Shown: piece by piece, positions 1 to 55,500 of the stretch
How positions within the stretch are numbered: position 1 is the first letter of the stretch
Layout: the number at the start of each line of letters is the position of its first letter
Assembly: GCF_003946395.1 (NCBI RefSeq)
Contig: NZ_RHNZ01000019.1
Coordinates: 1-55,500 of the forward strand
Direction of reading: 5' to 3'
Length of the DNA stretch: 55,500 nucleotides
Origin: Levilactobacillus fuyuanensis
Lineage (GTDB): Bacteria > Bacillota > Bacilli > Lactobacillales > Lactobacillaceae
Made by a program: the position numbers and the translations under genes
The notes under the pieces: generated by a model
Seen by the model: the letters and a program-made list of their open reading frames with translations, nothing else
Database searches by the model: none
Told to the model about the DNA's origin: nothing

Positions 1-9
1 TTTTGCTAT

Positions 10-34
10 CCGCCCGCATAGCGGGTGGGTTTTT
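10..34 (+). terminator. Intrinsic terminator of a gene left of the window
   Basis: A GC-rich hairpin (CCGCCCGC, loop ATA, GCGGGTGGG) is followed by five T. It faces right, so it ends a transcript that starts outside the window. Confidence 0.75.
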
Positions 35-79
35 GTTTCGCACGCTTTAGCGTGCTCAACTGGGCCTAAAGGCAATACT

Positions 80-115
80 AAAAAAGGTTCCTTGACCTTA
101 TCAGTCAAAGAACCC
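80..115 (-). terminator. Intrinsic terminator of the first Apf-like gene
   Basis: On the minus strand a stem GGTTCTTTGAC / GTCAAGGAACC is followed by a run of six T, just downstream of the stop at 135. Confidence 0.85.
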
Positions 116-134
116 CTACATATTTACGATTTAA

Positions 135-485
135 TTAGAACCAACCCCAGGATAACCAGTGGCGCTTAGCCTGCGTCCACGTGCCATAACGGCTATGCGC
201 GTAACGGTCAGCCGTCTTTTCTTGGTTAGCCTTACTGTAATCACCCTTCAAGTATGAGCGGGTCAACTGGTACTTCCCGTAATACCGGCCGTTGCTGGCG
301 CGGTAGTTACCGCCAGATTCCTTATTAGCGATCCAGGCCTTAGCCTTCTTTTCGCTCTTAGACAGGGTGCAAACGTACTTCACGCTAGCTTCTGCCGTAG
401 TGGTCGTGCCAGCAACTGAGGAAACGCTAGGTAGAACCATTGAAACAACCATTAACATAACCATAAACAGTGACTTAAGCTTCAA
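135..485 (-). CDS. Short secreted protein with Apf-type C-terminal domain
   Basis: A 116-residue exported protein. Residues 1-26 are a signal peptide (basic start, hydrophobic core, Ala-rich end). The second half (about 50-116) carries the pattern AWIANKESGGNYRASNG, YYGKYQLTRSYL and a Trp-rich end, as in the C-terminal domain of lactobacillus aggregation-promoting factor and related small lysozyme-fold proteins. The Glu of KESGG is the residue expected at the catalytic position of that fold. Unlike its two neighbours it has no LysM domain and no Ser/Thr linker, so how it binds the wall is unclear. The start is TTG, chosen because AGGAGG lies 8 bases upstream. A muralytic role is inferred from the fold only. 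Confidence 0.8.
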   Translation of the reverse strand: MKLKSLFMVMLMVVSMVLPSVSSVAGTTTTAEASVKYVCTLSKSEKKAKAWIANKESGGNYRASNGRYYGKYQLTRSYLKGDYSKANQEKTADRYAHSRYGTWTQAKRHWLSWGWF

Positions 486-555
486 TGTGGTCCCCTCCTA
501 GCGAATTTGTTAAGAACAGCATAACGTTATTAAGTTACAGGAAAGTTGTCCGAAT

Positions 556-572
556 GTTACGAAACAGTAACA
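556..572 (-). promoter_or_regulatory. Candidate WalR-type box
   Basis: On the minus strand TGTTAC-N5-CGTAAC matches the known WalR/YycF pattern TGTWAH-N5-TGTWAH with one mismatch. It lies about 70 bases upstream of the start at 485. WalR control of wall hydrolases is established in Firmicutes; its use here is inferred. Confidence 0.4.
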
Positions 573-633
573 GCGACCCCCACTTTTAACAAAATGGGGT
601 GAAAATCCCTGATTTACACGCTTTTAGGGACGC

Positions 634-672
634 AAAAACGACGGTCCACCCTTTCAGGTTTTACCGTCGTTT
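634..672 (-). terminator. Intrinsic terminator of the first LysM/Apf gene
   Basis: On the minus strand a ten-base stem AAACGACGGT / ACCGTCGTTT encloses a 19-base loop and runs into five T. It sits about 50 bases past the stop at 721. Confidence 0.8.
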
Positions 673-720
673 CTTATTTTAGTTGCTTAACTGACTAAAT
701 TTAGTGACGCGTGGCTCAGT

Positions 721-1335
721 TTAGTACCAGCCGTTTGCTTGCCAGAAGGACTTTGCAGCTGCCCATGAACCGTAACGGGAAGAAACGTAGTTGTTCGCAA
801 CCTTTTCTTGGTTAGCGGCAGAGTAGTCCCCATTGAGGTAAGACTTACTTAATTGATACTTACCGTAATAGTTCCCGTTAGAGGCCGTGTATGAGCCGCC
901 AGATTCCTTGTTGGCAATCCAAGACTTGGCTGAAGATGAGTCAGACGTTGAAGAACTCGTCGTGCTCGTTGCAGCTGAGCTCGTCGTCCCAGTAGAAGCA
1001 GTGGACGTGCTGTAGTTGCTCGTACCAGTCGTGGCACTCGTCGTTGACTTGCTTGGTGTCGTTGCTTGGCTAGTCGTGGTCGTTGATGTTGAAGCCGTTG
1101 AGCCAGGAACCACTAAGGATTCACCCACGTAAATTAAGTTGACGTTCTTTAAGCTGTTTGCTTTTTCGATTGAAGAAACACTTGAACTGTATTGGTTAGC
1201 GATCTTTGCGACAGTGTCTCCCGACTTCACCGTTACCCGGACGTCGGCGTTAGCGGAAGTGGTGCCTGCGAATAAACCTGCACCTAAGACTGCGGCAGTA
1301 CCTAAAGTAGTAACTAAAGCTTTTTTGATATTCAT
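721..1335 (-). CDS. Secreted LysM protein with Apf-type C-terminal domain (copy 1)
   Basis: A 204-residue exported wall protein. Residues 1-30 form a signal peptide ending ANA. A single LysM domain (about 33-77, from VKSGDTVAKIANQY to YVGESLVVP) should bind peptidoglycan. A Ser/Thr-rich linker (about 80-137) follows, then a C-terminal domain with WIANKESGGSYTASNG and YYGKYQLSKSYL, as in aggregation-promoting factor (Apf) proteins. The KESGG Glu is the likely catalytic residue if it acts on the wall. It is a paralogue of the gene at 1899-2513, with near-identical leader and C-terminus. The Shine-Dalgarno GGAGG sits 12 bases from the ATG, a long spacing shared with the paralogue. Wall remodelling or a cell-shape role is inferred. 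Confidence 0.88.
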   Translation of the reverse strand: MNIKKALVTTLGTAAVLGAGLFAGTTSANADVRVTVKSGDTVAKIANQYSSSVSSIEKANSLKNVNLIYVGESLVVPGSTASTSTTTTSQATTPSKSTTSATTGTSNYSTSTASTGTTSSAATSTTSSSTSDSSSAKSWIANKESGGSYTASNGNYYGKYQLSKSYLNGDYSAANQEKVANNYVSSRYGSWAAAKSFWQANGWY

Positions 1336-1831
1336 AGAAATGAATGTCCTCCTTTTGATTTAAGTGAAGCGGTTGTCTATCAATTACTTAACGATACCTA
1401 TCATAACCTGTGGAGGTTACACCGCGATTGTTCCTGAGTTACACCCGCGTTAAGAAAAACCTGGTTAAATGACAAACTGTAACATGGTTAATGGTGCCGA
1501 AACATTAAGCCGGTTTTCGAGTGCTTCTTTGCTGAGATGTGACGGTTTTAACCTAAATCGCGAATTGTTCGGCAAAAAAGATTCAGGTCTAAAGTCTCGA
1601 AAAAACGGAAAGATTCCATCTTATTTAGAAAAAAGTCTCATTTTTTGGAAAACCACGGTCCGTTTCCCTCGATAACGCGTCAGTTTGTGACCGCAACACA
1701 ATCACACTCCCCCCCAATAGCTACTACAACTATTTTCTGATTCCTCAATACCAGTAGAAACAGGCCCATTTTCTACCTGCTACGATCCTTATTTTCCCAA
1801 TCCTCACCAACATACGTTGACCTAAAAACGC
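1336..1831. other. Intergenic region without a credible gene
   Basis: This holds the leader and promoter area of the LysM gene ending at 1335. Two GTTACA elements (1416-1421 and 1438-1443) lie exactly 22 bases apart, as TGTAAC on the gene's strand. The rest is AT-rich with no convincing ribosome binding site or coding pattern; the open frame at 1469-1675 has none. Confidence 0.6.
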
Positions 1832-1867
1832 AAAAAAGCCTCCACGGACCTGCATCCGTAGAGACTT
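1832..1867 (-). terminator. Intrinsic terminator of the second LysM/Apf gene
   Basis: On the minus strand a stem of two blocks (GTCTC/GAGGC and ACGGA/TCCGT) is followed by six T, 30 bases past the stop at 1899. Confidence 0.8.
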
Positions 1868-1898
1868 ACTTGATTTAAACGATTAGATTAGCTGAGTT

Positions 1899-2513
1899 TT
1901 AGTACCAGCCGTTTGCTTGCCAGAATGATTGCGCAGCAGACCATGAACCATAACGGGAGGTAACGTAAGAGTTAGCCACCTTTTCTTGGTTGGCAGCTGA
2001 GTAGTCACCGTTTAAGTAGGAAGAACTCAATTGGTACTTACCTACGTATTGGCCGTTACGAGCTGAGTATGAACCACCGGATTCCTTACCCGCGATCCAA
2101 GCCTTGGCACTGGCTTCGGAGCCAGAAACACCAGTAGACGCAGTCGTGTTGCTGCTAGTAGAAGCTTGGTTAGAGTAAGAAGTGGTTGCTTGGCTAGTCG
2201 TGGATTGACTAGTTTGCGTAGAAGCGTTGTTACTGTAGTTTTGGTTAGAAACAGTAGCAGCAGTCGTTGACGTCGTCGTGCTCGTAGGCACGTTCAACGT
2301 TTGACCAACGTAAATCAAGCTACTGTTAGCAAGGCTGTTAGCCTTTTCGATGGCGTTAACGGACGTCTTGTACGTGTTAGCTAATGACCAAACAGAATCC
2401 CCCTGCTTGACCGTAACAGTATCGGCGTTAGCCGTTTGAGTAGTAGCGAAGAAACCGGCACCGACAATAGCGGCCGTTCCTAAAGTAGTAACTAAAGCTT
2501 TTTTGATATTCAT
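1899..2513 (-). CDS. Secreted LysM protein with Apf-type C-terminal domain (copy 2)
   Basis: A paralogue of 721-1335 with exactly the same length (204 residues). The signal peptide starts with the same 15 residues (MNIKKALVTTLGTAA) and ends ANA. One LysM (about 32-76, VKQGDSVWSLANTY to YVGQTLNVP) and a Ser/Thr/Gln linker follow. The C-terminal Apf-type domain has WIAGKESGGSYSARNG and ends QANGWY, like copy 1. The linker has diverged most. GGAGG lies about 13 bases from the ATG. Role: peptidoglycan-bound surface protein, possibly a wall hydrolase; by family only. Its own terminator and promoter region make it monocistronic. Confidence 0.88.
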   Translation of the reverse strand: MNIKKALVTTLGTAAIVGAGFFATTQTANADTVTVKQGDSVWSLANTYKTSVNAIEKANSLANSSLIYVGQTLNVPTSTTTSTTAATVSNQNYSNNASTQTSQSTTSQATTSYSNQASTSSNTTASTGVSGSEASAKAWIAGKESGGSYSARNGQYVGKYQLSSSYLNGDYSAANQEKVANSYVTSRYGSWSAAQSFWQANGWY

Positions 2514-2902
2514 AAGAAATGAATGTCCTCCTTTGTTTGCTTAACGGATATTAGAATAACTGATGGGTATTACATTCAAATTGATGTTAGATTACGCGGA
2601 GGTTAAGAAAAATATTACATTGTGACATTCCGTAATATTTGTAATGATAGCGTAATATAAAACGCTTTAATCAACCAATTTTTACCCATTTTGGGCAAAA
2701 CGAGGGCCAATTTTGTGTGCACTTTGCACTGAAAAATCGTGTTTTTTTGTCATAATTAATGATAATTCGATGAAAATACACCATTTTTCCGAAGGATTTT
2801 GGAAATTTTCGGAAATCACGCCCAATTTAGAGGCCAAAAAAACGGTAAATTTCGCTGAAATCATCTTCTTCAGCAAAACCTACCGCTAATGCTATTCATT
2901 AT
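2514..2902. other. Intergenic region with WalR-like repeats, no credible gene
   Basis: TGTAAT-N5-CGTAAT occurs at 2640-2656 on the plus strand, with another CGTAAT at 2631. This resembles the WalR direct repeat but is inverted relative to the LysM gene. The open frame at 2682-2876 has no ribosome binding site and a composition like non-coding AT-rich DNA, so I do not call it. Confidence 0.5.
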
Positions 2903-3373
2903 TTATAAGGGGAATTCATCCTTCATGCCGGTCGCAATCTCATCCGGCGTATTCGCTGTAAAGCTGTCTTGGATCGTAAAATCCCCAACTTCCGCCCACT
3001 TCCGCAAGTATGGCAAGCTCTCGTCTACCCGGCTACTAGCACTCGTCACAAACGGAATCACTGTCTTACCAGCCAACTGGGTAGTCGTCAAGAAGTTCTG
3101 AATGAGCCGTGGTGGCTGATGGTACCAGGTTGGGAATCCTAAATAAAGCGTCTCAACTTGACTCACATCGACGGGGTCAAACTCAGGTAACTTACGCTGC
3201 TCATTCTCGGCGTCGGTCCGCGCGACCAACTGCTGGAAGCCTGTCGTGGGATACGGATCACTAGCTTTCAGCCGAACCGGAGTTAGCTGCAGGTATCGGC
3301 CCACCGCCTCGGCGGCCGTTTGGGTCCGTCCTGATACAGAGAAGTACACAACTGCTGTTTTTGTTTGTGGCAT
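2903..3373 (-). CDS. Flavodoxin-family protein
   Basis: A 156-residue cytoplasmic protein. The N-terminus VVYFSVSGRTQTAAEAVGRYL is the FMN phosphate-binding loop of flavodoxins. LYLGFPTWYHQPPRLIQNFL matches the second FMN-contact loop (GxPxW) of the flavodoxin_4 or NAD(P)H-oxidoreductase subgroup, and PFVTSASSRVD the third. It should carry FMN and pass electrons to an unknown partner. GAGGAGG lies 7 bases upstream of the ATG. It stands alone between adhE and the LysM genes, all on the same strand. Confidence 0.85.
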   Translation of the reverse strand: MPQTKTAVVYFSVSGRTQTAAEAVGRYLQLTPVRLKASDPYPTTGFQQLVARTDAENEQRKLPEFDPVDVSQVETLYLGFPTWYHQPPRLIQNFLTTTQLAGKTVIPFVTSASSRVDESLPYLRKWAEVGDFTIQDSFTANTPDEIATGMKDEFPL

Positions 3374-3532
3374 AATGATTCCTCCTCAGATTAATTTGAC
3401 GCCTTAAGCATAACGCTGTTTAGGGACTAACGGTAATGATTATTCCTATATTATAGAAGAAACGCGTTTATTAAGGCGTAAATTCACAGCCGTTCACCCC
3501 CTAGTTTTCCCCTTAGAGATTGCAAAAACGGC

Positions 3533-3564
3533 CACTCCATTCAGAGTGACCGTTCCCGGTTAAG
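3533..3564 (-). terminator. Intrinsic terminator of adhE
   Basis: On the minus strand stem AACGGTCACTC / GGAGTGGCCGTT with loop TGAAT and a five-T run, directly after the stop of adhE. Confidence 0.85.
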
Positions 3565-3566
3565 CG

Positions 3567-6185
3567 CTATTTTTCGACGTTCTTGCCGTCGTATTCATCA
3601 ATCATGATTTGCTTTAATTCAGAAACTAATGGTTCCTTAGGGTTAGCAGTCGTGCATTGGTCACCGAAGGCCAATTCTGCCAAGTGGGCAACAACCTTGT
3701 CGAAGTGGGCCTTGTCCACACCGTTAGCCTTCAAGCTCAAGGTAACGCCAACTGAGTGAGCCAAGTCAATAACCTTCTTGACTAAGGCTTCCTTCAGTTC
3801 TTCTTTGGTGTTCCCTGGTAAGCCCAGGTAACGGGCGATTTGGGCGTAGTCTTCGTCAGCACGGAAGTATTCGTACTTAGGCCACATAGCCAGCTTCGTT
3901 GGTTCCTTGAAGTTGTAACGAATAACGTGTGGCAAGGTGATGGCGATAGCCAAACCATGAGGTAAGCCGAATTCCCCACCTAACTTGTGGGCAATCGAGT
4001 GGTCAACCCCGAGGAAGGCGTTAGCAAAGGCCATCCCGGCAAGTGTTGAAGCGTTATGCATTTCTTCACGTGCCGTCACATCACCATTGTAAGAGTTAGT
4101 CAGGTTGTCCATAACTAACTTGATGGCTTGTAATGACCATGGCCGGGTGTAATCGGAAGCCATTGCGGAAACGTAAGATTCGATGGCGTGGGTTAAGACG
4201 TCTAATCCAGAGTAAGCCACCGTCTTCTTTGGTACCGTTTGGATAAATTGTGAATCCACGATAGCCACGTCAGGCGTCAAAGCGTAGTCGGCCAGTGGGT
4301 ATTTCACGTGAGTCTTGGAATCAGTGATGACGGAGAATGGCGTCACTTCTGAGCCAGTCCCAGACGTCGTTGGAATTGCGACGAATTGGGCCTTGTGTGG
4401 CTTGTGGAACTTGTAAGTCCGCTTCCGAATGTCCAAGAACTTCTGCTTAGCACCGAAGAAGCTAGCGTTAGGATCTTCGTAGAATAACCACATGTTCTTA
4501 GCGGCATCGATTGGTGACCCACCACCTAAGGCGATGATCGTATCTGGCTTAAATGTCCGCATCTGAGCGACCCCACGTTCAACCGTGTCAGTCGTTGGAT
4601 CTGGTTCAACGTCGGAGAAGAGGGAGTATTCGATACCACCTGGTTGGCGCTTCAATTCGTTTAAGACGGTGTCGATGTAACCCAATTCAACCATGGATGG
4701 GCTGGTTACCAGGAAGACCCGCTTGATGCCAGGCATATCGTCGAGGTAACGGACAGACGTCTTTTCAAAGTAAACTCGAGGTAATTTAATCCATTGCATA
4801 TTATTTCGCCGCTTTGCAATCGTTTTGATGTTCAACAGGTCAAATGAGGAAACGTTATGGGATACGGAGTTCTTACCCCATGAACCAGTCCCCAGCGTCA
4901 ATGAAGGAATCATTTCGTTGTAGAGGTTCCCAATACCACCGATAGCGGATGGCGTGTTGACCAGCACCCGGCTAGCCTTCATCTTAATCCCAAATTCAGT
5001 AGCTAAGTCGTCATCCATCGTGTGAATGCCGGCCGTGTGACCTAAACCACCGAAATGGAGAAGTTCATCACAAAGTCTGAATGCATCCTCGTGGCTCTTT
5101 GCTTTGTAAACGGAAAGAACTGGAGATAGCTTTTCTTGTGAAAGTGGGAACTTAGGACCAACGCCCTTCAATTCAGCAGCCAGCACCTTGGTTGTAGCTG
5201 GAACCTTGATGCCAGCAATCTCAGCAATCTTCTGTGCGGACATCCCTGCGATAGGCCCCTTGACCCCGCCTTCTGGACGGAACATTGCGTCAGCTAAGGC
5301 TTTTTCGTCGCTCTTCTTAATGAAGAAGACGCCACGGTCTTCCATTTCCTTCTTAACGGTGTCGTAGATTTCTTGGTCGATCACGGCACTGTTTTCAGAA
5401 GCACAGACCATCCCGTTATCAAACGTCTTGGAAAGGACGATGTCGTAGACGGAACGCTTGATGTTGGCCGTCTTTTCAATGTAAGCTGGACCGTTACCAG
5501 GGCCAACACCTAAGGCTGGCTTCCCAGTTGAGTAAGCGGCCTTAACCATACCAGGACCACCGGTAGCCAAGACACTGGCAACCATTGGGTGGTTCATCAA
5601 TGCTGTCGTAGCTTCCAAGCTAGGCTTGTCGATCCATTGGATAACACCTTCTGGCGCACCAGCAGCAATCGCAGCGTCGCGGACAACTTTAGCAGCCATC
5701 ACGGAAGACTTCTGTGCTTGTGGGTGGAAGGCGAAGATGATTGGGTTCCGCGTCTTAACGGCGATCAATGACTTGAACATTGCCGTTGACGTTGGGTTGG
5801 TTACAGGCGTTACCCCGGCCAAGATTCCCAGTGGTTCAGCAACAGTGATCAGTTGACGTTCGCGGTCATCTTTGATGATGCCGACCGTCTTGTCGTTCTT
5901 GATGGAGTGCCAGATTTCTTCAGTGGCAAACATGTTCTTAACAGCCTTGTCTTCCATCACACCACGGCCAGTTTCTTCAAAGGCCGCCTTGGCTAATTCC
6001 ATATGGTGGTCCAAACCAGCAATCGCCATTTGGTGGACGATGTGGTCAACTTTTTCTTGGGTAAAGTCATCCATGGCGCAGAGGGCGTCGTGGGCTTTAG
6101 CGGTCAACCGGTCGATCATTTGGTCAACGGTTTCCGTACTTTCTTCTTTTTTTACTTTTGGATTTTCTTTCACGTCTTTTAACAT
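3567..6185 (-). CDS. adhE: Bifunctional acetaldehyde-CoA/alcohol dehydrogenase AdhE
   Basis: It reduces acetyl-CoA to acetaldehyde and then ethanol, oxidising two NADH; in heterofermenters this is the main electron outlet. Of 872 residues, about 1-440 are the aldehyde dehydrogenase domain with the catalytic Cys near residue 261 (MVCASENS). About 460-872 are the iron-dependent alcohol dehydrogenase domain, with GGGSPIDAAK for NAD binding and metal-site His residues in LTHAIESYVS and VDHSIAHKLGGEFGLPHG. Length is normal for AdhE, which forms spirosomes. The start at 6185 is preferred over one 8 codons upstream because GGAGG lies 7 bases before it, inside the longer frame. Rex-like and cre-like sites lie upstream. 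Confidence 0.97.
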   Translation of the reverse strand: MLKDVKENPKVKKEESTETVDQMIDRLTAKAHDALCAMDDFTQEKVDHIVHQMAIAGLDHHMELAKAAFEETGRGVMEDKAVKNMFATEEIWHSIKNDKTVGIIKDDRERQLITVAEPLGILAGVTPVTNPTSTAMFKSLIAVKTRNPIIFAFHPQAQKSSVMAAKVVRDAAIAAGAPEGVIQWIDKPSLEATTALMNHPMVASVLATGGPGMVKAAYSTGKPALGVGPGNGPAYIEKTANIKRSVYDIVLSKTFDNGMVCASENSAVIDQEIYDTVKKEMEDRGVFFIKKSDEKALADAMFRPEGGVKGPIAGMSAQKIAEIAGIKVPATTKVLAAELKGVGPKFPLSQEKLSPVLSVYKAKSHEDAFRLCDELLHFGGLGHTAGIHTMDDDLATEFGIKMKASRVLVNTPSAIGGIGNLYNEMIPSLTLGTGSWGKNSVSHNVSSFDLLNIKTIAKRRNNMQWIKLPRVYFEKTSVRYLDDMPGIKRVFLVTSPSMVELGYIDTVLNELKRQPGGIEYSLFSDVEPDPTTDTVERGVAQMRTFKPDTIIALGGGSPIDAAKNMWLFYEDPNASFFGAKQKFLDIRKRTYKFHKPHKAQFVAIPTTSGTGSEVTPFSVITDSKTHVKYPLADYALTPDVAIVDSQFIQTVPKKTVAYSGLDVLTHAIESYVSAMASDYTRPWSLQAIKLVMDNLTNSYNGDVTAREEMHNASTLAGMAFANAFLGVDHSIAHKLGGEFGLPHGLAIAITLPHVIRYNFKEPTKLAMWPKYEYFRADEDYAQIARYLGLPGNTKEELKEALVKKVIDLAHSVGVTLSLKANGVDKAHFDKVVAHLAELAFGDQCTTANPKEPLVSELKQIMIDEYDGKNVEK

Positions 6186-6268
6186 TGTTATGCCTCCATT
6201 TGAAAACATCTTGTTAAGTTCTTCACGAGTTAAATCATATCACCTTTTTAGAATTCTGCAAGAGGTTT

Positions 6269-6286
6269 ATGTTAAAAAAATCACAA
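6269..6286 (-). promoter_or_regulatory. Candidate Rex operator of adhE
   Basis: ATGTTAAAAAAATCACAA matches the 18-base Rex pattern TTGTGAA-N4-TTCACAA at 11 of 14 defined positions, 83 bases before the adhE start. Rex senses NADH/NAD and represses adhE in many Firmicutes; here it is inferred. Confidence 0.55.
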
Positions 6287-6340
6287 CTAGGTAGACTGAC
6301 AAACAAACCCACTATCCGCAAGGCTTACGGCGATAAAGAA

Positions 6341-6354
6341 TGTAAGCGCATACA
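6341..6354 (-). promoter_or_regulatory. Candidate cre (CcpA) site of adhE
   Basis: TGTAAGCGCATACA fits TGWAANCGNTNWCA with one mismatch (A for T at position 10). It suggests carbon catabolite control of adhE. Confidence 0.6.
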
Positions 6355-6618
6355 CAGTTTTAAAAAACTTTTCAGAAAATTTTTCGATGTATTTTAAATC
6401 ACAACCCTTCGCCTTTCTTTCATAATTTCGGCGATTATGTCACTGAACCCTTTCGTTTGCCAAGTTTTTTCCACCAACTGAACGGTTTCCATACCGGCAG
6501 TGCACCGATTATGCTAAAGTTAAGATGTGAAAAATCTACAGCCTGGCTACTTAGCACGGTGAAAGCACGCTATGCCAGCCGACTGCAAATCGTAAATAAA
6601 TTCGAAAGCGTGATTTCT

Positions 6619-8412
6619 ATGCGACCTTTAGCCTTCTGGCGGGACGCGAACAGCCACTTCTTCCATCATTGGGGAAGTTACGTCACCCTAGTCTTTCTGA
6701 CCAACTTGGTCGTCAGCTACATTGCAGTGCCAATCTTTACCTGGTTGACAGCCGCTCTGATGCGTTGGCAGCATGTGCCTTACATTTCCTATACCAACGT
6801 TGGCTCCCTACTGATTCGTCATCCCCTAGCCATTCTGGGACTGATCGTCATTCTATTGGCCATTATTACCTTGATCTATTGGCAATTTGCCTACTTACTT
6901 CTAGGAATCACCAATATCCGTCACGGTCGGCCTCAAACCATGTTGGGCGTTTTAGGCGATACCATTCGCAGCATCGCCGGTGCCTCACCCAGCACATTTC
7001 TCTTCTTTATTGGCTACTTCATTGTGATCATGCCTTTTGGGAGTGAACTCTTTACGACGCCACTGCTCAACAAAGCCAAAATCCCGGCATTTATCATCAG
7101 CTACCTCATGGACAACAATGCTTTCGCCGTTCTGCTGGGGATCTTCTATGTGGGAGCTGCCTATCTGGGAATTCGGTTAATTGCCGTCCTACCCCTAATG
7201 ATGATTGACCATTACCACAGCCGTGATGCCATTCGCCTAAGTTGGCAGCGCACCCGTGGTCACTTTTGGAATTACTTTCTCAAAATTATCGTGACCCTCG
7301 TCATCGTCAGTATCGCCGTCGCCATCATCTACGGCGCACTCTACCTAGGCCAAGTTCTCTTTGATAAGACGGGAATTGCTCTGATCACCGCGACCATCAA
7401 CCTCTTTCTAATGGAGGTGATTACGGAGTTCATTGTCTGCTACGCCACCGTGATCTTTATGATGGTAATTCTCAGTAGCCACGATACTCATCAGCCCACG
7501 CCATCCGTCCTGTTTAGCTTCCGTGAACCCGCTAAAACCCGGTTACGAACTCGCCTCCTGATCATCAGTGGCTTAACGGTTATCAGTGCCGCGCTAGTTG
7601 GATTCAACTTAATCTACCTGAATGGACTGGCCATGAGTAAGCCCCTGACGATTGCTCACCGCGGGGTGGACAATGGTAACGGCGTTCAGAATACGATTCC
7701 AGCCATGGTCAAGACCAGTAAGGAACGGCCAGACTACGTTGAAATGGATATTCGGATGACGAAGGATCACCAGTTCGTGGTCATGCACGACGCCAATTTG
7801 AAAAATCTAGCTGGGTTGAATCGTAAAGTCTCAAAGATGACTCTCAAGCAATTGACCGCCGTTACAATCACGGAAAATGGCTACCAGGCCAAGATTCCGA
7901 GCTTCAACAACTACCTCAATACCGCAATCAAGCACCATCAAAAGCTGCTGATTGAAATTAAAACGGGTGGGGCCGATACCAAGGATCTGCCGGAACGCTT
8001 CTATCGGCAATTTGGTAGCCGGATTCTCACCAACCATGAACAGGTGCACACGTTGAGCTACACCATCATGAACCGTCTGAAGAAGGAACATCCCAACCTC
8101 TTTGTCAGCTATATCATGCCGTACAATCTCACCTTCCCCCAGACGCGGGCCAACGCCTACACCATGGAGGAAACTACGCTCAACGATACCTTCATCGAGC
8201 AGGCTGACCGCGAGCATAAAAAAGTTTATGCCTGGGACATCGATGACATTACCAGCATGGATCAAATGATGTTTATCGGGGTTAACGGGGTCATCACCAA
8301 CAACCTTCACCTAATTCAGCAGGAAATTAAGGACAACACGGATCATCCGAGCTACGCCAACCTCCTGTTAACGTTTATGAACGACTTAACGTTGGAAACG
8401 CAGACGCAATAG
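6619..8412 (+). CDS. Membrane-anchored glycerophosphoryl diester phosphodiesterase
   Basis: About 597 residues. The first ~320 contain six or more membrane segments (GPDPase_memb-type domain). The C-terminal ~250 are a GDPD TIM barrel with IAHRGVDNGNGVQNT, VEMDIRMTKD and VVMHDANL, giving the His, Glu, Asp and His of the active site. It should cleave glycerophosphodiesters to glycerol-3-phosphate and an alcohol, or act on lipoteichoic acid or lipid head groups at the membrane. The frame is open back to 6457. I prefer the ATG at 6619 because homologous proteins begin with MRPLAFWRDA-like sequence, though its ribosome binding site (GAAAG) is weak. Confidence 0.85.
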   Translation: MRPLAFWRDANSHFFHHWGSYVTLVFLTNLVVSYIAVPIFTWLTAALMRWQHVPYISYTNVGSLLIRHPLAILGLIVILLAIITLIYWQFAYLLLGITNIRHGRPQTMLGVLGDTIRSIAGASPSTFLFFIGYFIVIMPFGSELFTTPLLNKAKIPAFIISYLMDNNAFAVLLGIFYVGAAYLGIRLIAVLPLMMIDHYHSRDAIRLSWQRTRGHFWNYFLKIIVTLVIVSIAVAIIYGALYLGQVLFDKTGIALITATINLFLMEVITEFIVCYATVIFMMVILSSHDTHQPTPSVLFSFREPAKTRLRTRLLIISGLTVISAALVGFNLIYLNGLAMSKPLTIAHRGVDNGNGVQNTIPAMVKTSKERPDYVEMDIRMTKDHQFVVMHDANLKNLAGLNRKVSKMTLKQLTAVTITENGYQAKIPSFNNYLNTAIKHHQKLLIEIKTGGADTKDLPERFYRQFGSRILTNHEQVHTLSYTIMNRLKKEHPNLFVSYIMPYNLTFPQTRANAYTMEETTLNDTFIEQADREHKKVYAWDIDDITSMDQMMFIGVNGVITNNLHLIQQEIKDNTDHPSYANLLLTFMNDLTLETQTQ

Positions 8413-8436
8413 ACTTTAAAAATTGAAGTTTAGAAT

Positions 8437-8491
8437 AAATAAGAGTACCATGCTACTTTCAAAATCTGAAAGTGGCATGATACTCTTATTT
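8437..8491. terminator. Large bidirectional terminator
   Basis: A 24-base inverted repeat with two mismatches (AAATAAGAGTACCATGCTAC... and its partner) has a 7-base loop and lies between convergent genes. T-rich ends exist on both strands, so it probably ends both the phosphodiesterase and the toxin transcripts. Confidence 0.8.
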
Positions 8492-8498
8492 GAGTTAC

Positions 8499-8867
8499 TT
8501 AATAGATTCCAAATATATCCTTCACTGCTTCCAAAGCACGTATTCGTAGAGCCTTGCTAACATGATCCACAATTTCTCCATTTCTCGCAGCAAAATCATA
8601 TCCTAACACATTACTCAACACAGCTATTCCGTGAATTTCAGTATTTTCCAATTTCAAGCCCGCTGGAAAACCATCGGGGACAACCGAAGTAATCGGAAAT
8701 CCTACAACCATTCCAGTTCGTTCATTATAGACGTCTCCGCTAATAATTAGCATTGGCCGCCTAATATTACTTATTGCATTGTGACCACCATATTCGTGTC
8801 CAGCATGTGGTTCTGCATCAATCCAAACCAAATCACCTTGCTTAGGATACTCTACTTTACCAGACAT
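8499..8867 (-). CDS. MazF/PemK-family toxin
   Basis: A 122-residue protein of the MazF fold. GDLVWIDAEPHAGHEYGG, RRPMLIIS, YNERTGMVVGFPITS and the later LSNVLGYDF track the MazF/PemK pattern (GDIVWVDFxPxxGHEQ, RPALVLS, YNxxTGLVVVCPITS). Family members are sequence-specific endoribonucleases that arrest growth. Compared with the pattern there is a short insertion (HNAISNI) before RRP. The gene overlaps the antitoxin by 11 bases, antitoxin first, the usual order for MazEF, so the two are translationally coupled. Confidence 0.88.
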   Translation of the reverse strand: MSGKVEYPKQGDLVWIDAEPHAGHEYGGHNAISNIRRPMLIISGDVYNERTGMVVGFPITSVVPDGFPAGLKLENTEIHGIAVLSNVLGYDFAARNGEIVDHVSKALRIRALEAVKDIFGIY

Positions 8868-9093
8868 TTTCTTTGCCTACTAACTTTCCGTTATCATTCA
8901 ATCCCATTTGATCAATTGCCATTTTAAAATCATAATTAGGGTTTTGTGAAAAGATATTTTGATGTACTGGCACAAACGACAATATACCATTATCATCAAG
9001 AACTGGCTTATACTCAACATTTTCATCAACTTTAAAATCTGCTGGAATCGTGATCATTAAGGAGTTTCCTTGCTTACGCGTCTTCACCGTCAT
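8857..9093 (-). CDS. MazE/AbrB-type antitoxin
   Basis: A 78-residue partner of the toxin. VKTRKQGNSLMITIPADF is the swapped-hairpin AbrB/MazE DNA-binding motif at the N-terminus, and the rest is the toxin-binding tail. A frame with a GTG start reaches 9102, but that GTG lies within the Shine-Dalgarno GAGGTG, which is correctly spaced for the ATG at 9093, so 9093 is chosen. It should bind the near-palindrome at 9109-9128 and repress its own operon, alone or with the toxin. Confidence 0.87.
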   Translation of the reverse strand: MTVKTRKQGNSLMITIPADFKVDENVEYKPVLDDNGILSFVPVHQNIFSQNPNYDFKMAIDQMGLNDNGKLVGKENVW

Positions 9094-9108
9094 AATTATC
9101 ACCTCGCT

Positions 9109-9139
9109 GTAATTATATATGTAATTACGAATAATGCAA
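9109..9139 (-). promoter_or_regulatory. Promoter and operator of the toxin-antitoxin operon
   Basis: On the minus strand TTGCAT (9139-9134), 16 bases, TATAAT (9117-9112). The near-palindrome GTAATTAYATATRTAATTAC (9109-9128) covers the -10 box, ideal for autorepression. The mRNA leader would be only about 12 bases. Confidence 0.65.
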
Positions 9140-9158
9140 TCTATTCGCTTATCCTCAC

Positions 9159-9194
9159 AAAAAATCTCTTTACAGCCGTACGCCGCAAAGAGAC
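9159..9194 (-). terminator. Intrinsic terminator of the DUF1836-like gene
   Basis: On the minus strand stem TCTCTTT / AAAGAGA around a GC-rich loop, followed by six T, just after the stop at 9202. Confidence 0.75.
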
Positions 9195-9201
9195 TCTAGA
9201 A

Positions 9202-9729
9202 CTATTTACTTTTTTCGATCTTTCGGAGCGGACGCTTAATCAAGTGCAGTAGCTTTTCTGACTGCAACCGAGCCACTACGGCATCGACCGCGACCTGCAT
9301 CAACTTTTCATTCAAATCCTTGGCGGCAGGCTGAACCTGTTCTTCACCTAAATGGTGCAAGCGGTCTTCCAACTGGCCAATAAAGTTATCGTAGGCTTGC
9401 TTAGGGTAATCTCCGGCCGTAATCTGGTCAATCCCGGAGCGCACTGTATCCGTTTGGAACATGGGCTTGAGGAGGCTGATCATCAGGATATCCGTCAACT
9501 GCATCGTCTGATACTTCTTCTTGACGGGCGCTAGGATCACGTGATGCTTCACATAATTATTGATCATTGCCGGCGTGATGGTATCGATACCCAATGGTCC
9601 CAGAATATCGTTGATCAAGGCAGTCACCTGGTCCATGTAGAGGTCAAACTTTGGTAAATCATCCCATCGTGGCAATTTAGCTTTGTGCATCTGGTTTTCC
9701 CAACGGGTGTATTGATTATAATCAGCCAT
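9202..9729 (-). CDS. DUF1836-like protein
   Basis: A 175-residue soluble protein. The core ITPAMINNYVKHHVILAPVKKKYQTMQLTDILMI resembles the DUF1836 (YkrK/BS) family, where a MerR-like helix-turn-helix is followed by a helical region. NYVK and KKYQ look like recognition-helix and wing elements, so it may bind DNA; no target is evident. The frame extends 7 codons further (to 9750). I prefer 9729, where AGGGAAG precedes the ATG by about 5 bases, but either is possible. It is flanked by its own terminator. Confidence 0.7.
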   Translation of the reverse strand: MADYNQYTRWENQMHKAKLPRWDDLPKFDLYMDQVTALINDILGPLGIDTITPAMINNYVKHHVILAPVKKKYQTMQLTDILMISLLKPMFQTDTVRSGIDQITAGDYPKQAYDNFIGQLEDRLHHLGEEQVQPAAKDLNEKLMQVAVDAVVARLQSEKLLHLIKRPLRKIEKSK

Positions 9730-9868
9730 ATTTCTTCCCTGCCCTTCCATTTCTTACTTTCATTATAGCATATTACCTAGTTTTAGTGACTAGATATGAC
9801 TAGATTAAGTTATTTCAGCTAGCGTTGAGATGAAAACATCAGTGAACGTAATCAACAGTACCTACTCC

Positions 9869-9908
9869 AAATTGCAGTGAGCATACTCGAATATGCCAAC
9901 TGCAATTT
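9869..9908. terminator. Hairpin downstream of the cation ATPase
   Basis: Inverted repeat AAATTGCAGT...ACTGCAATTT with an inner GCATA/TATGC stem. The T-run is poor on the ATPase strand, so termination there is uncertain. Confidence 0.5.
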
Positions 9909-9923
9909 TAAATCTTTTAAAAT

Positions 9924-12263
9924 TTACCGCCACCGAATCCGACTTAAAATCCGTTTGCCTAAGCCCTCTTGAACCACGATGAAGACTGGGTACACGCTGA
10001 GCATCAGCGGTAAGTAGATCAAGGCAAGCTTCCAATTCAACAGGCTAACCAGCGAGAAGATTGGGCCAAACAGCAAGAAGACAGCGGCAAAGAGGCTCGC
10101 CATAAGGGCGATCAAACCGATCTTAAACCGGTTCAACGGCCGGGCAACCATGATCAAAGCGTTTAGACTGATCAATCCGGTCATCAAGACACTTAACGTG
10201 GAGGTCGTGGCGAAGCTCAGACCAAATTGTGTGCCTAACGCCAGAATGACTAGGATATAACCTACCACGCAGACCGCAGCCGGCGCGGCAATTTCCATAA
10301 CTTGTTTCATAAAGCGACCGGCAATTCGGGCGTAGTTCGGTTGCAGGGCCAGGAAGAACGTTGGAATCCCAACCATCAGTGAAGAGATTGGCGTTAACTG
10401 AATGGGTTCAAATGGATAGCTACGGCTCATGAAGATAAAGATCAACGTGAGCACCACAGAGTACATGGTTTTAATCAGGTAGAGTGAGGCCACCCGCTCG
10501 ATGTTATTGATGACCCGGCGTCCTTCATTCAGGACATTGATCATCGCGTCAAAGTTGGAGTCGACCAACACGAAATCCGCCAGGCTCTTCGTGGCTTCAC
10601 TACCTGAGGCCATCGCAATACTACAATCGGACTGACGCAACGCCAACAGGTCGTTGACCCCATCCCCAGTCATGGCAACGGTGTGTCCCGCCGTTTGGTA
10701 GGCTTTGATCAGCCCTTGTTTCTGTTGCGGCGTCACACGGCCGAAGACGTTATAGTCCGCGACTAAGCGGTCATAGTCGGGGTCCGTCCCAACTTGACTC
10801 ATATCGACTAACTGATCAGCGCCGGCAATTCCTGCCCGACCAGCAATGCTGGCAACCGTGACCGGATTATCTCCAGAGATGACCTTCAGCGCCACGTCTT
10901 GATTGGCGAAGAAGCTAAAGGTATCCGCGGCGCGCGGCCGCAACTCATCGGTGATCAGAATTAATCCGATGGCTTCCGGTGCAGTGGGCTTGGGCGACGT
11001 TAACGCCGCAACCTTGGCCAGTAACAACACCCGATAACCCTGTGCGGCGAGCGTTTGAATTCGCTGCTTCACAGCTGCCGGTACAGTATCAAAGATGAAT
11101 TCTGGTGCACCCATAACATAGGCACCCTTGTCCAATTGGGCCCCACTCCATTTGCGCCCAGACGAAAATGGTAAGACCTCCGATGAAGTGACAGTTGGTG
11201 TTCCTAGAGCATTCTTGATGGCCGTCGCCGTTTCGTTATCGTCCCCCGTCGCCGCGACAAGTTGCGCCAGCGTCTCATTCAAATCATCCGTTGACTCAGT
11301 TCCTATGGCTTCGACCTTTTCCAATTCCAATTTACCGTTGGTGATGGTCCCGGTCTTATCCAAACACAAGACGTCGACTCGCGCCAGCGCTTCAATCGCG
11401 GGTAGTTCTCGAACCAACACGTGTCGCCGACCCAGGGTAAAAGCCCCCGCGGCCAACGCCACTGACGTTAATAAGACTAACCCTTCTGGAATCATCCCAA
11501 CCATCGAGGCGACGGTTCCCAGAATGGCACGATTCTGGTCTTGCCCCCGCATCAGTGCGGAAATAAACAACCCTGCACCCAGGGGGATAATGGCAAAGGT
11601 CAAGACTTTAATAATCCGATTAATAATGATCAGGAGTTGACTGGCAGAACGCCGTTTTTGCTTAGCCGAATGGGCCAGCTGCTTGACGAAGCTGCCACTG
11701 CCAACCTTGGTGGCCTGGACAATGGCCTTGCCACCGAGAATGACGCTTCCCGAAACCAGCTGGTCATTGGTATTCTTTATGATTGGCGTCGATTCCCCGG
11801 TAATCTGAGATTCATCGACTTCCATCCCGGCCGTCTCACGGACTAACCCATCGACGGGTAGCTGATCCCCGCGACCAATCGCGAGCAGATCATCCTCGAC
11901 AATTTTATCCTGATGCATGGCCGTAAGCTCACCATCTCTAAGAACGTTGATCTGCGCCTCCGAAAGCAACGCTAGCTTATCGACCTGGCGTTTCGAACGA
12001 ATTTCCTGAAAAATTCCAATCCCAGTGTTGAAAATAACCACACCTAAAAACAGCAAATTTTTATAGCTGCCCGTAAACAGGACAAGGCCGCCCAACAGAA
12101 TATTGATTAAGTTAAATAGGGTCAATAAATTATCCCTAAATATTTGTTTCACACTCCGCGTTAACGGTGGTAATGGGTCATTCTTTAGCCCGTCAGCCAC
12201 CCGTTGTTTCACTTCGACCGCAGTTAAGCCTTGGTCGAGTGGTGGCAGGTAACGTTCCGTCAT
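9924..12263 (-). CDS. P2-like cation-translocating P-type ATPase (CtpE-like)
   Basis: A 779-residue membrane pump. Two N-terminal helices (about 45-85) precede the actuator domain with the TGES loop (ITGEST). Then follow the helix with PEGL (MVGMIPEGLVLLTSVALA), the phosphorylation site CLDKTGTITNG (Asp near 302), and the hinge MTGDGVNDLLAL. Six further helices occupy about 600-779. PEGL replaces the CPC-type motif of heavy-metal pumps, and the pattern fits CtpE-like pumps, which move calcium in mycobacteria. The ion here is not known. The start has AGGAGG 5 to 8 bases upstream. Single gene, with no accessory partner beside it. Confidence 0.88.
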   Translation of the reverse strand: MTERYLPPLDQGLTAVEVKQRVADGLKNDPLPPLTRSVKQIFRDNLLTLFNLINILLGGLVLFTGSYKNLLFLGVVIFNTGIGIFQEIRSKRQVDKLALLSEAQINVLRDGELTAMHQDKIVEDDLLAIGRGDQLPVDGLVRETAGMEVDESQITGESTPIIKNTNDQLVSGSVILGGKAIVQATKVGSGSFVKQLAHSAKQKRRSASQLLIIINRIIKVLTFAIIPLGAGLFISALMRGQDQNRAILGTVASMVGMIPEGLVLLTSVALAAGAFTLGRRHVLVRELPAIEALARVDVLCLDKTGTITNGKLELEKVEAIGTESTDDLNETLAQLVAATGDDNETATAIKNALGTPTVTSSEVLPFSSGRKWSGAQLDKGAYVMGAPEFIFDTVPAAVKQRIQTLAAQGYRVLLLAKVAALTSPKPTAPEAIGLILITDELRPRAADTFSFFANQDVALKVISGDNPVTVASIAGRAGIAGADQLVDMSQVGTDPDYDRLVADYNVFGRVTPQQKQGLIKAYQTAGHTVAMTGDGVNDLLALRQSDCSIAMASGSEATKSLADFVLVDSNFDAMINVLNEGRRVINNIERVASLYLIKTMYSVVLTLIFIFMSRSYPFEPIQLTPISSLMVGIPTFFLALQPNYARIAGRFMKQVMEIAAPAAVCVVGYILVILALGTQFGLSFATTSTLSVLMTGLISLNALIMVARPLNRFKIGLIALMASLFAAVFLLFGPIFSLVSLLNWKLALIYLPLMLSVYPVFIVVQEGLGKRILSRIRWR

Positions 12264-12434
12264 TTAGGCGTCCTCCTTTACCGATTCGTTACCCATATTG
12301 TACTCGATAATGCGCTTTCATACCGACTAATCTGTTGCTTTTTTCGGATTCTTAAGCGAAACGCTAGCTGTTAACAGGGCTCGTCAAGAGTGGTTAAATG
12401 GAGATGAACCCAATTATACGAGGGAGGAATTACC

Positions 12435-12596
12435 ATGAATCATAAATCATCGGCAGTTATTTTATTTATCCTCTACATTATTTTGCTCGGCTGCATGCTG
12501 GCACATCAAGAGATGTTGGCCATGTGGTTGATGACTTTCGGGATGCTGGCAGAAGCCGCAATTAACCTCTACGACCAATTCAAAACTAAAAAGTAA
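12435..12596 (+). CDS. Small membrane protein (53 aa)
   Basis: Not recognised as a named family. A good AGGGAGG lies 7 bases before an ATG that opens a 53-residue frame. It has two hydrophobic helices (about 7-24, VILFILYIILLGCML, and about 27-45, EMLAMWLMTFGMLAEAAI) and a basic C-terminus (KTKK). This is typical of small inner-membrane proteins of lactobacilli. Function unknown. It precedes the aldo/keto reductase by 125 bases on the same strand. Confidence 0.7.
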   Translation: MNHKSSAVILFILYIILLGCMLAHQEMLAMWLMTFGMLAEAAINLYDQFKTKK

Positions 12597-12721
12597 GCGT
12601 TGCCAACACTGCTAAATTGGCTTAACATATTATTTATAACCGGATTTTGGCGTTGCCCGCCGACTCGAATCGCTTCCGATATTCGCTCGACCAACGTCCT
12701 TAATGCCAAGGAGGAAAAATA

Positions 12722-13570
12722 ATGACACTTACTAACATTGCAGACACCATCAAGCTCGCCGATGGCCATGAGATTCCCGGCTTTGGTTTCGGGACCTACC
12801 TCATCAGCGACCAGGAAAGCATGGATACCACCATCAAAGCCGCGTGGGACGAAGGTTACCGGCTGTTCGATACGGCGATGCTTTACCGTAATGAAGACAT
12901 CTTGGGTGAAACCTTGCACCGCCTCGAAATTCCCCGTCAGGAACTGTATTTGACGAGCAAAGTTGCTGAAGAAGTTCAGGGTTACGACCAAACACTGAAG
13001 TCCGTTGAAGGATCTCTGAAACGGCTACAAACGGATTACCTGGACCTATTACTGATTCACTGGCCCGTCCGCGAACATTTCTTCGACACGTGGCGCGCCT
13101 TTGAACAATTAAGGGCGGACGGCAAGGTTAAGTCCATCGGGGTCTCCAACTACACCGCGGCACATTTGGACTTACTGGCAACCAAGGCTAAAGAAATGCC
13201 GGTCGTTGACCAAGTGGAATACCACCCCTACTTGAATCAGTTGGCGCTTCTGGACTACAACAAGCAGCATAACATCGTAACGGAAGCGTGGAGCCCACTG
13301 GGCCGGCGCGCTGTTCTGGGCGACCCAATGATTGCTAAGATTGGAAAGCACCACGACAAGTCCGTCGCTCAGGTTATCCTACGCTGGGAACTCCAACACG
13401 GCATCTTACCAATTCCTAAGTCCCAACATCCAGAACGAATCGTCGAAAACACGAAGGTCTTTGACTTCACATTGGATGAAGACGAAATGTCCACGATCGA
13501 CCTGCTGAACAAGTACCAACGGACCGGGAATGAACCGGAAATCGTGTATGAAACGGGTAAACAATACTAA
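12722..13570 (+). CDS. Aldo/keto reductase
   Basis: A 282-residue NADPH-dependent reductase with a TIM barrel. GFGTYLI near residue 20, the tetrad Asp and Tyr in FDTAMLYRNE, Lys in TSKVAEE and His in LLIHWP are all present. IPIPKSQHPERI-type sequence near residue 240 binds the NADP phosphate. It resembles the 2,5-diketo-gluconate reductase/YvgN group that reduces aldehydes such as methylglyoxal. AAGGAGG lies 6 bases before the ATG. One of three aldo/keto reductases in this window. Confidence 0.92.
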   Translation: MTLTNIADTIKLADGHEIPGFGFGTYLISDQESMDTTIKAAWDEGYRLFDTAMLYRNEDILGETLHRLEIPRQELYLTSKVAEEVQGYDQTLKSVEGSLKRLQTDYLDLLLIHWPVREHFFDTWRAFEQLRADGKVKSIGVSNYTAAHLDLLATKAKEMPVVDQVEYHPYLNQLALLDYNKQHNIVTEAWSPLGRRAVLGDPMIAKIGKHHDKSVAQVILRWELQHGILPIPKSQHPERIVENTKVFDFTLDEDEMSTIDLLNKYQRTGNEPEIVYETGKQY

Positions 13571-13577
13571 CAATTAG

Positions 13578-13624
13578 AAAAGACCTGATGGCTGGTGAGA
13601 GAATCACTGCCAATCGGGTCTTTT
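13578..13624 (+). terminator. Intrinsic terminator of the aldo/keto reductase
   Basis: Stem AAAGACCTGAT / ATCGGGTCTTT with an inner GGCTGGTGA/TCACTGCC helix and a short T-run. Confidence 0.75.
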
Positions 13625-13653
13625 GCTTTAGCCACTATTTTTATCCCTAAAGA

Positions 13654-13691
13654 AAAGGCACGTATTCCGATCTCGCCAGAATACGCGCCTT
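13654..13691 (-). terminator. Intrinsic terminator of hsp20
   Basis: On the minus strand AAGGCGCGTATTC / GAATACGTGCCTT with a T-rich tail (TTCTTT). Confidence 0.75.
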
Positions 13692-13707
13692 CACTCGTCT
13701 TTAAAGA

Positions 13708-14133
13708 CTAGTCAATACTGATTTTATGGTTATCTTCAACTTCGGTTTGCTTTGGCAGGGTCAACGTCAAGACGCCATCGGTGAAGCTTGCCTTAACCTG
13801 CTTCAAGTCAATGTTTGGCAGATAGAAGGAACGCGCAACGTTTTGGCTGTGACGTTCTTGCCGTAAGATCCGTCCATCATCGTCCTTAGCGGATTGACTG
13901 ACTTCGGACTTACCGGAGATCCGCAACGTCTCATCGCGGTAATCCACGTGGATATCATCCTTCTTGAACCCTGGCAATTCAGCCGTAACCACGTAGTCCT
14001 TGTCGTGTTCAACGACGTCGGTCTTCATGTCACTCTCACCACTAAACATATCGTGACCCAAGTTACCCACTTCGTTAAAGAAATTCATTGGATCAAAGAA
14101 ATCAAAGTTCCGGTTCATTACATCATTAGCCAT
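13708..14133 (-). CDS. Small heat shock protein Hsp20
   Basis: A 141-residue ATP-independent holdase that binds unfolding proteins. The N-terminal arm (NRNFDFFDPMNFFNEV) is followed by the alpha-crystallin domain from about residue 35 (DMKTDVVEHDKDYVVTAELPGF) to 135. It carries the conserved A-x-x-x-x-G-V-L motif as ASFTDGVLTLTLPK. Length is typical. The frame opens with a TTG two codons earlier, but the ATG at 14133 is better placed behind AAAGGGG (about 9 bases). Upstream are a CtsR-type promoter and a CIRCE element. Confidence 0.95.
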   Translation of the reverse strand: MANDVMNRNFDFFDPMNFFNEVGNLGHDMFSGESDMKTDVVEHDKDYVVTAELPGFKKDDIHVDYRDETLRISGKSEVSQSAKDDDGRILRQERHSQNVARSFYLPNIDLKQVKASFTDGVLTLTLPKQTEVEDNHKISID

Positions 14134-14207
14134 AATCAATTAACCCCTTTCTGCTTTGTTTGATTACATTTTCTATAATAGTCAGTATTGGTCAGAATTG
14201 CAAATAA

Positions 14208-14233
14208 TTAGCACTCAATTTTTAGAGTGCTAA
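14208..14233 (-). promoter_or_regulatory. CIRCE element (HrcA operator) of hsp20
   Basis: TTAGCACTC and GAGTGCTAA, perfect 9-base arms. The spacer is 8 bases, one fewer than the usual 9. It lies in the 5' leader, about 75 bases before the start codon. Confidence 0.88.
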
Positions 14234-14277
14234 TTACGTTTCTGCATTGTTGACATAAAAGCATTCTATTTTCTGGT

Positions 14278-14327
14278 AGATTAACTCTTTAGTTTTCAAA
14301 GGTCAAAGATATTGGTTAAAGGTCAAA
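14278..14327 (-). promoter_or_regulatory. hsp20 promoter overlapping CtsR heptads
   Basis: Minus-strand -35 TTGACC (14306-14301), 17 bases, -10 TAATCT (14283-14278). GGTCAAA heptads lie at 14301 and 14321 on the plus strand (20-base period, two CtsR repeat units), with a degenerate GGTTAAA at 14314. The -35 is part of a heptad, so CtsR would block polymerase. Confidence 0.75.
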
Positions 14328-14466
14328 GATCATTTAATCCCTCTATACTTATACCAATGTAAAAAAAGCGTTTTGAGTCTCATGCTTTAGCGCGGCTTAA
14401 TCAAATCTTTAGTAATCCAGACAACTTGAAAAAATTCTCCCCTTGAACATCGCTAATTTTAGCCAG

Positions 14467-14499
14467 CAAAAAAGCACCCAACATCTCTGTCAGGTGCTT
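14467..14499 (-). terminator. Intrinsic terminator of the acidic hypothetical gene
   Basis: On the minus strand AAGCACC / GGTGCTT with a six-T run. Confidence 0.8.
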
Positions 14500-14523
14500 C
14501 ACCGCAAGTAACGCGATTAGCTT

Positions 14524-14889
14524 TTAGTAAGTTTCTTGGTCGTTATCCTTAGGAACAACAATCTTTTCGCCCAAGGCGTCGGCTAAGTCTTGCAAAGCCG
14601 CTTCACGGGTTGGTACAACGTCCATGTTAAAGAGAATGGAGTCGATATCCCCACCAGCAAAGTCAAATTGTTCAAAGTAAACATAAGGATCGTGATCGTC
14701 GTCATTTTCCAAGAAGTGCTTTGTTACTGCCTTAGAGAGAGCCGTTGCCCAAGCTAGGTCCTTCATCTTTGGTAAGTCCTTCTTCGTCACAAATCCTGGC
14801 GTCAAAATCAATTCTGCCGCCTTTTCGACGTCGGCCGTTGGAATCTCAATGGTTGGCGCAACTTCTTCGTCCTTTGGTGTTTCTGCCAT
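14524..14889 (-). CDS. Acidic cytoplasmic protein of unknown function
   Basis: A 121-residue soluble and strongly acidic protein (many Asp and Glu, for example ENDDDHDPYVYFEQFDF and PKDNDQETY). No signal peptide, membrane segment or known motif. The frame runs upstream to 14958, but AGGAG lies 9 bases before the ATG at 14889 (MAETPKDEE), which I take as the start. It has its own terminator. I do not recognise the family; similar short acidic proteins are frequent in lactobacilli. Confidence 0.75.
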   Translation of the reverse strand: MAETPKDEEVAPTIEIPTADVEKAAELILTPGFVTKKDLPKMKDLAWATALSKAVTKHFLENDDDHDPYVYFEQFDFAGGDIDSILFNMDVVPTREAALQDLADALGEKIVVPKDNDQETY

Positions 14890-15104
14890 AATCAAAATCT
14901 CCTTTGATGTTACTAGTTTTAGTCTAGTCCTTTTTGGTGAAAACGTTAAGTATCTCATTTCTCAAAGTTAATCCAATTATTTTGCCCTGTTCGGTTGCCA
15001 GGCGAATGCTTTGAGAGTAAAATTTGGTTCAATCTACTCACTATAAAAAGGCGTGCAGACGCGCTATAATAAAGAGATAGAATTAATGAAATGAGGAATG
15101 ATGT

Positions 15105-16475
15105 GTGGATAGCGGTCAGATAGTTGTGAACCTAATTATTATTTTAATTACCTTCTTCTTTGCAGCTTTCTTTGTTGCTTGTGAATTTGCCTTAGTACAG
15201 ACCCGGCCTAGTGCTTTAGAGGAAAAAATTGCCGAACGAGACAAGCCGTCGGTCAAGCTCAACCGGGCCATGAAAATGGTAACCAATTTAAATGAATATT
15301 TATCAACGACCCAAGTGGGGGTCTCACTCGCCGGAATCATCTTAGGGTGGATCGGTGAAACCTTCTTCGTTGACCTTTTGCTGGACGGAATAGCGCCAGC
15401 GCACCTGAACACGGCAACGACCCACACCATTAGTGTGATTGTCGGGGTGCTCCTGTTGACTTACTTAGAAGTGGTCTTCACGGAAATTGTTCCAAAGAAC
15501 ATCTCGATCGACATGCCAATGAAGGTCTTGATGTTAATCGTGACACCACTGCACTACTGCCACATCCTGTTCTATCCGTTCGTCTGGTTACTCAACACCA
15601 GTGCGTCCGGGGTCGTTCGACTGATGGGACTGAAGGTTGCTAACGAAAGTGACGAAGTCTTCTCGCAAGCCGAAATTTTAAACCTGTCACGGAGCGCCGT
15701 GGAAGGTGGGCAACTGGAGAAGAACGACTTGGTCTACATGCAACGGGCCTTCGAGTTAAACGATAAGGTCGCCAAGGATATCATGATTGACCGGACCCAG
15801 CTGGAAGTTATCGACATCACGTCGAGCGTCAAGGAAGCATTGAATGTCTACCTGCAGGAACGGTTCAGTCGGTTGCCAGTCGTTGCCGATGGCGATAAGG
15901 ATAAAGTCCTCGGTTACGTCTACAACTACGATTTGATTCGTCAACAACAGGTCGACTCCTCAGTGCGCGTGGATAAATTGATTCGTGATATTTCTACGAC
16001 CCCCGAGACGACGCCTATCACCGAAGTCTTACAACAAATGATCAAGAAACGGACCCCAATCGTCGTCGTTGTTGACGAATACGGGGGGACCTCCGGGATC
16101 ATTACCGATAAGGATATCTACGAAGAGTTGTTCGGGACCGTCCGCGATGAAATCGATGACGCCAACGATCAGTACATCTTCAAGCAACCTAATGGCACCT
16201 TCCAAGTTAACGGTAAGATGACGACCTACGACTTCGAGCGGTACTTCAACACCGATATTAAAGGCTTTGAAACCACCGAAACCGTCACGATGGCCGGGTT
16301 TATCATTGATAATTACCCGAACGTCAAGGTTAACGATGTCATCCAGCTGAAGAACTTCGACTTGAAGGTTCTGGATTACGAAAATTCATTTATCAATTGG
16401 TTAGAGGTCACGGTCAACCCGCCACAGAAGCAGATTGCCACGACTGAAACTAGCGATGATGACAACGACAAATAA
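15105..16475 (+). CDS. CNNM/HlyC-CorC family membrane protein
   Basis: A 456-residue protein. The N-terminal DUF21/CNNM domain (about 1-190) has three or four membrane helices and TTQVGVSLAGIILGWIGE. A CBS pair follows (about 205-335, including SRLPVVADGDKDKVLGYV and TPIVVVVDEYGGTSGIIT), then a C-terminal CorC_HlyC domain (about 350-440). Bacterial relatives such as MpfA of Bacillus export magnesium, so Mg2+ efflux is the best guess; haemolysin is a historical label. The start is GTG with GAGG 8 bases upstream. TATAAT at 15065-15070 is a probable -10. Confidence 0.9.
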   Translation: MDSGQIVVNLIIILITFFFAAFFVACEFALVQTRPSALEEKIAERDKPSVKLNRAMKMVTNLNEYLSTTQVGVSLAGIILGWIGETFFVDLLLDGIAPAHLNTATTHTISVIVGVLLLTYLEVVFTEIVPKNISIDMPMKVLMLIVTPLHYCHILFYPFVWLLNTSASGVVRLMGLKVANESDEVFSQAEILNLSRSAVEGGQLEKNDLVYMQRAFELNDKVAKDIMIDRTQLEVIDITSSVKEALNVYLQERFSRLPVVADGDKDKVLGYVYNYDLIRQQQVDSSVRVDKLIRDISTTPETTPITEVLQQMIKKRTPIVVVVDEYGGTSGIITDKDIYEELFGTVRDEIDDANDQYIFKQPNGTFQVNGKMTTYDFERYFNTDIKGFETTETVTMAGFIIDNYPNVKVNDVIQLKNFDLKVLDYENSFINWLEVTVNPPQKQIATTETSDDDNDK

Positions 16476-16487
16476 CGAAGATTAACC

Positions 16488-16519
16488 AAAACCGCCGCCC
16501 AATTGGGTGACGGTTTTTT
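16488..16519 (+). terminator. Intrinsic terminator of the CNNM gene
   Basis: Stem AAAACCGCCGCCC / GGGTGACGGTTTT with loop AATT and a six-T run. Confidence 0.88.
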
Positions 16520-16547
16520 GATGCTTTCGAATCAACGCATGATGGCT

Positions 16548-16727
16548 TCACTTACGCGTCAACATCCCCGCTACCAGATAACCGGCACCACCGACCAAGC
16601 AGGCCAGTGAAGCCCACCAGAAGGCACTCGTTAGGCTAACTGAGATTACGTTAGGCAGCATGAGGCCAATGACAACAAGTCCACTCCAGAAGCGCACAGA
16701 GCGGTAAAATTTGCGATTAAAGCGCAT
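16548..16727 (-). CDS. Small membrane protein (about 59 aa)
   Basis: A short protein with a basic N-terminus (MRFNRKFYRSVRFW) and two hydrophobic helices (SGLVVIGLMLPNVISV and WASLACLVGGAGYLVAGML). Family not recognised. The frame extends to 16799; starts at 16757 and 16727 are possible, and I prefer 16727 because GAGAGG precedes it, although by 11 bases. It is transcribed away from the AEC transporter and convergently with the CNNM gene. Confidence 0.5.
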   Translation of the reverse strand: MRFNRKFYRSVRFWSGLVVIGLMLPNVISVSLTSAFWWASLACLVGGAGYLVAGMLTRK

Positions 16728-16858
16728 AGTCTGATCAGCCTCTCTTTCTTTTCCCATTGTAAGCTTGACGACGACCAAAATCACGGTCAAGTTTGACACC
16801 CACCGCCAACTGTTCCCATAATAGAGCGTTGTCTTTTTCAGAAAGGAAGTCCCGCGCC

Positions 16859-17782
16859 ATGGACATGGCCCAACTAACCACGCAAATTCTCCTGATGTTC
16901 CTACTAATGGGTATCGGCCTGTTAACCAATAAGCTTGGCTTCATGCACGGTCAGACGGCGACAGACCTGACCAATATTCTCCTGTATATCGTTTCCCCCT
17001 GCTTGATTGTGAATGCCTTTGAACAGGATTTCTCGACCAGTCGGCTGCAGAGCCTCGGTCTGGTTCTCTTGGGAATTCTGCTGACCTATGGCCTCATGGT
17101 GCTCATCACCAACCTCGCCTTCAACCGTGTTGCGGACCCTAATCTGCGACGTATCATGCGCTTTGGTGCGGTCTACTCCAACGCCGGCTTCATGGGAGTC
17201 CCTCTGGCTAGCGCGTTGTTCGGCAGTACCGGCGTCTTCTTTGCCGTCGCCTCCCTGGCTGCCTTTAATATTTTCTGTTGGACGCACGGTATCGCACTAT
17301 TTACGCCGCGTGAAAAGGGCGAACCCATCAATTGGCGGCAAATTCTGCTCAATCCCAACATTATCGCAATCATCGTGGGTCTAGCCATCTTCATCAGTGG
17401 CTTTCACCTGCCAAGTCTGCTGAATCATGCGGTAACCGACGTGAGCTCTATCAACACACCCTTATCAATGATCGTCATTGGGAACAGCTTGGCCGCGGTC
17501 AAATTCAATCGTGACTCTCTTAATCAACGCCTCTGGTGGCCGTTGCTCTGCCGGAATCTCTTGTTTCCAGTTATCGATATCGTGATCTTGCGGGCCTTTG
17601 GGATCAGTGGGATTCCCCTCTACACAACGGTACTGATGGCCGCTTGCCCCGTTGCTGGTAATGTCGTGTTGTTCACGCTCAAAGCCCATGGGGACACGAG
17701 TCCCGCCGTAACGTTGATGAGTATTTCGACGATTTTTAGCGTCGCCACGATTCCTGTGGTCTTTGCATTAAGTAATCTCTAA
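16859..17782 (+). CDS. AEC-family transporter (malate permease/auxin efflux type)
   Basis: A 307-residue membrane protein of about ten helices. YIVSPCLIVNAFEQDF and YSNAGFMGVPLASALFG are the conserved stretches of the AEC (auxin efflux carrier) family, and ACPVAGNVVLF the C-terminal one. Lactic acid bacterial members include malate permeases, but substrates vary. The start at 16859 is chosen because AAAGGAAG lies 8 to 9 bases upstream; the frame itself opens 22 codons earlier in non-coding sequence. No malolactic enzyme gene is adjacent, so the substrate stays open. Confidence 0.85.
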   Translation: MDMAQLTTQILLMFLLMGIGLLTNKLGFMHGQTATDLTNILLYIVSPCLIVNAFEQDFSTSRLQSLGLVLLGILLTYGLMVLITNLAFNRVADPNLRRIMRFGAVYSNAGFMGVPLASALFGSTGVFFAVASLAAFNIFCWTHGIALFTPREKGEPINWRQILLNPNIIAIIVGLAIFISGFHLPSLLNHAVTDVSSINTPLSMIVIGNSLAAVKFNRDSLNQRLWWPLLCRNLLFPVIDIVILRAFGISGIPLYTTVLMAACPVAGNVVLFTLKAHGDTSPAVTLMSISTIFSVATIPVVFALSNL

Positions 17783-17793
17783 GGTCTGTCGAC

Positions 17794-17821
17794 TGCCGTG
17801 ATGGTGGTCACGGCATTTTTT
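17794..17821 (+). terminator. Intrinsic terminator of the AEC gene
   Basis: Perfect stem TGCCGTGA / TCACGGCA with loop TGGTGG and six T. Confidence 0.9.
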
Positions 17822-17921
17822 CATGCACGCATTCAAAAGTTCCCCGAATCGTGGTGACTTTTCCCAGCAGCGATTGGTATACTAGTTGATATTGAGACCG
17901 CTAACAAATAGGAGGAACACT

Positions 17922-19256
17922 ATGGCACCCTTGAAACTAACTGAGGGCCGGCCCATCAAACAAATTATTATTTTTTCACTGCCCTTGATTGGCGGCTCCC
18001 TCTTTCAACAACTCTATAACTTTATCGACACCCTCATCGTTGGCCGATTGATCGGCGTCGATGCCGTGGCCGCAATTGGGGCCTACTATCCCCTGAGTTT
18101 TCTGATTATGGGTTTCGTGCAGGGAACCTGTATTGGCTACAGTATCCCCCTCTCTCACAGTGTGGGTGAGGAGAATCACGCCGCCGTTCGGCAATACCTG
18201 ACCAATGCTGTATGGCTCTGCCTGGCACTTGCCGTGATTCTGACGCCGCTGATGGTGGCCCTGACACCGACCCTACTGACTGCTCTACATACGCCGAACC
18301 AGATTCTTCAGTTGACCATTATCTTTACGACTATCTCGTTTCTGGGGATTCCGGCCAATATTCTCTTTAATTACTCAGCGGACGCCCTGCGATCCTTTGG
18401 TGACGCGGTCCATCCGCTCTACTTTCTAATTGCCTCACTGGTGGTCAATGTGATTCTTGACCTGATATTCATCCTCGTTTTCCATTGGGGGATTGCCGGG
18501 GCCGCCATCGCCACCGTCATCAGTGAATTCATCGGCGGTCTGCTCAACCTGACCGTCTTTCCAAAATTCAACCTGGGCTTGACCCGCAAGGATTGGGCGT
18601 TAAACTGGGCCCGGATGAAGAAAATGAATCTGATTGGTCTACCGATGGGCTTTGAATACTCCGTCTCCGCCATTGGGGCCATCGTGATGCAGGACGCCAT
18701 TAACCTTCTGGGAACCAGCATCATTGCGGCCCAATCCGCCGCCGAAAAGATTCGTCAGCTCTTTACGTTGCCGATGGAAAGCGTTGGGGCGGCAATGGCC
18801 ACCTACCAGGCCCAGAACTTTGGGGCCAAGCAACGCGGTCGAATGAAACGAGGGATCATCGACGGGGTCTGGATTCAAGTGATCTACTCCGCCGCAGCCT
18901 TTATCATTATTAACCTGGTCAAGACGCCACTAGTGACCGCCATCATTGGTCCAGGTCACCCGGACATTATCCGTGAAGCCAATTACTACATTATCATCAT
19001 TAGTTGTTACTTCCCGGTTCACGGGATTCTGATGATCTTCAGAAACACCTTACAGGGTTGGGGCCACAGCTTCTACGCTATCTTCTCTGGCATGGGTGAG
19101 TTGATTGGGCGGACCGCTGCCGGTTGGCTCTCCATCGCCGGCTTTGGTTTCACCGCTATTGCCTACGCCAACCCACTGGCCTGGGGGCTCGCACTGGCCT
19201 ACTGTATCTTTATGGTTATCCGCGTCTTTCGACGGAAAAACTTCTTAGATGATTAG
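17922..19256 (+). CDS. MATE-family efflux transporter
   Basis: A 444-residue, twelve-helix antiporter. Conserved MATE stretches are ILIFSLPLIGGSLFQQLYNF-like near residue 20, IVGRLIGVDAVAAIGA near 45, and MESVGAAMATYQAQNFGA near residue 285. It exports drugs or metabolites in exchange for Na+ or H+; the substrate is unknown. AGGAGG lies 6 bases upstream of the ATG at 17922; the frame's earlier ATG has no such site. It has its own bidirectional terminator. Confidence 0.92.
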   Translation: MAPLKLTEGRPIKQIIIFSLPLIGGSLFQQLYNFIDTLIVGRLIGVDAVAAIGAYYPLSFLIMGFVQGTCIGYSIPLSHSVGEENHAAVRQYLTNAVWLCLALAVILTPLMVALTPTLLTALHTPNQILQLTIIFTTISFLGIPANILFNYSADALRSFGDAVHPLYFLIASLVVNVILDLIFILVFHWGIAGAAIATVISEFIGGLLNLTVFPKFNLGLTRKDWALNWARMKKMNLIGLPMGFEYSVSAIGAIVMQDAINLLGTSIIAAQSAAEKIRQLFTLPMESVGAAMATYQAQNFGAKQRGRMKRGIIDGVWIQVIYSAAAFIIINLVKTPLVTAIIGPGHPDIIREANYYIIIISCYFPVHGILMIFRNTLQGWGHSFYAIFSGMGELIGRTAAGWLSIAGFGFTAIAYANPLAWGLALAYCIFMVIRVFRRKNFLDD

Positions 19257-19324
19257 TTAATAAGTGTGGGACAGCGGAACCGTCTAGTGGAACACGTTTC
19301 AACTATAGTGAATTTTTGCATAAA

Positions 19325-19360
19325 AAATGGACCCGAGATGTAAAAATCTCGGGTCCATTT
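19325..19360. terminator. Bidirectional terminator between MATE and MFS genes
   Basis: Perfect 15-base stem AAATGGACCCGAGAT / ATCTCGGGTCCATTT between convergent genes. Confidence 0.88.
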
Positions 19361-19392
19361 GTATTAATAATTTAAACTTTACACGAAACAGC

Positions 19393-20826
19393 TTACCGGT
19401 TAGCCTTAGGAATCCGCAGTGCTAACACGAACCCAACGATAGCCAACGCAAACGTGAAGAAGAAGCCATAGTGGGCCCCGTTGACGAATGCACCGGCAGC
19501 GTTGTTCGCACCGTTCGCCATGTAGGCTGCTTGACCGATACCTAACAGACTGGTGGCAATCGCCGTCGCAATCGCCCCAACAATCTGCTGTAAGGTGTTC
19601 ATGATGGCACTCCCGTCGGCCGCAATTGGACCAGTCAGGGAGTTTAATCCATACGTCTGTGATGGTGACATCGCTAGCGGTGCCCCAATCATCAAGATGA
19701 TGTGGGCCATGATGACGTACCAGATGGCACTGTGCGTGCTGGTAAAGGCCAACATCAATGCCCCGACCATCGAGATGATAAAACCGATACGGGCAGGCAT
19801 TTGCGCACCCACCCGGTCATACATCCGGCCAGCAACGGCTGAAATAACCGCGTTCATAATCCCACCGGGGAACATGATGATCCCGGTCAAGGCAACTGGA
19901 ACTAACAGTCCCTTTTGAATATACATAGGTAACAGGTACATTGCAGATAAAATAATTCCGAAGTTGATCATGACCAAGCTAGCCCCGATTCGGAATCCAG
20001 GAATTCCAAAGGCCCGCAGGTTCAAGATTGGCTTGTCCATCGTCAATTGACGATGCGTATACCATGCCAAGACAGCCAAACCAACAACTAAGGACCCAAT
20101 CACGGCAGCTGAGCCCCAGCCCCGGTCACTAGCCAAGCTGACCCCGAGCACTAAGCTCCCAAAACCAACCGTTGACAGTAGGATTGATAAGAAATCAACC
20201 TTGGGACGCGTGACTTCAGCGATGTTTGTCAGTGACGATACCGCGAAGATAAAGGCAATAATCAGAAATGGCACAAACAGCCAGAAAATCCACCGCCAAG
20301 AAGCAATCCCCAGCACGATACCAGCTAAGGTAGGTCCAACGGCTGGTGCGAACATGATGACCAGTCCGACCATCCCCATGGCAGCCCCCAACTTATAGGG
20401 TGGGAAAATCTGCATGGCAACGGTGAACATCAGTGGCAAGATCAGCCCAGTCGCAATCCCCTGAATCATCCGACCAAACAATAAGACACCAAAACCTGGT
20501 GCAGATGCAGAGATGATCGCCCCAACCATAAAGTCAATCAAGGCAAACAGAATCACTTGCCGCGTTGTAAACCATTTCGTAATAATACTGGATAATGGCA
20601 GGACAATCCCGACCATTAACATATAACCCGTAACCAACCACTGAATCGTGGCGGTCGTTACGCCTAATTGCGCCATTAATTGTGGCAATGCAATATTTAA
20701 GGACGTTTCGGAAAACATCCCGACAAAGCCCCCGATGAGCATCCCCATCATGGCTAGCATTGGGTGGGCAACTTGTACTCGCGCTTTTTTAGCCACGTTC
20801 TCTTGGCTACTTTGTACAGAATCCAT
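19393..20826 (-). CDS. MFS drug transporter, DHA2 (14-helix) family
   Basis: A 477-residue proton-driven exporter of the EmrB/QacA type, with about 14 membrane helices. The motif-A region reads PLSSIITKWFTTRQVI, and ATGLILPLMFTVAMQIFPPYKLGAAMG is the conserved stretch after helix 4. LGIASWRWIFWLFVPF is the DHA2 motif around helix 6. It probably expels lipophilic or cationic compounds. The gene follows the ABC-F gene by about 135 bases on the same strand with no visible terminator between them, so the two may be co-transcribed. The ribosome binding site before the ATG is weak (GAGTG). Confidence 0.9.
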   Translation of the reverse strand: MDSVQSSQENVAKKARVQVAHPMLAMMGMLIGGFVGMFSETSLNIALPQLMAQLGVTTATIQWLVTGYMLMVGIVLPLSSIITKWFTTRQVILFALIDFMVGAIISASAPGFGVLLFGRMIQGIATGLILPLMFTVAMQIFPPYKLGAAMGMVGLVIMFAPAVGPTLAGIVLGIASWRWIFWLFVPFLIIAFIFAVSSLTNIAEVTRPKVDFLSILLSTVGFGSLVLGVSLASDRGWGSAAVIGSLVVGLAVLAWYTHRQLTMDKPILNLRAFGIPGFRIGASLVMINFGIILSAMYLLPMYIQKGLLVPVALTGIIMFPGGIMNAVISAVAGRMYDRVGAQMPARIGFIISMVGALMLAFTSTHSAIWYVIMAHIILMIGAPLAMSPSQTYGLNSLTGPIAADGSAIMNTLQQIVGAIATAIATSLLGIGQAAYMANGANNAAGAFVNGAHYGFFFTFALAIVGFVLALRIPKANR

Positions 20827-20961
20827 TTTGTTTTCACACTCGCTTTCATTTTAAACACAATGGATTACTCTACCAGAAAAAAACAATCTTCGTAAGCACA
20901 AATTTTGAAAATATTAAAGGTAACCGGTTTCATCGCCAATTTCTTACCTATTTATTACTTT

Positions 20962-22473
20962 CTACGACTTTAAGGCCGTAATCTGGTCCCGTATTTCTTT
21001 GAGCCGTTGAGTATCCAACTCCGGCGCCATCATCAATTGATCATATTCAAATTGTAATCGTGGTAAGTCGGTTGCTGGCGTTCCCTGTGCCGTCTGTTCC
21101 GGATCAATCAACTTCTGGTCGGTCAATTCTAGCACCCGCGTTGCCACCTTTTCCCGGAAGGTCTGATCATGTGCAACGAACAAGACCGTCCCCGGGTAAC
21201 CAACTAAAAAGTCTTCGAGCGCTTGTAGCGCTGGCAAATCCAGATAGTTGGTCGGCTCATCGAGGATCAGCAGGTTGCTGGCACTGACCAGAATCGTCAG
21301 CAGTTGGAGCTTGACCTGCTCGCCCCCGCTGAGGTCGCCAATCAGTCGGTCGTAAAAGCTAGCGGTCAACCCAAAAGCACCCATCACTTGCCGCGTCCGA
21401 TTTTCATCTAACGCCGTAGCCCGCCGTAAGACGTGCCACACCGTTTGACCGGTCGGTAACTGCGTCATATCCTGATGGAAGTAGCCCACGCGAGCACTGG
21501 GAGCTAATCGCGTCCCCGGCGTCTGGTTCAAAATAGCCGAAATCAGCGTCGACTTGCCGCTACCATTGGGCCCGGCCAAGGCAACCCGCTCTCCCGGACG
21601 AATCCGCAACTTCACGTGGTGGAGCAGGTCATGCTTTCCCCGTTTCAGGTGCAGGTCCTCTACCGTCATGAGGTACTTTCCCACGACTGGCGGCAGATCG
21701 GTTGCGACGAGCTTCAAAGCAGCCGTCTCATGCGGCTTCACGGCTGTGGTCTGACGATCTGCCCGTTCCCGCAAGGCCCGTGCGCCGCGTTCCATCTTAC
21801 CGGCGTTCTGTTCCCGTACCTTCTTAGAGTTCGACCGTTCGGCAGCACTCATGCTTCGACTCCCCTTACGAATCCGGTCGGCCTTTTCATGGCGGGCCTG
21901 AACAGCCTGTCGCAGTTCTTTTCTTTCCCGCTGTTCATTCTGATACCGATCCAGCGCGTTATGCCGTTGCTGTTCGCGTAAGGCCGTGAACTCGGCAAAC
22001 CCACCGTTGTACTGCGTATAGATTTTTTCCGTCAACGACCAGATCTGCGTGGCTACCGCCGTTAACAGGTCCCGGTCATGCGAGATCAGCAACAGTAACC
22101 CATTGAAGTGTTTGAGCTGTTGGGTCAGCCACCGTTGATGTTCATCATCGAGATTGGCGGACGGTTCATCTAAAATTAAAATCGCTGGGCGCTGCGCTAG
22201 GGCAAACCGGACCCGATCCAACATGCTCTGCCCACCGGAACGCCCCCGTGTAGGGGCAATCTGTGGCACCAGCGTGACGTCATCGGTCACGATTCGTTGG
22301 CCATCAAAGTCCGTATCAATGCCGGCAATAATCCGTGCCAGGGTCGTCTTTCCTGTACCGTTGGCGCCTACTATACCGATGCGTTCACCAGTATGTGCCG
22401 TCAGTTGGTCCACGCTAAACAGCGTTTCTCCGACGATTGTTTTCGTTAAGTTATTTAAAGTAATTTGTGTCAA
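20962..22473 (-). CDS. ABC-F ATPase (possible antibiotic-resistance type)
   Basis: A 503-residue soluble protein with two ABC domains and no membrane segments. The first has Walker A GANGTGKT (about 36-43), an unusually short Q-loop-to-signature region, signature RSGGQ and Walker B ILILDEPSANLD. The second has GPNGSGKST, LSGGEQ and LLILDEPTNYLD. The linker (about 170-260) is long, basic and coiled-coil-like (RYQNEQRERKELRQAV), as in ribosome-protecting ABC-F proteins. These rescue ribosomes from drugs bound at the peptidyl transferase centre. The start is TTG at 22473 with GGGGGA 6 bases upstream; the longer frame to 22557 runs through the leader terminator and is rejected. Drug spectrum unknown. 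Confidence 0.85.
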   Translation of the reverse strand: MTQITLNNLTKTIVGETLFSVDQLTAHTGERIGIVGANGTGKTTLARIIAGIDTDFDGQRIVTDDVTLVPQIAPTRGRSGGQSMLDRVRFALAQRPAILILDEPSANLDDEHQRWLTQQLKHFNGLLLLISHDRDLLTAVATQIWSLTEKIYTQYNGGFAEFTALREQQRHNALDRYQNEQRERKELRQAVQARHEKADRIRKGSRSMSAAERSNSKKVREQNAGKMERGARALRERADRQTTAVKPHETAALKLVATDLPPVVGKYLMTVEDLHLKRGKHDLLHHVKLRIRPGERVALAGPNGSGKSTLISAILNQTPGTRLAPSARVGYFHQDMTQLPTGQTVWHVLRRATALDENRTRQVMGAFGLTASFYDRLIGDLSGGEQVKLQLLTILVSASNLLILDEPTNYLDLPALQALEDFLVGYPGTVLFVAHDQTFREKVATRVLELTDQKLIDPEQTAQGTPATDLPRLQFEYDQLMMAPELDTQRLKEIRDQITALKS

Positions 22474-22517
22474 AGAGTCGTCCCCCTTTTGAAAGCAGGG
22501 ATCGATGGCTGGCAAAT

Positions 22518-22558
22518 AAAAAAGTGGCCGCATTTCCCGTCCGGAAATGGCACCCACT
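22518..22558 (-). terminator. Terminator inside the ABC-F leader (candidate attenuator)
   Basis: On the minus strand AGTGG...CATTTCC, loop, GGAAATG...CCACT followed by six T, 45 bases before the start codon. A second hairpin (22556-22579, ACTGAATTG/CAATCAGT) overlaps its outer arm, so the two exclude each other. Confidence 0.8.
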
Positions 22559-22621
22559 GATTGCGTTTGGCAATTCAGTCGGCGGAACCATCAATCCCAA
22601 TTGCAGGCCCACTCCACCCCT

Positions 22622-22648
22622 CTAAACGGTGGTGAAGCTGACAAACAT
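22622..22648 (-). CDS. Mini-ORF of 8 codons in the ABC-F leader
   Basis: It encodes MFVSFTTV and lies between the ABC-F promoter and the leader terminator. No strong ribosome binding site; it starts 10 bases after the stop of a 3-codon mini-ORF. It may serve as a drug-sensing leader peptide; translation is unproven. Confidence 0.35.
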   Translation of the reverse strand: MFVSFTTV

Positions 22649-22658
22649 TTGAGAGTGA

Positions 22659-22670
22659 TTAGTTACGCAT
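22659..22670 (-). CDS. Mini-ORF of 3 codons in the ABC-F leader
   Basis: ATG CGT AAC TAA (MRN), with GAGG 10 bases upstream, about 30 bases after the predicted transcription start. Reported because minimal uORFs precede drug-inducible ABC-F genes elsewhere; unproven here. Confidence 0.35.
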   Translation of the reverse strand: MRN

Positions 22671-22704
22671 CGGCTGAATACCTCGTTCTTTCTTAAAGTA
22701 CGAA

Positions 22705-22733
22705 TAGAATAGCATACCGTTACGCCTTTGACA
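22705..22733 (-). promoter_or_regulatory. ABC-F promoter
   Basis: On the minus strand -35 TTGTCA, 17 bases, -10 TATTCT. The leader RNA would be about 225 bases long. Confidence 0.7.
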
Positions 22734-22840
22734 AGCAGCCCCCGTTTTTTTACTAATTTCTCGTGAAAACTTATCAGCATTCCCGGTGAATTTCGAGTAC
22801 ACTAAGGATAAACGAACAGCCGAAATCGGAGGGAAATTTT

Positions 22841-23314
22841 ATGCAACCATTACGTATTTTATTCATCTCTATTGAAGGCAACACCCGGAACTTCGTCGAA
22901 AATTTAACGACCTACGCTACCAAGCAGCATGCCCAAAATGCCGAATTACCAGAAATCACAGCTACTGAAATCAGTGAAGCCAGTGACTTTGTTGCTGAAA
23001 CACAGCCTTACTTCTGCTTTGTCCCCACCTATCTCGATGGGGGTAACGGTATCGACAACGGCGTCAAGGAACTCATGACTAACGTTTTAGGCGAATACAT
23101 CGACTACGCCACCAACGCCCAGCATTTAATCGGTGTCGTCGGCAGTGGTAATCGTAATTTTAACGAACAATACTGCCTGACCGCTAAACGGTATGCCAAG
23201 AAGTTCGACGCCCCATTCATCGCAAACTACGAACTCCGTGGCGTCCCGCGCGACGAAACCCGTGTTTATAACGCCTTAGTTACCCGAATGAAGGAAGTCT
23301 CTATCCATGACTAA
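22841..23314 (+). CDS. nrdI: NrdI, flavodoxin for class Ib ribonucleotide reductase
   Basis: A 157-residue flavodoxin-like protein. ILFISIEGNTRNFVENL is the NrdI version of the FMN phosphate loop, and FVPTYLDGGNGIDNGVKE and GSGNRNFNEQYCLTAK are diagnostic NrdI stretches. NrdI supplies the oxidant that assembles the Mn2-tyrosyl cofactor of NrdF. GGAGGG lies 8 bases before the ATG. No nrdEF genes are in the window; instead it overlaps a nitroreductase gene by 8 bases, so the two are co-translated. Confidence 0.9.
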   Translation: MQPLRILFISIEGNTRNFVENLTTYATKQHAQNAELPEITATEISEASDFVAETQPYFCFVPTYLDGGNGIDNGVKELMTNVLGEYIDYATNAQHLIGVVGSGNRNFNEQYCLTAKRYAKKFDAPFIANYELRGVPRDETRVYNALVTRMKEVSIHD

Positions 23315-24059
23315 TCCAACACTAACAACCCTATTGAATCACCGTAGCATTCGAAAGTTTACCGATGAGAAGTTAACGACGGCCGAAGTCACGACCCTAG
23401 TGGACGCCGCGCAACACACGCCAACCAGTACCTTCTCACAACAATACAGTATTATCAGTGTCACTGACCCTGAAAAGTTGGCGGTCCTGGGTGACATCAC
23501 CGGCCATCACTGGCTCGAAAAATCTGGCCACTTCTTCTTGTTTTTAGCCGATCAATACCGCAACTCACAATTGGTCACAGCGACACCGGCCACCATAGCC
23601 AACCTGCACAGCACGGACAAGTTCTTAGCCAGTATCTTTGATGCCAGCATCGCCGTGGAAGCCATGGTCGTTGCCGGTGAAAGCATGGGCCTAGGCAGCA
23701 CGATCATGGGCAGTATCTTAAACGATGTGCCTCGCTTAATTGACTTGTTCCATTTGCCAGAGTTGACCTTCCCCGTTTTCGGACTCGCCGTGGGTCATCC
23801 AGCGGAGAAACCTGAATGCAAGCCCCGGATGCCACAAGAATTGATTCATTTCACCAATGATTACCAGCCATTGACCGCCGATAGCGCGCCGTTAGCTGCC
23901 TATAACAAGGTCATAACGGACTACTATCAGAAACGTGGCGATCATCCGAACGCAGAGTCATTCACCCATCACGTGGCAAATGAATTGGCGCGTGATCCAA
24001 AACAACGTGCAAAATTAAACCAGGCGCTTGAGTACCAAGGATTCTTACAACACCATTAA
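23307..24059 (+). CDS. NADPH-dependent nitroreductase/flavin reductase (NfrA-like)
   Basis: A 250-residue FMN enzyme of the nitroreductase superfamily. NHRSIRKFTDEKLT at the N-terminus binds the FMN phosphate, AAQHTPTSTFSQQYS contacts the flavin, and MGLGSTIMGSILND and FPVFGLAVGHPAEKPECKPRMP are typical of the NfrA/Frp branch. It should reduce FMN, quinones or nitro compounds with NADPH. The ATG overlaps the nrdI stop. Co-translation suggests it could supply electrons to NrdI; this is inference. Confidence 0.9.
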   Translation: MTNPTLTTLLNHRSIRKFTDEKLTTAEVTTLVDAAQHTPTSTFSQQYSIISVTDPEKLAVLGDITGHHWLEKSGHFFLFLADQYRNSQLVTATPATIANLHSTDKFLASIFDASIAVEAMVVAGESMGLGSTIMGSILNDVPRLIDLFHLPELTFPVFGLAVGHPAEKPECKPRMPQELIHFTNDYQPLTADSAPLAAYNKVITDYYQKRGDHPNAESFTHHVANELARDPKQRAKLNQALEYQGFLQHH

Positions 24060-24069
24060 GTGTCAGTCG

Positions 24070-24101
24070 GGATGTCTCGCAGTCGTGAGACATCCTTTTT
24101 T
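24070..24101 (+). terminator. Intrinsic terminator of the nrdI operon
   Basis: Stem GGATGTCTC / GAGACATCC followed by six T. Confidence 0.9.
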
Positions 24102-24107
24102 GATGCA

Positions 24108-25307
24108 TTACAAATTTGGATCAAATGCCGCCAGTAAGTCACTCGGATCGACTACTGGCATGGCACCAAACCGACCGCTCAAATAGTCTTTCAGCCAGCC
24201 CTCTGCTGGCACATCGACAAAATCGAAGAGTGACACCAGTTGGCTTTCGCCCCGATAATCCTTCTCCGCCAAGTAAATCTGATCAACGCGAAGGTGTTGA
24301 CTCATCAATGCCGGTTGGTTCGTGGTTAGGATGACTTGGCTGGTATTCGCCACTGAATTAAATAGGGCTAGGAGCGCTGCTAAGGCCGTTGGATGAATCG
24401 CGCCCAATCGGTTATCGGTCAGAATTGTTTGCGGGTGCTCGGCATGCTGGGCGGTAATCAAGGCCAATCCCAGTACGACTAGCTGCTGCATACCCATTGA
24501 CGCACTAGTCAGTGGCAATTCCTCGCGACCAATGACGGCTCCCTCCTCATCATACTTTTCATAGACCAGATACAGGTCTGGGCGCGTAACCGCCGACCCA
24601 TCTAGAAATTGAATTGCCACTTTACGCTGGGTGATTCCGGCAACTTCACTGCCCACGGCTCTCAGAAACTGGGCCATTTGACTGTGGACCCACTCATTAT
24701 CTAGTGCATGCCCACTGGGATGCTCGTTTAAAATAATCAGGTCATCATTGAACCACTCGAAGACGGTGATGGCTGGCCGATAGTTCCAGTCCTGTAGCGC
24801 ATAGAGCATCAGTGCATTGGGCCGGACACGTTGGGTTACCGGTAACAATCCTTCCGGCACCACCGTCATGGTGCCCTTCTCTCGTGCAAATAACACCTTA
24901 TAGTCATCCCCGGCCGCAACGCTCAACATCTCATTCACAATTTGTGTCGCCGTGTAGCTGAATGCATAGCGGTACTGCTGATCATCGCGGGTAAAGTTCA
25001 CCATAAACGTGGTCCGTTTGCTCGCAGATCCCCGATCAAACCGAAAAGGCTCGTAGGGCAGGTTATCCGTAATCTGTTCCGTGGGCCCCACGACCATCTG
25101 GCGCATCCGTTCCAGTCCGGCCAATACGGTACTTTTGCCGGCACCATTCGCACCAAAAATGGCCGCACTTTTCAGAAGGCTCAGTTCAGGCTTAATCGGC
25201 ACCGTATTTTCATGGGCCCACTGCTGGACGCCACCCCCGGTCTCCATTGAAAGCGTGGCGGAATCCTTGAACGAACGAAAATTACCCAACGTGAAGTCGA
25301 TTAACAT
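24108..25307 (-). CDS. AAA15-type ATPase with degenerate catalytic motifs
   Basis: A 399-residue soluble protein with an SMC-like split ATPase. LIDFTLGNFRSFKDSATLSM and Walker A FGANGAGKST (about 51-60) are intact. The signature is degenerate (SASMGMQQL, near 268-276, instead of SSGTxxL). The Walker B segment reads TILTDNR (about 294-300), with Asn where the catalytic Glu is expected. The H-loop reads TTNQ where TTHD or THNP is usual. The tail VDQIYLAEKD...SLFDF is typical of the family. Relatives occur in abortive-infection and RloC-like systems; no partner nuclease is beside it. AGGGGAGG precedes the ATG. Confidence 0.75.
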   Translation of the reverse strand: MLIDFTLGNFRSFKDSATLSMETGGGVQQWAHENTVPIKPELSLLKSAAIFGANGAGKSTVLAGLERMRQMVVGPTEQITDNLPYEPFRFDRGSASKRTTFMVNFTRDDQQYRYAFSYTATQIVNEMLSVAAGDDYKVLFAREKGTMTVVPEGLLPVTQRVRPNALMLYALQDWNYRPAITVFEWFNDDLIILNEHPSGHALDNEWVHSQMAQFLRAVGSEVAGITQRKVAIQFLDGSAVTRPDLYLVYEKYDEEGAVIGREELPLTSASMGMQQLVVLGLALITAQHAEHPQTILTDNRLGAIHPTALAALLALFNSVANTSQVILTTNQPALMSQHLRVDQIYLAEKDYRGESQLVSLFDFVDVPAEGWLKDYLSGRFGAMPVVDPSDLLAAFDPNL

Positions 25308-25481
25308 GACAAAGCCTCCCCTTTTCTTAGCATATTACGCCTGTTCACGTGATAAGCAATGACTTTCACCTTGTTCTGCTAAATCCGCTATTACAGAGTT
25401 TATAAAACCGTTACCTATCCCTTCACATCAAGGCCGGTCGTCACATCCCATCATTAGTTAATAAACTAGTTTAGTTAGACT

Positions 25482-25515
25482 AAAAAAGGGTAACTTCATG
25501 AAGAAGTTGCCCCTT
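25482..25515 (-). terminator. Intrinsic terminator of the MFS gene
   Basis: On the minus strand AGGGGCAACTTC / GAAGTTACCCT with a six-T run. Confidence 0.85.
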
Positions 25516-25545
25516 AACTCAACAATTCAAATCAGCCCAATTGAC

Positions 25546-26709
25546 TTACTTTAATCGTGCCTGATTCAGCCGATTGCGCACCATAACCGCTGCCAGTGCC
25601 AGTAACATCAGCAACGTCACTGACCCGAACAGGTCTCGGTAACTCCCATACTCGATCAAAAGGCCCCCGTACAGTGGCCCAATTGCCCGACCGAAGGAAA
25701 TCGCCATGTTATAGATTCCTTGAAATTTCCCTTTGTCGTTGTCACCGGCCAGCTTGTCGATCCACGCTGGAATTCCGGGAAACCCAATCATTTCCCCAAT
25801 GGTCAAAACGACCATTGTCACGACGAACATCGCGTAGGTCTTGGCAAAGACCAGAATCAGGAAGGACAGGATGAAGATCAGCGACCCCGCGGCAATCTGG
25901 GAACTCATCTTAAAGTAGCCGCCCAAACGGTTAGCGATGGGTTGCCCGAAGACGATCATCAAACCATTCAGCGTCCACAATAAACTATAGTGCTCGAATG
26001 AGATGCCCAGGTTGGTCATGTGAACGGAAATCACACTTTCCCACAGCGTGTAGCTCATGTACAGGCAAAAGACCATGACCGCAATCAGCCAAATCAGATT
26101 TAACTGTGCAGGCTTGGCTGTCTTCTGCTCGTGGTGCTGGGTCTTGGTGGTAATCTTCATTCGGAAGTCCGCCAAGATAATCAGTAAGAGTGCTGTGTAA
26201 CAGATGCTAGCAGCGATGAAAACCAGCTGAACACCGTGGTCCATCAGGTACCCAACCATTAGCGTGCCAACGACGACCCCCAGGTTCATCCCAATATATA
26301 AGTAATTAAATACCCGGCGACTGCTGATGGTCGTGACGTTGGCAGCAAACGAGTTGACCACGGTCATCACGACCCCATCACCCAAACCGATAAACAGTAG
26401 CATGATGCCAAAGATTGGCCAACCGTGAAAGAAGATCAGAATCAGCATAGGGATAAAGGAACACAACGTTCCTAAAATAGCCGACTTAAATGGTGACCAG
26501 TTATCGAAGAGCCATCCCCCGAGCCAATTCCCTAAAATCATGCACAACGACATCCCTAACAGGGCGATGCCGGCTAACGTCAGCGTTTGGTGTAATTGGT
26601 TATGCATATAGACCGTCGTCAACGGCCACATACACGCCGCGGCCGCGTTAAGTAACAGCGTTGCCGAAAGAATCCCGACCAGGCTGACTTCCTTGTTGCT
26701 TTTCCACAT
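25546..26709 (-). CDS. MFS transporter (12-helix, DHA1-like)
   Basis: A 387-residue membrane protein of about twelve helices. Motif A lies between helices 2 and 3 (GNWLGGWLFDNWSPFKSA), and the duplicate half has GQPIANRLGGYF. A basic cytoplasmic loop (KITTKTQHHEQKTAK) separates the halves. Probably a drug or metabolite exporter; substrate unknown. GAGG lies 8 bases upstream of the ATG. Confidence 0.88.
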   Translation of the reverse strand: MWKSNKEVSLVGILSATLLLNAAAACMWPLTTVYMHNQLHQTLTLAGIALLGMSLCMILGNWLGGWLFDNWSPFKSAILGTLCSFIPMLILIFFHGWPIFGIMLLFIGLGDGVVMTVVNSFAANVTTISSRRVFNYLYIGMNLGVVVGTLMVGYLMDHGVQLVFIAASICYTALLLIILADFRMKITTKTQHHEQKTAKPAQLNLIWLIAVMVFCLYMSYTLWESVISVHMTNLGISFEHYSLLWTLNGLMIVFGQPIANRLGGYFKMSSQIAAGSLIFILSFLILVFAKTYAMFVVTMVVLTIGEMIGFPGIPAWIDKLAGDNDKGKFQGIYNMAISFGRAIGPLYGGLLIEYGSYRDLFGSVTLLMLLALAAVMVRNRLNQARLK

Positions 26710-26854
26710 TTAAGGTACCTCACTTGTTTGAATTCTGCTTTCCATTGTCGCATATTTTATAGGGAAAGAAAACCACAACGCTCATCGGGCCCAGTAAAGC
26801 AACTTTTTAAATTTAATTTTATTCATTTTATGTATATTACAAAAAAGATTGGCT

Positions 26855-26899
26855 AACTTGATTTGAGTCAAGTTTTTCCCAGCCGCCTGACCGTATACT
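26855..26899 (+). promoter_or_regulatory. Crp/Fnr-type operator and promoter of the HMA-Dps operon
   Basis: Palindrome AACTTGA-TTTGAG-TCAAGTT (26855-26874) followed by -10 TATACT (26894-26899); no good -35 box. The palindrome centre lies 29.5 bases before the -10, that is near -41.5, the class II activator position. It contains TTGAT-N4-GTCAA, close to the Fnr/Flp site. The same layout occurs at 31195. Confidence 0.75.
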
Positions 26900-26946
26900 A
26901 GGTTATGTAATCAAGACAAACGAAATAGCCGAAGGAGGTTTTCATG

Positions 26947-27174
26947 ATGCGTAAAGTCACAATGAAATTAGACGACCTGACCTGCCCGTCTTGCATGACT
27001 AAGATTGAAGGCGCGCTGAGCAAGAAGAACGGCGTGGAAAACGTCAAGGTCCTCTTCAATGCCAGCAAGGTCAAAGCCGAATTCGATGACGCAACCGTTT
27101 CTGCCGAGGATCTCGCAACCGTCGTCACCGACTTAGGCTATGCCGTTCAAAGTAGTAAGGTTAAGCAACTTTAG
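26947..27174 (+). CDS. Small HMA-domain metal-binding protein (copy 1)
   Basis: A 75-residue single heavy-metal-associated domain with ferredoxin-like fold. The metal site is LTCPSCMTKIEGAL (Cys-Pro-Ser-Cys, residues about 14 and 17). Proteins like this chaperone Cu(I), Zn or other soft metals to P-type ATPases. An ATG one codon earlier is also possible; 26947 gives the better spacing (8 bases) from AGGAGG and matches the paralogue. First gene of an operon with a second copy and a Dps-like protein. Confidence 0.88.
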   Translation: MRKVTMKLDDLTCPSCMTKIEGALSKKNGVENVKVLFNASKVKAEFDDATVSAEDLATVVTDLGYAVQSSKVKQL

Positions 27175-27203
27175 TTAAAACACAACACAGGAGGTTTTTG
27201 ATT

Positions 27204-27431
27204 ATGAGTAAAGTAACGATGAAATTAGATGCACTGACCTGCCCATCTTGCATGACCAAGATCGAAGGCGCATTGAGCAAGAAGACTGGCGTGGAAAACG
27301 TCAAGGTCCTCTTCAATGCCAGCAAGATCAAGGCTGAGTTCGACGACAGTCAAGTAACCGCCGAAAGCCTAGCAGACACGGTAACCGACCTCGGTTACGT
27401 CGTTCAAAGTTCTAAAGTAAAAGCCCTCTAA
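27204..27431 (+). CDS. Small HMA-domain metal-binding protein (copy 2)
   Basis: A tandem duplicate of the preceding gene, 75 residues, with about ten substitutions. The site LTCPSCMTKIEGAL and the segment NGVENVKVLFNAS/TGVENVKVLFNAS are conserved, and the two genes are also very similar in DNA. The frame opens with TTG at 27198, but AGGAGG is best placed (9 bases) for the ATG at 27204. It may differ from copy 1 in partner or metal, or simply double the dose. Confidence 0.88.
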   Translation: MSKVTMKLDALTCPSCMTKIEGALSKKTGVENVKVLFNASKIKAEFDDSQVTAESLADTVTDLGYVVQSSKVKAL

Positions 27432-27463
27432 TCCCCCACCCACATTTGAAAGGAAGTTTACCT

Positions 27464-28024
27464 ATGACAAACACCACCATGACCGTTGAAGACCGCTACA
27501 CTGCCGAACAAGCCCAAACGGAACACGACCACCACGTTCCAACTGCAGGCGCGATGACCAATCACATCCTATCTAACCTGCACATTTCCATTGTTAAATT
27601 CCATCAAGTTCGTTGGTCCGTCAAAGGCCCACTGGCCTTGAGCGTTCGTAGCCTGCTCAGTGACTACATCGACACCTACCGCAAGCAATTCGACGCTCTA
27701 GGTGAACTACTCCTGGATGAGGGCGAGATCGTCTCGACCACGACCAAGGAATTCCACGACTACAACATGCTCCAAGAAAGTGGCGCTAAGAAGTACCTAA
27801 CCGCCGAAGAACAAGTCAGTGAACTGGTTCACGACGCAGATACCCATAACCTCTTCATCGACCGGGCCATCAAGCTCGCCGAAAAGGAAGAACGCCCCGC
27901 ACTGGCTAGCTTCTTGACCACGCTGCGCGGAACCAACAACCACATCATCCGTGAGCTGCAAGCCCTACTGGGCAACGACGCTCGCGATGGTCTGGACGAA
28001 GAAGACGATGATGATGATGACTAG
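27464..28024 (+). CDS. Dps-like ferritin-family protein
   Basis: A 186-residue four-helix protein of the Dps family, which forms hollow 12-mers that store iron and protect DNA from peroxide. The N-terminus is His-rich (HDHHVPTAGAM). The ferroxidase pattern is only partly kept: FHQVRW (His near 47), Asp near 77 and Glu near 81 align. The second His of the usual FFTLH is an Arg (LALSVRS, near 62). The C-terminus is a run of acidic residues (DGLDEEDDDDDD). AAAGGAAG lies 8 bases before the ATG at 27464; the upstream TTG is not a good start. It closes the HMA operon. Confidence 0.85.
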   Translation: MTNTTMTVEDRYTAEQAQTEHDHHVPTAGAMTNHILSNLHISIVKFHQVRWSVKGPLALSVRSLLSDYIDTYRKQFDALGELLLDEGEIVSTTTKEFHDYNMLQESGAKKYLTAEEQVSELVHDADTHNLFIDRAIKLAEKEERPALASFLTTLRGTNNHIIRELQALLGNDARDGLDEEDDDDDD

Positions 28025-28037
28025 TCTATGGGTTTAG

Positions 28038-28116
28038 TGCTGTCGCCTGCGGCTGCCAGGGATTGTGCCTGCTGTGGGGAACGCCTACAGCCTTAAGAGC
28101 AGGCTTCCTCCGGCTA
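28038..28116 (+). repeat. Dispersed intergenic repeat, copy 1
   Basis: It shares CTGCGGCTGCCAG, CCTGCTGTGGGG, CAGCCT-AAGA and GGCTTCC, in the same order and spacing, with 30791-30860. The two copies flank the GH31 gene in the same orientation. No coding capacity. Confidence 0.65.
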
Positions 28117-28200
28117 AATTAACAGCTAATCCCATGCGCCAACTCAGTCATCAGCACTCGCCATTTCTTCCAGTCAACTCTTAAATTACATCATACAATC

Positions 28201-28243
28201 TAAAACCGTGAAGCCACACTGCGAGGTGACTTCACGGCTTTTA
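28201..28243 (+). terminator. Intrinsic terminator of the HMA-Dps operon
   Basis: Stem AAAACCGTGAAG / CTTCACGGCTTTT with a T-rich tail, 180 bases past the dps stop. Confidence 0.7.
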
Positions 28244-28268
28244 ATTTACGTCAAAATTAGCTTATCAC

Positions 28269-28326
28269 GCACAAAAACTGCCAATTAACGTTACGCGATG
28301 ATAGCGCTAACTAGCAGTTTTTGTGC
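28269..28326. repeat. 58-base imperfect palindrome
   Basis: Perfect 13-base arms (GCACAAAAACTGC / GCAGTTTTTGTGC) extend inward by 12 more positions with four mismatches, all transitions, leaving an 8-base loop. It lies between dps and the GH31 gene. Confidence 0.7.
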
Positions 28327-28443
28327 ATAAACATTTTTTTCTGGAAATTGCCCTATTTCAAATAGATCATGTAGGAGAAGGTCCAAAAAGTTTTGCTCAA
28401 AGATGTACAATAGTCTTAGCTTCTGATTGAGGAGATAATTAGA

Positions 28444-30753
28444 ATGACAACTTTACCAAAATACACGCAAACTAAACAAACGGTGACGCTGAATTATCCA
28501 CAGCATCCCCTTCAGCTCACCATCGTGACCCCAGCTATCATCCGGGTCTTTGAAAATCGCGGTGACGACGGGCAATCCTATGCCATCGAGGGCAATAAGG
28601 AACAATCGACCGACTACACCTTTACCGATGCCGGCGATCACTACGAATTAAAGACCAGTGCCCTGACGCTGAAATTAGATGCTGATCGTCACGTGGACGC
28701 TTACGACGCCAACGGCAATGCCCTCGTCACCGACTACCGCGGCGACCGGCAACTCCTCGACAAGGGGATCGACAAGGTTCATCAACAGTTAGTCGAAGCC
28801 GAAGGTCACAGCGTCACGAAATCCACGGTCAAGTCCGACACGGGCTACTACGAAGTCGTCAAGGCCCTCGCCCCCGACGAACACCTCTATGGTCTAGGCG
28901 ACAAGACCGGCTACCTCGACAAGCGGGGCTTCGAATACGACAACTGGAACGTGGATAACCCCGCTCCCCAACTCGAAAACTTTCCCAACCTCTACAAGTC
29001 GATTCCAGTCATGCTAGGCTTAAAGAACGGCCACCCCTATGGCTTGTTCTTCGACAACACCTACAAGAGTCACTTCGACATGGGCAAGGAAGACACTCAC
29101 TACTACTTCTACTCCGCCGTTCAAGGCAACCTAGACTACTACATCATTGGTGGGCAAACGTTGAAGGACGTCGTTACCAACTATACCTATCTCACTGGAC
29201 GGGTACCGTTACCTCAGAAATGGACGCTGGGTTACCAGCAATCCCGTTGGGGCTATAGTGCTAGCCAGGCAGAAGTTCAGTCCATTGCGGACGGCCTGAA
29301 GAAGTACGACCTCCCCTGCGACGCCATTCATTTCGACGTCGACTACATGGAAGGCTACCGAGTCTTCACCTGGGACAAGGCTAAATTTGAAGGTGACCCC
29401 AAGGCCTTCGTGGCCAAGCTCAAGCAAAATGGCATCAAGGTTATTCCGATCATTGATCCTGGGGTCAAGCAGGATCCGAACTACCCCATCTATGCAGAAG
29501 GCATCAAGCAGAATTACTTCGTAAAGACGCCGGACAACAAAGTCTATATCAATAAAGTTTGGCCCGGCGACTCTGCCTTCCCCGACTTTGGCCGGCCAAC
29601 GGTTCGCAAATGGTGGGCAAACAACAATAAATTCCTAACGGACAACGGGGTTGGCGGGGTCTGGATCGACATGAACGAACCCGCAACCTTTGAGGGCAAC
29701 ATCCCCGACGATGTGGTCTTCAGCGACCAGGACACGCCATCGACTCACGCCAAGATGCACAACGTTTACGGCCACAACATGGCCAAGGCCACTTATGAAG
29801 GCCTGAAGAGTCAGCAAGGACGGCGGCCATACGTCATCACCCGGGCGGCCTACGCTGGGACCCAGAAGTACTCAACCGTCTGGACTGGGGATAACCAGAG
29901 TATCTGGCCACACATTCAAATGATGATTCCTCAGCTCTGCAACTTAGGACTGAGCGGTTTCAGTTTTGTCGGCACCGACATCGGGGGCTTTGCTTCCGAT
30001 ACCAACGCCGAACTGCTGACCCGGTGGATTGAAGCTGCCATCTTCAGTCCTTTACTGCGGAACCACGCGGCAATGGGCACCCGGCGGCAGGAGCCCTGGG
30101 CCTTCGGTGAACCGACACTATCGATCTACCGCAAGTACCTGAAGCTCCGCTACCGCTTCATCCCCTACCTGTACGACTTATTCGCGCAGGAAAGTCAGAA
30201 CGGTCTCCCCGTCATGCGGCCATTGGTTCTGAACTACGAGGACGACCCACGAACCCGCGACTTAAACGATGAATACATGGTTGGCGACGACGTGTTAGTC
30301 GCCCCAATCGTTCAGAAGTCGCAGATCAAGCGGCTGGTCTACCTGCCAGCTGGCAAATGGATCGACTTCTGGAACAATCGTGAATACACCGGTAACCAGG
30401 ACATTGTCGCCGATGCCCCACTGGATAAGTTGCCCCTATTTATCAAGGAAGACACTCTCTTGCCATGGGGTGCACCAGTCAGTCATATCAGCGAGGAACC
30501 CGATACGACCATGACCTTCAAGCTCTTCGGTAATGCCGGTACCTACACTCACTACCAAGATGACGGTCTCGACTTCAATTATCAAAACGGTGAATTCAAC
30601 CGCTACGAAATCACCGTCAAGGATGGTCAAGTGGCCGTTGACTTGCTACACCACGGTTACGACCCTGCCTACCAGACGATTACGGTTGATCTGCCAGACA
30701 GCAGTGTGACGTTGACTTACGACCGTGCCAGCGATGGTTACCGGTTGAAATAA
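28444..30753 (+). CDS. GH31 alpha-glucosidase/alpha-xylosidase family enzyme
   Basis: A 769-residue cytoplasmic enzyme (no signal peptide) that hydrolyses terminal alpha-glycosidic bonds. The N-terminal GH31 beta-sandwich (about 1-240) includes YGLGDKTGYLDKRG. The (beta/alpha)8 barrel follows, with VWIDMNEPATFEG (nucleophile Asp near 406) and TGDNQSIWPHIQ (acid/base Asp region). GFSFVGTDIGGFASD and RNHAAMGTRRQEPW are typical of alpha-glucosidases. GAGGAG lies 9 bases upstream. Short repeats flank the gene. Maltose or isomaltose-type oligosaccharides are likely substrates; not provable here. Confidence 0.93.
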   Translation: MTTLPKYTQTKQTVTLNYPQHPLQLTIVTPAIIRVFENRGDDGQSYAIEGNKEQSTDYTFTDAGDHYELKTSALTLKLDADRHVDAYDANGNALVTDYRGDRQLLDKGIDKVHQQLVEAEGHSVTKSTVKSDTGYYEVVKALAPDEHLYGLGDKTGYLDKRGFEYDNWNVDNPAPQLENFPNLYKSIPVMLGLKNGHPYGLFFDNTYKSHFDMGKEDTHYYFYSAVQGNLDYYIIGGQTLKDVVTNYTYLTGRVPLPQKWTLGYQQSRWGYSASQAEVQSIADGLKKYDLPCDAIHFDVDYMEGYRVFTWDKAKFEGDPKAFVAKLKQNGIKVIPIIDPGVKQDPNYPIYAEGIKQNYFVKTPDNKVYINKVWPGDSAFPDFGRPTVRKWWANNNKFLTDNGVGGVWIDMNEPATFEGNIPDDVVFSDQDTPSTHAKMHNVYGHNMAKATYEGLKSQQGRRPYVITRAAYAGTQKYSTVWTGDNQSIWPHIQMMIPQLCNLGLSGFSFVGTDIGGFASDTNAELLTRWIEAAIFSPLLRNHAAMGTRRQEPWAFGEPTLSIYRKYLKLRYRFIPYLYDLFAQESQNGLPVMRPLVLNYEDDPRTRDLNDEYMVGDDVLVAPIVQKSQIKRLVYLPAGKWIDFWNNREYTGNQDIVADAPLDKLPLFIKEDTLLPWGAPVSHISEEPDTTMTFKLFGNAGTYTHYQDDGLDFNYQNGEFNRYEITVKDGQVAVDLLHHGYDPAYQTITVDLPDSSVTLTYDRASDGYRLK

Positions 30754-30790
30754 CAACTGACTTCATTATGATAAGGTTAAATTGATGTGA

Positions 30791-30860
30791 GCTGTCCGCA
30801 CTGCGGCTGCCAGAGGTTCCACCTGCTGTGGGGACGCTCCAGCCTAAGAACCGGGCTTCC
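30791..30860 (+). repeat. Dispersed intergenic repeat, copy 2 (interrupted)
   Basis: It matches copy 1 (28038-28116) in several blocks. The final block CCTCCTTCGGCTAA is displaced to about 30967-30980 by roughly 105 extra bases, which carry AGCCGTG/CACGGCT and AACTGG/CCAGTT inverted repeats. Confidence 0.6.
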
Positions 30861-31033
30861 GACTCGACTTGAAGCCACGAAAAAGCCGTGTCTCCAAGCT
30901 CGCCTGTGCTGTAAACTGGCAAAAAACACCAGTTAACACCACCGCCACGGCTGGCTACACCTCTGGCCTCCTTCGGCTAAGCTTGATTTTACCAATTCAA
31001 TTGAAAAGTCATAACTTCACTAATAATTTCAAG

Positions 31034-31071
31034 AACCACCACAATGTTGTCCGGCATTGTGGTGGTTTTTT
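31034..31071 (+). terminator. Intrinsic terminator downstream of the GH31 gene
   Basis: Perfect stem AACCACCACAATG / CATTGTGGTGGTT followed by T, 280 bases past the stop. The rest of 30861-31190 shows no gene. Confidence 0.85.
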
Positions 31072-31194
31072 GATATCTATTGGCATGACTTCCTACAGTC
31101 TACTATTCATCGTTAACTACTGTCTGAGCTGGAAGAGATTGTGGATGAAGCCGACACAGGTCACAATTCTCACTTTATTTGAAATAAATCGGCC

Positions 31195-31239
31195 AACTTG
31201 ATTCGCATCAAGTTAATGTTCCCCGTTCCCAGGCATAAT
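31195..31239 (+). promoter_or_regulatory. Crp/Fnr-type operator and promoter of the P1B ATPase
   Basis: AACTTGA-TTCGCA-TCAAGTT (31195-31214), containing a perfect TTGAT-N4-ATCAA Fnr/Flp site, then -10 CATAAT (31234-31239). The centre-to--10 distance is 29.5 bases, the same as at 26855. Confidence 0.78.
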
Positions 31240-31302
31240 GAATACATAAACGAGGAACACAAAAACCTTAAATAACTTAGACAAAGAAAGGATCGTTATC
31301 TT

Positions 31303-33204
31303 ATGGCATTTCAACGTTATATTTATTCTCACACCAACCCTATTACCTTCTGGTCCGCCGGCTTAATTATCCTCGGCTTCCTCAACACCTGGTTCACCAA
31401 GGTGCCCTACGTCACCGACACCGCCTGGATCATCGCGTCCGTTATCGCCGCAGCTCCCATTGTTCTACGGGCCATCAGTGCTTTGAAAGCCAAAGTCTTC
31501 AGTATTGAATTACTGGTCGGCATCGCCGTTATCGGGGCGTTTGCCATCGGCGAATTTGAAGAATCAGCCATTGTAACGTTCCTGTTTCTCTTCGGTTCCT
31601 ACCTGGAACAAAAGACACTGGCCAAGACGCGGGGCGCGATTCAATCCCTGACTGAAATGGCCCCAACCACGGCACTGCTGGTCGGCGACGATGGTGCGAC
31701 TGAAGAAGTCGATGTCGATGACCTAGAGGAAGGGAACATCGTCCTCGTCAAGGCCGGTGGCCAAGTTCCCGTCGATGGTAAAGTCGTCAGCGGTACTGGT
31801 TACGTCAACGAATCTTCCATTACGGGTGAATCTCGGCCCGTCAACAAGGCCGATGGTGACGGCGTTTACTCCGGGGCCATGGTCGAAAGCGGTACGCTGC
31901 AGATTGAAGCCACCCAAGTTGGGGACGAAACAACCTTTTCCAAGATTATTGAACTGGTCGAAGAAGCCCAAGACACCAAGTCTCCTGCCGAAAAGTTTAT
32001 CGACAAGTTTGCCCAATACTATACGCCAGCCGTCCTGGTCATTGCTATCCTAGTCTTTGCCTTCTCTCAAGATCTCCGGTTAGCCATCACGGTCCTCGTG
32101 CTCGGTTGCCCTGGGGCCCTGGTTATCGGTGCGCCAGTCTCCAACGTGGCTGGGATCGGTAACGGCGCCAAAAATGGGATTCTTATCAAGGGTGGCGACG
32201 TGGTCGAAAGCCTCGCCAAGGTCGATACAATTGTCTTCGATAAGACCGGGACATTAACAACCGGTAAGATGGATGTTGCTAGCATGAAGCAATACACGGG
32301 CGACTCTGACTTATTAGGGGCCATCGCTCAGGTCGAACAGACCTCTGATCATCCCCTGGCTACGGCTATCACGAGTCATCTCGCTGCCCACATGCCGGCT
32401 GACGCATCAACCATGACCACTGAAACCATCAAGGGTCGCGGCATGATTGGCCAATGGCACGACGAACCCCTCTATGTCGGTAACGCCGCACTGTTGAAGG
32501 ACAACGGCATTACGTTAACGGATACACAATTAACTGATTTACACGAGATGCAAGACGACGGCCAATCCACGGTATTGGTTGGCTACCAAGGCCAATTAGC
32601 CTTCATCCTCGGCGTCGCTGACACGGTTCGGACAGAAGTCCCCGCCGCACTCGCTGCGCTGAAACGCCAAGGCATCAAGCACCTAATTATGTTAACTGGT
32701 GACAACCAAGCCACCGCCCAAGCCGTTGCCGAATCCTTAGGTATCGACGAGGTCCACGCCGACTTGTTACCAGCCGACAAGGTCACCTTCGTCAAGAAGT
32801 TCCAAGACATGGGTCGTAACGTGGCCTTCGTCGGGGACGGTATCAACGACAGTCCTTCCTTAGCTACCGCTAGCGTCGGCATTGCCATGGGTGGTGGGAC
32901 AGACGTCGCCATTGAAACGGCGGATGTGGTCCTGATGCAATCCAGCTTCAACGCCCTGAACCACGCGGTTGGTTTGGCCAAGAAGACCTCCGCCAACACG
33001 AAGGAAAACATTACGATTGCCATCGCTACAGTCCTGTTCTTACTGATTGGTCTGGTCTACGGCTACATCTACATGGCCAGTGGGATGTTCGTCCACGAAG
33101 CCTCAATCCTCGTCGTTATCTTCAACGCGATGCGCTTGATTGGCTACCATCCCCACGTCAACAAACCCACGAAACAACTCGTTCAGCAATTAGCAACGAA
33201 CTAA
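31303..33204 (+). CDS. Heavy-metal P1B-type ATPase with CPG motif
   Basis: A 633-residue metal pump. The N-terminus goes straight into membrane helices, so there is no built-in HMA domain. TGES (ITGESRPV), the phosphorylation site FDKTGTLTTG (Asp near 313), the P1B-specific His-Pro in SDHPLA (near 350) and GDGINDSPSL are present. The helix-4 metal motif is CPG (LGCPGALVIGAPVS, Cys near 269) instead of CPC or SPC. The last-but-one helix has HEASILVVIFNAMRL, resembling the HEGxT motif of P1B-4 pumps for Fe, Co or Zn. AAAGGA precedes the ATG by 10 bases. The operator is shared with the HMA-Dps operon. Metal identity is open. Confidence 0.9.
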   Translation: MAFQRYIYSHTNPITFWSAGLIILGFLNTWFTKVPYVTDTAWIIASVIAAAPIVLRAISALKAKVFSIELLVGIAVIGAFAIGEFEESAIVTFLFLFGSYLEQKTLAKTRGAIQSLTEMAPTTALLVGDDGATEEVDVDDLEEGNIVLVKAGGQVPVDGKVVSGTGYVNESSITGESRPVNKADGDGVYSGAMVESGTLQIEATQVGDETTFSKIIELVEEAQDTKSPAEKFIDKFAQYYTPAVLVIAILVFAFSQDLRLAITVLVLGCPGALVIGAPVSNVAGIGNGAKNGILIKGGDVVESLAKVDTIVFDKTGTLTTGKMDVASMKQYTGDSDLLGAIAQVEQTSDHPLATAITSHLAAHMPADASTMTTETIKGRGMIGQWHDEPLYVGNAALLKDNGITLTDTQLTDLHEMQDDGQSTVLVGYQGQLAFILGVADTVRTEVPAALAALKRQGIKHLIMLTGDNQATAQAVAESLGIDEVHADLLPADKVTFVKKFQDMGRNVAFVGDGINDSPSLATASVGIAMGGGTDVAIETADVVLMQSSFNALNHAVGLAKKTSANTKENITIAIATVLFLLIGLVYGYIYMASGMFVHEASILVVIFNAMRLIGYHPHVNKPTKQLVQQLATN

Positions 33205-33224
33205 CACAGTCGAATAGAAGCGAC

Positions 33225-33265
33225 AAAAAACCGATTACCCAGAAAATTAGGGTAACCGGTTTTTT
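33225..33265 (+). terminator. Intrinsic terminator of the P1B ATPase
   Basis: Stem AAAAAACCGATTACCC / GGGTAACCGGTTTTTT, T-rich on both strands. Confidence 0.88.
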
Positions 33266-33301
33266 AAATACAAATTTTAATGTTCCTGGAAGCAGTGACG
33301 C

Positions 33302-34114
33302 TTAACCAAAGTCATTAATGATGCCAGAGAAGTAAGGCTTGCCATTGACCGTATAGTTATTCCACGTGCCACCATAATAGTCATCTTCGAAGGATTTACT
33401 CCCTTTGGTCTTAAGGTCGGTAATCTTAATCTGGTAAGTGTGCGCACCGATTTTCTTACCGGGTAAGCCTTTGATGTACTTGTTGTATTGTACCGTCGTC
33501 GTGTTTCCCTTGACCGTGGTCTTGGTCATCTTGGCAGAGGCAGTCGGCTTGTAAGTCTCCACACTAGTGCCATAGTTGACTGCCATATCGCCACCATCAT
33601 ACTTGTTCATCGCAGCTTGATTGTAATACTGGATGTAGTTGTCGAGTGTCAGGTAAAACATTGGCGAGGCAAACCCATTTTTCTTGGTATCCTTGAACCC
33701 ATTTCCTTGGCGCAGGATTGTTCCGCGAATCGGCGCCTTAAGGGTGACCTTCTTAAAGTTTGCCTTCGTCAGTGGTACTGAATCTGTCATCGTAAAAGCC
33801 AAATTTTTGAGGCGATTATAGTGCACCGCCCCAGAAGTGAAGGATGACTTAACCACTGGGCTCCCAAATTTTTGGGAGGAGCTGGTCACGAAAAGCAAGG
33901 ATCCCTTCTTTTTTAGCAGCGGCTTATAGGCCTGCCCATGTCGCTGCGAAATACCAACGTACACGTTGCGTTTGGCCCGGACGTAGCTCCCATACTGACC
34001 CGTCAAATACTTGCTTGACGCCTGCGCCGTTGCTGGTGCTGCGAGCATCCCCATGCTCACGACCGCACCAGCCAGCAGTAAACCAGCCGTCAATTTTCCC
34101 TTAAAATTCAACAA
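33302..34114 (-). CDS. Secreted protein of unknown function
   Basis: A 270-residue exported protein. Residues 1-33 are a clear signal peptide (LTAGLLLAGAVVSMGMLAAPATAQA, cleaved after AQA). The mature part is basic and aromatic, starting SSKYLTGQYGSYVRAKRNVYVG, and mostly beta-strand-like with no Cys, LysM, LPXTG or SLH motif. I do not recognise a family by motif; similar proteins are common in lactobacilli. No good catalytic signature is seen. Confidence 0.75.
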   Translation of the reverse strand: MLNFKGKLTAGLLLAGAVVSMGMLAAPATAQASSKYLTGQYGSYVRAKRNVYVGISQRHGQAYKPLLKKKGSLLFVTSSSQKFGSPVVKSSFTSGAVHYNRLKNLAFTMTDSVPLTKANFKKVTLKAPIRGTILRQGNGFKDTKKNGFASPMFYLTLDNYIQYYNQAAMNKYDGGDMAVNYGTSVETYKPTASAKMTKTTVKGNTTTVQYNKYIKGLPGKKIGAHTYQIKITDLKTKGSKSFEDDYYGGTWNNYTVNGKPYFSGIINDFG

Positions 34115-34249
34115 TCTAACTACCCCCTAGATATATGTGGTACACAACTATTATACTGCAGAATTAGGACTCGGTTACAACTGCTATCACCTATTTTTCT
34201 AGCAAAAAACTCGTGATAGCTCACCCGCTGGCATCACAAAAACCGAACA

Positions 34250-34287
34250 AAAACCGTCATTTCGCAAAATTACGAAATGACGGTTTT
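34250..34287. terminator. Terminator of the Lys/Thr-rich secreted protein gene
   Basis: Perfect stem AAAACCGTCATTTCG / CGAAATGACGGTTTT with loop CAAAATTA. Confidence 0.85.
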
Positions 34288-34312
34288 AATTAACTAATTT
34301 ATAGAAACAAGC

Positions 34313-35137
34313 TTACTTCGTGAAAGTCCACTTAGCAGCTGGCGCAACGCTGGCCTTAACGGCAACGACTTGGTCCTTGCTGTTAACGATCTTGAACTTC
34401 TTAGCAGAAGTGAAACGTAAGTAGAAGGTCTTAGAAGTCTTAGAACCCTTAGGGGTGTAAGTAATCTTCCAGAACGTAGGGGTCTTAGCCTTAACACTGT
34501 ACTTAGCGTAAGAAACTAAGGTCTTAACCTTCTTACCATTCTTGTAGAGGTATTGGTTGAAACCAGTCTTTTGACTGAAGACGATCTTTTGAGAATACTT
34601 GTTAGCCGTGTTGGACTTCCAAGTACCAGTAGGCGTCTTAACCGTAAAGCTAGCAGCCTTCTTGGTTGAAGTCGTCTTCTTAGTAGCGGCCTTCTTAGTC
34701 GTTACCTTTTTTGTGGCAGTCTTCTTGGCAGTCGTCTTCTTAGTTGTCGTTGCTTTTTTAGTAGCAGCGGCTTGAACCCGGATGATCCGGTAGAAAGAAG
34801 TCTTAGTCTTTGAGTTAGTAGCGTAAACGTAAACGTTAGCGTTCTTCTTCAACGTCTTAGCTAACTTAACCGTGTACTTACCAGTTTTCTTGGAAGCCGT
34901 TGCGCTACCCAAGTTCTTCTTGGCATTTTTCGTGCTCTTAACCGTGATCTTAGAGCCCTTCGTAGCAGTCCCCGTGATTGACTTGGAATTGTTGTAAATT
35001 GCCTTAACACTTAAGCTAGGACCAACATGCGTAGCGGCATGTGCGGTCGTCGTGGCAGTCCCCGTCACAGCTGGTACTGTGGCACCAATTGTAAATAAAG
35101 TAACCAAACCAGTCATTGCAACCATAAATTTCTTCAT
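34313..35137 (-). CDS. Secreted Lys/Thr-rich protein with Ig-like N-terminal domain
   Basis: A 274-residue exported protein. The signal peptide ends TTTAHAA (about 35). Residues about 40-120 look like a bacterial Ig-like repeat (KAIYNNSKSITGTATKGSKITV... with regular strand spacing). A low-complexity linker of Lys and Thr repeats (about 125-170, KKATTTKKTTAKK) follows. The last 100 residues form a separate beta-rich domain (TPTGTWKSNTANKYSQKIVF). The very basic linker may bind teichoic acids or the wall electrostatically. Function unknown. Confidence 0.75.
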   Translation of the reverse strand: MKKFMVAMTGLVTLFTIGATVPAVTGTATTTAHAATHVGPSLSVKAIYNNSKSITGTATKGSKITVKSTKNAKKNLGSATASKKTGKYTVKLAKTLKKNANVYVYATNSKTKTSFYRIIRVQAAATKKATTTKKTTAKKTATKKVTTKKAATKKTTSTKKAASFTVKTPTGTWKSNTANKYSQKIVFSQKTGFNQYLYKNGKKVKTLVSYAKYSVKAKTPTFWKITYTPKGSKTSKTFYLRFTSAKKFKIVNSKDQVVAVKASVAPAAKWTFTK

Positions 35138-35474
35138 TGTTTTCCTGACCCCTTATATTGAATTGACCGACAAATTTTGCCGACAAAGTATTTTCTAACC
35201 GCCTAGTAGTATAACAGATTTTTTGCAAATTAGTGACAAATTTATAACCAGGTTGGACCTTCTTTAACAACACTTAAAACAAATTAACCCGTTATCCATT
35301 CTTTACCCGCGCGTTAGGCGATAATTCCCACAACAGCAGCCTTACACGTAGATTGGCTCACAAGTGTGGCACCGTTTTCAAATTATGTTAAGCTGGAATC
35401 AAAATGCCAGCTACTGTCCACCAAATCGTACTTATTTTCACCTGCGCAATCTGCTAGAAATGGAGCGTAAATTT
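35138..35474. other. Intergenic region, divergent promoters
   Basis: Between the secreted protein and GH28. An extended -10 TGTTATACT lies on the minus strand near 35208 for the secreted protein. No gene or repeat seen. Confidence 0.5.
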
Positions 35475-36722
35475 ATGCCGAATATCAATATTCTTGACCT
35501 CCCCATCGAAGACGATCTTACGACCAATGCGACCATGACGATTCAAACTGCCATCGATCGCTGTGCAGCCAATAGCGGCGGCACGGTGACCATCCCCAAC
35601 GGTACCTACGTCATCGACGGTCTGCAATTGAAGAGCGACGTCACGCTACACCTAGAAGCCGATGCCATTCTCAAGGCCAGTGGCGATGAAACTAAGTATA
35701 CACATCGGCCCGGCCCCTTCGAGCTGAACCGCAACCACACGTCAATTTCAGCACTCATTTACGCCAAAGAGCAACACAATATCGCCATTACCGGGGAAGG
35801 CCACATCGATGGCAACTATACCGCCTTCACTTATCCCAATCAGGAAAACGAGGTTCATCTAAAGTTCTACAACTATCCCCGCCCCATGACGATTTATCTG
35901 GAGGACTGTACCAACATCACGCTGGACCACATTACCGTGGAAAACGCCCCCTTCTGGACAATTCATTTGGTTGGCTGCCACAATACAGAGATCAGCCACA
36001 TCGCCATTCACAACGAGGTCCGGATGCCCAACACTGATGGCATCGATGTCGACCGGAGCAAAAATACTCACATTCACGACTGCGAAATCATTACCGGTGA
36101 CGATGCTATTTGCCCCAAGTGTACTGAGGAAACCGCACAATACGGGGATTGTACCAACCTTCTCGTGGAGAACTGTTACCTGAAGACGCAGAGTGCCGCC
36201 GTGAAATTCGGTAGTAGTAGCTTTGGCAATTTTGAAAATTGTAAATTCCGTTACCTGACGATCGAAGATACCAACCGTGGATTGGCCTTTCAGTTGCGCG
36301 ATCCCGGCAGTGCGGAAAACATTAGCTTTGAAGACATTGCCATCGATACCAAACCTTATAGTGCGGATTGGTGGGGATCGGGTGAACCCATCTTTATCAG
36401 CCTACTTTCCCGTGATGCCGCGACCGATCTTACCGGCCAGACTATCCGGAACGTAGCGTTCAAGAGAATTACCTGTACCGCAGAAAACGGGATTCTCGTG
36501 GCGGCCGAATCCGCAGAAGCTATTCAAGGCATCACCTTCGAAGACATCGATCTCACGTTGCGACAGGATAATGAAACGCCAGTAACCTTTGACTTACGCC
36601 CATGGAAGGGAACGGCCAAGGTTCAGCGGTCTTTGCGGCTGGTCACCAACCTCGCGGGTAGTGATCTGCGTTTTAAGCATGTTCGAGGCCACTTTCCCAA
36701 TCAGCTCACCGTAACCCTATAG
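35475..36722 (+). CDS. GH28-family (polygalacturonase-like) protein
   Basis: A 415-residue right-handed beta-helix enzyme without a signal peptide, so intracellular. An N-terminal pectate-lyase-like segment (IQTAIDRCAANSGGTVTIPNGTYV) precedes the GH28 motifs MPNTDGIDVD (NTDG) and ITGDDAICPK (catalytic Asp pair). The GHG motif is replaced (KFGSSSFGNF), and the later RGL (NRGLAFQ) stands near the RIK position. It should cleave galacturonic-acid or related linkages in imported pectin fragments. The start at 35475 has GGAG 9 bases upstream; the frame opens 37 codons earlier without one. It converges with the AraC gene of the rhamnoside locus. Confidence 0.87.
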   Translation: MPNINILDLPIEDDLTTNATMTIQTAIDRCAANSGGTVTIPNGTYVIDGLQLKSDVTLHLEADAILKASGDETKYTHRPGPFELNRNHTSISALIYAKEQHNIAITGEGHIDGNYTAFTYPNQENEVHLKFYNYPRPMTIYLEDCTNITLDHITVENAPFWTIHLVGCHNTEISHIAIHNEVRMPNTDGIDVDRSKNTHIHDCEIITGDDAICPKCTEETAQYGDCTNLLVENCYLKTQSAAVKFGSSSFGNFENCKFRYLTIEDTNRGLAFQLRDPGSAENISFEDIAIDTKPYSADWWGSGEPIFISLLSRDAATDLTGQTIRNVAFKRITCTAENGILVAAESAEAIQGITFEDIDLTLRQDNETPVTFDLRPWKGTAKVQRSLRLVTNLAGSDLRFKHVRGHFPNQLTVTL

Positions 36723-36742
36723 CCTAAAATCTGCAAAACTTA

Positions 36743-37708
36743 TCATTCACGCGGGGCTTTATGATAGTAATCTCGATATTTTTTATAGAAGAAAGTTCGA
36801 TTTGATATACCAACTTTTTTAATAACTTCACTCACTGGCATTTGCGTTGACGATAACAACGTGTGGGCATGCATAATTCTTTGTTTAGTTAAAACTTCCG
36901 AGAAAGTTTCACCTACAGTCGAGCGGAAAAGATTACTTAAATAGTTCCGATTATATCCATACTTCTGCGCAACATAAGAAAGACTGATAGTATCATCGTT
37001 ATCGTTAATGTCTTGCAGAATCTTCGTAATTAAAAGCTGTGGTTTCGTTAAATCCTTATCTACGTCAACGGAATAGTTACGCACTAATTGCGCAATTAAA
37101 ATAGACAAATATGCCTTGATAATGGTATCGGCATAGTCTCGTTGCAAATAATATTCCTCAATGATTCTATCTAATGTTTCCTGAATCTCACGACCATCTT
37201 CCTGACGAAATAACAAATACGATGCCCTATTTCCAACCCCAACTTTTCTATTAACAAGAAATTCATAAAGCACGCTTCGGCTACTACGGAGACTGTTCAA
37301 CAAATCAATATTAATTGTTCTATCCTGAAACAAAATATTGATTAATAAATCATTAGTTCCTAAGTAGCCAATAGAATGTTCACATCCAACATCTAGTAGC
37401 AACAAATCTCCTTGGTTTAAGTGAATCTCTTTACTACCAACAACTTCGTCGGCTTCTCCCCGTAACATATAATTGACCTCTAAAAACGTATGCGTATGCA
37501 TCGGATATGGCGCATATCTATTATGCTTACTGACATAGATGTTTTTATTTTTAAAAAAGTAATTATTCAAAACTAACGTGTTGCGTCGTTTGGTCAATTG
37601 ACTATCATAAGCGGCCAACGGAATATCATTATGAAATTCATAGCTTTTAAGCTGTTCTTTCTCAATCTTCGTTGGCTTCATCAAGCTATTTAAAATATTA
37701 TCGAGCAT
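36743..37708 (-). CDS. AraC-family regulator with cupin sensor
   Basis: A 321-residue activator. Residues about 60-140 form a cupin-like ligand pocket (APYPMHTHTFLEVNYMLRGEADEVVGSKEI, then LNQGDLLLLD). The C-terminal ~100 hold two helix-turn-helix motifs (LSYVAQKYGYNRNYLSNLFRST and VSEVIKKVGISNRTFFYKKYRDYY). It probably senses rhamnose or a rhamnoside and activates the adjacent operon. It lies 26 bases downstream of a terminator that ends the MFS gene, with little room for its own promoter. Confidence 0.9.
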   Translation of the reverse strand: MLDNILNSLMKPTKIEKEQLKSYEFHNDIPLAAYDSQLTKRRNTLVLNNYFFKNKNIYVSKHNRYAPYPMHTHTFLEVNYMLRGEADEVVGSKEIHLNQGDLLLLDVGCEHSIGYLGTNDLLINILFQDRTINIDLLNSLRSSRSVLYEFLVNRKVGVGNRASYLLFRQEDGREIQETLDRIIEEYYLQRDYADTIIKAYLSILIAQLVRNYSVDVDKDLTKPQLLITKILQDINDNDDTISLSYVAQKYGYNRNYLSNLFRSTVGETFSEVLTKQRIMHAHTLLSSTQMPVSEVIKKVGISNRTFFYKKYRDYYHKAPRE

Positions 37709-37734
37709 AACCCCAACACTCTCCTCGAATTAGC

Positions 37735-37782
37735 AAAAAACGCCCTATAATCATAAATTTCCTTTATGCCTATAGGACGTTC
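37735..37782 (-). terminator. Terminator between the rhamnoside operon and araC
   Basis: On the minus strand AACGTCCTATA / TATAGGGCGTT with an A/T-rich loop and six T. Confidence 0.8.
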
Positions 37783-37803
37783 TTTGTATTCTATTAATTT
37801 TTA

Positions 37804-39129
37804 TTAGTTAGGTTGAACTGAATGATCAGCAGGCGTTTGCTTGCCATCATCCTTCTTATCGCTATCCTTTAACATCCCGTACTTCTTTTCAGCACGAATC
37901 ATACTAAAGCCAGCTAATCCAAAGATAATAACAACGCCGACGAATCCCCACATTGTCGTTTTGATAGTTCCTGGTAAAACAAGCAATGGTGTCACAATTG
38001 CTAGTAGGCCGCAAAGGAATCGAGAAAAGCCATTGATAAACCCTTGAATACTTGCCCGAATTTCAGCAGGGAAGGATTCTTGCGTCCATACCTTGTAAAT
38101 GGCTTCACCTGAAAGCATACTACCAACACCCCAGATCAGCATGAAGGCAACAATCATCGCAATTGAATCACTACCGAAGATAGCTAAACCACCCATAGCA
38201 ATCAATGCACAAACAACCCCAATACCAAACCAAGTATTCCGTTTAGCAGAACCAGCAATCGTAACGTAAATTCCTAAAATAAACAGCGCCGCAATATGTA
38301 GCCCTAAACCAATACCAGTTGACAAAGTCTGAGATGCCCCAGCCTTTACCAATACGAAGGTCGTAAACTGACCCCAAGTATTAGCAATAAAGTTCCAGAA
38401 AACATAGTAGATTAGAATACTCGAGAAGAGATACAGGTACTTTTTGTGGTTAGGATCCTTAAACAAAGTCCGAATAATTGAGGCACCGTTAGCATGCTTC
38501 TCTTCACCGGCATCTTTCACAGCTGCTAAGCGTTCAGCCGCTGCCGCATGGAGCTTCCTAATTGTACCTGATAAAGTCCGCCATAACCATACAATTCCAG
38601 CCACCGCTGCAAAGACAGCGAAGACAATCCGACCACCTGTAACACTCATCGTAGAAACAATAAATGCGGCCCCAGTCGAAACAAATTGTCCGACTTGCCA
38701 GAATATTTGAGTTGAAGCAACCATTTGAGATGCCATTTTTTGATCTGGCGCATCCCGTGAGATAATCGTTAAGGAGACTGGTAAGTCAGTCCCTGAAGCT
38801 ACCCCCGCAATGACAGTCCCCAATAACAAAGTCATAAAGTTTGAGGCGAATACACAAACTAAAGCCCCAACCGCATAAGCTAAGTTAACCCAATTAAAGA
38901 CGCCAACTAATCCAACCTTATCAGCGAATCGACTACCGAAGATTGAACCAAACGCAATCGCAAAAGTCAAAGCCCCCGAAATGATTCCGACCTGACTATT
39001 CGTCAAATTCAACCCTGCTTGCCACACCGTAATGGTACTTGCTAATCCCACAATGATTCCGGAACCAAGCATTGATCCTAAACCAGCCGCTGCAGTTAAT
39101 CCCCAGTAGCTTCCATATTTTCTCATCAT
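37804..39129 (-). CDS. MFS transporter of the rhamnoside locus
   Basis: A 441-residue, twelve-helix transporter. Motif A reads GSRFADKVGLVGVFNW after helix 2, and VASGTDLPVSLTIISRDAPDQK follows helix 4, like sugar porters and related MFS proteins. A long basic central loop (HAAAAERLAAVKDAGEEKHANG) and an acidic tail are present. It starts 28 bases after the GH78 stop, with GGAGG 9 bases before the ATG. Substrate inferred from context: rhamnose, a rhamnoside or its aglycone. Confidence 0.87.
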   Translation of the reverse strand: MMRKYGSYWGLTAAAGLGSMLGSGIIVGLASTITVWQAGLNLTNSQVGIISGALTFAIAFGSIFGSRFADKVGLVGVFNWVNLAYAVGALVCVFASNFMTLLLGTVIAGVASGTDLPVSLTIISRDAPDQKMASQMVASTQIFWQVGQFVSTGAAFIVSTMSVTGGRIVFAVFAAVAGIVWLWRTLSGTIRKLHAAAAERLAAVKDAGEEKHANGASIIRTLFKDPNHKKYLYLFSSILIYYVFWNFIANTWGQFTTFVLVKAGASQTLSTGIGLGLHIAALFILGIYVTIAGSAKRNTWFGIGVVCALIAMGGLAIFGSDSIAMIVAFMLIWGVGSMLSGEAIYKVWTQESFPAEIRASIQGFINGFSRFLCGLLAIVTPLLVLPGTIKTTMWGFVGVVIIFGLAGFSMIRAEKKYGMLKDSDKKDDGKQTPADHSVQPN

Positions 39130-39157
39130 AGTTAAAGCCCTCCATGACCTAAACTAG

Positions 39158-41839
39158 CTATTTATATGCAATGACATAATTACCAGATGGTAAGACAACA
39201 TGGCTATTCTCTAGTCCTGGCTGAATATCCTCTTCACCATCATTAACCTCAATTAATTGGCTACCTTTAGGTAGTTCAATCTGAATCTTTGAGTTCATTG
39301 GGACATTCACACTAATTTTATTTTGCTGTTTTTCGGCAATAAATTTAGCTTGAATAATTCCTTTAGAGCTTGGTGTTGTAACTTCAACTCTCTTTAACTG
39401 CCCTGGCTGGATTCTTAAGCGGAACAAATCAAAACCAGGTTTCAAAGGAACAATACCCATAATTCCTTGAACAATCGTTAGGCCCGGTGTAGCCCCCCAA
39501 GGATGGGACATCGTTAAGTTAGGTTTGTAATAGTTGCTCCAGGCTTCTGGTGCAATCGTAGCCTTAAGGTTATCCAAAATAGCAGCAAAGGTCTTTTGAT
39601 CCTTGCGATTATCTGGATTGGTCAACAATCTCAGAGCGTCTTCTGAATGTCCTGTATCAATCAGTCCCTTGAGCATGAAGTAAATAAAGTAAACACTACC
39701 AATGAATTTACCATCATTGGCTACGAACCGACTTAATTTATCTGCCATCTTTTGGTCTTCATACATCCCATAGCAAAGCGCATATGCCGAAGAATGATGA
39801 GCAGCATGCTGGTTAACTTTTAGATTTTCATCTAATGAATCATAGTAAACACCCTGTTCACTATCATAGAGATAGTGAATCATCTGCTTCTTAATCGTTG
39901 CAGCACGGTCAGCATAAAACGTACGATCCTCTAGGTGCCCAGTAACTGCGGAGATATGACTCATGATCTGGTAAACACCATAATAGATTGCATTAAATGG
40001 TGTGTTATATTTACCCTCAACAAATCCATCCCGTTCACGGATTGGCCAGTCAATTAAGCCATCATTAGTAACTAAACCAACTTTTTCATCAAAGTTATCC
40101 ACACCATCTTGTCCGCGCTTAAATTTTTTCTTTAAAACGTCATACCGATTCTCTAAAAGCTCTTTATCATTGGTGTAGAGATAATCTTGCCAAGCCATTT
40201 CGACGTTAAACAACTTATAGTCCTCTGGCCAAGTTGGATCATCTAATAAGTAATCAATGGAGTGACGTGCTAAAGAGTAATGTGAAGACAAAACATAACT
40301 TGTATTTCCATTAACTAATAAGTCACCTTCATACGGTTTTCTTTCTCTAGCCTGTGAATCAACATAAACATCTTGGTTAGTGGCCTCGATTGTATATTTT
40401 GAAAGCTCATACTCTCTATTGAGTAAGACATTATCACTATGAAATGAGCCCTCATCTTCATCGAATGGCTGCGCGATTGCCCAGCCTTTGAAATCATCTT
40501 GTGACAAATTACCAACAAAACCAGTAATTTCGATATAGCGAAAATTCTTCATTTGAAGCGTTTCGAAATCATTATTTCCGGCAACCAATGTCCAACTTTC
40601 TAGATAATCTGGGCCGCAAGCTAAATGATGACGAACCTGACCGTTATCCTCCAACTGCTCCCCCATTGCCACATCAATTCGTTGCGCTTTCGTACTGTGG
40701 ATTCGAACGCGCAGACTGCCAATAATTTCTTTTCCTAAATCAATGACATAATGTTGCGGTCCTAATTTAGTCATCGACTTTGTTTGCTCGTCCTTGACAA
40801 TTCGGCATGAGTTTTCACTTCGATAAGGGTACAATGTCTCAGCCTCACCAACTAACTCGTCTGGATTATACTGCGCTTTGGACCACGCATGATCGTTATA
40901 ATCTAGCGCAGACCAATTCTGGGGATAATAATTCATATCAACATTTTCGGAAACCATCCCAAAATACAGGCTTCTCATCCGAACACCATAATCGCCAAAA
41001 GCATTGCTACCATCTAGAGCTTTCCAATCTTCATCGGATACTATGACAGTCTTCTTTTCACCACTATTTAAATAAACTTCCAGTTGTCCCCAAAAGGCTT
41101 TTCGTGCCGATTGCCCTGTTGCCAGAACACCAATAACATTTTCATCATCCAAAAGCTCTGTAACATCATAACTATTGTAGTAAATAGCTGTCTTATCTGA
41201 TCCCTCGTAATTTGCTTGCGGTCTAGCAGAACCGACCCCTACAGATTCTCCATTGACATATAAATCAAATCCCTGTGTCAAAACTGGCTCATTTCCACGA
41301 GAAAATGCAGTTAAGATTGCAGTATCAATATCTAATTTTGAGAGTGTGAACTTGGGACTTCTCATAAACACCACGTTACCAATGTGTGGCAATTCATGAT
41401 CATCTTGTTTAAGACCGTTACTCCAAATACCATGATTCTTTTCAACCAAGTTGTCTGGCACGCAGATAAATTTATTTGGCTGAGAAAAATCACTTATTCT
41501 TCCAAAATTGTCTTTGATACGAACTTGCCAATAATATAATCTTCCTGACTCCAGAAATTGTGAAAGTTCTGGAATTAATACTGCAGAGTTCTGATTTGAT
41601 GCGATCCATTTGCTATCAAACAAATAATCCTTATTGGCTAACTCATGCAATCTCCTAGAAACGACCACTTCAAAGTCCGTTTGAACACTGCCTGTCCGAT
41701 TGCTATGATCCCACCAACTAAACCGTGGGTGCTTTCGGACATTATAAGCAAAGCCCAATAAATTTACGTTTAAATGTGTCGGTTGTAGTAACCGATCTAC
41801 AGCTGCTGTCAAATTCAATTCCTCCCATAACTTATTCAC
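39158..41839 (-). CDS. GH78 alpha-L-rhamnosidase
   Basis: An 893-residue intracellular enzyme (no signal peptide). N-terminal beta domains (about 1-420) include TKLGPQHYVIDLGKEIIGSL and FRYIEITGF. The (alpha/alpha)6 catalytic domain follows, with VDSQARERKPYEGD (catalytic acid region) and a final MSHPWGATPGLTIVQGIMGIVPLKPGF motif typical of GH78. It releases L-rhamnose from plant glycosides or pectin fragments. The start is GTG, 5 bases after the stop of the GPH gene with no clear ribosome binding site, so translation is probably coupled. Confidence 0.93.
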   Translation of the reverse strand: MNKLWEELNLTAAVDRLLQPTHLNVNLLGFAYNVRKHPRFSWWDHSNRTGSVQTDFEVVVSRRLHELANKDYLFDSKWIASNQNSAVLIPELSQFLESGRLYYWQVRIKDNFGRISDFSQPNKFICVPDNLVEKNHGIWSNGLKQDDHELPHIGNVVFMRSPKFTLSKLDIDTAILTAFSRGNEPVLTQGFDLYVNGESVGVGSARPQANYEGSDKTAIYYNSYDVTELLDDENVIGVLATGQSARKAFWGQLEVYLNSGEKKTVIVSDEDWKALDGSNAFGDYGVRMRSLYFGMVSENVDMNYYPQNWSALDYNDHAWSKAQYNPDELVGEAETLYPYRSENSCRIVKDEQTKSMTKLGPQHYVIDLGKEIIGSLRVRIHSTKAQRIDVAMGEQLEDNGQVRHHLACGPDYLESWTLVAGNNDFETLQMKNFRYIEITGFVGNLSQDDFKGWAIAQPFDEDEGSFHSDNVLLNREYELSKYTIEATNQDVYVDSQARERKPYEGDLLVNGNTSYVLSSHYSLARHSIDYLLDDPTWPEDYKLFNVEMAWQDYLYTNDKELLENRYDVLKKKFKRGQDGVDNFDEKVGLVTNDGLIDWPIRERDGFVEGKYNTPFNAIYYGVYQIMSHISAVTGHLEDRTFYADRAATIKKQMIHYLYDSEQGVYYDSLDENLKVNQHAAHHSSAYALCYGMYEDQKMADKLSRFVANDGKFIGSVYFIYFMLKGLIDTGHSEDALRLLTNPDNRKDQKTFAAILDNLKATIAPEAWSNYYKPNLTMSHPWGATPGLTIVQGIMGIVPLKPGFDLFRLRIQPGQLKRVEVTTPSSKGIIQAKFIAEKQQNKISVNVPMNSKIQIELPKGSQLIEVNDGEEDIQPGLENSHVVLPSGNYVIAYK

Positions 41840-41844
41840 TAAAA

Positions 41845-43356
41845 TTATTGATTATCTGGCCAAACTTTATCGTAATCAATTCCAGTCAAATCCTTAACGG
41901 TCTCAGCAACCTTAGGATCAACATCCTTTTTACTACCGCCGTTACGTAAACGTTCAATTTCGCCTAATACAATGGCATGACTCTGCTTATTTAACTTGAA
42001 GGTCAAGGCAACTAATAATGCTAAAATAATCAGACCACCTGTACCAAATAGTAAGATGTTAGCAATTGCATGCTGAGCAGCAATTGGTTCAGAAGTGGCA
42101 TTCTTGACGAAATGACTACCATCTAAGATGAAACCAACGGCAATCGTCGCAACTGCCACCGTTGACTTACGCGTGAAGCTCATAACAGCAGCAAAGATAC
42201 CGGCTCGCCGACGCTTTGTCACAATTTCATCCAAATCTGGAATGAATGGAAAAACATTCCATGGGGTAAATTCAAGAGTCGCACGTCCAATTTGGTAAAT
42301 CAATGAGATGAAGAACAGAATCAAGATAATATGATGTGTGATGTGGAGTTGGAAACAGATATAGTAGGCAACTAACATCAGTAGCATCAATCCGTAACCA
42401 GTAGTGTACAGAAACTTCGGCCCATACTTGACCATGGCAAATCCAGCAACAATGGTTACGAGCAATCCTATCAAGGAAAGAGATAACATGTTGGCAGCTA
42501 CAGTAGCCGACAAACCTAAACAATAAATACAGAAGTAGGCAAATACCGTATTGAAAGTATCCTTCCCGGTAAAGGAAAATAAGTAAATCAGCAAGTGCTT
42601 CCGAAAACTCTTAATCTTCAGAGTAGAACCATAATCTTTCAGCAAGCCCCAAATTCTTTGGCCAACACTACCTCTATTAACAGCATCTTTTTCAAGCTCT
42701 GCCGCCATTTCCGGCGTAACTGGCTTTTCCCAAGTAACGGAGTAACAAACGTAAACACCGATAACAAAGATAATTGCAAACATAGTCCCATTTACTAAAA
42801 ATGGTACAGGACTATTCTGGCCGAGAATGGCAAATAACTGACCTGGAATAAAGGTAGCTAAGAACGTTGCCCCTGCTGAGATAAACATCCGAGCAGAAGA
42901 TAATTTCGTTCTCTCGTTATAGTCATCGGTCATTTCGTTTGGTAAGGTTTCGTATGGAATCATCATGGCACTTGAGATAACCTCAAAAATCATGTATGTT
43001 GCGAAGTAGTACCAGTAATTCATCCCAGCGATCCAAAGTGTTATGTACAATAGCATTAGTGGAGATCCAATCAGCAAGAAGAAGTGCCGACGTCCGAATC
43101 GCTTGCCTAGCTTTGTCTTGTAGAAGTTATCTGTTAAACTTCCCATCAGCAAACTACAGATTGCATCGGCAACTCGAGCAGCCCCGATAATTGAAGCACC
43201 CTGAACCGCGGTTAAATTACAATATGAGGTGTAGAAGAAAAGCATCCAGGCACCGATGATTGTCATCGAGCCACCGCCGACGAAATCAACAATACCGTAA
43301 CCTATGCCACGCCATACCGTGATTTTACGTGGCGTATAAACTTTGTTCCTACCCAT
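41845..43356 (-). CDS. GPH-family glycoside symporter
   Basis: A 503-residue, twelve-helix cation symporter of the glycoside-pentoside-hexuronide family. GYGIVDFVGGGSMTIIGAWMLFFYT opens it. ARVADAICSLLMGSLTDNFYKTKLGKRFGRRHFFLLIGSPL is the diagnostic D-x-x-G-x-x-x-D-x-x-x-x-x-G-R region. First gene of the operon, with TAGGAG 8 bases before the ATG and a promoter overlapped by a cre-like site. Its likely cargo is a rhamnoside or rhamnogalacturonan fragment, inferred from the GH78 gene that follows. Confidence 0.92.
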   Translation of the reverse strand: MGRNKVYTPRKITVWRGIGYGIVDFVGGGSMTIIGAWMLFFYTSYCNLTAVQGASIIGAARVADAICSLLMGSLTDNFYKTKLGKRFGRRHFFLLIGSPLMLLYITLWIAGMNYWYYFATYMIFEVISSAMMIPYETLPNEMTDDYNERTKLSSARMFISAGATFLATFIPGQLFAILGQNSPVPFLVNGTMFAIIFVIGVYVCYSVTWEKPVTPEMAAELEKDAVNRGSVGQRIWGLLKDYGSTLKIKSFRKHLLIYLFSFTGKDTFNTVFAYFCIYCLGLSATVAANMLSLSLIGLLVTIVAGFAMVKYGPKFLYTTGYGLMLLMLVAYYICFQLHITHHIILILFFISLIYQIGRATLEFTPWNVFPFIPDLDEIVTKRRRAGIFAAVMSFTRKSTVAVATIAVGFILDGSHFVKNATSEPIAAQHAIANILLFGTGGLIILALLVALTFKLNKQSHAIVLGEIERLRNGGSKKDVDPKVAETVKDLTGIDYDKVWPDNQ

Positions 43357-43416
43357 TTTTTCAGCTCCTATCTCTAGATTTTTGAATTAATTCTGCCAAC
43401 TTATAAGTTCTTGTTA

Positions 43417-43458
43417 AGCATAAAATCCGATAAAAACGCCGTCAATGAAGCGCTTACA
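43417..43458 (-). promoter_or_regulatory. Promoter and cre-like site of the rhamnoside operon
   Basis: On the minus strand -35 TTGACG (43445-43440), 17 bases, -10 TATGCT (43422-43417). Just upstream, TGTAAGCGCTTCAT (43458-43445) matches 11 of 14 cre positions and touches the -35. Catabolite control is inferred. Confidence 0.65.
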
Positions 43459-43681
43459 CATTTAATTTTTCAACCACGACGTAAGTTAGGCCCCACAAGG
43501 TAATCGGACTTTTATTTATTTTTTTAGGCACTTAATAAATCTGTATATTTGATACAGCAAATATGTAAATCCGCCTATCCGCCCCCCCCTATCAGCTCAT
43601 TCAAAATCAAAATGTTTGTATCTCCCCCCGCAAAAGCCTATCTTAATCATCAGACAAAAAAACTAAGGTGGTCAGCTATCT

Positions 43682-44524
43682 ATGGAAAAAACATTCAAAT
43701 TTGATAACGAGTTAACAATCAATCGGTTAGGCTATGGTACCATGCAACTCCCTGGCAAGGGTGTCTGGGGCCCGGCCGCAGATCCAGAGAACGCGCCCAA
43801 GGTCATCGAGACTGCCATCGACAATGGCGTCAACTTCATTGATACCGCCGATGCTTACGGTCCCTTCTTCGCCAACCTCTATCTGCGCACGGCCCTGCAG
43901 AACCGGCCAAATAGTCACGTGATGGTCGCCACTAAGGTTGGCCAAACGCGGCAAGGTCCTAACCAGTGGACCCCAACCGGCGTACCAGCCTACCTCCGTC
44001 AACAGGTCGAACTGAACCTATTTACCCTCGGTCTCGACCATCTTGACTTGCTACAGCTTCATCGGGTGGACCCGACCGTTCCCTTTGAAGATCAGATCGG
44101 TGTCCTCAAGGATATGCAGGACGAAGGTAAGATCAAGCATATTGGGCTCAGCCAGGTTTCCGTCGACCAACTGAAGGCCGCCCAGAAGATTACGCCAATT
44201 GCCGCCGTTCAAAACATGTATAATCTCAGCAATCGTCAAGATGAAGACGTCTTAGATTACGCGGAATCCCAGCATATTGCCTTTATTCCGTGGTACCCGC
44301 TTGCGACCGGTCAGCTGATCACGAACCCCACACTGACGGCCATCGCCAAGAAATACAGTGCCTCACCAGCACAGATTGCCTTGGCTTGGCTACTCAAGCG
44401 TTCTGACGTGATTCTTCCCATCCCCGGTACCAAGTCCAGTGATCATGAATTGCAAAACATTCATGCCCAGGACATCGATCTTAGCCAAGCAGACTTTGAT
44501 GCCTTGAAGGACTTAGCCAAATAG
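43682..44524 (+). CDS. Aldo/keto reductase
   Basis: A 280-residue NADPH-dependent reductase of the AKR superfamily. GYGTMQLPGKGVWGP, FIDTADAYGPFFANLYL (tetrad Asp and Tyr), VATKVGQTR (Lys) and LDLLQLHRVDP (His) follow in order, and LPIPGTKSSDH binds NADP. It resembles the oxidoreductases often called YdbC/AKR13-like in lactic acid bacteria. Substrate unknown. No operon partner; a terminator follows at 44620. Confidence 0.92.
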   Translation: MEKTFKFDNELTINRLGYGTMQLPGKGVWGPAADPENAPKVIETAIDNGVNFIDTADAYGPFFANLYLRTALQNRPNSHVMVATKVGQTRQGPNQWTPTGVPAYLRQQVELNLFTLGLDHLDLLQLHRVDPTVPFEDQIGVLKDMQDEGKIKHIGLSQVSVDQLKAAQKITPIAAVQNMYNLSNRQDEDVLDYAESQHIAFIPWYPLATGQLITNPTLTAIAKKYSASPAQIALAWLLKRSDVILPIPGTKSSDHELQNIHAQDIDLSQADFDALKDLAK

Positions 44525-44619
44525 ATCATTGGTCACTCACCAAACATACTGGCCAGCGGTTCTGTCCCTTGGTCACTGTGTCCCTTAATTATTTTTCATG
44601 AAAATAGTTTCAGCAAACC

Positions 44620-44652
44620 AACTCGTCTGACGTTACTTCGACGAGTTTTTTT
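44620..44652 (+). terminator. Intrinsic terminator of the aldo/keto reductase
   Basis: Stem AACTCGTC / GACGAGTT followed by seven T, about 95 bases past the stop. Confidence 0.88.
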
Positions 44653-44843
44653 GTTAGACTACGAGTGATAGCGATTTCATAGTTTCTCAGTGAGCACGGT
44701 GTTTCCATCAACTTTCAGACGATACTATTTTGCTTTCATGAAAACGTAGAAATCGTGTAATCGGTGTTTTCATAGCATTGCAACCGGTTGTCTAAATTTT
44801 AAATTCTTGGTTTAAAAAGGTCGCGTTTCATCAGAAAGAGGCG

Positions 44844-44875
44844 TATAATAACTTCCGAAGTGGTCTAGACATACT
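44844..44875 (+). promoter_or_regulatory. zwf promoter -10 and GntR/HutC-like operator
   Basis: TATAAT (44844-44849) without a clear -35. AGTGGTCTAGACATACT (44859-44875) right at the predicted transcription start resembles the GntR/HutC (DasR/NagR) pattern AGTGGTCTAGACCACT. The remaining leader to 45006 contains GGATGG/CCATCC hairpin bases and no gene. Confidence 0.5.
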
Positions 44876-45006
44876 TTTTTACTAGGCAACTCGCGGATTC
44901 CCGGATGGTTGCCCCCATCCGTGGATAACCGATGGCAATTTTCAATGCTTTTTGATTCGTAGACACTGCTCATATAACGATTTTAAATTTAAGGAGTGAC
45001 GATCTC

Positions 45007-46494
45007 GTGGCAACTGAACGTAAAGCTGTATTCTTATTCTTCGGTGGTACTGGTGACTTAGCTTACCGGAAACTCTACCCAAGCCTGTTCAATCTCTATC
45101 GTAAAGGTAACTTGCGGTCCCATTTCGCCGTTATCGGGACTTCCCGTGCAAAGATGGACGACGACAAGTTCCGCGCTGCTATCAAGAAATCTTTAGCAGA
45201 CAGTGGTAACCGGACTGACTCTAAGGAAGCAAGCGACTTTGTTTCCCATTTCTACTACCAAGACCATGACGTTACCGACACGGCGCACTACGCCGTTCTG
45301 AAGGACCTGATGGACAAGTTAGATAAGAAATACAAGGCAGAAGGCCACCGGATCTTCTACCTATCAATGGCCCCTCAATTCTTCGGCACGATTGCCCAAG
45401 ACTTGAAGACACAAGGCTTGTTATCTGAAGGTAACGACGTCTTCAACCGTCTGGTTATCGAAAAGCCATTCGGTCGGGATTACGATTCCGCTAGATTATT
45501 AAACGACGCCTTAAGCAAGTCTTTCGATGAAGATCAAATCTTCCGGATCGACCACTACTTAGGTAAGGAAATGATTCAAAACATCGAAGCCCTGCGTTTC
45601 GGGAACACCTTGGTTGAATCTCTGTGGAACAACCGTTACATCGACAACATCCAAGTTACGTTATCCGAAAAGCTTGGGGTTGAAGAACGGGCTTCCTACT
45701 ACGATAACAGTGGGGCTTTGCGGGATATGGTCCAAAACCATATCATGCAAATTGTTTCCCTGTTAGCTATGGAACAACCTGTTGCCTTCACCGACACCGA
45801 CATTCGGGCCGAAAAAGTTAAGGCCTTACGGAGCCTGCGCGTTTACAACGTTGCCGATGCCGCAACCAACTTTGTTCGTGGCCAATATGGCTCGATCAAC
45901 GAACAAGCTGACTACCGTCACGAAGACAATGTCCCTCACGATTCAACGACTGAAACATTCGTTGCTGGGAAGTTGTTATTCGACAACTACCGTTGGTCTG
46001 GCACCCCATTCTACATTCGGACTGGGAAGATGTTAGCCGACAAGTTCACGCGAGTTGACGTTGTCTTCAAGCGGCCATTAGTGGACATCTTTGCCTTTCC
46101 ACAAAGTCAAAACACCCCACTGGCTGCCAACGTCTTGACGATCTTCGTTGAACCACACGCTGGATTCTCTCTGCAATTAAACGCCAAGACCAACGACACT
46201 GGTTTCTCAACGGAACCAATCAAGTTGGACTACCTGGTCGATGCTCAGAAGTCCAAGGACACGCCAGAACCTTACGAACGTCTGTTACATGACGTCTTGA
46301 AGGGTGACGGGACCAACTTCTCCAGCTGGCCAGAAGTTTCTTACGCTTGGAAGTTCGTGGATCAAATCCGTCGTGTTTGGGACTTACAAGAACCACAATT
46401 CCCTAACTACACGCCACATTCCATGGGACCAGCCGCTGCTGAAGAATTAATTCAACGCGACCACCGTGAATGGGTCTACCGTTTAAACAACTAA
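45007..46494 (+). CDS. zwf: Glucose-6-phosphate 1-dehydrogenase
   Basis: It oxidises glucose-6-phosphate to 6-phosphogluconolactone with NADP+ (or NAD+), the entry to the phosphoketolase pathway in heterofermenters. Of 495 residues, GGTGDLAYRKLYPSLF near residue 13 is the nucleotide-binding loop and RIDHYLGKEMIQN (about 180-192) carries the substrate-binding His and Lys; EKPFGRD precedes it. Length is normal. The start is GTG with AAGGAG about 10 bases upstream. gnd lies 1.2 kb downstream on the same strand but in a separate unit. Confidence 0.97.
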   Translation: MATERKAVFLFFGGTGDLAYRKLYPSLFNLYRKGNLRSHFAVIGTSRAKMDDDKFRAAIKKSLADSGNRTDSKEASDFVSHFYYQDHDVTDTAHYAVLKDLMDKLDKKYKAEGHRIFYLSMAPQFFGTIAQDLKTQGLLSEGNDVFNRLVIEKPFGRDYDSARLLNDALSKSFDEDQIFRIDHYLGKEMIQNIEALRFGNTLVESLWNNRYIDNIQVTLSEKLGVEERASYYDNSGALRDMVQNHIMQIVSLLAMEQPVAFTDTDIRAEKVKALRSLRVYNVADAATNFVRGQYGSINEQADYRHEDNVPHDSTTETFVAGKLLFDNYRWSGTPFYIRTGKMLADKFTRVDVVFKRPLVDIFAFPQSQNTPLAANVLTIFVEPHAGFSLQLNAKTNDTGFSTEPIKLDYLVDAQKSKDTPEPYERLLHDVLKGDGTNFSSWPEVSYAWKFVDQIRRVWDLQEPQFPNYTPHSMGPAAAEELIQRDHREWVYRLNN

Positions 46495-46504
46495 TTTTAA
46501 AATG

Positions 46505-46544
46505 AAAATGGCGACCGCCCGCTATTGGGTGATCGTCATTTTTT
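46505..46544 (+). terminator. Intrinsic terminator of zwf
   Basis: Stem AAAATGGCGACCGCCC / GGGTGATCGTCATTTT with loop and six T. Confidence 0.87.
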
Positions 46545-46582
46545 ATTTATCGTTAGAATTACCGCCCGTAACCAGTCAGCAT

Positions 46583-47035
46583 CTACTCCGCCATTCGCAA
46601 TGCTGCTTTGTCCATCCGAATGTGTGGCGAGCCATTAAAATCAAAAACGGTCCCTAATGCCTGGTAGCCAAACTTTTCATAAAAGCCGCGCTTGTCGATC
46701 TGCGCTTCGATACTGATGGCCTCACCCGCATAGTGCCGCTGAATCTCCGCTTCAATCTGCTCCATGAGTTGCCGGCCGACGCCTTGTCCCCTGACTTCCG
46801 GAATCGTCAGCACGCGACCAAACGTGACGTGACCATCTTCCCGAAAGATTCGGGCATATGCCACCAGCCGATCGCCTTGAAAACCCAGTACGTGGCGGGC
46901 AACGGGATCGATCTCGTCAATTTCCTGGTAAAGTCGATCCTGGGCGATAACAAATGTCCGAATACGTTCATATGCAACTTTATATAGTTCTTTGCTTGAT
47001 AAGTCGTCAAGCGTTCCAATATGCCATTTAATCAT
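46583..47035 (-). CDS. GNAT-family N-acetyltransferase (ElaA-like)
   Basis: A 150-residue acetyl-CoA-dependent transferase. GRVLTIPEVRGQGVGRQLMEQIEAEI is the acetyl-CoA binding motif (R/Q-x-x-G-x-G/A), and RTFVIAQDRLYQEIDEIDPVARHVLG near residue 20 is the ElaA signature. Substrate unknown. The start at 47035 (MIKWHIG) has AAAGAA upstream; the earlier ATG reaches into the promoter of the divergent MarR gene. Confidence 0.9.
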   Translation of the reverse strand: MIKWHIGTLDDLSSKELYKVAYERIRTFVIAQDRLYQEIDEIDPVARHVLGFQGDRLVAYARIFREDGHVTFGRVLTIPEVRGQGVGRQLMEQIEAEIQRHYAGEAISIEAQIDKRGFYEKFGYQALGTVFDFNGSPHIRMDKAALRMAE

Positions 47036-47056
47036 CAAATCATTCTTTCTTCGTGT

Positions 47057-47098
47057 TATAATATGTCTATCAGTATTGCGCATTTTAATTTCAAATGC
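47057..47098 (+). promoter_or_regulatory. MarR promoter and candidate operator
   Basis: Extended -10 TGTTATAAT (47054-47062), then the palindrome GCATTT-TAATTTC-AAATGC (47080-47098) just past the transcription start, fit for autorepression and able to affect the divergent GNAT gene. Confidence 0.5.
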
Positions 47099-47116
47099 AA
47101 CAAAAAGGAGAAAAAT

Positions 47117-47548
47117 ATGGCAAATTCTTTTCGGAGTATCGGGCTGATTGCCCGGTCGACCTCAATTATTGGGAACCAACTTTTCCAGCGTGACGACCTG
47201 CAAAACAACCAATTCATCTATTTAATGCGGATTTTTGAGAATCCTGGGATCACCCAGACCGAGTTGGCCGAACAGCTCCATGTGGACCGCTCAACGTGCC
47301 TGAGAACCGTGCGCAAGCTGATCGAGCATCAATACGTGGCCCGCCAATCCGACGCCGCTAACAAGAAACTACGGCCGCTAGTCGCCACCGACAAGGGCCG
47401 GGCTATCTATCCCGAGCTCGAAGCTTACGAGCAGCATATTCTCGCTATCGGGATGCACGGCCTCTCTGCCGGTGAACAGCTCATTTTAGAGGAATTATTA
47501 GGAAAAGTTGCGGCCAATGTTAAGGACTATCAACTGACGCAAGACTAG
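47117..47548 (+). CDS. MarR-family transcriptional regulator
   Basis: A 143-residue dimeric winged-helix regulator. RIFENPGITQTELAEQLHVDRSTCLRTVRKLIEHQYVARQSDAANKKLRP covers the helix-turn-helix (about 50-75) and the wing (near 80-90). These proteins usually repress neighbouring genes until a small phenolic or oxidant ligand binds. AAGGAG lies 6 bases before the ATG at 47117; the open frame begins 32 codons earlier in the intergenic region. The divergent GNAT gene is the natural target. Confidence 0.9.
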   Translation: MANSFRSIGLIARSTSIIGNQLFQRDDLQNNQFIYLMRIFENPGITQTELAEQLHVDRSTCLRTVRKLIEHQYVARQSDAANKKLRPLVATDKGRAIYPELEAYEQHILAIGMHGLSAGEQLILEELLGKVAANVKDYQLTQD

Positions 47549-47696
47549 TTGCGCACGGCCTAACGAAATTTTTTTACAAAAATTAAAATTATTTTGAAAA
47601 AAAGCAGTCAAATGAGTTCCCTTTTAAATTGTTCAATGCTACACTAGGAGTTGGTAAAACCGAAATCAATCTTAACAAAGTAAAGGAAGGTTTCTA

Positions 47697-49136
47697 ATGG
47701 CAGAAAAAGCTAATATTGGTGTTGTTGGTATGGCTGTCATGGGCAAGAACTTAGCCCTGAACATTGAAAGTCGCGGATACACGGTTGGTATTTACAACCG
47801 GTCCTCCAACAAGACGGAACAAGTTATGAAAGACCACAGCGAAAAGAAGTTAGTTCCAAGTTACACGGTGGAAGACTTCGTTAAGTCTTTGGAAACGCCA
47901 CGGCGTATTCTTTTGATGGTTAAGGCTGGTAAGCCAACTGACGCCGTTATTCACGAATTGCTTCCTCTGTTGGACAAGCATGATGTCCTCATCGATGGTG
48001 GGAACACGAACTTCCACGACACGATGGCTCGTAACGCCGAACTGGACAAGTCCGGTATCAACTTCATCGGTATGGGTGTTTCCGGTGGTGAACTGGGTGC
48101 CTTACAAGGTCCTTCCTTAATGCCAGGTGGCCAAAAGGAAGCTTACGACTTAGTTGCCCCAATCTTAGAAAAGATTGCTGCTAAGGCTGACCAAGACGGC
48201 AAGCCATGTGTATCTTACATCGGTCCTAACGGTGCTGGTCACTACGTTAAGATGGTCCACAACGGTATCGAATACGGTGATGAAGAGCTGATCGATGAAA
48301 GCTACAACATCATGCGTAACGTTGCTGGCCTCTCCATTGACAAGATGGCTGACATCTTCAAAGAATGGAACAAGGGTGAACTTGACAGTTACTTGGTCGA
48401 AATCACTGCTGACATTCTGACTCGTAAGGATGACTTAGGCGATGACAAGAACTTATCCATTTTGGATGCTATCTTGGACCGTGGTAACAACAAGGGTACT
48501 GGTAAGTGGAGTTCTGAAGACGCCTTAGACGTTCAAGTTCCTCAATCAGTTATCACTGAAGCTGTTTACGCACGTTACATCTCAATGCTTAAAGACGAAC
48601 GTGTTAAGGCTTCTAAAGTCTTGGCACCCGCTGAAAAGCAAGGCAAGGTTGACACCGGTGACGAAACTGAATTCGTTGAAAAGGTTCGCCAAGCCCTCTT
48701 CTTTGGTAAGTTAATGAGCTATGCTCAAGGTTTCGAACAACTCCGGTTTGCTTCTGAAAAGAACAACTGGGACTTGAAGTTCGGTGAATTAGCACAAATC
48801 TGGCGTGCCGGTTGCATTATCCGGGCCCAATTCCTGCAAAAGATTACCGATGCCTTTGACAAGGAACCTGACTTAACCAACTTACTCTTTGATGATTACT
48901 TCAAAGAAGTTGCTGCTAAGTACCAACAATCAACGCGTGACGTTGTCGCTATGGCCGTTCAAGCTGGTATTCCTGTACCTAGCCTGTCAGCTGCTATCAC
49001 TTACTACGACAGCTATCGTGCTGAAGTCTTGCCAGCTAACTTGCTGCAAGCACAACGGGACTACTTCGGTGCTCACACGTACGAACGTCGTGACCGCCCT
49101 GGTGACTTCCATTACTCATGGTACGAAGAACAATAA
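47697..49136 (+). CDS. gnd: 6-phosphogluconate dehydrogenase, decarboxylating
   Basis: It converts 6-phosphogluconate to ribulose-5-phosphate and CO2 with NADP+. Of 479 residues, [16 protein letters not shown] is the dinucleotide loop, and [19 protein letters not shown] and [24 protein letters not shown] (catalytic Lys near 185) form the active site. The all-helical second half ends with the dimer tail [20 protein letters not shown] strong AAGGAAGG lies 6 bases upstream and an extended -10 TGCTACACT at 47637-47645. Codon use is that of a highly expressed gene. Confidence 0.97.
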
Positions 49137-49153
49137 ATCATTAAAACCGATTG

Positions 49154-49183
49154 AAAAAGACGCCGTTATGGCGTCTTTTTTTT
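49154..49183 (+). terminator. Intrinsic terminator of gnd
   Basis: Perfect stem AAAGACGCC / GGCGTCTTT with loop GTTAT and eight T. Confidence 0.92.
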
Positions 49184-49205
49184 GCGTTTCCATCCCCATA
49201 ACATA

Positions 49206-49233
49206 GAAAAAGATCCCCACCTAAGCGAGGATC
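49206..49233 (-). terminator. Terminator of the small hypothetical gene
   Basis: On the minus strand GATCC / GGATC with extra pairs, then five T. Confidence 0.65.
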
Positions 49234-49256
49234 CTGGTGTTATATACAATTAGCGT

Positions 49257-49520
49257 TCATTGCCGCGTGTGGCCGCGATAAGTGGTCCCGGCAATGTTAT
49301 CAGTCAATGCCATTTGCAGGGCATGTAGGCTCTCCCAGTGGTCAATTTCAGCGGCTAGGCCCGCTTCCCACTCTGCCTTTTGGCGACTCTTTTCAATAAA
49401 TCGGTCCCAATCACTATCGGCAGTGGTCCGATCGGCGGTCTGCCGCCAGTGGGTCCATTCGTTGAGGTGGTCAGCTAGAACTTCAGCTTCGGATGGAGCA
49501 ATCAGTAACTTTTCAGTCAT
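49257..49520 (-). CDS. Small charged hypothetical protein
   Basis: An 87-residue soluble, mostly helical protein rich in Glu, Trp and His (LNEWTHWRQTADRTTADSDWDRFIEKSRQKAEWEAG). No recognised motif. GGAGG lies 8 bases before the ATG at 49520; the frame opens 9 codons earlier but over this ribosome binding site. Function unknown; single gene. Confidence 0.7.
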   Translation of the reverse strand: MTEKLLIAPSEAEVLADHLNEWTHWRQTADRTTADSDWDRFIEKSRQKAEWEAGLAAEIDHWESLHALQMALTDNIAGTTYRGHTRQ

Positions 49521-49613
49521 GGTCGTCGCCTCCTTTGGCAAAATCAAACGGACAAGTCTTCTTTTCTATGGCTTAATTATAGCATATATAGTAAATCATT
49601 ACTAGTATTAGTT

Positions 49614-50255
49614 TTAAACCTTATCCAGCACTTCAGCGATTGATGAGGACCCCTGCAGCAATGGGATCGTCTTCCCCACTGCCTGTGGCGCATGCAGAGC
49701 CGCCACCATAAAGGCCGCGAGATCTGCTCGCGGAATACTGCCGACCGCTAGCGGATCACTCTTAACACGCCCAGTCCCGGGGTGAAACGACAGCGCGCCG
49801 GGTTGGATAATGGTGTAGGCCAGATTCGTCTGATGGACCAGCCAGTTGTCAGCGTAGAACTTCGCGGCGTAGAGGGGCTTCAGTGGCTCCGCCCACCGAT
49901 TGCGATCCTCAGCAAAGAGCATGCTGATCATCAAAAATCGTTGAACGCCAGCAATCTCAGCCGCCTGCATGGTCTTCACAGCTCCATCGAGGTCAATCAG
50001 CAGGGTCATATCATCCTTGGTTCGACCGCCAGATCCCGCAGCAAACATGATGGCATCACACCCCATCAGGACACTCGCAATCTTCTCTGGCTTGGCCAAC
50101 AGGTCGACCCGCCGAACCGTAATGTCCTGGTCTTCCCAGTCTTCACCGTCCTCATCGGGACCCAAGCCGGCGATGGGTTCATCCCCTCGCGCCTGTAATT
50201 GCATGACCAAATTCCGCCCCGTTTGACCGTTGGCACCCACGACGAATACCCGCAT
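49614..50255 (-). CDS. NAD(P)-binding SDR-family protein (atypical, YwnB/SDR_a5-like)
   Basis: A 213-residue protein with a Rossmann fold. VFVVGANGQTGRNLVMQL is the G-x-x-G-x-x-G dinucleotide loop, and CDAIMFAAGSGG and VQRFLMISMLFA match the NAD(P)H-binding family used as redox sensors or reductases. The typical YxxxK is not clearly present (YAAKFYADNWL is nearest). AGGG and GGTG precede the ATG weakly. Substrate unknown. Confidence 0.85.
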   Translation of the reverse strand: MRVFVVGANGQTGRNLVMQLQARGDEPIAGLGPDEDGEDWEDQDITVRRVDLLAKPEKIASVLMGCDAIMFAAGSGGRTKDDMTLLIDLDGAVKTMQAAEIAGVQRFLMISMLFAEDRNRWAEPLKPLYAAKFYADNWLVHQTNLAYTIIQPGALSFHPGTGRVKSDPLAVGSIPRADLAAFMVAALHAPQAVGKTIPLLQGSSSIAEVLDKV

Positions 50256-50451
50256 GGTCTACAGCTCCCTTCACCTTTTTCTTAGTCATTATTATACACT
50301 AGTCCCATGATAGCGTTTTATTTCATTTACACTGAAAAAATTTGGACCAGTTTCCTTTACGAACGGTCAAAGTGTGCCATAATAAAAAAGGGGCACCGAT
50401 CGACAAACGACCGATACTCACGGCAACACAGAATTTGAGGAGGTCTCCACT

Positions 50452-50799
50452 TTGCAAAACCAAGATTTAACGATTACCGACCTGGACGAACATGCCCAAT
50501 TAACCGCGTTAACCGACTTCGTTCACTTCTATCTTGAACATTACCGGACCAACGATCTCGAAATTTTATCACAGTTCAAGGTTGACTACGCCATGAACGA
50601 TATCAACATGTACATCTACGCAAACCGGAACTTTGGCCCTGACCAATTAGCTGCCGGCGTGCTGGAATACAAGAAGAATCTATTCGTAGAAATTCTGCAA
50701 ACGATCAACCTACCATTTAACGAAAACGGCTCCCTCAAGGAAAATACCTGGGACGGTTGGTATCAACAAGAATACGCTAAAATTCCCCAAGGGAAATAA
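50452..50799 (+). CDS. Hypothetical protein (115 aa)
   Basis: A 115-residue soluble, acidic, helical protein with many aromatic residues (FVHFYLEHYRTND, MNMYIYANRNFGPDQ). No motif recognised. Start TTG at 50452, chosen because GGAGG lies 8 bases upstream. Terminator at 50827-50863. Similar proteins are common in lactobacilli; function unknown. Confidence 0.75.
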   Translation: MQNQDLTITDLDEHAQLTALTDFVHFYLEHYRTNDLEILSQFKVDYAMNDINMYIYANRNFGPDQLAAGVLEYKKNLFVEILQTINLPFNENGSLKENTWDGWYQQEYAKIPQGK

Positions 50800-50826
50800 T
50801 CACTTCAGGAGTCAACGCTCCCCACG

Positions 50827-50863
50827 AAACGCGACAGGTGCCGTTGGTGCTCGGCGCGTTTTT
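50827..50863 (+). terminator. Intrinsic terminator of the 115-aa hypothetical gene
   Basis: Outer stem AAACGCG / CGCGTTT with inner pairs and a T-run. Confidence 0.75.
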
Positions 50864-50948
50864 ATGTGGCTATTTATGAATTCGTTTTCATTTTTATCAT
50901 AAGACCCGTATACTTAAAGGGAGCACCTTACATATTGGAGGTAGTTAC

Positions 50949-51953
50949 ATGTATTTAGCAGATGAACACCGCTATGACGCCATGCAGTACCGGCGTAGCG
51001 GCAACAGTGGCCTCAAACTCTCGGCAATTGGCCTGGGCTTCTGGCATAACTTCGGTAGTGTCGATCCTTTTGATAATCAACGGGCCATCGTCCACACGGC
51101 CTTTGACGCCGGCATTACCTATTTCGACCTGGCCAACAACTATGGGCCGGAACCGGGGAGTGCCGAGACCAACTTTGGCCGGATCATGTCGCGCGACATG
51201 CGGCCCTACCGAGACGAAATGGTCATTACATCCAAAGCCGGTTACTTGATGTGGCCCGGGCCTTACGGCGAATGGGGCTCTCGGAAGAATATCATCGCCA
51301 GTGCCAACCAGAGTCTGAAACGGATGCAGTTGGATTACGTCGATATTTTCTACTCTCACCGGCCGGACCCGAACACCCCGCTGGAAGAAACTGCTTTAGC
51401 CTTAGACCAACTGGTGCATCAGGGTAAAGCCTTGTATATCGGGATTTCAAACTACGACCCACAACAGACCAAGGCCATCAAAGCTATCTTTGACGACCTC
51501 CACACGCCATACATTGTCCACCAAAGTCGCTACAGTCTGTTCGATCGGCATATCGACAGTAACGGCCTGCTGCAGACGTTGACTGACGAACAGACCGGGC
51601 TGGTCACCTTTAGTCCCCTGGCACAAGGCCTCCTGACCGACCGTTACCTCAACGGCATTCCCGCCGACTCACGGGCGCATAAATCCACGAGTCCCTTCCT
51701 GCATGAGGATAACGTGGAACACACGCTGAGCACGGTCAAAGCCCTCAACGAGCTGGCCCAGCAACGTGGCCAATCGCTGGCTCAAATGGCAATTGCCTGG
51801 CTTCTTCATCAGCCCGTCGTCAGCTGTGTCCTAGTCGGCGCCAGTCGTCCTAGTCAGCTGCAAGACAACCTGAAGGCCTTCGCCAACACTGACTTCAGCG
51901 CTGACGAAATCAATCAGATCACTGCCTTACTGGCAAAAATGCCGCAAGCCTAA
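50949..51953 (+). CDS. Aldo/keto reductase (YghZ/Gpr-like)
   Basis: A 334-residue member of the AKR14 group. MQYRRSGNSGLKLSAIGLGFWHNFG, FDLANNYGPEPGSAETNFG (tetrad Asp and Tyr), ITSKAGYLMWPGPYGEWGS (Lys) and DIFYSHRPDPNTPLEE (His) are close to Escherichia YghZ, which reduces L-glyceraldehyde-3-phosphate and methylglyoxal. Substrate by homology only. TTGGAGG precedes the ATG by about 8 bases. Terminator at 51957-51994. Confidence 0.92.
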   Translation: MYLADEHRYDAMQYRRSGNSGLKLSAIGLGFWHNFGSVDPFDNQRAIVHTAFDAGITYFDLANNYGPEPGSAETNFGRIMSRDMRPYRDEMVITSKAGYLMWPGPYGEWGSRKNIIASANQSLKRMQLDYVDIFYSHRPDPNTPLEETALALDQLVHQGKALYIGISNYDPQQTKAIKAIFDDLHTPYIVHQSRYSLFDRHIDSNGLLQTLTDEQTGLVTFSPLAQGLLTDRYLNGIPADSRAHKSTSPFLHEDNVEHTLSTVKALNELAQQRGQSLAQMAIAWLLHQPVVSCVLVGASRPSQLQDNLKAFANTDFSADEINQITALLAKMPQA

Positions 51954-51956
51954 AAG

Positions 51957-51994
51957 AAGCGTGATCACCTCAACTAGGGGGTGACCACGCTTTT
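51957..51994 (+). terminator. Intrinsic terminator of the YghZ-like gene
   Basis: Stem AAGCGTGATCACC / GGTGACCACGCTT and a four-T tail. Confidence 0.82.
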
Positions 51995-52020
51995 AATTTG
52001 CCTTTTTAATTGAAATCAGG

Positions 52021-52584
52021 TTAAATCTTACCAACCAGGTTCGTCCCTGGCTTCAGCGTCTGTTCGCCAGGATGCCAATTGGCTGGACAAACTCGGTCGC
52101 CGTGTTCAGCAACGAATTGTGCTGCGGTCAACGTCCGGAGAATTTCCGTGGCATTACGGCCGATACCCATGTCGTTGATCGTGTATGACCGGACCTTACC
52201 TGCTGGGTCGAGGATGAAGACGCCCCGGTAGGCTTGACCGGCATCGGTATCTAAAACTTCATAATGGCGGGCCAAAATACCAGCGGGATCAGCAATCATG
52301 GGGTAAGCCACCTGCCCTACTTCTTGACTCTGTTCGTGCCAAGCCTGATGGACAAACTCGGTATCCTCGGAAATGCTATAGATTTCAGCATTACTTTGTT
52401 TGAATTCTGAATAGTGAGTGGCTAGATCCCCTAGTTCAGTCGGACAAACAAAGGAGAAGTCAGCCGGATAGAAGAATAGCACTGACCAGTGGCCTAATAG
52501 GTCGTCTTGTGACAATGCCTTAACCTCGCCATTCTGAAATGCATTTACAGTAAAATCGGGTAACTCGGAACCAATAAAATTCAT
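52021..52584 (-). CDS. ahpC: Peroxiredoxin AhpC
   Basis: A 187-residue typical two-Cys peroxiredoxin that reduces H2O2 and organic peroxides. The peroxidatic Cys lies in DFSFVCPTELGDL (near residue 47), the resolving Cys in RVCPANWHPGEQ (near 165). No ahpF reductase is beside it, so electrons must come from elsewhere. The start at 52584 (MNFIGSEL) has GAGGGGAG upstream; the longer frame crosses the promoter. A PerR-like box overlaps its -35. Confidence 0.94.
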   Translation of the reverse strand: MNFIGSELPDFTVNAFQNGEVKALSQDDLLGHWSVLFFYPADFSFVCPTELGDLATHYSEFKQSNAEIYSISEDTEFVHQAWHEQSQEVGQVAYPMIADPAGILARHYEVLDTDAGQAYRGVFILDPAGKVRSYTINDMGIGRNATEILRTLTAAQFVAEHGDRVCPANWHPGEQTLKPGTNLVGKI

Positions 52585-52625
52585 GATAACTACTCCCCTC
52601 ATTTGATAAACTTCAACGCACCCTA

Positions 52626-52667
52626 AGCATAACCGTTTAGCCAAGTTAAATCAAGAATGATTCTAAA
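52626..52667 (-). promoter_or_regulatory. ahpC promoter with PerR-like box
   Basis: On the minus strand -35 TTGATT, 17 bases, -10 TATGCT. TTAGAATCATTCTTG (52667-52653) fits the PerR/Fur-type 7-1-7 repeat and overlaps the -35. Peroxide derepression by PerR is inferred. Confidence 0.7.
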
Positions 52668-52750
52668 CTAGACTAATATATGAGTCCTTTTATAAATTTA
52701 TTAATAGTTTGTTATTATAATTATTATTCGATTTTTCTGAGGGTTTCTGA

Positions 52751-52779
52751 TTGCTTTTTCTTTCTGGATAGGATAGAAT
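52751..52779 (+). promoter_or_regulatory. Promoter of the M-box transcript
   Basis: -35 TTGCTT, 17 bases, -10 TAGAAT. Transcription would start near 52786, just before the aptamer. Confidence 0.75.
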
Positions 52780-52799
52780 GAACTATAGAATAAATTAGA

Positions 52800-52955
52800 A
52801 GCTGTTAGGTGAGGCTCCTATACGGAAAATGCTACTGCTCAGAAACGTCGAGAAACGCCAATGAGTCAGCTGTTCAGGTCAAATTAAGGCCTGTTCTAAT
52901 GTAGCTGTTAATGAAACAAGTAACTACGCCGTATAGTGCTAAAACTCAACGACTG
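52800..52955 (+). ncRNA. M-box (ykoK) magnesium riboswitch aptamer
   Basis: The conserved M-box blocks are in order: GTTAGGTGAGGCTCCTATA, ATGCTACTGC, CAGAAACGTCGAGAAACGCC, ATTAAGGCCTG, GTAGCTG and a final CTAAAACTCAACGAC. P1 is AGCTGTT (52800-52806) with AACGACT (52948-52954). M-boxes bind several Mg2+ and shut off Mg transporter genes when Mg is plentiful. Here no transporter follows. Confidence 0.9.
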
Positions 52956-53014
52956 GCCGTTCGTACACAAATGCTTTTTATTGTGCGCTTAGCTAGTCGT
53001 GGCTAAGCGCTTTT
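52950..53014 (+). terminator. Expression platform of the M-box: antiterminator and terminator
   Basis: Perfect terminator stem GCGCTTAGC / GCTAAGCGC (52985-53010) and T-run. CGACTGG (52950-52956), part of aptamer P1, can pair instead with CTAGTCG (52993-52999) in the terminator loop, a 7-pair antiterminator. Mg-bound aptamer should mean termination. Confidence 0.85.
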
Positions 53015-53040
53015 AATTTACTCACAGTCGTTACTGTCGG

Positions 53041-53497
53041 TTAGATTATAGGAGGTGATTGAACATGACAACACAACGCATAGATGATCCCGGAGCGTGT
53101 TATCACTCGCCGGTGGGAAAGTTGCAGTCAGTTCACACCTCTTGGTTGACGCTTTGAGGAAAACTGTTCTCTAGCTTTCCCTTTCCCGGACCCCGTAGCT
53201 TGATGCGGAGGTTCGACTGGTAGATTTTAGACTGAATCGATTGGCCACTTTAACTCAGCCGCTGTCGGCGTTGTAACCGACTGAACCACGGCTGACCTTC
53301 CCGAATTCGTTCGTGTGCCGGTTGGATTCAAACCACTTAATGGAAAACGCAAGCTAGAGTTACCCAGTTTTTCTCGGCCCTATGACAACCATAATGCATT
53401 GACGTGCTAGTTCACATAGCCGCTTCACCGTTGGGGGAACCCAGTGGGGAGGAAGACACTTGTAACTGACGCTGATTCAACTAGGCTGGTTTTTAAT
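53041..53497 (+). ncRNA. Candidate large structured RNA downstream of the M-box
   Basis: No protein frame fits, but helices are dense. A first 14-pair helix has GAGGTG-GAAC-TGAC (53052-53069) with GTCA-GTTC-CACCTC (53127-53141). GGACC/GGTTC plus CCGTA/TGCGG lie at 53188-53214. TCAGCCG/CGGCTGA encloses GTCGG/CCGAC (53255-53295). CTTCAC/GTGGGG around TGGG-GGAA-CCCA lies at 53423-53449. A T-run near 53492-53496 may end it. Family unknown; large ornate RNAs such as GOLLD or ROOL occur in lactobacilli and should be compared. Confidence 0.6.
53065..53157 (+). CDS. Possible 30-codon mini-ORF within the structured RNA
   Basis: ATG with GGAGGTG at a good distance opens a 30-residue frame (MTTQRIDDPGACYHSPVGK...). 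However, both the ribosome binding site and the ATG lie in one arm of the first helix of the RNA candidate. It could be a leader peptide of a vanished gene or chance. Confidence 0.3.
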   Translation: MTTQRIDDPGACYHSPVGKLQSVHTSWLTL

Positions 53498-53634
53498 CTC
53501 TAATAGTCGATACGAAATTAACACAAATCCTACAACTTAATCCTGATTATCGCGTGTCGCGCCAACACCCATGGGCTGATGGGAATCACCCCGCAAGGTT
53601 AGCAGCACACCGTTGATCTGGTTTCTGCAATTAT

Positions 53635-53674
53635 AAAAACGTCCTGTAATTCGCGAAGAATTACGGGACGTTTT
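53635..53674 (-). terminator. Terminator of the dicarboxylate symporter gene
   Basis: Stem AAAACGTCCTGTAATTC / GAATTACGGGACGTTTT, T-rich on both sides, so it may act in both directions. Confidence 0.9.
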
Positions 53675-53683
53675 GCATTATAT

Positions 53684-54970
53684 TTATTTGGTTTTAGCTG
53701 TACGAAGCTCCGCGAGATAATTCTGGCTCTTTTCCTCGCTAAACTCGTGCTCGGAACGACCAATGACCACCGTTGCAAGGGAGTTCCCCACAACGTTGAC
53801 CGCCGTCCGACCCATGTCGACTAAGCGATCGATCCCAGCGATAAACGTCAAGCCACTCATTGGTACCCCAATCGTGGAGACGGTTGCCAGCAGGACCACG
53901 AAGGACGCTCCAGGCACCCCGGCCATCCCTTTACTCGTGATCATCAGAACCACCAGCAAGGTGATCTGCTGCCCCAGGCTCAGGTTAATGTGGTAGGCCT
54001 GTGCCAGAAACAGTGCAGCCAGTGACTGGTAGATGGCAGAACCATCCAGGTTAAACGTGTAACCAGTTGGAATCACGAAGGAAACGATCCCCTGACTGAC
54101 CCCGAACTTATCCATCTTATCAATCAGACGTGGTAAGGTGGCTTCAGAACTGGCGGTTGAGAAGGCCAATACCGCTTCATCCTTAATAACGAAGAGGAGA
54201 TCCTTCAGTCGGAATTTAAACATCCGCGCAACGAGGCCCATGAAGACCACGATGAAGACGGCCATGGTCCCGTAAGCCAAGAGGATGAAATATCCCAATG
54301 GTGCTAGGGCTGAAATCCCCATTTGCGCAATGGTGACCCCAATCAAGGCACAGACCCCAATTGGTGCCGTATGCATAACCCAATTGGTGACCCGGAACAT
54401 GACCTGTGATACAGCATCTAAGAAGTCGATAATGATTTTCCCCTGCTTACCAATAGCAGCCGTTCCTAATCCGAAGAAGACGGAGAAGAAGATGACAGGC
54501 ATCATATCGCCCTCACCTAACGACTTGAAGAAGTTAGTGGGAATAATTCCCAGTAAGGTCGCCCAGATGCCGGAATCCTTGGCTGATTTGGCCGAGGAGA
54601 CGTATTGACTGATGTCTGAACTATGTAGTTGATGAATGTCGATAAAGCTCCCAGGATGGAAGATATTCCCCACCAGAAGCCCTAAGGCAATAGCGATGGT
54701 GGTCATGACTTCAAAGTAAATGATGGTCTTCCCACCGATACGGCCTAATTTCTTAATATCTCCCATGTTGGCAATCCCAACGGTCAAACAGGAGACAACA
54801 ATTGGCAGCACGATCATTTGAATCAGACTGATGAACATGTTCCCAATGTTCTGCATGGCCGTGATTGCCAACTTGTTTTGGTAAAAGACGACACCTAGAA
54901 TAATCCCCAAAACCAGACCAATTAAGATCTGCCACCCTAAACTCAGGCGATAACTACGGTATTTTTTCAT
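53684..54970 (-). CDS. DAACS-family dicarboxylate/amino acid:cation symporter
   Basis: A 428-residue membrane protein with the GltPh fold. LAFSTASSEATLPRLIDKMDKFGV is the serine-rich HP1 hairpin, VIPTGYTFNLDGSAIYQSLAALF helix 7 with the NMDGT-like motif, and TSKGMAGVPGASFVVLLATV the HP2 hairpin. SGLTFIAGIDRLVDMGRTAVNVVGN is helix 8 with the substrate-binding Asp and Asn. It takes up glutamate, aspartate or C4-dicarboxylates with Na+ or H+; which cannot be told. GTGGAAAG precedes the ATG. Upstream lies TTGTGG-N5-CCACAA at 55039. Confidence 0.94.
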   Translation of the reverse strand: MKKYRSYRLSLGWQILIGLVLGIILGVVFYQNKLAITAMQNIGNMFISLIQMIVLPIVVSCLTVGIANMGDIKKLGRIGGKTIIYFEVMTTIAIALGLLVGNIFHPGSFIDIHQLHSSDISQYVSSAKSAKDSGIWATLLGIIPTNFFKSLGEGDMMPVIFFSVFFGLGTAAIGKQGKIIIDFLDAVSQVMFRVTNWVMHTAPIGVCALIGVTIAQMGISALAPLGYFILLAYGTMAVFIVVFMGLVARMFKFRLKDLLFVIKDEAVLAFSTASSEATLPRLIDKMDKFGVSQGIVSFVIPTGYTFNLDGSAIYQSLAALFLAQAYHINLSLGQQITLLVVLMITSKGMAGVPGASFVVLLATVSTIGVPMSGLTFIAGIDRLVDMGRTAVNVVGNSLATVVIGRSEHEFSEEKSQNYLAELRTAKTK

Positions 54971-55302
54971 AATTACTTTCCACCTATTTTCTAAAGATAA
55001 TTCACTTATACCATTCTAAATAATACTTCTCTCATCTCTTGTGGCTAGTCCACAACACTAACTATGATAGCACAAGCCGGGAACGTAACCAAGAGACGAG
55101 CCACAAAGATATTCGAACATATACCTAAGTTTAACTGATAACGTTCGTTTAGAGCTTGTAGACCTCACAGACTGGTGCGTGGTGCAATGCCGACCGAGTG
55201 GGCTTATCTCTGTTATATCAAGACTCACTACGCTTACACGAATGTACGTTTTAAGCACCAAATTGTAAGCAATTAAGTTTGAAACGTTCTAAATTTTTTG
55301 TA
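54971..55302. other. Intergenic region, no gene seen
   Basis: Holds the palindrome TTGTGG-CTAGT-CCACAA (55039-55055), 69 bases before the symporter start, a candidate operator. The open frame at 55058-55261 has no ribosome binding site and low coding quality. Confidence 0.5.
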
Positions 55303-55331
55303 TAAAAAAAGAACCCTCACAGGGTTCTTTT
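55303..55331 (-). terminator. rRNA operon terminator
   Basis: On the minus strand AAAAGAACCCT / AGGGTTCTTTT with seven T, immediately after the 5S gene. Confidence 0.92.
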
Positions 55332-55335
55332 GCTC

Positions 55336-55452
<117 letters not shown>

Positions 55453-55500
55453 CTATAAGAGAACTTCTTCCCTCAAAACTAGATATTATTCAATTATTTT

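Follow-up and report, generated by a model that had tools for sequence, protein, structure and literature searches.

The M-box riboswitch in the 55,500-nt stretch of Levilactobacillus fuyuanensis DNA analyzed here (the window) most probably serves, with a probability put at about 80%, as the Mg2+ gate of a structured RNA gene of about 600 nt, whose probably dual-function product would be made at low Mg2+. Evidence for this reading comes from the anatomy of the switch, the recurrence of one RNA in seven genera of the Lactobacillaceae, covariation in its predicted fold, and a short open reading frame (ORF) at its beginning.

The M-box switch and the region behind it

The switch comprises a promoter, an aptamer, and an expression platform:

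52752-52779, + strand: promoter read by eye, with a -35 box TTGCTT (52752-52757), a 16-nt spacer, and a -10 box TAGAAT (52774-52779)
52794-52964, + strand: M-box (ykoK leader) Mg2+ riboswitch aptamer, identified with the RF00380 covariance model
52949-53000, + strand: antiterminator, ACGACTGGC (52949-52957) with GCTAGTCGT (52992-53000) plus an extension, duplex -21.2 kcal/mol
52985-53014, + strand: intrinsic terminator from a terminator scan, an 11-pair stem (52985-53010) followed by TTTTA, -18.8 kcal/mol

An earlier sequence-only reading had named all four parts. Its M-box aptamer was borne out by the covariance search, where RF00380 scored 127.8 bits (gathering score, 44) and covered model positions 1-169 of 169; the same search of the whole assembly returned this single M-box. 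The proposed promoter is readable at the coordinates above, and TTGC of its -35 box is invariant in an alignment of 33 Levilactobacillus genomes; the automatic promoter scan did not have it among its output. The terminator was likewise recovered, and an antiterminator does exist, with a duplex longer than the seven pairs originally given. By duplex and hairpin energies, the antiterminator would compete with both aptamer P1 and the terminator. Across 70 M-box loci (33 from the genus, 23 from genus g31, and 14 from genus g37), no terminator hairpin is weaker than -11.1 kcal/mol and no antiterminator duplex weaker than -14.8 kcal/mol; these values, like the -21.2 kcal/mol duplex of the window, are energies with no null behind them. 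Judged from its sequence, the Mg2+ switch at 52794-53014 is real and intact-looking.

The usual, though not defining, feature of an M-box is a Mg2+ transporter gene downstream, and the window has none. As the earlier reading had stated, the next protein gene lies on the opposite strand, at 53684-54970 (minus), where it converges on the element; its nearest NCBIfam models are GltP/DctA, every score being below cut-off. The ORF list holds no ORF longer than 41 aa within 53059-53598. Profile searches that read through stops, with CorA (PF01544), MgtE (PF01769), and the MgtA family (TIGR01524), recognized no intact or degraded Mg2+ transporter in 53041-53640, and a degraded transporter behind the M-box is ruled out by these searches together with the conservation of the RNA across the genus and six further genera. 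The premise that Mg2+ transporter mRNAs are the sole targets of M-boxes was itself worded too strongly, as the M-boxes of mycobacteria include exceptions.

Distribution and fold of the RNA

DNA matching 53015-53640 is present in 33 of 35 Levilactobacillus genomes (the window's own included) at 68-100% identity, with the closest relative 97% identical, and had no match in 23 genomes sampled outside the genus. RF00380 matches the same 33 of 35 genomes, with the M-box directly upstream of the RNA on the same strand in 33/33. The suggestion that synteny might reveal a transporter missing only here was not upheld, since it is this RNA, not a transporter, that stands behind the M-box throughout those 33 genomes. 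Both M-box and RNA are absent from G005 (72% complete) and G029 (99% complete). In G029, the GltT-type gene of the window had no match in a DNA search run without a positive control; the locus may have been lost there, or the genome may be an outlier of the genus. A 20-base motif from the 3′ end of the RNA occurs in 31 stretches from named genomes, 27 of them Levilactobacillus, two 'Lactobacillus sp.', and two from unrelated organisms that are taken as chance matches.

The RNA body and its end have the following features, further to the short ORF and alternative helices described below:

53050-53622, + strand: conserved body of the structured RNA, with the ORF inside it; 33/35 genus genomes, covariation
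53115-53181, + strand: helix of GGGAAAG (in the ORF) with CTTTCCC (past the ORF), closing over the ORF end; cross-genus covariation
53234-53329, + strand: long helix, 53234-53248 with 53313-53329; 12/15 pairs changed on both sides
53255-53295, + strand: hairpin TCAGCCG/CGGCTGA with inner helix 53262-53268/53277-53283; 9/13 pairs changed on both sides
53368-53454, + strand: core junction of a closing helix, a TGAC-loop hairpin, and a GNRA-loop hairpin; the basis of covariance model R1 (79.6 bits, E 3.4e-17)
53569-53594, + strand: 3′ motif CCATGGGCTGATGGGAATCACCCCGC, a hairpin with a GGGA tetraloop; invariant in the genus
53636-53674, no single strand: 3′ terminator hairpin of 17 pairs from the terminator scan, common to the element and the convergent gene

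The conserved part extends to about 53622, so the end coordinate first given for the element did not hold. The folding energy of 53030-53500 corresponds to z = -2.39, with 2 of 100 shuffles equally low. A consensus fold of the 33 genus sequences contains 163 pairs, 51 of them changed on both sides compared with 27.6 in shuffled alignments (0/500 as high); 93.4% of cells are paired versus 89.2% (0/500 as high), and the 141 further pair types were reached in 3/500 shuffles. Kinship among the sequences inflates such shuffle tests, a fault from which slid controls are free: with slid partners, pairing falls to 34.9-43.9%, a control that favours the fold in its turn because the 163 pairs were derived from the same alignment. 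In the core shared by three genera, both-side changes affect 12 of 15 pairs (2/500 shuffles got as far), and covariation scores 0.534 versus 0.222 shuffled (0/500), with slid versions at or below 0.142. The GGGA/TCCC helix over the ORF end, found at 86/87 loci, shows 152 both-side changes across genera against 83 shuffled (0/500); within the genus, both-side changes are absent from all 11 of its pairs.

Every column of the 3′ motif is invariant in the 33 genus sequences, with an extra C in L021. It contains GGGAATCACCCC, which resembles the 3′ end of 16S rRNA (the anti-Shine-Dalgarno sequence) and could pair with the element's own Shine-Dalgarno (SD) sequence. The consensus fold prefers this motif as the SD partner; that helix is nearly invariant, making covariation uninformative.

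The RNA again lies behind an M-box in the genera g31 (23 loci) and g37 (14 loci). Model R1, with 102 positions, was built from 48 core-junction sequences of three genera, which remained after redundancy removal from the 62 of 70 loci that could be extracted; the window's sequence belongs to this training set, and its own R1 score is to be read accordingly. R1 matches 80 of 397 family genomes, one apiece: 24 in Levilactobacillus, 23 in g31, 13 in g37, 16 in g40, 1 in g43, 2 in g49, and 1 in g53. Among the M-box genomes of the three M-box genera in this family sample, 60/62 carry the RNA core at E <= 0.001. G076 (L165, g37) has the M-box and the ORF without an R1 match, and G112 (g37) has an M-box without one. 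The RF00380 search of the family sample found no M-box in g40, g43, g49, or g53, where a promoter-like sequence (by eye, unscored) lies close before the SD. Beyond the family, R1 matched 13 of 395 genomes of the order, all 13 inside the Lactobacillaceae, and 1 of 289 genomes of the class sample, namely the window's own; both searches used Infernal's stricter filters, with which weak relatives may be missed. The locus set used for comparison numbers 87, made up of all 33 genus matches, all 23 from g31, 14 of the 15 g37 M-box genomes, and 17 of the 20 R1 matches in genera lacking an M-box (L221, L222, and L225 of g40, and G112, were left out).

Neighboring genes recur on both sides of the locus, as counted by a loose motif search in flanks of limited length. 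A multicopper-oxidase gene lies upstream with the M-box in 13/23 loci of g31, and without it in 11/13 of g40, 2/2 of g49, and 1/1 of g53; a convergent gene of GltT/DctA type follows in 70/87 loci, and its place is taken by a same-strand gene in L149, L150, and L151. Since the RNA gene is found in seven genera and the M-box in three, Mg2+ control looks like an exchangeable module, added or lost in front of a largely syntenic RNA gene that would have a role of its own.

No Rfam 15 family accounts for the RNA. At E <= 10, the Rfam 15 search of 52600-53700 returned, besides the M-box, just three eukaryotic families (E 5.3-8.3, far below gathering), ruling out OLE, ROOL, GOLLD, raiA, or any other Rfam family for 53015-53640, and none reached gathering score in 15 loci of g40, g43, g49, and g53. 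Searches of the open-access literature (including PMC3766115 and PMC9495176) yielded nothing on the present element. The best reading of these comparisons is that the RNA behind the M-box represents a new structured RNA family, not in Rfam 15.

The short ORF and the competing helices

Four further features concern translation and alternative pairing:

53050-53059, + strand: strong Shine-Dalgarno sequence AGGAGGTGAT
53065-53157, + strand: conserved short ORF of 30 codons, MTTQRIDDPGACYHSPVGKLQSVHTSWLTL, with stop TGA
53155-53376, + strand: alternative helix 3:4, 53155-53166 with 53365-53376; covariation
53358-53467, + strand: alternative helix 4:5, 53358-53375 with 53449-53467, which excludes 3:4; covariation

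Within the SD, GGAGG is invariant in 33/33 genus sequences, g31 and g37 have GAGGTGA at every one of their 37 loci, and inspection by eye shows AGGAG or GAGGTG at the 17 loci of g40, g43, g49, and g53. At 87/87 loci in the seven genera there is an ORF of 26-33 codons that has [D/E]PG among its first 12 residues; the script that found it searched for this very motif and, at 70 of the 87 loci, looked just behind a GAGGTG-type SD. The peptide begins with M, usually T, and four or five further residues before [D/E]-P-G-[A/S], in which the first position is D in 86 loci and E in one, P is constant (87), and the last is A in 68 and S in 19. Codons for D and P change synonymously (P by CCT, CCC, and CCA), and G is always GGA. 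The distance from DPG to GGGA is 26, 29, 32, or 35 nt, equal modulo 3, in all 86 loci that have GGGA, and such in-frame-only changes in length would be expected of a translated frame. The ORF's latter half varies in both sequence and length, with 25 DNA versions in the genus giving 23 peptides, and looks unconstrained.

Because of this ORF pattern, the stretch that the earlier reading called structured and non-coding is structured, as covariation and folding energy agree, and is not purely non-coding. Its proposal that the M-box gates a non-coding RNA under low Mg2+ is likewise supported in part: a conserved structured RNA does lie behind the M-box in three genera, and it is not wholly non-coding.

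Segments in and behind the ORF have more than one possible partner, segment 4 (53358-53376) being open to pairing with segment 3, just past the ORF, or with segment 5. Helix 3:4 is 87.5% paired compared with 82.2% in shuffled alignments (0/500) and has a covariation score above all shuffles; its 4 both-side-changed pairs compare with 3.6 shuffled, a number reached by 338/500. For helix 4:5, pairing is 96.0% versus 90.1% (0/500), the covariation score again exceeds all shuffles, and 6 pairs changed on both sides (reached by 22/500). Duplex energies were scored at 61 of the 87 loci (21/33 in the genus, 23/23 in g31, 12/14 in g37, 2/13 in g40, 2/2 in g49, 1/1 in g53, and 0/1 in g43). The resulting z values are weak in the genus, with means of -0.87 for 3:4 and -1.12 for 4:5 over the 21/33 loci, and clearer for 3:4 elsewhere (-4.12 in g31, -3.97 for two loci of g40). 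Predicted duplexes between segment 1 (the SD and start) and segment 2 (ORF end) have mean energies of -13.9 to -21.8 kcal/mol and mean z of -2.4 to -3.9 in six genera. Within the genus, this SD:ORF-end helix shows no covariation (85.0% paired versus 85.7% shuffled), and it is the cross-genus duplex stability that argues for it. The two mutually exclusive helices behind the ORF suggest a switch.

Proposed mechanism, rival explanations, and known systems

M-boxes gate transcription according to Mg2+, and the anatomy of the window's switch fits that known behavior. With ample Mg2+, the aptamer would close P1, the terminator at 52985-53010 would form, and transcription would stop. With little Mg2+, the 3′ strand of P1 would pair with the terminator arm, and polymerase would run on to the terminator near 53674, giving a read-through transcript of about 890 nt from a probable start near 52786, of which the last 600 nt or so are the conserved fold. 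This RNA would open with the short ORF, which is conserved and presumably translated; the end of the ORF can pair with its ribosome-binding site. Ribosomes moving along the ORF would probably free segments of the RNA and decide between the 3:4 and 4:5 folds. The RNA, alone or as a ribonucleoprotein, would then be the trans-acting product of a low-Mg2+ response. A bolder version of this scheme is put forward tentatively, at well under even odds: the RNA of about 600 nt, confined to seven genera of one family, might be a new class of RNA machine in which ribosomes on the [D/E]PG peptide drive a relay of helices, and behind an M-box it might act as a two-step sensor of Mg2+ and ribosomes with the RNA itself as the output.

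The features of the ORF also invite an explanation in which the peptide is the product, a small protein of about 30 aa for Mg2+ stress, and the elaborate 3′ UTR just tunes translation or stability. The presence of [D/E]PG[A/S] near the start of the ORF in 87/87 loci, the synonymous changes at D and P, and the length changes that are in-frame only are all as this explanation would have them. It is nevertheless unlikely: neither the sequence of the peptide's second half nor its length is constant (26-33 aa in all), and most of the covarying structure lies in the roughly 450 nt that come after the ORF. In all 87 loci, moreover, GGA and GCG/TCG keep their third base, an indication of constraint at the level of RNA.

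The convergent gene raises a second possibility, whereby read-through of the shared terminator at 53636-53674 would produce antisense RNA to the GltT/DctA-type gene and low Mg2+ would lower uptake of glutamate or dicarboxylates. The recurrence of that gene in 70/87 loci by motif search agrees with such a role, but another gene comes next in L149, L150, and L151, and an antisense role needs no 600 nt of conserved fold, which together leave this quite improbable. Very little probability is given to the element being a leader or attenuator of a same-strand gene downstream: its leader-peptide-like ORF and alternative helices do resemble attenuators, and L149, L150, and L151 have a same-strand gene next, but the window has its next gene on the opposite strand and a terminator at the end of the element, and the neighbor is convergent in 70/87 loci. 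A switch left over from a recently lost transporter, as the sequence-only reading had allowed, can be dismissed; the assembly has no MgtE, nothing above the MgtA cut-off, and one CorA elsewhere by profile searches, but 53041-53640 holds no transporter trace and does hold covarying structure, and the same RNA is found in 33/35 genus genomes and six other genera.

The Mg2+-gated RNA gene favored here can be set beside several known systems. Like other M-box/ykoK leaders (RF00380), it has a full aptamer and a terminator/antiterminator platform; unlike them, it would govern an RNA gene containing a 30-codon ORF rather than the mRNA of a Mg2+ transporter. The usual arrangement is present in the genera g32 and g38 (one locus checked in each), where the M-box precedes an MgtA-type P-type ATPase above the TIGR01524 cut-off. 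The B12 riboswitch with Rli55 or EutX reportedly provides riboswitch-gated regulatory RNAs, in which, as would be the case here, a riboswitch and a terminator are said to decide on a product that is not an mRNA. A riboswitch, a terminator, and a conserved structured RNA are all present in the window; the ligand is Mg2+, and the product is large, outside Rfam, and itself carries a conserved short ORF.

OLE, ROOL, and GOLLD are likewise ornate RNAs of several hundred nucleotides in Bacillota, with OLE tied to stress adaptation, but their models gave no Rfam match at E <= 10 in 52600-53700. The MgtL and CorL leader peptides are said to share a short ORF, an N-terminal acidic residue beside a proline, and a Mg2+-controlled transcript; they differ in that no transporter lies behind the present ORF, which follows a Mg2+ riboswitch distinct from it and, in four genera, has none before it. 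An MgtL-type leader, with the ORF before a Mg2+ transporter gene, is rejected for the window, where no same-strand gene stands behind the element.

Other M-boxes were noted in the genomes searched. In L142 (725-1546, g29) and L145 (1154-2044, minus strand, g30), the M-box precedes proteins of 273-296 aa that match only part of the E1-E2 ATPase domain, at E 2.8e-5 (below cut-off) and 4.1e-8, with a next gene taken by eye as a pyruvate dehydrogenase subunit; this is possibly a truncated P-type ATPase kept under Mg2+ control. G015 has, within L175:290-2303, a second M-box upstream of a gene for an ABC permease (580 aa, two BPD_transp_1 stretches) and of an ATPase-like gene, a candidate Mg2+-controlled ABC transporter. 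A query of 52700-53700 also matches 10 plasmid records (H1-H10; Enterococcus and Alicyclobacillus) at the stretch of the M-box aptamer, and M-boxes may be carried on plasmids as well.

For the Lactobacillaceae, an Mg2+-gated RNA gene of this kind would extend the reach of M-boxes beyond the mRNAs of transporters to a gene for a structured RNA. It would also add a large RNA family that aligns well and whose inducing condition is clear. Comparing one locus between genera that have the M-box and genera that lack it would offer an example of a riboswitch acting as a control module that can be exchanged, and the embedded ORF with its competing helices provides a concrete switch model open to mutational testing in a food bacterium that is harmless.
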